DNA of 28,193 bases from a virus, in IMG/VR virus record IMGVR_UViG_3300006749_000086, positions 1-28,193 of that record; one strand, 5' to 3'. Within the stretch, counting starts at the first letter, position 1, and every line of letters begins with the position of its first letter. Both the position numbers and the translations under genes were made by a program. A model generated the notes under the pieces. It saw only the letters and a program-made list of their open reading frames with translations. It did not search any database and was not told where the DNA came from. Below, in pieces: positions 1-28,193 of the stretch.

Positions 1-161
1 GTAACTAAATTTATAAACGTGGCCGTCAAAAATGAGAAAGTTTTTCCGCTTCCAAAGCCGCCTATATAGGCCTTGATACGTGCCTTTTTTCTATTAGTAA
101 GAAAATCCCATTGTGCAGGAAAGTAATTCTCTTTATGTAATGTTAATGGTTTAGAGTTCAT
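1..161 (-). CDS. terL: Terminase large subunit, N-terminal part (runs off the left edge)
   Basis: The visible 53 residues are the start of the DNA-packaging motor ATPase, which pumps phage DNA through the portal and cuts it. A Walker A loop GGFGSGKT is seen at residues 34-41, with an upstream FPAQWDFL stretch typical of the region before the adenine-binding site. The ATG at 161-159 overlaps the end of the small-subunit gene by 11 bases, which supports the start. The remaining ATPase domain and the nuclease domain lie beyond base 1. A matching C-terminal end is found at the far right of the window, so this is probably one gene split by the choice of window ends. Confidence 0.93.
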   Translation of the reverse strand, partial: MNSKPLTLHKENYFPAQWDFLTNRKKARIKAYIGGFGSGKTFSFLTATFINLV

Positions 162-501
162 CAAAGTTTATTTCAGATATTGGTTTAATTACTTCAAATT
201 CTTGTTTCTCTACATAACCACGTTTCTTTCCTTTTGTTTTTAAATGAAATATGATGCAGGTATTATCACCTTTTTCTATATTTTCTAATAATTTACTTTC
301 AGATAGATCAAGTAATGATTCTTCTACATCTGCACATTCTTGTTTAAATTCAGGATCTTTATCTAACCAACTATAATATGTTTGCCTGTGTATGTTTGCT
401 GCTGAACAGGCTTTTGATATGTGTCCTAGATTATTACGTAACGCAATTAAAAAGGTTTCTTTTTTAGATAATTTTTGTATATTTTGTATATTTTTTGACA
501 T
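151..501 (-). CDS. terS: Terminase small subunit-like HTH protein
   Basis: This 116-residue protein probably recognises phage DNA and recruits TerL for packaging. Residues about 15-46 look like a helix-turn-helix (NNLGHISKACSAANIHRQTYYSW), followed by an acidic helix and the IIFHLKTKGKKRGYVEK segment often seen in HTH-type small terminases. It lies directly upstream of terL and overlaps it by 11 bases. No Shine-Dalgarno sequence is visible before the ATG, and the 46-base spacer upstream is extremely AT-rich. Family assignment is by sequence pattern and gene order only; a generic phage HTH protein is the alternative. Confidence 0.8.
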   Translation of the reverse strand: MSKNIQNIQKLSKKETFLIALRNNLGHISKACSAANIHRQTYYSWLDKDPEFKQECADVEESLLDLSESKLLENIEKGDNTCIIFHLKTKGKKRGYVEKQEFEVIKPISEINFDEL

Positions 502-547
502 ATATCAGTATTGTAATATAATATAATATATGAATTTTAAAAATATT
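502..547 (-). promoter_or_regulatory. AT-rich spacer before terS, possible promoter
   Basis: This short gap holds a TATAT-type run. Its core at 514-529 is identical over 16 bases to one in the 18317-18382 gap. On the minus strand it offers several TATATT/TATTAT hexamers that could act as a -10 box for the packaging genes. No clear -35 box and no terminator is visible. Low-complexity AT sequence can match by chance, so the promoter call is weak. Confidence 0.25.
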
Positions 548-904
548 TTATGCTTTTTCACGTATAATTATTGTTTCATATTTCTTACCAATATGCTGTT
601 CTACTTTAAGATTAAGATATTTAGGTGCATCGTCCCATATAAGTTTTTCTTCACTACACGCATCTAATAATTGTTTTACACCACCAACTAAATTGTCATA
701 ATCCAATAACTTCTTTCTATAACTAATAATAGTTAGATCAAACTTTTCACCTATTTCACATTCTCTTATTTTTTTTAAACGCATTTGGTTTCTTATAAAT
801 ACTGCCCATATCTGCTTACTTCTTCGTTTCACTGCCCAATGTTTACGGTCCAGTACATTCCTAGATTCTACCTTTTGTGGTATTGTTAGTATATCATTTT
901 TCAT
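548..904 (-). CDS. rusA: RusA-like Holliday junction resolvase
   Basis: This 118-residue protein matches the RusA family, dimeric endonucleases that cut four-way junctions in recombined or replicating phage DNA before packaging. The signature is LLDYDNLVGGVKQLLDA at about residues 66-82, followed by LIWDD at 88-92. D68, D70 and D91/D92 fit the family's metal-binding acidic residues, and K77 fits its conserved lysine. The start has a good ribosome site (AAAGGA) seven to eight bases upstream. It sits between a putative PD-(D/E)XK protein and the terminase genes, a sensible place for an enzyme that clears branches ahead of packaging. Confidence 0.9.
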   Translation of the reverse strand: MKNDILTIPQKVESRNVLDRKHWAVKRRSKQIWAVFIRNQMRLKKIRECEIGEKFDLTIISYRKKLLDYDNLVGGVKQLLDACSEEKLIWDDAPKYLNLKVEQHIGKKYETIIIREKA

Positions 905-915
905 AACTATCCTTT

Positions 916-1452
916 TTAAATTATGCTTCTTATATCTCTTAAATCAGTATTATTAATTTCATAATTATCTGTTAATACAGGCATTTTATCATTTAAACCT
1001 CTATCTCTAATTGTTCCTTTTTTATAAAATCTTGCTTTTTCTTTAAGTTCTCTTTTCCAAACCCACCCACAAAATTCAATGTAATTAGTTTTTTTATTTA
1101 TAGAATTAAATAACAATATATCACAGTTGTATCTTTCTTGCAGTTTTGGAAAATTATTAACCCATTCTGCTTTAGTATAAAAGTTTCTACCCATTGTTTT
1201 AACATCTATACCTACATTTCTATATACTATATCTACACCACCATCAAATCCATTTTCTTTTTTATTAAGATCAGGATAGTATCCAAATAATAAATTATGT
1301 GTTTCTAATTCACCCACTAAACCAGTAAATTGTTTTTCTTTGTTTCCGTCATATGTACCTCTATTTGCTAAATTATTATTTTTAAGGTAATTCCAACACT
1401 TAACTTTAATTTGATTATTTATTTTTCTAATAATTGGATTATAAATATTCAT
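916..1452 (-). CDS. Putative PD-(D/E)XK nuclease-like protein
   Basis: This 178-residue protein is not a recognised named family, but it carries a plausible PD-(D/E)XK core. GLVGELE at 44-50 gives E48, GGVDIVY at 71-77 gives D74, and GIDVKT at 81-86 gives the D83-x-K85 pair on the next strand. Such proteins cut DNA at free ends, branches or specific sites. The start chosen is ATG at 1452-1450 because the upstream zinc-finger gene ends TGA within TGATG, giving one-base overlap. A GTG three codons earlier would add three residues. The nuclease role is inferred from motif spacing; catalytic function is unproven. Confidence 0.6.
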   Translation of the reverse strand: MNIYNPIIRKINNQIKVKCWNYLKNNNLANRGTYDGNKEKQFTGLVGELETHNLLFGYYPDLNKKENGFDGGVDIVYRNVGIDVKTMGRNFYTKAEWVNNFPKLQERYNCDILLFNSINKKTNYIEFCGWVWKRELKEKARFYKKGTIRDRGLNDKMPVLTDNYEINNTDLRDIRSII

Positions 1453-1616
1453 CAAAACCACTTACTATCTTTAATTGCTTTTTGTCTTTTTTTGTTATGT
1501 TCTTTTACTTTTTGAATGATGCACTTTTTGCACTGTCCATATGTAGTACCATTATAAGTTTTAGTATTGTTTTTATCTAATTTAACTTTGCATTTAGCAC
1601 AATGTGTTTTTTTCAT
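1452..1616 (-). CDS. Small zinc-finger-like protein (54 aa)
   Basis: This very short gene encodes a basic 54-residue protein with two CxxC pairs (C6/C9 and C29/C32) that could hold one zinc ion. A lysine-rich tail (KEHNKKRQKAIKD) follows. It starts with ATG at 1616-1614 after a strong ribosome site (AAAGGAAAAA). It overlaps the stop of the replication gene as ATGA and the next gene as TGATG, so it is tightly built into the operon. The pattern fits a nucleic-acid-binding zinc ribbon. I do not recognise a specific family, and its role beside replication genes is inferred from context. Confidence 0.75.
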   Translation of the reverse strand: MKKTHCAKCKVKLDKNNTKTYNGTTYGQCKKCIIQKVKEHNKKRQKAIKDSKWF

Positions 1617-2401
1617 TTTTTCCTTTCAGGTAATATTACTGCATTACAACATACACTATCACCTCTCAAATCAAATTCTTTATAAAAACTACTTTCATTA
1701 CATTTATCACAATATCCTATGTAATGCCCTGATGTACTTAATTTATAATTAACTGATGGTTTTTTGGTTTTAATATTCCAATCATTATTATTTTTAATCC
1801 ATCTATCTAATCTTCTACTTATATCAAATGTTTTTTGCATTTCCCATCGCATCTTTTTACCTGCTATGTTTTTTTCTGTCCAGTATGTGCAAAATTCATC
1901 TACTACATTATCAGGTACATCTTTGTTTTTATCAGTAATAATTTTTTTAACAAGATCAATAAATGATTGTTCTTTATTTACATTATTTATATTATTATCA
2001 TTATTGTTTGTTTTTACTTGCGATTTACTTGCAGTTTGATTGCGATTTACTTGATATTTGTTTGCAGTTTGTAATTGTTGTAACTCTTTATAATTATTGA
2101 TAGTTATCATAGTTGAAATTGCATTTGATTTTACTACAATCATATCATCATCTTGCAAAAGTTTTAGATAAGCACGTAGCCTAGAAATACCCCAATTAAA
2201 CTCCTTCATCAACTGCTTTTGTGATGTTAAAAAACTACCACTTTTAATCTTAATTAACTGATTACCAATAACTACTTTATTATCTTTATGATTTGCTTTT
2301 AGCAGCATATACACAAATGCTTCAAACCTAGAATAAGATCTACCTCTTGTTAATATAGGATTATCTAATATCTTTCTATGTAAACTAATCCAACCTTTCA
2401 T
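1613..2401 (-). CDS. Phage replication organiser-like protein (DnaD/O-type) with C-terminal zinc ribbon
   Basis: This 262-residue protein probably starts phage DNA replication by binding the origin or loading the host helicase. It begins KGWISLHRKILDNPI, a common opening of phage winged-helix replication organisers, and a winged-helix region fills about residues 1-105. A polar linker rich in Q, N, K and S follows (about 106-145). Next is a helical domain containing CTYWTEKNIAGKKMRWEMQ and RLDRWIKNNNDW, resembling the helicase-loader side of such proteins. The end carries C231/C234 and C251/C252, a likely zinc ribbon. It is coupled by ATGA to the small HTH gene upstream. No polymerase or helicase is visible, so host machinery is presumably used. 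Confidence 0.75.
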   Translation of the reverse strand: MKGWISLHRKILDNPILTRGRSYSRFEAFVYMLLKANHKDNKVVIGNQLIKIKSGSFLTSQKQLMKEFNWGISRLRAYLKLLQDDDMIVVKSNAISTMITINNYKELQQLQTANKYQVNRNQTASKSQVKTNNNDNNINNVNKEQSFIDLVKKIITDKNKDVPDNVVDEFCTYWTEKNIAGKKMRWEMQKTFDISRRLDRWIKNNNDWNIKTKKPSVNYKLSTSGHYIGYCDKCNESSFYKEFDLRGDSVCCNAVILPERKK

Positions 2402-2565
2402 AGTTGTATTCCAGTAATTTTAAAGATAGCATCTCTATGTTTTTTTGATGGAAAATGTTTCTGATCTAACCAACCTTTAACTGCTGCTGGTGATACATTA
2501 CAATGCCTTGCTAACCAACTCATATTACGTTCATTATCTATTAAATATAATTCTAAATCTTTCAT
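2398..2565 (-). CDS. Small HTH (Cro-like) DNA-binding protein (55 aa)
   Basis: This 55-residue protein is little more than a helix-turn-helix. NMSWLARHCNVSPAAVKGWL at about residues 14-33 fits the classic two-helix pattern with a glycine-free turn, followed by a short basic end. It begins at ATG 2565-2563 behind an AAAGGAAC ribosome site and ends as ATGA over the start of the replication gene. The position directly before the replication organiser suggests a transcriptional regulator or an origin-binding partner. A structured intergenic segment lies immediately upstream. The HTH call is by eye, and its target is unknown. Confidence 0.75.
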   Translation of the reverse strand: MKDLELYLIDNERNMSWLARHCNVSPAAVKGWLDQKHFPSKKHRDAIFKITGIQL

Positions 2566-2588
2566 AATTTGTTCCTTTATTTAGGGAA

Positions 2589-2645
2589 GGAAGTGATAGC
2601 CATAGAGTAACTTACGAAGGTTATTATGACAGGGCCACCACTCCC
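2589..2645 (-). promoter_or_regulatory. Long RNA hairpin in the leader of the HTH/replication genes
   Basis: In minus-strand RNA, GGGAGTGGTGGCC (2645-2633) can pair fully with GGCTATCACTTCC (2601-2589) as a 13-base-pair stem closing a 31-base loop. Three of the pairs are G-U. On the plus strand the same three positions would be A-C mismatches, so the structure favours the transcribed strand only. The loop can form a further small TAAC/GTTA stem. There is no trailing T-run, so it is not a standard terminator. It ends about 23 bases before the HTH gene start and could act as an attenuator, a protein-binding operator or a stability element. Confidence 0.55.
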
Positions 2646-2662
2646 TTGTTATTATCTACACA

Positions 2663-2992
2663 CTAAAATGGTATCTCATCTTTATCTGCATAACTGTTTG
2701 TGGTATGTATTCTATCTATTTCACTCATACCACCTGATGCCTTACTACCAACACCACCTTGTTTATAGGCATCTAATGCAATTTCATTTAGTTTTTTTCT
2801 AGTATCTTGATCTGCCCATACAGTATCATTATACTTACCTTCTTTATCTTTAGTTGAAGGCATTGATACAAATAATCCATTAATACCCTCTACTAGCCTA
2901 AAACCTTTTATTGTTAAACCATCAAGGGTTAAATCAAAAAATGCTTTAGTTTTTCCCCAGTTATCACCTGTTTTCATTCTACCTACTTTCAT
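2663..2992 (-). CDS. SpoVG-like protein with SSB-type acidic C-terminal tip
   Basis: Residues about 14-77 match the SpoVG pattern, a small DNA/RNA-binding fold: KAFFDLTLDGLTIKGFRLVEG, then NGLFVSMPS, then the TRKKLNEIALDAY helix. A flexible Gly/Ser linker follows. The protein ends ADKDEIPF, very like the acidic DDDIPF tip by which bacterial SSB recruits repair and replication proteins. I infer a phage single-stranded-DNA-binding or accessory protein that docks onto SSB partners. It is coupled (ATGA) to a Rad52-like candidate upstream in the operon and lies just before the replication genes, which fits. The fold assignment is by sequence pattern; the SSB role is inference. Confidence 0.72.
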   Translation of the reverse strand: MKVGRMKTGDNWGKTKAFFDLTLDGLTIKGFRLVEGINGLFVSMPSTKDKEGKYNDTVWADQDTRKKLNEIALDAYKQGGVGSKASGGMSEIDRIHTTNSYADKDEIPF

Positions 2993-3381
2993 ACGTTCCC
3001 TTTCTTTTTAAAATCATCTGCTTCTACTTCACTGTATACACCATATTCATACGCATTAATTAATTTTAATACGCACCTATCAATACCACGTTTTTCAGCC
3101 ATAGATCCATAATAATTGTTTTTACTATTTTTACTATCTGCTTCACCTACTGATGTAACACTATCTAACACAATACCATCTTTATCTTCTTTAGCCATTG
3201 TGATTAAAAACCTACAACTTGTTTCTGATTGATAAATTGGTTCTATTTTAGATAATTTTATGTTTTCAATAATTGCTATTTTAGTACACGCATCGTGTGT
3301 TAATATCCAGTTATCGTGACATTTCCAAACATCTACCTTGCCATCTAACTTGTACTTTTTACCTAGATCTGCTATATTCAT
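2989..3381 (-). CDS. Putative single-strand annealing (Rad52-like) recombination protein
   Basis: This 130-residue protein has WILTHDACTKIAIIENIKL near residues 25-43 and GSMAEKRGIDRCVLKLINAYEYGVYSEVEADDF near 91-123. The second segment resembles the 'A-KR-A-DR---LKL' helix found in phage annealing proteins of the Rad52/Erf style, and similar proteins are common in marine phages. Such proteins anneal complementary single strands during replication-linked recombination. It overlaps the zinc-ribbon gene upstream and the SpoVG-like gene downstream by ATGA, forming a likely recombination unit with the SSB-like protein and RusA. It is shorter than typical Rad52-type proteins, so the function is tentative while the gene itself is clear. 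Confidence 0.45.
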   Translation of the reverse strand: MNIADLGKKYKLDGKVDVWKCHDNWILTHDACTKIAIIENIKLSKIEPIYQSETSCRFLITMAKEDKDGIVLDSVTSVGEADSKNSKNNYYGSMAEKRGIDRCVLKLINAYEYGVYSEVEADDFKKKGNV

Positions 3382-3584
3382 TCTTCCTCCATTTCAAATG
3401 TTGTATTATCTCTACAATGTGAACAAATACCTGATGGTTCAATACCTTCATCTATGTGCAAATCATACAATGGTATTGCATAACAACACACACTTAAATA
3501 TTCATCTGATTTTTGTTCTTTAAGAATATCTTTAAACTTGCTATTAATATTCTTATCGTTTAGTATCATATCTATAATATCCAT
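3378..3584 (-). CDS. Small zinc-ribbon protein (68 aa)
   Basis: This 68-residue protein carries C33/C34 and C54/C57 in VCC-x19-CSHC, a spacing expected for one zinc ribbon, and ends in an acidic EMEEE tail. The SVCCYAI motif resembles SVCCNAV at the end of the replication organiser in this genome, but the order of the two cysteine pairs is reversed. It starts at ATG 3584-3582, overlapping the preceding gene's stop (TAATG), and ends by ATGA into the Rad52-like gene. Small zinc ribbons of this kind are common early phage proteins. No specific role can be given. Confidence 0.75.
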   Translation of the reverse strand: MDIIDMILNDKNINSKFKDILKEQKSDEYLSVCCYAIPLYDLHIDEGIEPSGICSHCRDNTTFEMEEE

Positions 3585-3757
3585 TATGCTACCTCACTTC
3601 TTAACGCATATGCTCTATATCCTTTAAAATTTAAAGCAATATGCACAATCGTTCTATCTACCTTTGCAACTATCCTAGTATCAGTTACAAAATATCCATC
3701 GTATTGATTTGTATCTAAACCTAGATTATCTAGGTATTTTAATATTTTAAGTTCCAT
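3584..3757 (-). CDS. Hypothetical small protein (57 aa)
   Basis: This 57-residue gene begins MELKILKYLDNLGLD and has alternating beta-like segments (GYFVTDTRIVAKV, IVHIALNFKGYRAYAL). No family is recognised. It starts behind AGGGAAAAAAAGGAGTAAC, the same ribosome-site block found before the 72- and 81-residue genes nearby. Its first residues MELK match those of the 72-residue protein, suggesting a shared duplicated gene start. It ends TAATG into the zinc-ribbon gene. The strong ribosome site and coupling argue that it is real. Confidence 0.7.
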   Translation of the reverse strand: MELKILKYLDNLGLDTNQYDGYFVTDTRIVAKVDRTIVHIALNFKGYRAYALRSEVA

Positions 3758-3783
3758 TATTAGTTACTCCTTTTTTTCCCTAG

Positions 3784-4029
3784 TTAGTTAAAAATTGATG
3801 TATTTAATGCTACTTTTAAATGCTCACTACAATAATATCCGTGATGTTCTATATTAATATATTCTTCTTTTAAATAAACCCAACAATCTCCTGCATCTTC
3901 TGATATGATGCACCAATTATAATCTCTGCCTGAACCATCTGAATCATAATGTACTCGTTTGTCAATATGATATTCTGATATTCTTTCACAGCATTTACAT
4001 TTTTTAGTATTTTTAAAAATTCGTTTCAT
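3784..4029 (-). CDS. Hypothetical Cys-rich protein (81 aa)
   Basis: This 81-residue protein opens with a basic stretch and KCKCCERISEYHID (C11, C13, C14) and closes with YYCSEHLKV (C67, H70). The C11/C14 and C67/H70 pairs could form a treble-clef or HNH-like zinc site. C40 and C49 lie in the acidic middle. No nuclease motif is complete, and I do not recognise the family. It is preceded by one copy of the repeated leader module and separated from the upstream 72-residue gene by an intrinsic terminator, so it may have its own promoter. Confidence 0.7.
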   Translation of the reverse strand: MKRIFKNTKKCKCCERISEYHIDKRVHYDSDGSGRDYNWCIISEDAGDCWVYLKEEYINIEHHGYYCSEHLKVALNTSIFN

Positions 4030-4030
4030 C

Positions 4031-4142
4031 GTTACTCCTTGTTGTTTTTCCCTTTGTCATAGCCATTTGCTATATCTAAATATACTAACAAATATATATT
4101 AAAACCAAATAATATTTTAAGTTTTTAAAAATAATTATAGTT
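4031..4142 (-). repeat. Leader module copy A (direct repeat with hairpin)
   Basis: This 110-base region resembles the one before the 72-residue gene (4427-4536). In transcript order both contain ACTATAATTATTTTTAAA, then ACTTAAAATA, an AT-rich spacer, a small hairpin, AAAGGGAAAA and AAGGAGTAAC, the ribosome site. The copy A hairpin is ATAGC-AAATG-GCTAT at 4073-4059. A possible -10 TATATT sits at 4084-4079, about five bases before the hairpin, with TTGGTT 18 bases further up. If so, the RNA would begin at or within the hairpin. The repeat is visible; the promoter is a guess. Confidence 0.6.
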
Positions 4143-4148
4143 ATTATA

Positions 4149-4176
4149 TAAAAAAGGGAGGTTTTTACACCTCCCC
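4149..4176 (-). terminator. Rho-independent terminator
   Basis: On the minus strand, GGGAGGT, a six-base loop and ACCTCCC form a seven-pair GC-rich stem (4175-4156), followed directly by six T residues. This is a textbook intrinsic terminator. It lies just downstream of the 72-residue gene and upstream of leader module A, so it would end the short transcript of that gene or reduce read-through from the late operon into the replication block. Confidence 0.85.
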
Positions 4177-4204
4177 ATCATTGTTATTTTATGTTATTCT
4201 TATT

Positions 4205-4423
4205 TTATTCTATGATCCACACTTTAAGTATGTTGTTCCATCTATATATTGTTTCTGTGTCTACATCATAAAATGCTAATTTCACATAAGAATTTTTTAT
4301 TTGTTTTAAATTACCCTTTTTGAAATAATCACAGCCATCTTTTTTATTCATTCCTTTTACAGTTAAAAATGTTGCATCTCCTGTTGGGCCTGTGATTGTT
4401 GTTTCTTGTGTTTTTAATTCCAT
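4205..4423 (-). CDS. Hypothetical small protein (72 aa)
   Basis: This 72-residue protein begins MELKTQETTITGPTGDATFLTVKGMN and ends in a beta-rich segment (KLAFYDVDTETIYRWNNILKVWIIE). No family is recognised. It stands alone between leader module B upstream and an intrinsic terminator downstream, so it looks like a single-gene transcription unit with a strong ribosome site (AAAGGAGTAAC). That arrangement would suit an early or highly expressed phage protein. The shared start MELK and shared leader link it to the 57-residue gene further on. Confidence 0.72.
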   Translation of the reverse strand: MELKTQETTITGPTGDATFLTVKGMNKKDGCDYFKKGNLKQIKNSYVKLAFYDVDTETIYRWNNILKVWIIE

Positions 4424-4426
4424 TTT

Positions 4427-4536
4427 GTTACTCCTTTTTTTTCCCTTTTGCAGTAGCCATTTGCTACTACTATATATTAAAAAAAAATATTAATATAAAA
4501 AACAATTATTTTAAGTATTTAAAAATAATTATAGTA
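4427..4536 (-). repeat. Leader module copy B (direct repeat with hairpin)
   Basis: This is the second copy of the leader module. Its hairpin is AGTAGC-AAATG-GCTACT at 4468-4452, with the same loop as copy A and a stem that differs by a compensated pair (G-C in place of A-T). A TATATA box lies about three bases before the stem. The ACTATAATTATTTTTAAA and ACTTAAAATA blocks upstream are shared with copy A. The compensated stem argues for selection on RNA or DNA structure. Regulation by this element is inferred. Confidence 0.6.
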
Positions 4537-4544
4537 ATTATACG

Positions 4545-4568
4545 CAGGTATCCTGTTACAGATACCTG
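4545..4568 (-). promoter_or_regulatory. Perfect inverted repeat at the late/early operon boundary
   Basis: CAGGTATC and GATACCTG form a perfect eight-pair stem around an eight-base centre. It lies 31 bases after the last late gene, and TATAAT follows within four bases on the minus strand, with a second TATAAT nine bases later. There is no immediate T-run, so it is a poor intrinsic terminator. It could be a two-fold operator controlling the TATAAT boxes, or an RNA hairpin ending or protecting the late transcript. The spacer from 4424 to 4599 contains only this and module B. Confidence 0.5.
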
Positions 4569-4599
4569 TGGCGTTCAGTATGGGAGGTAGAGGAAGAAT

Positions 4600-5667
4600 T
4601 TAAACTTGTTCTTTTAAAGTTATTCTTATTGAATATAAATTAGGTGATTTCTGCGTAATTCTATAATTTTTACCCATTCTCACAATAGCAAATTGTTCAG
4701 GTGATGGATTGTCTTTATCTAACTGCAATACCATTGGTAAATGATTAGCCATACATTTATTAACAACTGTTGTATAAAAATCTAAACCATCATTTATATT
4801 ATATAAACTATTATTACTTGCTGTATTATCATAATTTTCATAATTGTGATTCCAACCATTATCATTCATCATTGGGTTTTGATTCATTACAAATTTAGGT
4901 GACAAACTATCAAATGACATTGTCCAAGTTCGTAATCCTGATCTTCTTTGAAAATTATCACCTTTTTCATTACCTAATCCAAAAGGTTCAGTAATCCAGT
5001 TGCTTGGTTTTGTGAAATTAGCATTAGATATTGTTCTGCCTGATATTGTACTTTTTTGATTAATACCATAATCAAATGTAGTTGTTGTATTAATACTACA
5101 ATTTTGTGGAAAATCAAAGTATTTACCAAATAATATAGATCCTATATTAACTGGTGATTCTGTAAACGTAGCACCTTGTTCTACATTTTGTGGTTTTATA
5201 CCAACTCTAAAGTTATAATCAAAATTACTTGCTGCACCTTGTAATTGCATTATACTAAAACCATCATAATCAGGAACACCAAAAGGTGTGTGATTTATAA
5301 TATTTGTAGTATTTATTTCAGTAACAGTACCATCATCTGATTGTACTTGTATTTGAGGTATTGCATTTGCTGAATTAAAATTATGACATAAAATCATAAC
5401 GTAATTAAAATTCCATAACTTACTTTCTAATAAATCTGTAAAATCATCTGCTTGTGGTACAATTCTATATTTTAAAACATTAAACTGATTAAGCAAATCA
5501 AGTGATGTATAATTAGATGGATCAAGTTGTATCATTCTAATTAAATCTTCTTCACTACCATCAAAGTTTGTTTGCATATCATCTAAAGCACCATTAGCAT
5601 ATTGGAATAACGGATACGATACATATAGTCGTGGTGTAGTTGGTGTTTGATAATGAGATTGTGCCAT
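4600..5667 (-). CDS. Hypothetical tail-region structural protein (355 aa)
   Basis: This 355-residue protein is the last gene of the late operon. It is rich in N, T, S, Y and F with a beta-structured look (PRLYVSYPLFQYANGALD near residues 12-29, and FAIVRMGKNYRITQKSPNLYSIRITLKEQV at the end). No signal peptide or enzyme motif is seen. Its place behind the tail-tip genes suggests a distal tail, fibre or receptor-binding component. I do not recognise a family. It starts just after the 156-residue gene's stop. A beta-sandwich host-binding protein is the most natural guess. Confidence 0.6.
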   Translation of the reverse strand: MAQSHYQTPTTPRLYVSYPLFQYANGALDDMQTNFDGSEEDLIRMIQLDPSNYTSLDLLNQFNVLKYRIVPQADDFTDLLESKLWNFNYVMILCHNFNSANAIPQIQVQSDDGTVTEINTTNIINHTPFGVPDYDGFSIMQLQGAASNFDYNFRVGIKPQNVEQGATFTESPVNIGSILFGKYFDFPQNCSINTTTTFDYGINQKSTISGRTISNANFTKPSNWITEPFGLGNEKGDNFQRRSGLRTWTMSFDSLSPKFVMNQNPMMNDNGWNHNYENYDNTASNNSLYNINDGLDFYTTVVNKCMANHLPMVLQLDKDNPSPEQFAIVRMGKNYRITQKSPNLYSIRITLKEQV

Positions 5668-5669
5668 AA

Positions 5670-6140
5670 TTAATTTTTCCTAATTTCTCTTGTTTCTGTT
5701 ATAATACCTGTATCTTCATCTTTAATTCTTCTTTTAAATAAATATCTTTTTTTATTGTTATTGCCATCAAATTTTAAATCTTCATAATTTCTTGTAAGAT
5801 TATCCCAAGAATTATTAAGCATACCATATGTATCAATATTTGATTTATTTATGTATAAAATATGTTTTTGTAAATCTTCTGTTATTAAAATACATTTTGA
5901 AATAATTGCTAAACCTTTATATGTAAACAAATCCTGTAAATTATTATCATTTTTAATTAATTTTGCAATAATTATTTTATTATTACCACTTGATACTATA
6001 TAATCATTTGGCAATAAAGATGTTATATTGATTGTTCCTACATATTCTATCTGTATTCCTTGATAAACAATATTCGTATCTAAACTTACTTTTTCTTTAT
6101 CAATATTTAAAGTTCCTGTATATGTTTTTTCAATTTTCAT
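5670..6140 (-). CDS. Hypothetical tail-region protein (156 aa)
   Basis: This 156-residue protein begins with beta-like repeats (KIEKTYTGTLNIDKEKVSLDTNIVYQGIQIEYVGTINI) and ends in a charged tail (RYLFKRRIKDEDTGIITETREIRKN). No family is recognised. It fits snugly between the tail-tip gene (one-base gap) and the 355-residue gene (two-base gap), so it is probably a tail accessory or baseplate component made together with them. Confidence 0.55.
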   Translation of the reverse strand: MKIEKTYTGTLNIDKEKVSLDTNIVYQGIQIEYVGTINITSLLPNDYIVSSGNNKIIIAKLIKNDNNLQDLFTYKGLAIISKCILITEDLQKHILYINKSNIDTYGMLNNSWDNLTRNYEDLKFDGNNNKKRYLFKRRIKDEDTGIITETREIRKN

Positions 6141-6141
6141 A

Positions 6142-9100
6142 TTAATTATTTGTAATTACATTTATCATTGATACTACATCTAATATATCAACTTTTGATA
6201 AATCTTGTTTTGGTTCTCCAGCACTTGTATATACTAATTTTTCTTTTTGTTTATCTGTTAATTGTTTACCACCAATAATATGATTTACTAATTCAACTAA
6301 ATCAACTACATTTATAATTCCATCATAGTTTAAATCAAAATATGGTGATTCAATATCATTATGTTGATTTGCTAATGGATTATAATTTATGTTAGGTATA
6401 GGATTACCATTTGTATAATAAAAATCAGAATATTGTTTTGTGCAACCTCTAATTATGTATTCTTCGTTTGGCATTTCAAATTTATGATCACCAGTTACAT
6501 CTAAACAATGAAGTTGAAACGCTTTTATAGTAATACTATCTGTACCTATATTTGTTTCCATAATAATCCATAAAGGATATATTGCTTGGCCATTTAAAAA
6601 ACTAACTTTACTATAATCTATATTAAATATTTTCTCATTATTTATTAAAGGTAAATGTATTTTATCACCAACTGATAACTCTATGTAATTTGATGGCAAA
6701 GTCATTGTTACCATATTATGTGGATTACAATTATTTAAAATAGTAAACGCACCAAAATTTACTACACTTGATTCTAATGTGTGATATTTTAATTCTATTT
6801 CTTTATGTGTATCAATTTCCTGTACATTAAAATTATCAAATCCATTTAATTGATATTCAAGTAAAAAATTTATATCTTGTATTGATATTTCATAATCAAA
6901 TTCATATTTATCTTGCCCATAATCAAATCTATAAAACATTTTAACTGATGTTGTTATGTCTTCTCTTTTTGTTTGTTCAAATTTATATGTTAATATATCA
7001 TTTAAATTTATTATTGTATCAATATCATCATATGTATATGTATCTTTAATAGTTAATAACCCAAACTTACCATCGCTTGTGAATCTTGGATATGATCTAG
7101 ATTCTCTTAAAATATCTTCTATCAGTTGCTTTCCTTCTGTTTTTTCTTTAATTGAAAAACCCATTTTAATAGAATTGTGTGCATTTCTTGATTCTATTAT
7201 AGAATCCATATCAAATTTTGTATAATCAGGTGTAATTATATTTTCACCAACTTTTTCATCTGCATTTAATTTTCCATAACCCATTTCATTTACTAAAATA
7301 TTCATTACAATATCAGATGGTTTAACAATTATACCATCTGTTGTTAATGTGTTACCATCTAATCCCACAATTTGAGATTCTGCGTAATTGTACAAATCGG
7401 ATTGAATGTTACTTAAATTTAAATATGCTTCATCTGCACTTTGAAATCCACCTAAAACAGGAAAAAAAGTTGGTAAAAAAACATTTAAATTTAAACTACT
7501 ATCAAAAACATTAGAATAACTTACATCGCCTTGATATGCAATTTGATATTCAAATATAGCAGATTGCATAGATTCCATCATAGAAAAAATTAAATCATCT
7601 AAATAAATAAGTAAATTATCTATATAATCATCAATATCGTTAATTTGGTAATCATTCCAATTTTTATTTTGCATCATTTCATTTATTGAATCTGTTATAT
7701 CTATATTCTGTATATTTTGTGTAACTTTACTATAATAACTAAAAGTAAAATCATTGTGTTCTATATCTTTTTGTAACAAGTATTGATATATTTTTGCAAT
7801 AACTGATTTCATAAATGATTCACTTTCAATTAATAATAAAAAATTATTAAAATCAGTATTTGTTGTATCTGTATGTACTCTTTGTAAATCATATAAAGAC
7901 AATGGTGAACACATTGTTTTCCATATATAATTTTTAAAAAAATCTAATACGTTAAATATTGCAGAATCATCAATAAAATTTTGTTCTAATGATTCAATTA
8001 AAAATGGTGTTAAATCTGTGCCTTGTGGATAGATGTATGAACCGAACGTTTTTGTACTTAAAAAAGCAAAATTATTACCTATGTTAGTTGCGTTTGTAAC
8101 AAAAAAATTATCTCCTCCTGCATTTTCTGGATCTGCACCATCAAAAAAATTAGGATTTACTTCTAATGCAGCATCTTTTAAATCAGTAAAAATATTATAT
8201 GTTTGACTTAATAAAATATCATCAAATGGTAATGCTTCATCTTTGCCTTTAATTATTGTATCTAAATCAATATCTGTATTTACAGATTCATAATATTCTA
8301 ATTGTTCTGTAAAAAAATTATTTTTTCTACCTACTATGGAAGCATATATTTCTTCTTCTTGTAAGTTATCAATAGATACAGAATGTAATAAAGCAATATT
8401 ATCCATTCTCAAACCTTGTTGGTATGCTTTTGATCCTATCCAATATGGTGGGAAATATTCAAAAATAGCAATTAAATTATGTGCATCAGCATTATGTATT
8501 TCATCTATATAATTAGAATTTATACCATAATATAAACCTTGTATACCCCTATAATCGTGTGTTTGATTTAAATTGTTCGAATAACCAAACTGACTCCAAT
8601 AATTGTTCCCTCCTGATGTTGGTTCATTTTTCAATAAAAACATAGGTGCATTTAGATATGTATTTGTTTTTGGTGCATATATTTCTTGCATCGCACTTGT
8701 ATCATCAATTAATTCTAAATCTAAATCACTTTGTAATAATAATCTATTTAAATCTGCCTGTATATTAACTTGGTTTAATGAGCCACTTGCAAAATTTAAT
8801 CCATCTTTCCATACATCAGGTGATAATGGTGCTATAAAAAAACCTGTCCTATCAACAATTTCTGTTGGGTGTGTATTTAAATATGAATCTGAATTATTAG
8901 GCACACTAGATTCATTTATGTCTTGATATAATTGCCAATCTGCTAAAAAATAAGTATTAGCAGATACACCTGTAAATGATTGTTGTACTAAATTGTTATC
9001 AATTCCTTTTTTAAGTTTTAATATAATCCATCTTCCATCACCACCAGTTGTATCAGGACCATAATAACTAACTCCAGTATCAAAATTTGTTGTATTTGTA

Positions 9101-10215
9101 ATATTTAAATTATCAGAAACATTATAGGAATTTGTATATCTATACCATTTTTTTTCAAAATTACCATTATCATTTATTTTATTTATATTATTATTTAAAG
9201 GATTTGTATCTATATCTTGTGTTGTAGATGATTTAGCATTTAAAATTCCATTATTTGAGGCATAAACAGAATCAACTAATCTTTCTGAAAATCCTTTAAA
9301 TTGCCATAAAGACGATACATCTTCATAATTTTGTTTTAATTCAGGAAATAAATAATCTGTTTGCATAAACTCAAAAGAAAACAATTCTAATTTAGAAAAT
9401 TTAATATTATGATGATATGAAGTATTGTTGGCGTGTTTTAAAATAATATAATCATCATCTTTTTTTACATATAAACAATAATGCAGTCCATTAGGTGGAT
9501 CTAATAATAATTTTGGAATTTTAGCAGTTCTATAATTACCAGCAGTTGGGTGAAAATCAAATAAAACATTTAATATTCTTTCATTATTATTTTCTAAATA
9601 TGGCAATACTGGTGCTTTATCTACATAGCCAAATGTCATAGGTACTACATTATCAAAATCTTGATATTCACTTAATATACCACTTCTTTGTTCTAAAGGT
9701 AATTTATCTATACTCATATAAGGTACAGATTTATTTGCAATTTTAATTTGTGTTTTATCTTCAACACTTAAATTAATAGTTTCATCGTCAAATTTAATTC
9801 TGTTAATTTCACCATTATATATTAAAGCACAATCTGATTTATTTAATTCATTTTTTATATCTATGACATTAGTAGAGGGTGATTTATAAAACATATATAG
9901 ATTTTTACCAATTACATTTGTATTTATATATTCACTTAATTTTGTGTTTATATTATAATAGTTATATAATGTACAACGTAATCTATTTATTTTTAATTTT
10001 TTACTATCATATTCACTAGATATTTTAACATTTGATACTTTGCTAATACAATTTATAGTTCTAATTAAATTACCACTATTATCAAACAATTCATCTTTAT
10101 CTTGTGTTAATGTAAATAATATATTATTATCTGCATCAGAAATAACCAATACTGGTTTTAATTTTTGATTTGTAGATACTATATCATTTTTGAAGTTTTG
10201 AGAAACATTTAACAT
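6142..10215 (-). CDS. Large tail-tip/hub protein with C-terminal dockerin-like module (1357 aa)
   Basis: At 1357 residues this is the largest protein, placed directly after the tape measure where siphophages encode tail-tip or hub proteins. The N-terminus (CALIYNGEINRIKFDDETINLSVEDK) is beta-rich, as in tail hubs. A later segment, ILRESRSYPRFTSDGKFGLL, resembles a motif seen in J/gp27-like tail proteins. The end is unusual: from residue 1294, D-L-N-Y-D-G-I-I-N-V-V-D fits a dockerin type I calcium loop, followed by LVELVNHIIGG, and then a second repeat lacking most ligands. The hub role comes from position and partial motifs, the dockerin module from the loop spacing. The stop is followed directly by the next gene. 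Confidence 0.72.
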   Translation of the reverse strand: MLNVSQNFKNDIVSTNQKLKPVLVISDADNNILFTLTQDKDELFDNSGNLIRTINCISKVSNVKISSEYDSKKLKINRLRCTLYNYYNINTKLSEYINTNVIGKNLYMFYKSPSTNVIDIKNELNKSDCALIYNGEINRIKFDDETINLSVEDKTQIKIANKSVPYMSIDKLPLEQRSGILSEYQDFDNVVPMTFGYVDKAPVLPYLENNNERILNVLFDFHPTAGNYRTAKIPKLLLDPPNGLHYCLYVKKDDDYIILKHANNTSYHHNIKFSKLELFSFEFMQTDYLFPELKQNYEDVSSLWQFKGFSERLVDSVYASNNGILNAKSSTTQDIDTNPLNNNINKINDNGNFEKKWYRYTNSYNVSDNLNITNTTNFDTGVSYYGPDTTGGDGRWIILKLKKGIDNNLVQQSFTGVSANTYFLADWQLYQDINESSVPNNSDSYLNTHPTEIVDRTGFFIAPLSPDVWKDGLNFASGSLNQVNIQADLNRLLLQSDLDLELIDDTSAMQEIYAPKTNTYLNAPMFLLKNEPTSGGNNYWSQFGYSNNLNQTHDYRGIQGLYYGINSNYIDEIHNADAHNLIAIFEYFPPYWIGSKAYQQGLRMDNIALLHSVSIDNLQEEEIYASIVGRKNNFFTEQLEYYESVNTDIDLDTIIKGKDEALPFDDILLSQTYNIFTDLKDAALEVNPNFFDGADPENAGGDNFFVTNATNIGNNFAFLSTKTFGSYIYPQGTDLTPFLIESLEQNFIDDSAIFNVLDFFKNYIWKTMCSPLSLYDLQRVHTDTTNTDFNNFLLLIESESFMKSVIAKIYQYLLQKDIEHNDFTFSYYSKVTQNIQNIDITDSINEMMQNKNWNDYQINDIDDYIDNLLIYLDDLIFSMMESMQSAIFEYQIAYQGDVSYSNVFDSSLNLNVFLPTFFPVLGGFQSADEAYLNLSNIQSDLYNYAESQIVGLDGNTLTTDGIIVKPSDIVMNILVNEMGYGKLNADEKVGENIITPDYTKFDMDSIIESRNAHNSIKMGFSIKEKTEGKQLIEDILRESRSYPRFTSDGKFGLLTIKDTYTYDDIDTIINLNDILTYKFEQTKREDITTSVKMFYRFDYGQDKYEFDYEISIQDINFLLEYQLNGFDNFNVQEIDTHKEIELKYHTLESSVVNFGAFTILNNCNPHNMVTMTLPSNYIELSVGDKIHLPLINNEKIFNIDYSKVSFLNGQAIYPLWIIMETNIGTDSITIKAFQLHCLDVTGDHKFEMPNEEYIIRGCTKQYSDFYYTNGNPIPNINYNPLANQHNDIESPYFDLNYDGIINVVDLVELVNHIIGGKQLTDKQKEKLVYTSAGEPKQDLSKVDILDVVSMINVITNN

Positions 10216-12228
10216 TTATATTCTCTCACCCAATCTTATTCCTTCACGGATTTGAGGTATTAATGTATTTTCTGTAAATTCTTCTGTGCCTATAACTGAA
10301 CCTTGTACATTTACTGTTATAGGTTGTCCACTAGGACCATCTATGTTAGGATCTTCTAGTGGTGTGACTTGCACTCTTTCGTCACCACTTCCTTCACCTA
10401 CCATCATTAATTGAGGTCCGTCTGTTATAAAATCTGCACCATATTGTGCTTTTTTAATTTGTTGTACTCTTGCTAATCCTGATCCAACTGCTGCTGTTGC
10501 TGCTGCAACACCTAATGCTTGTCCAAATGGTGCAGGATATGCTTTTGAGAATTTTTTAAATTGTTCACCTGCTGATTCATATGTTGATGCAAGGGTTTGT
10601 GTAATTGCTGCTGCTTTGTATATCTTTTTAAATTTACTATTTGCCTCTGACATTACTTGTAAATCACCTACAAATTTATTTGCTGATTCTTTACGCATTT
10701 TAATAAGTTCATCAGTTAATTTAAATTCAGTTTTTGCAGAATCATTTAAGTTTTTGTTTAGATTACCATACGTATCATTAGTAGAATCTTTTACTGCATT
10801 ATTAGTTTCTATAATTTGCCCACTTGCTGTACTCCAAACATCAGCAACTGCATTACTAAATTGTTCTAATGTATCAATAGCATCTTCATCTTCCGTACCA
10901 CCTATAATACTACTAACAAAATCAAGTATTTCTGATTGATCTGTTTGTGCAGCAATTATTTTTTGTCTCGCTTTTGCTTGACTATCAATAACTTCATCCA
11001 TTGCAGTTTGATGTCTTTCTTTCATACCTTCAGTATCTATTAAATCAGGTATTTTAATCATATCAAAACTAGTTCCTAATACTTTATTAGATGCTTGTGC
11101 TGCTGTGTTTATTACTTGTATTATTTCTTGAGAAATACCTATAAAAATATTTTTAACTTTTGCACCAAAAAGTTCAAATGTATTACCTGCACTAGTTCTA
11201 AAATTGTCAAATCCTGAAGACATATCAAACACCAGCACTTCAAATGCTTGACTTATTGGTATAAATAAATCTTGTGCAATAGCACCTATGATTTGAAAAA
11301 ATCTAATGCCCATATCTTTTAAAAAAATTAAGGTTTTTGGAACAGCATCACCTAGTGCATTAGGTATAATATCCATAGTTAATCTTATAGTTTGTCCTAA
11401 AGCATTAAATATAACATCAAAATTGTTTTTAAGATTAGTCATTGTAGCATTAAAATCTATATTTTGTGAAAAATCAATAGCATCTGAAACACCATCTGCT
11501 AAATTTTGAAATCCATCTAATGCACTATTAATAAAACCATCTGATGCTGTGCCTATTTTTGCACCCATATCTTCAAATGTAGCACCTAACCTAGACATTT
11601 TATCTGCTGTTGTTAGTTGTTCTTCGCCTAATTCATCAACCATATCCCCTGCAACTCTTAATACTTCATTGTTAAATGCAATTTTTCTTTCTTGATCTGT
11701 TAAAGCATCTGTACTTTTGCCTACACTAAACGCATATTTATCATACGCATCTTGTGTATTTACCATAATACCCAAATTATCTAGCATAAGTTTGGATTGC
11801 CTACCCATACCAGTAACCATTGAATTTAGAGCCAAAGTAGTATCTACACCTATTGCTTGTCCTAATCTTTGTGCAGTATCAAATAGTTTGGCCATTTCTT
11901 CATCTGATTTAACTACACCTAACATCATAGCATTATTTGCCTCTGTCATCAAAGTAAGTTTTGAAACAGTACCATCAGTTGCTTGTTGTAATTTTTTAAA
12001 TGAATTTTCTGTAAATCCAATTTGTCTTCCCATAGAATTAAATGCACGTTCAACACCTTGCAATTTAGCAGAATCCTGTACAATAGTTTGCATACCACGC
12101 ACTAATCCTTTTGCTGCAAAAAATGCTGCACCTACTTTTAGAACACTAGTTCCAATACCTTTTAATGCCTTTTGTGTTTTCCCAGCACCTCTAACCGATA
12201 TATCTATTATTTCTTTATTTGTAGCCAT
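10216..12228 (-). CDS. Tape measure protein (670 aa)
   Basis: This is the tail-length ruler, threaded inside the tail tube and expelled into the host envelope on infection. It begins with an Ala/Gly/Lys-rich helical segment and hydrophobic GAAFFAAKGLV, continues with long helices (LTLMTEANNAMMLGVVKSDEE, with ADKMSRLGATFEDMGAKIG later), and has further hydrophobic stretches in the middle. The end, YGADFITDGPQLMMVGEGSGDERVQVTPL, is a classic tape-measure C-terminus. At 670 residues, the usual 0.15 nm per residue predicts a tail of about 100 nm. It follows the frameshifted chaperone gene, its standard position, and abuts the tail-tip gene. Confidence 0.92.
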   Translation of the reverse strand: MATNKEIIDISVRGAGKTQKALKGIGTSVLKVGAAFFAAKGLVRGMQTIVQDSAKLQGVERAFNSMGRQIGFTENSFKKLQQATDGTVSKLTLMTEANNAMMLGVVKSDEEMAKLFDTAQRLGQAIGVDTTLALNSMVTGMGRQSKLMLDNLGIMVNTQDAYDKYAFSVGKSTDALTDQERKIAFNNEVLRVAGDMVDELGEEQLTTADKMSRLGATFEDMGAKIGTASDGFINSALDGFQNLADGVSDAIDFSQNIDFNATMTNLKNNFDVIFNALGQTIRLTMDIIPNALGDAVPKTLIFLKDMGIRFFQIIGAIAQDLFIPISQAFEVLVFDMSSGFDNFRTSAGNTFELFGAKVKNIFIGISQEIIQVINTAAQASNKVLGTSFDMIKIPDLIDTEGMKERHQTAMDEVIDSQAKARQKIIAAQTDQSEILDFVSSIIGGTEDEDAIDTLEQFSNAVADVWSTASGQIIETNNAVKDSTNDTYGNLNKNLNDSAKTEFKLTDELIKMRKESANKFVGDLQVMSEANSKFKKIYKAAAITQTLASTYESAGEQFKKFSKAYPAPFGQALGVAAATAAVGSGLARVQQIKKAQYGADFITDGPQLMMVGEGSGDERVQVTPLEDPNIDGPSGQPITVNVQGSVIGTEEFTENTLIPQIREGIRLGERI

Positions 12229-12893
12229 TTATTCCTTGTTGTTTTTAATGTTACGCATCGTATATTCTATTTCTAAAAATTCATCAACTACTTTTGCAGG
12301 TGTTTCATTTAAGGAAGGATATGGTGCAGTATTAAATGCTTTACAATAATTGTATTCTTTTATTCTTTCTTGAATTTTAGAATCAAGTAATTCAGAAGTA
12401 TTACAAAAAAAGAAATGTTCAGCATAAATAGTTTCAGATTTATTTTTAACATTTTTATCTTCTAATTCTTGATAGCAGTTCATTAATTCCTCATATACAT
12501 CTTCTATTGATTTAAATTCTTTCTTTACACCATCTACTGGTGATAATGCTTTGTAAGGATATACAAACCCATTATTACCAAAATTATTTAAACCTTTTAA
12601 TGAAACCCAAATATTAATCCAAAAAATTATTTCTTCAATTTTTTTTTATTAGCACTTTCAATAATAGCACTAGCCATAGCAACCAATTCATCTAATGAAT
12701 ATTGATTAAGTTCATCATCTGAATATGTAGTATTATCTTTAATAATACCAATCCAAAATGTAAAATTTTGTTTAACAGATTGATCCATAATTTTATCATT
12801 CAATTCTGCTCTTTGTTCTAGATTTAATTGCCTTGCCTCTATTTCAAATGCTTTAAAATTTTGACTTGCATTTGGTTTTACTTTTAACTTCAT
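12229..12893 (-). CDS. Tail assembly chaperone GT (made by -1 frameshift)
   Basis: A second frame continues from the G gene through a nine-A run and stays open to 12229. The predicted product is about 221 residues: 85 from G, then 136 from the -1 frame, including FWINIWVSLKGLNNFGNN, then PVDGVKKEFKSIEDVYEELMNCYQ. The downstream frame has no independent start near the junction; the first ATG, at 12483, would leave only 84 residues. In siphophages the G/GT pair coats the tape measure and recruits tail-tube subunits. Length, frame and position before the tape measure all fit. The frameshift frequency is unknown. Confidence 0.8.
12627..12893 (-). CDS. Tail assembly chaperone G (88 aa, unshifted product)
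   Basis: This 88-residue protein (FKAFEIEARQLNLEQRAELNDKIMDQ) has the small helical look of gpG-like chaperones, which bind the tape measure during tail assembly. It starts with a strong GAGGTAGAGGAAA ribosome site and ends shortly after the A-run slippery site, with the TAA at 12629-12627. It lies between the tail-tube and tape-measure genes, the standard place. Most ribosomes are expected to stop here, and a minority to shift into the GT frame. Confidence 0.8.
   Translation of the reverse strand: MKLKVKPNASQNFKAFEIEARQLNLEQRAELNDKIMDQSVKQNFTFWIGIIKDNTTYSDDELNQYSLDELVAMASAIIESANKKKLKK
12639..12645 (-). other. Slippery heptamer for -1 ribosomal frameshift
   Basis: Within a run of nine A residues, A-AAA-AAA allows both tRNALys molecules to slip back one base without mismatch. 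The zero frame reads AAA AAA TTG AAG AAA TAA, stopping nine bases further on. The -1 frame reads on into the open T region. No strong downstream stem is obvious by eye; the next bases are AT-rich. Confidence 0.78.
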
Positions 12894-12921
12894 TTTCCTC
12901 TACCTCTTTTTTTTAATCAGT

Positions 12922-13254
12922 TTACCACGCTGATTGTGATTCACCATTGAATAATTCAATCTCTAATGCTTCATTATTATCAGATGTTCCTATATCTACA
13001 CACTCAAAAGACAATGTGTGAAATATACCATTTTCTGATATATCTTGAGCAGGATCGCCAGTATATTGAATATTCATTTGCATATTTAATTCACCAACTG
13101 ATGATAATGTGCCATCACCTATATTAATTGCAACAGCCATTGTATCACCATCAAGAAAATCTTGAATAACATTTGCACCATCTGTATAATCAAAGTTATC
13201 GTCCATTTTAATAGTTAAATCACCTGTAATTGCATATTCAGGTATTGCATACAA
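12922..13254 (-). CDS. C-terminal part of the tail-tube protein, downstream of an in-frame TAA
   Basis: This 110-residue segment is in the same frame as the tail-tube gene and separated from it by one TAA. Its beginning (LYAIPEYAITGDLTIKMDDNF) reads as a direct continuation of the previous domain, with LKSLNLNIANGVNRVGF just before the stop. The first possible start is a TTG right after the stop, without a clear ribosome site. It may be the read-through tail of the tube protein, a re-initiated separate chain, or the result of a single base error in the assembly. A proper stop follows ESQSAW. Confidence 0.65.
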   Translation of the reverse strand: MYAIPEYAITGDLTIKMDDNFDYTDGANVIQDFLDGDTMAVAINIGDGTLSSVGELNMQMNIQYTGDPAQDISENGIFHTLSFECVDIGTSDNNEALEIELFNGESQSAW

Positions 13255-14019
13255 TTATGCATCACCATTTGAATTAAATCCAACTCTATTTACACCATTT
13301 GCTATATTTAAATTCAATGATTTTAATACTAAATCTTTAGCACTACCATCAGATACTAAAGTTTTTGTACTCATATCACCAATGTTATAATAACCTGTTG
13401 CTTCAGGTGCTGTCCAGTTTGCTAATGTAAAATCAGTTTCTAATGATGTAGCACCTGCAAGTGGATTAGAAAAACCACTAAAATAGTTACCACTCATTGT
13501 CATAAATCCACCATTATTACCAAAATCTAATGATAATGCTAAATCTGATACGACTGCACCTGATATTCTAATACCACCTGATGCTTGTGGATAATATGCT
13601 AAATTTACAGTATGTGGTATATTGTTAGAAATAGATCCACCAATTTGTGCAATTTCTGAACCCTGCCCACCAACTTCATACAGATGTTTATATGAACCTG
13701 ATTCTGAATGTTCTTGTAGCACTAATGCTAAATGCTGTGCTAATAATTTAGGTGTAGCAATACATTCAAAAGGCATTGTAACTGTACCACCTCTTGTATT
13801 AATAATTGTATCATCTTTATGTTTTACTAAACCTCTACCTGATAATAATCTTGATTCCCTAGTTATATTAAATGTTGGTTTTTGCACTTGCACTACAGGC
13901 AGTTGTCTATATGCAGTTCCATCAGTACCATCATTATCCAAACCAGCACCAAATGCAGTTTCTGCTTTTATTCCAACTCTAACATCACTAATAGGGCGTA
14001 CTACTTCGCTAATAGCCAT
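13255..14019 (-). CDS. Major tail tube protein, N-terminal/main part (254 aa to the TAA)
   Basis: This gene encodes the probable tail-tube subunit, which stacks as hexamers around the tape measure. Features are VRPISDVRVGIKAETAFGAG at the start, a beta-rich middle with RESRLLSGRGLVKHKD, and LKSLNLNIANGVNRVGFNS at the end, typical of a tube fold whose last strands continue. A TAA then interrupts, followed in frame by 110 further residues. It starts TAATG over the upstream gene after an AAGGAGAAC ribosome site. The location between tail terminator and chaperones supports the role. If read through, the chain would be about 365 residues. Confidence 0.82.
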   Translation of the reverse strand: MAISEVVRPISDVRVGIKAETAFGAGLDNDGTDGTAYRQLPVVQVQKPTFNITRESRLLSGRGLVKHKDDTIINTRGGTVTMPFECIATPKLLAQHLALVLQEHSESGSYKHLYEVGGQGSEIAQIGGSISNNIPHTVNLAYYPQASGGIRISGAVVSDLALSLDFGNNGGFMTMSGNYFSGFSNPLAGATSLETDFTLANWTAPEATGYYNIGDMSTKTLVSDGSAKDLVLKSLNLNIANGVNRVGFNSNGDA

Positions 14020-14213
14020 TACTTGTTCTCCTTATTAGATTTTCTTTTTTTATGTATTAATTCAACCAAACCCATTGATTGCATTAGTTCTGCTGCCTTG
14101 ATAGGTAATGCAATTTCCTTACCTTTTTTCATATCATCAAACTCTTTTGATGTGCAGGGCATACCAACAGCACTAAATTTTTTTAATTTTTCTTTAAACG
14201 GTTTTACTTTCAT
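14019..14213 (-). CDS. Hypothetical small basic protein (64 aa)
   Basis: This 64-residue, lysine-rich protein (MKVKPFKEKLKKFSAVGMPCTSKEF, then IALPIKAAELMQSMGLVELIHKKRKSNKENK) has no recognised family. It sits between the tail terminator and tail tube and overlaps the tube start by one base. It is probably a tail-assembly accessory or connector-linked factor; this rests on position alone. Confidence 0.6.
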   Translation of the reverse strand: MKVKPFKEKLKKFSAVGMPCTSKEFDDMKKGKEIALPIKAAELMQSMGLVELIHKKRKSNKENK

Positions 14214-14220
14214 ATTGCTC

Positions 14221-14652
14221 CTATGCTACGTTTCCAAAATGTGTACAAGTTAAACTCCATTGACAAATAAGATAATCATCATATCCATCAACTTCTACAT
14301 TAAATTCTAAATCATCTAATGTAACATTTACTGCTTGTGAATTATCTGCTAATGTTAATGTTATATTATCGTGTATCAACGCCTCCAATATACTTACTTG
14401 ATTTAACACATAGTTTTGAAATTGCTTGTTATGTCTATTCAAAAAATAATATTGACAATCCATCTGATATTCACGTACTTCTAAATGTGTAGCAATATCT
14501 TCTTGTGTTGATCCAGTAGGTATAATTCTAATAAAATGATTGTTTTTGATTTCTTCATACCAATCACTATAAACAGGGCATTTCATTTCTGCTCTAATTT
14601 TACTCATTAATGCAATTAAAATGTTTTTCCAAGTATTTGTATAGGTACTCAT
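14221..14652 (-). CDS. Tail terminator / neck-like protein (143 aa)
   Basis: This 143-residue protein probably caps the proximal tail and joins it to the head. It has a short helical N-terminus (WKNILIALMSKIRAEMKCPVY) followed by strands (FIRIIPTGS, THLEVREYQMDCQYYF, LDDLEFNVEVDGYDDYLICQWSLTCTHFG), the mixed fold typical of tail terminators. It is coupled to the connector gene (shared base at 14652) and precedes the tail tube. Assignment is by length, fold pattern and gene order. Confidence 0.65.
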   Translation of the reverse strand: MSTYTNTWKNILIALMSKIRAEMKCPVYSDWYEEIKNNHFIRIIPTGSTQEDIATHLEVREYQMDCQYYFLNRHNKQFQNYVLNQVSILEALIHDNITLTLADNSQAVNVTLDDLEFNVEVDGYDDYLICQWSLTCTHFGNVA

Positions 14653-15641
14653 TATCTAATCATATCTATTGTTGCATTACTTTTATTGGTTTGTTTTCTA
14701 TGCTTACTATGCACTTCAACATACCAATAATCTGCTGCATCTGCTGATGAGCCTTGAAATCTACCCATTAAACCACCATAAATGTGTTGCAATCCACCTG
14801 ATATTATTTCAGGTGTAGTTGTATCACCTTCTAATTTATCATCACTCATATGCTTTACTACAAATGTTGCAGTTCCATATGCACCTGCTGTATCTATTTC
14901 TACTTTTAATAAATCATATGGTTCACCTGAATATTCACCTGCTAATTCTACTAAATCTAAACTTGCTGATGTTACACTTCTAAATAATATTTTACCACTT
15001 TTATCTTTATCATCTACTTCGTGTGATAGTTTATAAATACCATCATTTAACTTATCTATCAAACCAGTTCTATCTTCATTTGTTACTAATGCGTGATAAT
15101 AATCTGCTTCTTCTGATGCACCTTCTTTTGCTCTAATTAGATTTGCTGCTGCTATATAACATACAGATTTAATTATAATAGAATCATATTCTTCAACTCT
15201 TAAAGTAATATCAGGTGAATCAATATCTATTTGTTTCTGTTTTTCAAATGGTGTTGCATATCTTGCATCTACATAATTATGTAACTCTAAACTAGCATCA
15301 ACTAATGTCTGATTTAAAAAAGATGTAAAATCTACACCAACTTCAAATATTTGTTCATTAATTGTAGTTGATGAATAATTGCTGTTATAATATTCTACTT
15401 GATTAGTATCACTATTATAAAACCATTCACCATTAGCATCTACATCTGCTGATGCAGATTGCCCTGCTGCAAGTTCTTCACCATTAACAAATAGTTGTGA
15501 AACAAATCCACTATCTCTAAATAAATGTAAACTACCTGATGTTAATGAAGGAAATATTTGTACTTTAGAATCAAAATCGTTTACTCTATTAAAATACTTT
15601 GTTAGATCTGCAATAGTAGCATATTTGAAATCGGTAGCCAT
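14652..15641 (-). CDS. Head-tail connector/adaptor-like protein (329 aa)
   Basis: Residues about 115-190 have the helical layout of head-tail adaptors: DASLELHNYVDARYATPF, then IIIKSVCYIAAANLIRAKEGASEEADYYHA. The N-terminal DFKYATIADLTKYFNRVND also fits the gp6/gp36-like style. A beta-rich insert (about 30-100) and a C-terminal beta domain make it larger than the usual 100-150-residue adaptor, so it may also act as a neck or decoration component. It starts immediately after the stop of the tiny basic gene, and its end overlaps the tail terminator. Confidence 0.6.
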   Translation of the reverse strand: MATDFKYATIADLTKYFNRVNDFDSKVQIFPSLTSGSLHLFRDSGFVSQLFVNGEELAAGQSASADVDANGEWFYNSDTNQVEYYNSNYSSTTINEQIFEVGVDFTSFLNQTLVDASLELHNYVDARYATPFEKQKQIDIDSPDITLRVEEYDSIIIKSVCYIAAANLIRAKEGASEEADYYHALVTNEDRTGLIDKLNDGIYKLSHEVDDKDKSGKILFRSVTSASLDLVELAGEYSGEPYDLLKVEIDTAGAYGTATFVVKHMSDDKLEGDTTTPEIISGGLQHIYGGLMGRFQGSSADAADYWYVEVHSKHRKQTNKSNATIDMIR

Positions 15642-15731
15642 CTATCTTTTTTTTCTTTTCATTTTTTTCATTTTCATCTTCTTTTTTGGCCTACCCATTT
15701 TTTTACCGTATGTTCCTTTTCCTTTTGGCAT
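15642..15731 (-). CDS. Tiny very basic protein (29 aa)
   Basis: This tiny gene encodes only 29 residues, opening MPKGKGTYGKKMGRPKKK; about half of the residues are lysine or arginine. It starts at 15731 after AAAGGAGTAGAT and ends TAG directly before the connector's ATG. Very short proteins with a similar start occur in many marine phages. It could bind packaged DNA or RNA. The strong ribosome site and close fit argue against a random frame. Confidence 0.7.
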   Translation of the reverse strand: MPKGKGTYGKKMGRPKKKMKMKKMKRKKR

Positions 15732-15744
15732 ATCTACTCCTTTT

Positions 15745-17514
15745 TTATCCTAATAATATTAATTCAATTTTACTATCTTTTCTTGCATTTACACTTCTTG
15801 CTCTTAAATCTTGTATAGTATTAAAACTTGATGCTAAATATTTTGCACCACCTGCGTGTGCAGATAATGTATTAGCCATAACTTTGAATTCTGCATTTAC
15901 AAATGGGCAGGTAAACTCACAATGGCCAGTAACATACGAAATGCTACCTACAACACCACCATTGTGTAATAAATTACCATTACCATCATCAAGTAAAAAC
16001 GCAGCAGTATTTTTAACTACTTTACCTGATACAGGATCTTCTATTGTTTCTTGTGCTTTAGTTGATGCAGGACCATATACAATAGTATCTGTTGTTCCAC
16101 CACCGTGTTCTGAACCTTGTAATACTGGTACACCTGATGCACCTCCATTACTTCCATTACCTAATGCAGGAAATCTACCAACACCAAATGGTGTAGTTCC
16201 TGATACATTACCAATACCAACTATTGTTTCACTATGATTTGATAATGATGTAACCCTAATATCACCATTGTTTAATGCTATTCTTACTTGTTTGTTATGT
16301 AATCCACTTGAGGAATCATAAAACAACGCATCAAATCTTGCTTGTATTTTAGGTAATACTGCGTTTGCTGATCCTGCAAATGTTGTATCACTTGCATCTG
16401 TTGTAAATGCTATTGCAGTTTCACTACTAACTGAATCAAAACCACCATTGTTAAATTCATCTACAACTATATGAAATGTGTATGTAGTTGATGCTGTTAA
16501 TCCAGTTTCATCTGATGCTTTGATATTTTGTAAACCAAAATCTAAAAAACCACCTTCTGTGTAAAATGGTCCTATTGCAACACTACCTGCTACAATACCA
16601 TCTATTACTTTATCAGCAGTTCTACCATAACCAAAAAACGCACCACATTGTGCAAATTTACCATTTTGATCTGTCATACATTTACCATTATCAAATGCTA
16701 AATGTTTATTACCAAAGAAAAAACTAATTTTATGATCATCATCAATTTGTGCTTGATTTGAACCTAACATACCTCTTTTTACAGTAAGCGTATTTGTTGA
16801 TACTGATTCAACTTCTACTATCTCACCATTTTCTATGTGTAGTAAATCACCTGCTTTGAACCAATCACCATCATCAACAGGCATTTCAGTATCACTAATT
16901 GCTATATGACTTCCATCATTTATTAGTATATTTGCACCTCCAAAATATGTACTACTAAATGCTTTTACTTCTATATATTCTTGGCCACTATTTAAATCTT
17001 TTGGTTCAGCAGATAATCTTCCAACTGCTGAATTACCACCTGATTCAAAAGTTGCTTGTGTATTTTGTGAGTAACTTATAATTCTGTTATTTGGTAAATA
17101 TATAAAATCATTTGCAGGTAATAACATAGTCATTGTTCTAAATGGTGTTGAGCCACCACCACCTACATCAAGTGAATTTGCAACATCAGTATTAGTACCA
17201 CCACCACCACCATCATTTTTAAAATCGTGTACAGTTATAAATATTTCTGCACATATATCACTTAAATTTTTAATAACTATTGCTTTTGCATTTTGTATTG
17301 TCAATGCACCTAAATCTTTATCAAATGTAGATATTTTTATAATACTTGTATCTAAATCTTGTATAATTGTTGATCTTTCTGTATAAACTCTATCTGAAGT
17401 ACATAAATAATCACCATCAGGTGTTTTAAGTTCTAACTCTACATTTGCAACTTTACCATTTGCACGTGTTGTATTATTATTAGTTCTGTTTCTTGTTGCT
17501 ATTGTATAAGACAT
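15745..17514 (-). CDS. Large virion structural protein, function unknown (589 aa)
   Basis: This 589-residue, glycine/threonine-rich protein has a beta-domain N-terminus (VANVELELKTPDGDYLCTS), a polyglycine linker (GGGGG near residue 101), a second Gly run, and long beta-rich regions. A middle segment (EYIEVKAFSSTYFGGANILI, then GEIVEVESVSTNTLTVKRGMLG) resembles strand-repeat phage structural proteins. No enzyme motif is visible. Its place between fibre-like genes and the connector suggests a capsid decoration, neck fibre or tail-fibre component. No family is recognised. Confidence 0.6.
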   Translation of the reverse strand: MSYTIATRNRTNNNTTRANGKVANVELELKTPDGDYLCTSDRVYTERSTIIQDLDTSIIKISTFDKDLGALTIQNAKAIVIKNLSDICAEIFITVHDFKNDGGGGGTNTDVANSLDVGGGGSTPFRTMTMLLPANDFIYLPNNRIISYSQNTQATFESGGNSAVGRLSAEPKDLNSGQEYIEVKAFSSTYFGGANILINDGSHIAISDTEMPVDDGDWFKAGDLLHIENGEIVEVESVSTNTLTVKRGMLGSNQAQIDDDHKISFFFGNKHLAFDNGKCMTDQNGKFAQCGAFFGYGRTADKVIDGIVAGSVAIGPFYTEGGFLDFGLQNIKASDETGLTASTTYTFHIVVDEFNNGGFDSVSSETAIAFTTDASDTTFAGSANAVLPKIQARFDALFYDSSSGLHNKQVRIALNNGDIRVTSLSNHSETIVGIGNVSGTTPFGVGRFPALGNGSNGGASGVPVLQGSEHGGGTTDTIVYGPASTKAQETIEDPVSGKVVKNTAAFLLDDGNGNLLHNGGVVGSISYVTGHCEFTCPFVNAEFKVMANTLSAHAGGAKYLASSFNTIQDLRARSVNARKDSKIELILLG

Positions 17515-17527
17515 AAATCTGCTACTC

Positions 17528-18316
17528 CTATGTTAAATGGTATTTTACTGTTATATTTATTGAGTAATCTGAATTAATACTATCACTCCTAAAAAATGCT
17601 AATACTACTTTATTTGCTGCTACACTTGCACTGTCTATTGTCCAAGTTGATAAATATGCTTGTTCACTACCTGCATTAGTTACATCATTATTATGTGCTA
17701 ATAGAGTTCCATTAGTTAATGCAGATGTACTACCTGATGTAAAATCATAACTCAAAAGGTGCATACGTGTTGTATCACCTGTTGCAGCATCTGCACCTTC
17801 TATTGAATAAACTGCATCTATTGATATATTATCAGGAATAAACCACATAACAGGTACTATTAATCCTGAATGAGTATCACTTGCTGCTGCTGTTGTAAAT
17901 GATGTAGCAGGTTCTGTACCTGTTCCAAAATTAAAATCATCATATATAGTGCCTTTATGGTGATTTCCAGCAAATGGTAAAGGGTGATGCGTATTCGCAT
18001 CTAATTCATTTGAAATACTACACGAAACATTAAAATAAGCATACATTGTATTTACGTGATAGCCTAATGCTTTTACTTGATTGTTAGTGGTATCAACTTT
18101 AAATTTTTCTGCATCAGATGCGTTTACCACTTCTAATGCTGTTGTATTATTTGTATTAGATTTAACTTTTAATGATCTATCAGATACTAACAAACTACTT
18201 TCTGTACCATTACCACTTTTAACACTTCTTGATGTGCTATCAACACCTGTGTTTGAATTATCTACATATAGTAAATCTTTGTATGTACTTGCTGGTGTTT
18301 TGCCTGTTAAACTCAT
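17528..18316 (-). CDS. Fibre-like structural protein (262 aa)
   Basis: The N-terminus MSLTGKTPASTYKDLLYVDN, followed by GVDSTSRSVKSGNGTESSLLVSD, is a pattern I associate with phage fibre or appendage proteins in marine phages, where a short virion anchor precedes a 'data-like' repeat (LKVKSNTNNTTALEVVN). The C-terminal half ends in beta strands (YLSTWTIDSASVAANKVVLAFF, then YSINITVKYHLT) that loosely match the end of the next upstream protein. It is probably a capsid fibre or tail-fibre protein with a jelly-roll-like head. Host-binding function is inferred. Confidence 0.62.
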   Translation of the reverse strand: MSLTGKTPASTYKDLLYVDNSNTGVDSTSRSVKSGNGTESSLLVSDRSLKVKSNTNNTTALEVVNASDAEKFKVDTTNNQVKALGYHVNTMYAYFNVSCSISNELDANTHHPLPFAGNHHKGTIYDDFNFGTGTEPATSFTTAAASDTHSGLIVPVMWFIPDNISIDAVYSIEGADAATGDTTRMHLLSYDFTSGSTSALTNGTLLAHNNDVTNAGSEQAYLSTWTIDSASVAANKVVLAFFRSDSINSDYSINITVKYHLT

Positions 18317-18382
18317 AAATTTTCTCTAATTTTTCTGTTATAATATAATATAATATTTAAATTTTTAAACATATATTTTATT
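18317..18382 (-). promoter_or_regulatory. AT-rich gap between fibre genes, possible promoter
   Basis: This 66-base gap carries TAATATAATATAATAT at 18341-18356 (plus-strand reading), identical over 16 bases to the core of the gap before terS. The minus strand offers TTTAAA and TATTAT hexamers. An AGAG ribosome site precedes the next start. Most genes here abut, so a gap of this size is notable, but the sequence is low in complexity and the promoter is unproven. Confidence 0.25.
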
Positions 18383-19480
18383 TTATGTGTATTCACCTGC
18401 TACTGTAATACTTACATATTGTAATGTACTTGCTGGATCAATTTCAATCTGCATAACTTCACCTGCACTATAAGTATTGGTTTCACCAGTAAAATCCCAA
18501 GTATATACTGTATGTATATTTGTTAAATCAAATCCAACACTTGATAAATTAACTGTAACTGTACCTGAATATGCACTACCATCTTTATATAATTGAAGTG
18601 ATGTATTTCCAGGATTTTGGGTGCTTGAAGATTGCCTTGCAACATTAGCATATATTGTATTTATTTTTAAATCATATGGTACTATAAAATTTGAATCATC
18701 AACAGTAAAATCATTTAAAGAAGTTACCTCTATTGTTGAACCTCCTGCAAGTGGTATAAATTCATCATTTGAACCACCGTGAAAAAATGCTGATTTTATA
18801 AAGAATTTTTGATTTGCTATTACTCCATTATTAGTTATAGGTATATCAGTTCCTGCACCATTAGTAAAGTATAAATTATTAGGTGTATCGTTTTTAACCC
18901 ATAATTGTCCTTTTCCTACTGTATTACTAGCAGCAGAAGATGCTGCTGTAATTTTTAAATATTTGTTTAATGTTAATTCTTCTGATGCAAATTCTAATAA
19001 ATCATCACCGTCATAATTAATTAAATTATTTCTGTATGTTGCTTCACCAACTGCAATTCCACCATTAAAAAAATGTATTAATTGACTACCATTATCTAAA
19101 ATATATACATCGCCACCATTAGCATCTAATGCTATATCACCTTCAACATCTAATGTTAAATTACCACCTGCTACAATAGTATCTAATGAAGTTATAGTTA
19201 AATCTCCACTTGAATATGTTACATCTGATAATTCATCAAGCGATGATGCACCACCTGATCCTGCTTCATCAGGTTCAGTTGATACATCTACGCCATTAAC
19301 TTTTAAACTACCTTTAACATCTACTGTATCTTCTGATATTTGTAAAGGGGTACTTTTGTTACTAACTTTTAGGGGTTTTAAATTAGATTCTAAATTACTA
19401 TCATTATCTAATTGTAATGGATTCTTTCTTTTTCTTTCAAAAATACCCCTTAAACCTTTTATTATATCAGGTAGATTCAA
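18383..19480 (-). CDS. Fibre-like structural protein (365 aa, TTG start)
   Basis: This 365-residue protein begins with a basic helix (MNLPDIIKGLRGIFERKRKNP), then a linker, then fibre-like repeats: LKVNGVDV, LTITSLDTIVAGGNLTLDVEGDIALDANGG, and GGIAVGEATYRNN. This 'simulation-style' beta repeat is typical of trimeric phage fibres. The last 90 residues (VYTWDFTGETNTYSAGEVMQIEI, then YVSITVAGEYT) resemble the end of the 262-residue neighbour, suggesting a shared tip fold. No early ATG exists; TTG at 19480 with AGGAAAG upstream is the likely start. It is probably an appendage or tail fibre. Confidence 0.65.
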   Translation of the reverse strand: MNLPDIIKGLRGIFERKRKNPLQLDNDSNLESNLKPLKVSNKSTPLQISEDTVDVKGSLKVNGVDVSTEPDEAGSGGASSLDELSDVTYSSGDLTITSLDTIVAGGNLTLDVEGDIALDANGGDVYILDNGSQLIHFFNGGIAVGEATYRNNLINYDGDDLLEFASEELTLNKYLKITAASSAASNTVGKGQLWVKNDTPNNLYFTNGAGTDIPITNNGVIANQKFFIKSAFFHGGSNDEFIPLAGGSTIEVTSLNDFTVDDSNFIVPYDLKINTIYANVARQSSSTQNPGNTSLQLYKDGSAYSGTVTVNLSSVGFDLTNIHTVYTWDFTGETNTYSAGEVMQIEIDPASTLQYVSITVAGEYT

Positions 19481-19481
19481 T

Positions 19482-19625
19482 TTACTTTCCTGCTAACTTT
19501 TTCAATAAACCTTTTACACTACTCCAAATCATATCATCATAAGGTGTTGGTGATAGTGCAACTGCTTTATCTACTACTAGAATTAATATTGTTATTATCT
19601 TCCAATTATCTGCTAGTAATTCCAT
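19482..19625 (-). CDS. Small membrane protein near the lysis genes (47 aa)
   Basis: This 47-residue protein has one probable membrane helix at about residues 8-24 (WKIITILILVVDKAVAL), followed by a PTPYDDMIWSSVKGLLKKL tail. The start ATG at 19625-19623 lies directly after the stop of the coiled-coil gene. Small one-helix proteins of this type occur beside holins in marine phages, so it may help lysis or be a virion membrane component. Function is inferred from location. Confidence 0.6.
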   Translation of the reverse strand: MELLADNWKIITILILVVDKAVALSPTPYDDMIWSSVKGLLKKLAGK

Positions 19626-19805
19626 TTAATGTAACTCCTCTTTATCTGTTGTTATTTTTTCTATTCTATTAAAAAAAGTTTCTATAATCATCAGCCTACA
19701 ATTTAACATTTCATACGCATCTTCTTTAAATATAGGTGGGTGTGAATCTTTTTCTAATTTCTTGATCCTAACTTTTAATTCTTTTATTTCTTCTTTTAAT
19801 GTCAT
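19626..19805 (-). CDS. Small coiled-coil protein (59 aa)
   Basis: MTLKEEIKELKVRIKKLEKD is a clear coiled-coil heptad pattern, followed by IIETFFNRIEKI. The start chosen is ATG at 19805-19803, because the previous gene ends as ATGA there. A GTG six codons earlier is possible but less likely. The protein is wholly within the putative lysis cluster. It could be a small accessory of the holin-like proteins. No family is recognised. Confidence 0.62.
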   Translation of the reverse strand: MTLKEEIKELKVRIKKLEKDSHPPIFKEDAYEMLNCRLMIIETFFNRIEKITTDKEELH

Positions 19806-20026
19806 TCTTTTATGCCTAACCACGCCAAAACAATGCCTATTATCGCATATAATGTAATGCCTATTGATTTAATACCAGTTAAATTATTTTCTGCTTTATT
19901 TAGCCTTCCATTAACTTTTTCTAAATGCTTAAAATTAGCATTAACTTTTTCTTTGATGTGTTCTACATCACTTGATATTTTAGTAAGTTGTAATGTTATA
20001 TCTTTTTCAAATTCTGTCATTTTCAT
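19802..20026 (-). CDS. Holin-associated/XhlA-like membrane protein (74 aa)
   Basis: This 74-residue protein has a coiled-coil N-terminus (FEKDITLQLTKISSDVEHIKEKV, then ANFKHLEKVNGRLNKAENNL) and one membrane helix at about 55-71 (IGITLYAIIGIVLAWLG). This layout matches XhlA-type haemolysin/holin accessories. It overlaps the 102-residue holin-like gene at its start. It probably acts in the inner membrane to time or support release of the endolysin. Confidence 0.6.
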   Translation of the reverse strand: MKMTEFEKDITLQLTKISSDVEHIKEKVNANFKHLEKVNGRLNKAENNLTGIKSIGITLYAIIGIVLAWLGIKE

Positions 20027-20315
20027 CTCTATTTAACATATTTAAAAACTTGTGCTTCAATCCGTTACCACTTAATTTTGCTATAATTTCTACTAATGTT
20101 TTATAACTGCGTTCTAAACCTTTTTGTTCAATCTGCATCAACTTCTGTTGATCTATTAGTTTTATAATTATCATTTCAACTCTACTAAAACTTTCACGCA
20201 TTTCTTTTGATAATTCATCTTGTATATATTTGTTTTGTTTTTGTATAAAAATCCAAAATGCAATAGCAACTGCTAATGGTACTCCATATCTTTCTAGTAA
20301 TTCAAACCAATCCAT
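20007..20315 (-). CDS. Holin-like membrane protein (102 aa)
   Basis: A single membrane helix lies near the N-terminus (about residues 10-25, GVPLAVAIAFWIFIQK), followed by a long coiled coil and a charged C-terminus. This resembles BhlA-type phage holins with one transmembrane segment. It lies two genes downstream of the endolysin, and the lysozyme itself lacks a signal peptide, so a pore-forming holin is needed. It overlaps the metallophosphoesterase stop (TAATG). Which membrane protein in the cluster makes the pore cannot be decided from sequence. Confidence 0.6.
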   Translation of the reverse strand: MDWFELLERYGVPLAVAIAFWIFIQKQNKYIQDELSKEMRESFSRVEMIIIKLIDQQKLMQIEQKGLERSYKTLVEIIAKLSGNGLKHKFLNMLNRDENDRI

Positions 20316-21508
20316 TATACTACAACTTTAAATATTGTTGTTCCTTTTTTAATCTTGCTACTGCTTTTTGCATTGTATGCAACTAATGATTTATCTATAT
20401 TGTATCCTTCACCATAGTTTTGCAAATCAATCTTTACACCATCTCTATTACCATTGTTGTAAAATATGTAGCAATTCTGTGATGCTCTACCAGTTAAACC
20501 TAATCCTTTTTCACTATAATCATTACTACCTACCATTGATGAAGATCTTGAAAAGTTATCACCAACTCTTGCACTATGAACGTGGCCAAAAATGACGTAA
20601 TCTATCTTTGTACCTCTTGCACTATATCTGCCCATTATTTGTGTTATACTAGTATCTAATCCTTTTTTTATACTACCATTTCCGTGTAGTATTAATAAAT
20701 TTTGCCCTGCTACTTCAACTACCATTTCAGTAGGATCACCATCTATAAATTTTATATTTGTATCTCTAAATATGTATTCTAATGTTTTAAATATGGTATA
20801 ATCATAGTTATCTGATGCTAAAGATTTACTCCAACCCCATTCTTGTTTAACTCTACTTTCATTACCTGTTACCATACACACAGATACGTTAAAATTGCTG
20901 TTTAAATCAAGTATTACTTGTTGTAGTATATCTACTGCTAGAAATGTTGCTTTTGCTCTATTTGTAGCCATTGATAGTAATTCATCTAATCTTCTATCAC
21001 TATTAAGTAAATCACCACTCATAGCAAGTAGTACATTAGTTATGCCCATTGATTTAAAATAGGTAGTTGCTTTATCTACAAATAACTTGCATCTTGCTGA
21101 TGCTATACTAAAATCATACTTGTTATGTTCTAAATTTACAAGTTCATTAAAATGCAAATCAGATAATTGTGCTACACCTACTGCTTTTGTATTTTCTTTG
21201 TGTTTTTTAGTATATTTAGATAATTCATAATTGTCAAAAATCTTTAAAAGTTTATTTACATAGTGAGATATTGCATTTTCTACTCTTGCGTGTTCTCTAA
21301 ACGATTTTCTTTCAATTCTATTTAGATCTTGTGCAGATTGTTTTTGTTTTGCTAACCTGACATTCTCTTTAAGTAAATCAATATCTTCTATAACATTAGT
21401 TGCTCTATGCCCACATACCTTACATTTGTATCTTTGTCTATCTAAATAAAAGCCACTTTTTACCATTCCTACGTAGTAGCATTTAGGACAAACTATATTA
21501 CTAGGCAT
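20315..21508 (-). CDS. Metallophosphoesterase with N-terminal zinc ribbon (397 aa)
   Basis: Residues 7-32 form a zinc ribbon (C7/C10 and C29/C32). A calcineurin-like phosphoesterase domain follows, with D117-x-H119 (LSDLHF), GD at 165-166, GNE at 215-217, H275 (LILHGNG) and GHVH at 308-311. These coordinate two metals and cut phosphate ester bonds in nucleotides or nucleic acids, as in SbcD/Mre11-like nucleases. The usual GNH is GNE here, so the expected catalytic histidine is absent. The location between the lysozyme and holin-like genes is odd for a DNA enzyme. Substrate is unknown. Confidence 0.82.
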   Translation of the reverse strand: MPSNIVCPKCYYVGMVKSGFYLDRQRYKCKVCGHRATNVIEDIDLLKENVRLAKQKQSAQDLNRIERKSFREHARVENAISHYVNKLLKIFDNYELSKYTKKHKENTKAVGVAQLSDLHFNELVNLEHNKYDFSIASARCKLFVDKATTYFKSMGITNVLLAMSGDLLNSDRRLDELLSMATNRAKATFLAVDILQQVILDLNSNFNVSVCMVTGNESRVKQEWGWSKSLASDNYDYTIFKTLEYIFRDTNIKFIDGDPTEMVVEVAGQNLLILHGNGSIKKGLDTSITQIMGRYSARGTKIDYVIFGHVHSARVGDNFSRSSSMVGSNDYSEKGLGLTGRASQNCYIFYNNGNRDGVKIDLQNYGEGYNIDKSLVAYNAKSSSKIKKGTTIFKVVV

Positions 21509-21509
21509 A

Positions 21510-21917
21510 TTACCCCACTTTTCTTAATCTATCGCTTAATTCCTTTGCACGTCTTGGTGTATCTGTTCTTGCCCATTTGCTATCTAGCATTTCGGTTGAT
21601 GCTGCTTTATAATCACCATTAGCAAGTAAAAAAATAGTTTTTTTAAATTTACTAAATGCAGTTACACCTAACTGGTAATTCATATTTATTACTACTTCTT
21701 GTACTTCTTTAGGTGAGGGCAAAAACCATTCATACTTATCTGCAAGTATGTATTTGAGATTTTGTAGTTCTTCTTGCAACCATTCTGTTGCTTGTTCTTC
21801 TGTAACTTTTAAATACTTAACACGTTGGCCATATCCAATAGTATCATATCCTGCTGTACATTTATATACGGTAGGTGAAAAACCTTCGTGTTTTTTAATG
21901 TCATCTATTAACGACAT
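21510..21917 (-). CDS. T4-type lysozyme endolysin (GH24)
   Basis: This 135-residue enzyme cuts the peptidoglycan sugar backbone to release progeny. The active-site stretch HEGFSPTVYKCTAGYDTIGYG matches T4-type lysozymes in both spacing and numbering, with E11 the general acid and T26. The usual D20 is C20, a known natural variant. A downstream FPEVD-like helix (EVQEVVINMNYQLGVTAF) and the RR-AKEL-SDRLRK end also fit. No signal or membrane anchor is visible, so it should need a holin. It shares its first base with the previous gene's stop. Confidence 0.88.
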   Translation of the reverse strand: MSLIDDIKKHEGFSPTVYKCTAGYDTIGYGQRVKYLKVTEEQATEWLQEELQNLKYILADKYEWFLPSPKEVQEVVINMNYQLGVTAFSKFKKTIFLLANGDYKAASTEMLDSKWARTDTPRRAKELSDRLRKVG

Positions 21918-22429
21918 TATCTCTTTTGTATATGAAATACTAATTGTATATCACCATCAGCATATGTAGGTGTAGTTGCACTTGTTAAAATACCTTGCAC
22001 AAATACTGAAGAATTATCATCTGCTGATTGTAGTAACATTGTTGCATTTGAATCTTCTGATGTACCAGTTAAAGGCATTACCTGAAAAATTCTTGCATTG
22101 TCTAATCCTGCACCAACACTTGCTTGATTTGCATCTAATCTTGCAACACCACAAATATTGTTATTCAATAAATTAGCATCTGAAATGTCTGCTGTTGCAT
22201 TTATAGTTCCTAATGCTGTATTACCTTCAGAAAAATAAAAATCAATATCAGAGTCAGTATTTGATTTATCTATAACATACATAGCAACTAATTTAGAACA
22301 GCCACCTAAACCTAATACGCAACTAGGTATTTCAGTAGCAGTAAATAATACATCATTTTGTGCATATGCGTTTGTATCTAATGTTGGTGATACTCTTATA
22401 ATTTTAAAATCACTTTTACCTAATCCCAT
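21917..22429 (-). CDS. Hypothetical virion protein (170 aa)
   Basis: This 170-residue protein begins MGLGKSDFKIIRVSPTLDTNAYAQNDVLF and has a beta-rich, small-residue composition with VAMYVIDKSNTDSDIDFYF, then a strand-rich end (YADGDIQLVFHIQKR). It looks like a small structural or decoration protein. The start is ATG 22429-22427, overlapping the upstream stop as TAATG after AGAGGAAG; an extended start would add seven residues and is unlikely. Position between the capsid region and endolysin fits a capsid or tail accessory. No family is recognised. Confidence 0.6.
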   Translation of the reverse strand: MGLGKSDFKIIRVSPTLDTNAYAQNDVLFTATEIPSCVLGLGGCSKLVAMYVIDKSNTDSDIDFYFSEGNTALGTINATADISDANLLNNNICGVARLDANQASVGAGLDNARIFQVMPLTGTSEDSNATMLLQSADDNSSVFVQGILTSATTPTYADGDIQLVFHIQKR

Positions 22430-22584
22430 TATACTTCCTCTACTTTCCAACCTTTAGATTCATACATTTTAATTTCTGATTTATCTAAAGAATCACGCAT
22501 AATGACTTTACCATTTTTTTTCATAACTTTATACTTAACTGCTTTTTTAACTTCTTTTTTAACTTCTTTTTTTACGTCTTTCAT
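22429..22584 (-). CDS. Small lysine-rich protein with KKEV repeats (51 aa)
   Basis: This 51-residue protein begins with a repeated tetrapeptide, KDVKKEVKKEVKKAVK, encoded by imperfect 12-base repeats, then VMKKNGKVIMRDSLDKSEIKMYESKGWKVEEV. The start at 22584 follows CAGGAGTAAAA, a strong ribosome site. Its second half resembles a small beta-alpha fold. It couples to the 170-residue gene by TAATG. No family is known. Confidence 0.65.
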   Translation of the reverse strand: MKDVKKEVKKEVKKAVKYKVMKKNGKVIMRDSLDKSEIKMYESKGWKVEEV

Positions 22585-22595
22585 TTTTACTCCTG

Positions 22596-22886
22596 TTAAG
22601 ATTTTATAATATTCCCTTTATCATCAAAACTTACACCACCAAAAAAACCAAAGTTTTCTACACCCTTACCTTTTTTATTTCTAGCGGCCCTATTTGCAAC
22701 TTCTTGCATATAGTCCATATACTTCATTTCTGATCCTTTGTAATATGCTTTTTGGCCTTTATCTTTATCTTCAACTAGGCACAAATTATTATCAGGATCT
22801 AAATTACAACCAAATTCTTTATTGTTTAGATTACCTATATCTTTTTTGGGTTTTGATTTTTTTATTATGTTTTTTTTACTTGACAT
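22596..22886 (-). CDS. Hypothetical head-region protein (96 aa)
   Basis: This 96-residue basic protein (SSKKNIIKKSKPKKDIGNLNN, then MKYMDYMQEVANRAARNKKGKG and GFFGGVSFDDKGNII) has no recognised family. It directly follows the capsid gene and the strong hairpin behind it. No clear ribosome site precedes the ATG, unlike most genes here. The location suggests a minor capsid or assembly protein; this is inference. Confidence 0.6.
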   Translation of the reverse strand: MSSKKNIIKKSKPKKDIGNLNNKEFGCNLDPDNNLCLVEDKDKGQKAYYKGSEMKYMDYMQEVANRAARNKKGKGVENFGFFGGVSFDDKGNIIKS

Positions 22887-22897
22887 ATTTGATTTAA

Positions 22898-22928
22898 GTC
22901 AGGGCAGCAATCCGACTACTACCCTGAC
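22898..22928 (-). promoter_or_regulatory. Strong RNA hairpin after the capsid gene
   Basis: In minus-strand RNA, GTCAGGGTAGTA and TGCTGCCCTGAC pair over 12 positions (two G-U) around a seven-base loop. There is no T-run after the stem, so it is a weak intrinsic terminator. It lies between the major capsid gene and the next gene and could protect the 3' end of abundant capsid mRNA or partly terminate. Confidence 0.7.
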
Positions 22929-22951
22929 TATACGATTATTAATTACTAAAA

Positions 22952-23845
22952 TTATGAAATTTCAGTATGTATCTCTACACCGTGTAGATCAACTAGTTCG
23001 GTAACAGCCCAATAACCATTAGCAACCATATTTGTAGATGCTGCTAGTTCATTTCTTTCAGTTTTCATTTCAATGAAATTACCTGCACCAAAATCAATGT
23101 AACCTGCACCTAATGCTGTTTTAGCATATATAGCACCTTTTTTTCTACCAGTTGCACCATCAATTACTTGTGGTGATGTGTAGAAAGAAATACCTGCTAT
23201 GCTTGTAACAAATCCAGCACCATAGAATTGCTCACCAACTGACATAGCACCACCGTGTGCAAATGCACCTACACTTGATGCTGTTGCAGTAGTTGCTAAT
23301 TCATTTGATAGACCAAATGATCCATACATTTGTTGTGGGTGTAATACTGCACTATATGGTCTTGGAGCATCGTTTGTTTCTAAAGATGCAACTGCGTCCA
23401 TAATATCCAAGAATCTTAAACCATCATCAGTTCCTTTAGATGTTGCAAATCCATCATATAAAGCACAAATGTTTGCATCAAATTCAGCAGCAACTGCATT
23501 ACCTAAAACCTGTCCTGCATTTACCATTAACGCATCATCATTACCATATGAAGCAAGGTCTGTAATTCTTGCATTGATGTGATTTCTTAATACCTCAACA
23601 GTTGTTGCAGCAGTAGTAATACTGGTTGCTGATACTTCTGTATCTTCATCACCTGTTGCTTCATTTGTTACATCAGATACACCTAATTTACTATATAATG
23701 GAAATTGAACAGTATTTGAACCTTGTACTGCTGGTGCCATTGAGATAGTTTGAGGTGTTACAGATGCTTTGTTAAATTGTACGATTGCAGCGGCAATAGT
23801 TTTTCCTAATCCACCAGCAGCAACGCCAACGTCTGTGTTAGCCAT
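22952..23845 (-). CDS. Major capsid protein (297 aa, HK97-like fold)
   Basis: This 297-residue protein is the probable shell subunit. Its sequence shows an extended N-terminus, then VQFPLYSKLGVSDVTNEATGDED, TTVEVLRNHINARITDLASYGND (a spine-helix region), and YSAVLHPQQMYGSFG, typical of coat proteins of the P22/HK97 broad family. It lies after the scaffold gene, with an AGGAGTT ribosome site and a strong hairpin behind it, as expected of an abundant product. No separate head protease is visible, which fits scaffold-driven assembly. Fold is inferred from pattern. Confidence 0.85.
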   Translation of the reverse strand: MANTDVGVAAGGLGKTIAAAIVQFNKASVTPQTISMAPAVQGSNTVQFPLYSKLGVSDVTNEATGDEDTEVSATSITTAATTVEVLRNHINARITDLASYGNDDALMVNAGQVLGNAVAAEFDANICALYDGFATSKGTDDGLRFLDIMDAVASLETNDAPRPYSAVLHPQQMYGSFGLSNELATTATASSVGAFAHGGAMSVGEQFYGAGFVTSIAGISFYTSPQVIDGATGRKKGAIYAKTALGAGYIDFGAGNFIEMKTERNELAASTNMVANGYWAVTELVDLHGVEIHTEIS

Positions 23846-23864
23846 TTCTAACTCCTAATTTTAA

Positions 23865-23905
23865 AATACTCTTTCAACTGCTTGTTAGCCTTCATTTTGA
23901 GTATT
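23865..23905 (-). promoter_or_regulatory. Inverted repeat between scaffold and capsid genes
   Basis: AATACTC and GAGTATT form a seven-pair repeat around a 27-base centre, starting in the scaffold stop codon region and followed by TTAAAATT before the capsid ribosome site. It could give extra RNA stability to capsid mRNA. The stem is AT-rich and may be chance. Confidence 0.3.
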
Positions 23906-24476
23906 ACTTAATAAAATTCTTTGTACTTGCGGCTATTGCTTCTGAAGCACCTTTTGGATCTTTCATAGCAAATTCTTCCCACGAAGAATAACCACCCATA
24001 TCACCTGCTTTTGCAGTAGTTGCTCTAGCCTGTGATGTTGATGGTGAGCCAACATTTACAATTTTATTAACATATGTTTCTAGTTTATTCAAATCAGTCA
24101 AACCTTCTGCAATAGATTTATCTGTATCATCAGTAATTTTAGACATTAAAGATTCACGTTTATCTGTTTGGTATTGATTCCATTGATCTGCTTGGCCTTT
24201 AAAAGTATTACGTTCTTTTGTAATAATATCTAACGCTTCTTTTAATTTACCATCTTCTACCATCTTTGCTTCTTGTTTTGTCTTATTATCTGCGTTCATC
24301 TTATCTATCTGTGCTTGTAGTTTTCCAAGTTGATTAGCCATTTCATTTTTAGATGTTACGACTTCTTGAAACCTATCATATGGTACATTTTTATTATCAA
24401 CAGGTTCTGTCCTGTTATTTGTTACGTTGTTTGTTTCAACGTTAGTTTGACTTTCTACTTTATTTTCTTCTGACAT
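23904..24476 (-). CDS. Scaffolding protein (190 aa)
   Basis: This acidic/polar 190-residue protein is rich in E, N, Q and K with a long predicted coiled coil (FQEVVTSKNEMANQLGKLQAQ, then KQEAKMVEDGKLKEALDIITKERN). It has a disordered N-terminus (ESQTNVETNNVTNN) and a C-terminal helix. This is the usual look of a phage scaffold that guides shell assembly and then leaves. It directly precedes the capsid gene. An AGGAG ribosome site supports the start. Confidence 0.82.
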   Translation of the reverse strand: MSEENKVESQTNVETNNVTNNRTEPVDNKNVPYDRFQEVVTSKNEMANQLGKLQAQIDKMNADNKTKQEAKMVEDGKLKEALDIITKERNTFKGQADQWNQYQTDKRESLMSKITDDTDKSIAEGLTDLNKLETYVNKIVNVGSPSTSQARATTAKAGDMGGYSSWEEFAMKDPKGASEAIAASTKNFIK

Positions 24477-24549
24477 TTTAACTCCTTTAGTGGATATTTA
24501 TTGAAAATACTTCTTTGTAATATAAATTATTTTTAATACTATAAAAGTA

Positions 24550-25011
24550 TTATTTTTTACCTCTATGTATTCTTACTGTATCTTTACTATTCCTTTTAAT
24601 AAACTTGTGATACTCTTTTGCAATATACTTACTTAAATGTTTTGGTATAGGCCTATCTTTAGCAGTTAATGCACCATCTTTTGGTTTAAGTTTTCTTAAT
24701 CTTCTAACTCTATCACCCATTGATGGATAGCCTAATTTAACACCTGTATTTCTTGCTTGTAAAAATCCTTCAAAATCAGATTGTGTTTGCGTAGTTAAAA
24801 CAGCAGTTACTTGATCTTTATATGCTGTTGCTTGTCTAGGTAAATTTCCAGTTGATTTTGCTTTTTCATATTCAGGGCTATATCTGCCACCCCACCAGTC
24901 ACCATCATATACACTATGCCCTTTTTCAAATATATAATCTTTGTATAGATCTCTTACATCTTTTCCAAGTTCACGCCAAAAATTTACATCTGTTACTTTT
25001 TTAATTGCCAT
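24550..25011 (-). CDS. Head-region protein, possibly morphogenesis-related (153 aa)
   Basis: This 153-residue protein contains FWRELGKDVRDLYKDYIF, then SVYDGDWWGGRYSPEYEKAKSTGN, and QVTAVLTTQTQSDFEGFLQ, with a very basic C-terminus. It overlaps the MuF-like gene by 11 bases. The aromatic, basic look and the location fit a small virion-morphogenesis protein, but no family is certain. The 73-base gap behind it contains only an AT-rich AATACT/AGTATT hairpin and the scaffold ribosome site. Confidence 0.6.
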   Translation of the reverse strand: MAIKKVTDVNFWRELGKDVRDLYKDYIFEKGHSVYDGDWWGGRYSPEYEKAKSTGNLPRQATAYKDQVTAVLTTQTQSDFEGFLQARNTGVKLGYPSMGDRVRRLRKLKPKDGALTAKDRPIPKHLSKYIAKEYHKFIKRNSKDTVRIHRGKK

Positions 25012-25501
25012 CTTTTCTTAATTCTTTTGCTTTATCAGGATCATATATTCTTTTGCTTACACCAACCCTAGATACACTTTGCCATTTGTGTCTGCAATTA
25101 TAACCACCTGCATATATAAGTGGATTAGGTGTTAATCTTCCAAAGTTTTTAATTATTTCTTTTTGTGTAATTGGTTTACTGCTTCCCATTTGTAAACATA
25201 CATCTCTTGTTTTTTCATCTATCGGTCCTATATATTGATACAATGTATCATCAGGTTCTTCTTGCATCTGCATATATGTTACTGTCCTTGAATAATTAAA
25301 TAATGTTGTATCAACCAATGTTCTTATTTGGTGATTAGATAAAGTTGCATCTGTTATGTTTTGTAATACTTGTGCTTCTGATAATCCTGATATATAACCC
25401 AATGCTATTTGTTGTTGTATTTGTGCTGCTAAATATGGATAGTATGCTTCTAATACTGCTATATTACCTTGCATTAATAATTGTAATTCTTGTTCAGTCA
25501 T
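25001..25501 (-). CDS. Head morphogenesis protein, MuF C-terminal-like (166 aa)
   Basis: The C-terminal half carries the MuF signature: YIGPIDEKTRDVCLQM at 90-105 (D95, T98, R99, C102) and a GGYNCRHKW motif at 132-140. A helical region (residues 1-80) precedes it. MuF-like proteins act in early head assembly and DNA entry or ejection, often beside the portal. The start overlaps the 83-residue gene by eight bases, and together the two may represent a split MuF protein. Motifs are visible; the function follows the family. Confidence 0.8.
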   Translation of the reverse strand: MTEQELQLLMQGNIAVLEAYYPYLAAQIQQQIALGYISGLSEAQVLQNITDATLSNHQIRTLVDTTLFNYSRTVTYMQMQEEPDDTLYQYIGPIDEKTRDVCLQMGSSKPITQKEIIKNFGRLTPNPLIYAGGYNCRHKWQSVSRVGVSKRIYDPDKAKELRKDGN

Positions 25502-25745
25502 TTTTTACACTTGGTTTTACTTTTTCTAGCACTTCAACGTGTCCTTTTACAAATTCTGTTTTAATGTTAGATAATTTATTTTTAACAATATCTTCTAATG
25601 GTAAATCTTGTAAACCTTTTGCTAGTTCTAATGGATCTGCTTTTGCATTAGGTTTGTACAATGCAGATACTATTTCTTGTATTCCTTTTGTATATATATC
25701 TGCTATTTTAGTTGCAGTTTGATTTACTTTTTCTTCATCAGCCAT
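25494..25745 (-). CDS. Hypothetical helical protein upstream of MuF gene (83 aa)
   Basis: This 83-residue mostly helical protein (ADIYTKGIQEIVSALYKPNAKADPLELAKGLQDLP, then VKNKLSNIKTEFVKGHVEVLEKV) has no named family. It overlaps the MuF gene and is itself overlapped by the basic-protein gene upstream. It may supply the N-terminal helical part of a MuF complex as a separate chain. This is inferred from context. Confidence 0.6.
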   Translation of the reverse strand: MADEEKVNQTATKIADIYTKGIQEIVSALYKPNAKADPLELAKGLQDLPLEDIVKNKLSNIKTEFVKGHVEVLEKVKPSVKND

Positions 25746-26032
25746 TATATTATATCTGATACTTTTTTAGATTTTTCCCACATCTTGCAACTCCAGTATC
25801 TTGCTTTAGTTTTATCTCTTGCTGTATCGCATTTATGCCTTGCTCTAAATGATTTACGTTTTGCATCGCTTTGTCTTTTAATAGAAAGATTAGGATCACC
25901 AAACATAACCTTTTTTACTTTATCACCTGACTTTACATATACCTTAAATTTCTTTCTACCATAACCTGCTTCACCTTTACTAATTCTGCTAGGTTTATCT
26001 AATGTTACTTTCTTACCTTGATATTCAGCCAT
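25745..26032 (-). CDS. Small basic head-region protein with CKMW ending (95 aa)
   Basis: This 95-residue basic protein contains GRKKFKVYVKSGDKVKKVMFGDPNLSIKR, then KSFRARHKCDTARDKTKARYWSCKMW. The RHxC and YWSC-W parts resemble a conserved small protein family common in marine phages, whose function I do not know. Two cysteines (C68, C81) may bind metal with H66. It is coupled to the neighbours on both sides by one shared base. A role in capsid assembly or DNA handling is likely by location. Confidence 0.75.
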   Translation of the reverse strand: MAEYQGKKVTLDKPSRISKGEAGYGRKKFKVYVKSGDKVKKVMFGDPNLSIKRQSDAKRKSFRARHKCDTARDKTKARYWSCKMWEKSKKVSDII

Positions 26033-26217
26033 TACACTCCAACTTTTTTCATAGCAAGTTTATGTGATTGCGTAAATGTTTTACCACGTTTCATAGATCT
26101 TACCATAGAACGCAAATGTTTTGCTGTATGATGTGTTTTATGCCTACGCATAGCACTCTTTTGTCTTTTGTTTAAACCCTTCATACTCACACCTTTTACA
26201 TAATTTGTTTTAGGCAT
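26032..26217 (-). CDS. Small basic head-region protein with His/Lys-rich helices (61 aa)
   Basis: This short protein contains MKGLNKRQKSAMRRHKTHHTAKHLRSMVRSMKRGKTFTQSHKLAMKKVG, a pattern I know from many marine phage genomes without a settled function. It is strongly positive with several histidines, so DNA or RNA binding is plausible. The ATG at 26217 shares its base with the preceding stop; an internal ATG 11 codons on is an alternative start. Confidence 0.75.
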   Translation of the reverse strand: MPKTNYVKGVSMKGLNKRQKSAMRRHKTHHTAKHLRSMVRSMKRGKTFTQSHKLAMKKVGV

Positions 26218-26462
26218 TATCTTCTTCTCACTTTCCTAGCAGTTGATCTGCTATATTTTGCACGTTGTTTACCCTTCTTTGATGCTGCACGTTTTTTTCT
26301 ATTCTCATATGATTTTTGTGATGGTGTTAATTTTGCTCTAACTGATTTAGGAAGATACCTACCACGTTTTGATCTAGGTTTCTTTTTGTCTTTTTTGCTT
26401 ATAAAATCCCATTCCTCTTTTGTCCATTTTCTTAACGAACGCTGTGTTTTTTTCAAAGCCAT
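26217..26462 (-). CDS. Small basic head-region protein (81 aa)
   Basis: This 81-residue protein opens MALKKTQRSLRKWTKEEWDF and ends with a run of R/K (ASKKGKQRAKYSRSTARKVRRR); the middle has RYLPKSVRAKLTPSQ. It resembles a widespread small phage family (DUF5872-like, from memory, not checked). The ATG at 26462-26460 is chosen because the previous gene stops as TAATG there; a longer frame upstream would add 23 unlikely residues. Extremely basic, so it probably binds nucleic acid. Confidence 0.75.
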   Translation of the reverse strand: MALKKTQRSLRKWTKEEWDFISKKDKKKPRSKRGRYLPKSVRAKLTPSQKSYENRKKRAASKKGKQRAKYSRSTARKVRRR

Positions 26463-26650
26463 TACCTCTTGTATCCTCCACCCTTTGCTTTGTATTGACG
26501 TGCTAACATCTGTGCTTTTCTTGCACTCCATTGTCCTGCTCTACCACCTTTACTACCTGCTTTTATCTTATTGAACAATCTTCTACGCATAGTAGGTTTA
26601 GTATAGTTACCTGCTTTATTAACTGTGCTTTTTCTTTTCTTTCTAGCCAT
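26462..26650 (-). CDS. Small basic head-region protein (62 aa)
   Basis: This 62-residue protein contains KAGNYTKPTMRRRLFNKIKAGSKGG, then GQWSARKAQMLARQYKAKGGGYKR, a conserved pattern common in marine phages. No function is established to my knowledge. It starts TAATG at the portal's end. Four such very basic small genes in a row lie here, pointing to a shared role near the packaged DNA or portal. Confidence 0.78.
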   Translation of the reverse strand: MARKKRKSTVNKAGNYTKPTMRRRLFNKIKAGSKGGRAGQWSARKAQMLARQYKAKGGGYKR

Positions 26651-28002
26651 TATTCTGTTGCTCTTGTTAGTGCATCTAGTAATGGATTTGCTGGTGCAAC
26701 TTCTTCATCAGCATCTTCCATTTCTACTTCACGTCTATCAAACAAATAATCTTCTGCTTCTTCTCTAGTCAGATCAGGATTTCGTTGCATCATTATATCT
26801 GCTAAATCAATCAATCCTTTTGATAGTTCCCAATCCCACTTTTCACGTTGTTCTTTATCTGATAGAATATCAACTGATTCACTATAATCTACATCTTCTA
26901 AATCACCTGCATCTTGGCCTAACTCTACTGCAATTATTAATCGTTCTAAATCAAACAATTTAAATTCAAAATCACGCCATCTTGCAACATCTGATTTCCT
27001 ATCATCTTGTAATTCTTGGTTTCTTAATCTTAATGCAACACCTGATTCAGCAGTTGTACCATCTACAAATGATGTAGGCAAATGATAGTTTTGTGCTAAC
27101 ATTTTATATGATGATTTAATAGATTCATCTAATGCAGGTATAGCATTTGGTGGTGATACAATACTAATGTTACCATCAACACCTAAATAGTTTATTTTAT
27201 CCTGTCCGATCTGCATTGTATCTTTATCAATACCAGTACCATTTACGAACAAATAACCAAATGATTGAAACATTACATTTGCATTTTTATTAGTTTCTGC
27301 TACATTAATTGCAAGGTTTGTAGATATTAAATCATTACTTGCATTGGTATCTAAATAACTAAATTCAGGTTTCCCATCTCTAAAATTTTCTACAAATGGT
27401 AATCTACCATATGGATTAATCATATCAGGATTATCATCAGTAGTATATTTTTTTCCTGTATCATCAAATGTAAATGTGTTATCACTATCCCAGTATGCGT
27501 ACAGGTTAGGTGTAGTATCAAGCACAGATGAACGTGATGTAATAGGATATATAAATGCTTCAGGCTTTAAAGGATCTTCACCAAACAAAGGTTCATAATC
27601 CATAATTATGTCATACTCAATACAACTTGTACCATCTTCTTTTGTTCTAAATACAGGTTTTAATAATACTGCATCTAATAAATTAGTCATACGTTCTAGC
27701 CTTTGTAACTTCTGTTCTTTGTCCATAAACAAATCAGTTACTTCTTCTTTTGTATATTTTCGTACAGGTGGGTGCATATATACTAAACTAATTCTATCTA
27801 TAACACGTTTAGTTATATTTACATTACCTGCTACTACCTTACTTAACGTACTATCACTAAAGTAATCAGCAGTATAATCATATGTATCACCATTGTAATA
27901 ATCTAGTGCTTCATACCTGCTTGATTTCCATTGATTTTTAACCTGCTGCTTGTAGTCAAACTTTGACATCAGTACAGCAAGTTCGGCCATATTTGGTATC
28001 AT
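26650..28002 (-). CDS. Portal protein (450 aa, SPP1 gp6-like)
   Basis: This is the dodecameric DNA-entry ring at the capsid vertex, docking the terminase and the tail. The protein has the SPP1-type arrangement: an N-terminal helix region (SSRYEALDYYNGDTYDY), VAGNVNITKRVIDRISLVYMHPP, GRLPFVENFRDGKPEFSYLD, then GYLFVNG, LPTSFVDGTTAESGVALRLRNQEL (the helix near the channel), and an acidic C-terminus (EMEDADEEVAPANP). It starts ATGA over the terL stop, which fixes the start; later ATGs at residue 5 or 12 are alternatives. Length is usual for the family. Confidence 0.9.
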   Translation of the reverse strand: MIPNMAELAVLMSKFDYKQQVKNQWKSSRYEALDYYNGDTYDYTADYFSDSTLSKVVAGNVNITKRVIDRISLVYMHPPVRKYTKEEVTDLFMDKEQKLQRLERMTNLLDAVLLKPVFRTKEDGTSCIEYDIIMDYEPLFGEDPLKPEAFIYPITSRSSVLDTTPNLYAYWDSDNTFTFDDTGKKYTTDDNPDMINPYGRLPFVENFRDGKPEFSYLDTNASNDLISTNLAINVAETNKNANVMFQSFGYLFVNGTGIDKDTMQIGQDKINYLGVDGNISIVSPPNAIPALDESIKSSYKMLAQNYHLPTSFVDGTTAESGVALRLRNQELQDDRKSDVARWRDFEFKLFDLERLIIAVELGQDAGDLEDVDYSESVDILSDKEQREKWDWELSKGLIDLADIMMQRNPDLTREEAEDYLFDRREVEMEDADEEVAPANPLLDALTRATE

Positions 28003-28193
28003 CTATCTTGTACTCCTATTGATGGTTTAGTTACTGGATATTCCCAATTAATGAAATAGCCAAACGCATCAGATAAATGTGTTAGATGCTGATTGCTTTT
28101 ATCTATTTCTCTTGTTCCTTCTTTGTTAGATACTTGTTCTAAATCTTTTATTAGTCCTTTGCATTTAGGATCTACTATTATATTGTTCTTTGA
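27999..28193 (-). CDS. terL: Terminase large subunit, C-terminal end (runs off the right edge)
   Basis: The visible last 64 residues are the end of the terminase nuclease domain: IIVDPKCKGLIKDLEQV, then GTREIDKSNQHLTHLSDAFGYFI. The Asp in LSDAFGY is the expected last metal ligand of the RNase H-like nuclease. It ends TGA within ATGA over the portal start. Its N-terminal part lies beyond the right edge and probably continues to the fragment at bases 1-161. One gene cut by window choice is far likelier than two terminases. Confidence 0.92.
   Translation of the reverse strand, partial: SKNNIIVDPKCKGLIKDLEQVSNKEGTREIDKSNQHLTHLSDAFGYFINWEYPVTKPSIGVQDR

Follow-up and report, generated by a model that had tools for sequence, protein, structure and literature searches.

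An isolated in-frame TAA in a predicted two-domain phage tail-tube gene: probably a sporadic mutation or a sequencing/assembly error

The interrupted gene and its predicted product

The window analysed here is the whole of IMG/VR virus record IMGVR_UViG_3300006749_000086, a stretch of 28,193 bases with a G+C content of 29%, in which nearly all phage genes lie on the minus strand. One of these, encoding a tail-tube protein, is broken by a stop codon in its own frame (Table 1). An earlier note on this DNA had described two same-frame segments of 254 and 110 residues, with a single TAA between them and a TTG after it, and re-reading of the minus strand gave the same arrangement. The ATG of part 1 is preceded by a good Shine-Dalgarno sequence, AAGGAG, and the frame of part 2 runs for 110 codons past the stop before being closed by a TAA of its own. 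Codon 256, immediately 3' of the in-frame TAA, is TTG. The perfect inverted repeat that had also been reported, TGCATA-ATTG-TATGCA, is exact at the position tabulated.

Table 1. Features of the interrupted tail-tube gene in the window
Feature	Position	Strand	Remark
Tail-tube protein gene, 365 codons + stop	12922..14019	-	One in-frame TAA inside; continuous gene in relatives
In-frame TAA, codon 255	13255..13257	-	Glu codon in 80/80 relatives (best 80 of 111)
Part 1, 254 codons	13255..14019	-	Predicted first tube domain (~residues 6-200) and beginning of second
Part 2, 110 codons	12922..13254	-	Predicted rest of second tube domain (domain ~residues 203-358)
Perfect 6-bp inverted repeat, 4-nt loop, enclosing the stop	13246..13261		Chance-level
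GGTGAT, Shine-Dalgarno-like hexamer	13261..13266	-	6 nt upstream of TTG; codes conserved Gly-Asp

The gene product is predicted to be a two-domain tail-tube protein of the P74-26/T5 type. With the TAA written as Glu, for profile searching and folding only, the read-through protein matched Pfam PF18906 (Phage_tube_2) over residues 11-339, at 44.4 bits against a cut-off of 27 (E 2.1e-11), and neither half alone reached the Phage_tube_2 cut-off. An AlphaFold model based on 11 sequences was poor (pLDDT 33), and the model used is based on 75 (pLDDT 85.8, pTM 0.87). Residues 8-360 of this model align with the P74-26 tail tube (8ed0_A; Z 24.2, 3.5 A, 311 aligned), and the model also aligns with the tail-tube protein of SH-Ab15497 (Z 23.7) and with T5 pb6 (Z 21). 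Tube proteins with a single domain match one of two regions, about residues 5-200 or about residues 203-358, so that the protein contains two tandem tube domains. A sequence search of the PDB gave no useful match. The profile match above the curated cut-off and the near-full-length fold alignment are what the product has in common with Phage_tube_2, P74-26 and T5 pb6, and they bear out the tail-tube identification made in the earlier note. Its proposal that the 110-residue segment continues the tube fold also agrees with the model and alignments, which assign this segment to the later portion of the second tube domain. The window copy differs from tubes of the P74-26/T5 type in its in-frame TAA, which falls in the second tube domain, in a modelled loop between strands 232-240 and 263-271, and which is found in none of the best 80 of 111 sequence relatives.

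Conservation and selection around the stop

A comparison with homologues, proposed in the earlier note as a check, returned single frames with a sense codon in place of the stop. Single-protein scans of IMG/VR, one per half, gave 13 and 4 loci; all 13 loci of the half-protein scan encode one uninterrupted protein with a Glu codon exactly at the TAA of the window. An alignment-based scan of IMG/VR then matched 111 loci, and the best 80 of these, among which are the loci of the earlier scans, show 53-92% protein identity to the window. Nearly all of the 80 are full length, at about 353-373 residues where no contig end cuts the gene. Every one of them has Glu at the stop position (GAA in 73, GAG in 7), and none has an internal stop anywhere in the gene or carries part 2 as an independent gene. 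The nearest relatives among the matches listed, at 92% and 91% protein identity, are both uninterrupted. The window breaks only one of 94 near-invariant columns (those at least 97.5% conserved among sequences other than the window), namely the stop itself, and the frame is interrupted at codon 255 in this contig alone. Because the best 80 of 111 relatives have one unbroken frame and an invariant Glu codon, neither programmed read-through nor a natural two-gene arrangement is, on the sequences compared, a trait of the family. DNA-pattern scans for near-identical viral contigs with either allele found none, in a collection that may leave out records almost the same as the window, and tblastn against phage GenBank records gave no match. 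A scan of bacterial and archaeal genomes found no relative, and no host was therefore assigned.

When the window was paired with each of its two nearest relatives, dN/dS was 0.06-0.11 for part 2 and 0.09-0.12 for part 1, indicating that part 2 is under normal purifying selection, undiminished relative to part 1. Such intact constraint implies that the stop is very recent, or is an error, or that part 2 is still translated. If part 2 is untranslated, the age of the stop would be at most about 10-15% of the terminal branch of the window, a Poisson bound that assumes neutrality after the stop and is rough, with few changes and a three-sequence branch estimate. With the ORFs from two related records set against the window, no other gene-breaking lesion was found, so the contig as a whole is not degraded. 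A random substitution in these genes would create a nonsense codon in about 5.5% of cases, so that one such event in one contig picked among many is unsurprising.

Possible explanations of the stop

A stop within the frame of a gene for an abundant structural protein resembles recoding, a tempting lead that the family-wide comparison closes. Reassignment of TAA as a sense codon was rejected, since TAA terminates 29 of the 38 ORFs in the window, the end of this gene included, and frameshifting or slippage was rejected since the site has no homopolymer or slippery run. It is extremely improbable that a host suppressor tRNA or leaky termination decodes the TAA to give a 365-residue protein, with or without the shorter form. 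The frame does remain open for 110 further codons under purifying selection, and the resulting protein would have a normal two-domain fold, but TAA is the main stop of the phage, the window contains no tRNA genes and hence no phage-encoded suppressor tRNA, and the local hairpin is unremarkable (z -1.5). Rfam elements are likewise absent from the window. The in-frame stop has the TAA-T context that is commonest among the stops of the window, and bacterial termination is strong where UAA is followed by U. A recoded stop would be conserved among relatives and would separate a complete upstream product from a downstream add-on; here it is shared by none of the best 80 of 111 and it splits the second tube domain. 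The tube fold is thus incomplete without part 2, which argues against the suggestion of the earlier note that programmed read-through yields a longer minor tube protein. In phage SPP1, a tail-tube gene also has coding sequence past its stop, and a +1 frameshift at CCCUAA extends a complete tube protein by a dispensable FN3-like part, so that the complete short form, gp17.1, occurs beside the longer gp17.1* (PMC6316719). The window gene, in contrast, has neither a frame change nor a slippery site, and the region past its stop is predicted to be core fold; a 254-residue product, without most of the second tube domain, could not be the counterpart of gp17.1 as a short but complete tube protein. 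A literature search for UAA read-through in a tail-tube gene found none, the match concerning a -1 frameshift in the E/E' tail genes of P2. A functional split gene has also been considered, in which termination at the TAA is followed by re-initiation at the TTG, aided by GGTGAT, and the 254- and 110-residue chains associate into a tube subunit. Re-initiation would be physically possible, in that the pairing of GGTGAT with the anti-Shine-Dalgarno sequence (-8.9 kcal/mol) is better than at 96.6% of random sites, placing it in the top 3.4%, and the stop and start codons are adjacent; moreover, the break falls in an inter-strand loop of the AlphaFold model and purifying selection persists on part 2. 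The earlier note had seen no clear ribosome site before the TTG, which does not hold for the strength of this pairing but does hold in that the site appears fortuitous: GGTGAT encodes the conserved Gly-Asp within the NGDAE motif, is present in most of the nearest unsplit relatives too, and is hence no adaptation. Codon 256 is ATG in the closest relatives, so that an ideal start has been lost rather than gained, the opposite of the change expected under selected re-initiation. In addition, a tube protein is required in many equal copies, for which weak re-initiation at TTG would be a poor supply. With no split gene in any of the best 80 of 111 relatives and ATG replaced by TTG, termination followed by re-initiation is very improbable. 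A newly arisen and still functional tube protein, made as two chains from the TAA-TTG junction or by partial UAA read-through, would be allowed because purifying selection on the 110 codons is undiminished, and is regarded as quite improbable. Nothing points to either bypass.

The preferred explanation, with a probability of about 0.88, is that a lone nonsense substitution, either a real mutation or a consensus error, gave rise to the TAA within one two-domain tail-tube gene. These are the two of the four meanings put forward in the earlier note, nonsense mutation and assembly or sequencing substitution, that the homologue comparison supports. A real mutation would be a true, very recent and probably loss-of-function change in the sequenced phage molecule(s), and an error would be a wrong base in the consensus of a metagenomic contig. 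Termination at the TAA would yield a 254-residue protein comprising the whole first tube domain but no more than a third of the second, and the 110 codons that follow would be the orphaned remainder of that domain, with no separate gene. The stop itself probably has no programmed role. Sporadic nonsense substitutions and consensus errors in metagenome-assembled genes look alike, being confined to one sequence and to an invariant site with the rest normal, and no difference from them was identified. What counts against a nonsense substitution is that a tube-less phage should not propagate, so that a consensus with such a lesion needs a special circumstance, be it low coverage, a single molecule, an error, a defective genome or some bypass. 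The inverted repeat raises the possibility of template switching, a sub-hypothesis of the nonsense-substitution explanation whose probability overlaps with it. One arm of an inverted repeat that was still imperfect would have been copied onto the other, either in replication or in an in vitro amplification step, turning the Glu codon into TAA and perfecting the arm, and the palindrome would then be a cause and not a function. The substitution does lie inside an arm of a perfect inverted repeat, and quasipalindrome-associated template-switch mutation is an established mechanism (PMC7202029). Nevertheless, of all the nonsense mutations that one base change could create in these genes, 3.4% would fall in such an arm and appear alike, the window and its nearest relatives differ in both arms, which a single templated copying cannot explain in full, and substitutions are not significantly clustered round the stop (P 0.13). 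Template switching at the repeat is therefore weakly supported and unlikely. The palindrome is near chance level and not remarkable, as the window has 114 perfect 6-bp hairpins with loops of 3-8 nt, compared with 94 in Markov-simulated sequence. A regulatory signal was rejected on these counts together with the hairpin z score and the 3.4% chance placement, and a clustered multi-base mutation was rejected on the same P value.

As judged from sequence comparison, the locus most likely represents a one-off mutation or a sequencing/assembly error rather than a novel route to tail proteins. The comparison also establishes that this gene, from a group of uncultured AT-rich phages, encodes a tube protein with two domains like those of P74-26 and T5. 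Should the stop be fixed in the population, it would offer a rare natural test of a two-chain tube subunit.

Other features of the contig

At 12893-12229 on the minus strand lies a lambda G/GT-like tail assembly chaperone pair. Its 88-aa frame ends just past an A9 run (AATAAAAAAAAATTG). Beyond this run the -1 frame is open for about 130 codons and has no separate start near the overlap. Related records G001 and G002 share both the A9 run and the -1 arrangement, and the pair is a good candidate, from its sequence, for programmed -1 frameshifting. The C-terminus of a 1357-aa tail protein (6142-6420, minus strand) resembles a type I dockerin repeat (PF00404, E 6e-4, just below the curated cut-off), which is unusual in a phage tail protein. 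Both contig ends (1-146 and 28002-28193, minus strand) lie in one gene, which from its place next to the portal gene is probably that of the large terminase subunit. The two ends correspond to residues 6-55 and 364-428 of the G001 homologue, so that the contig seems to have been cut from a circular or permuted genome, with about 0.9 kb missing. The gene at 20315-21508 (minus strand) has a weak match to calcineurin-like phosphoesterases (PF12850, 3.8e-5, below the cut-off) and a zinc-ribbon-like N-terminus, and it adjoins a phage lysozyme gene at 21510-21917 (PF00959, 1.6e-13).
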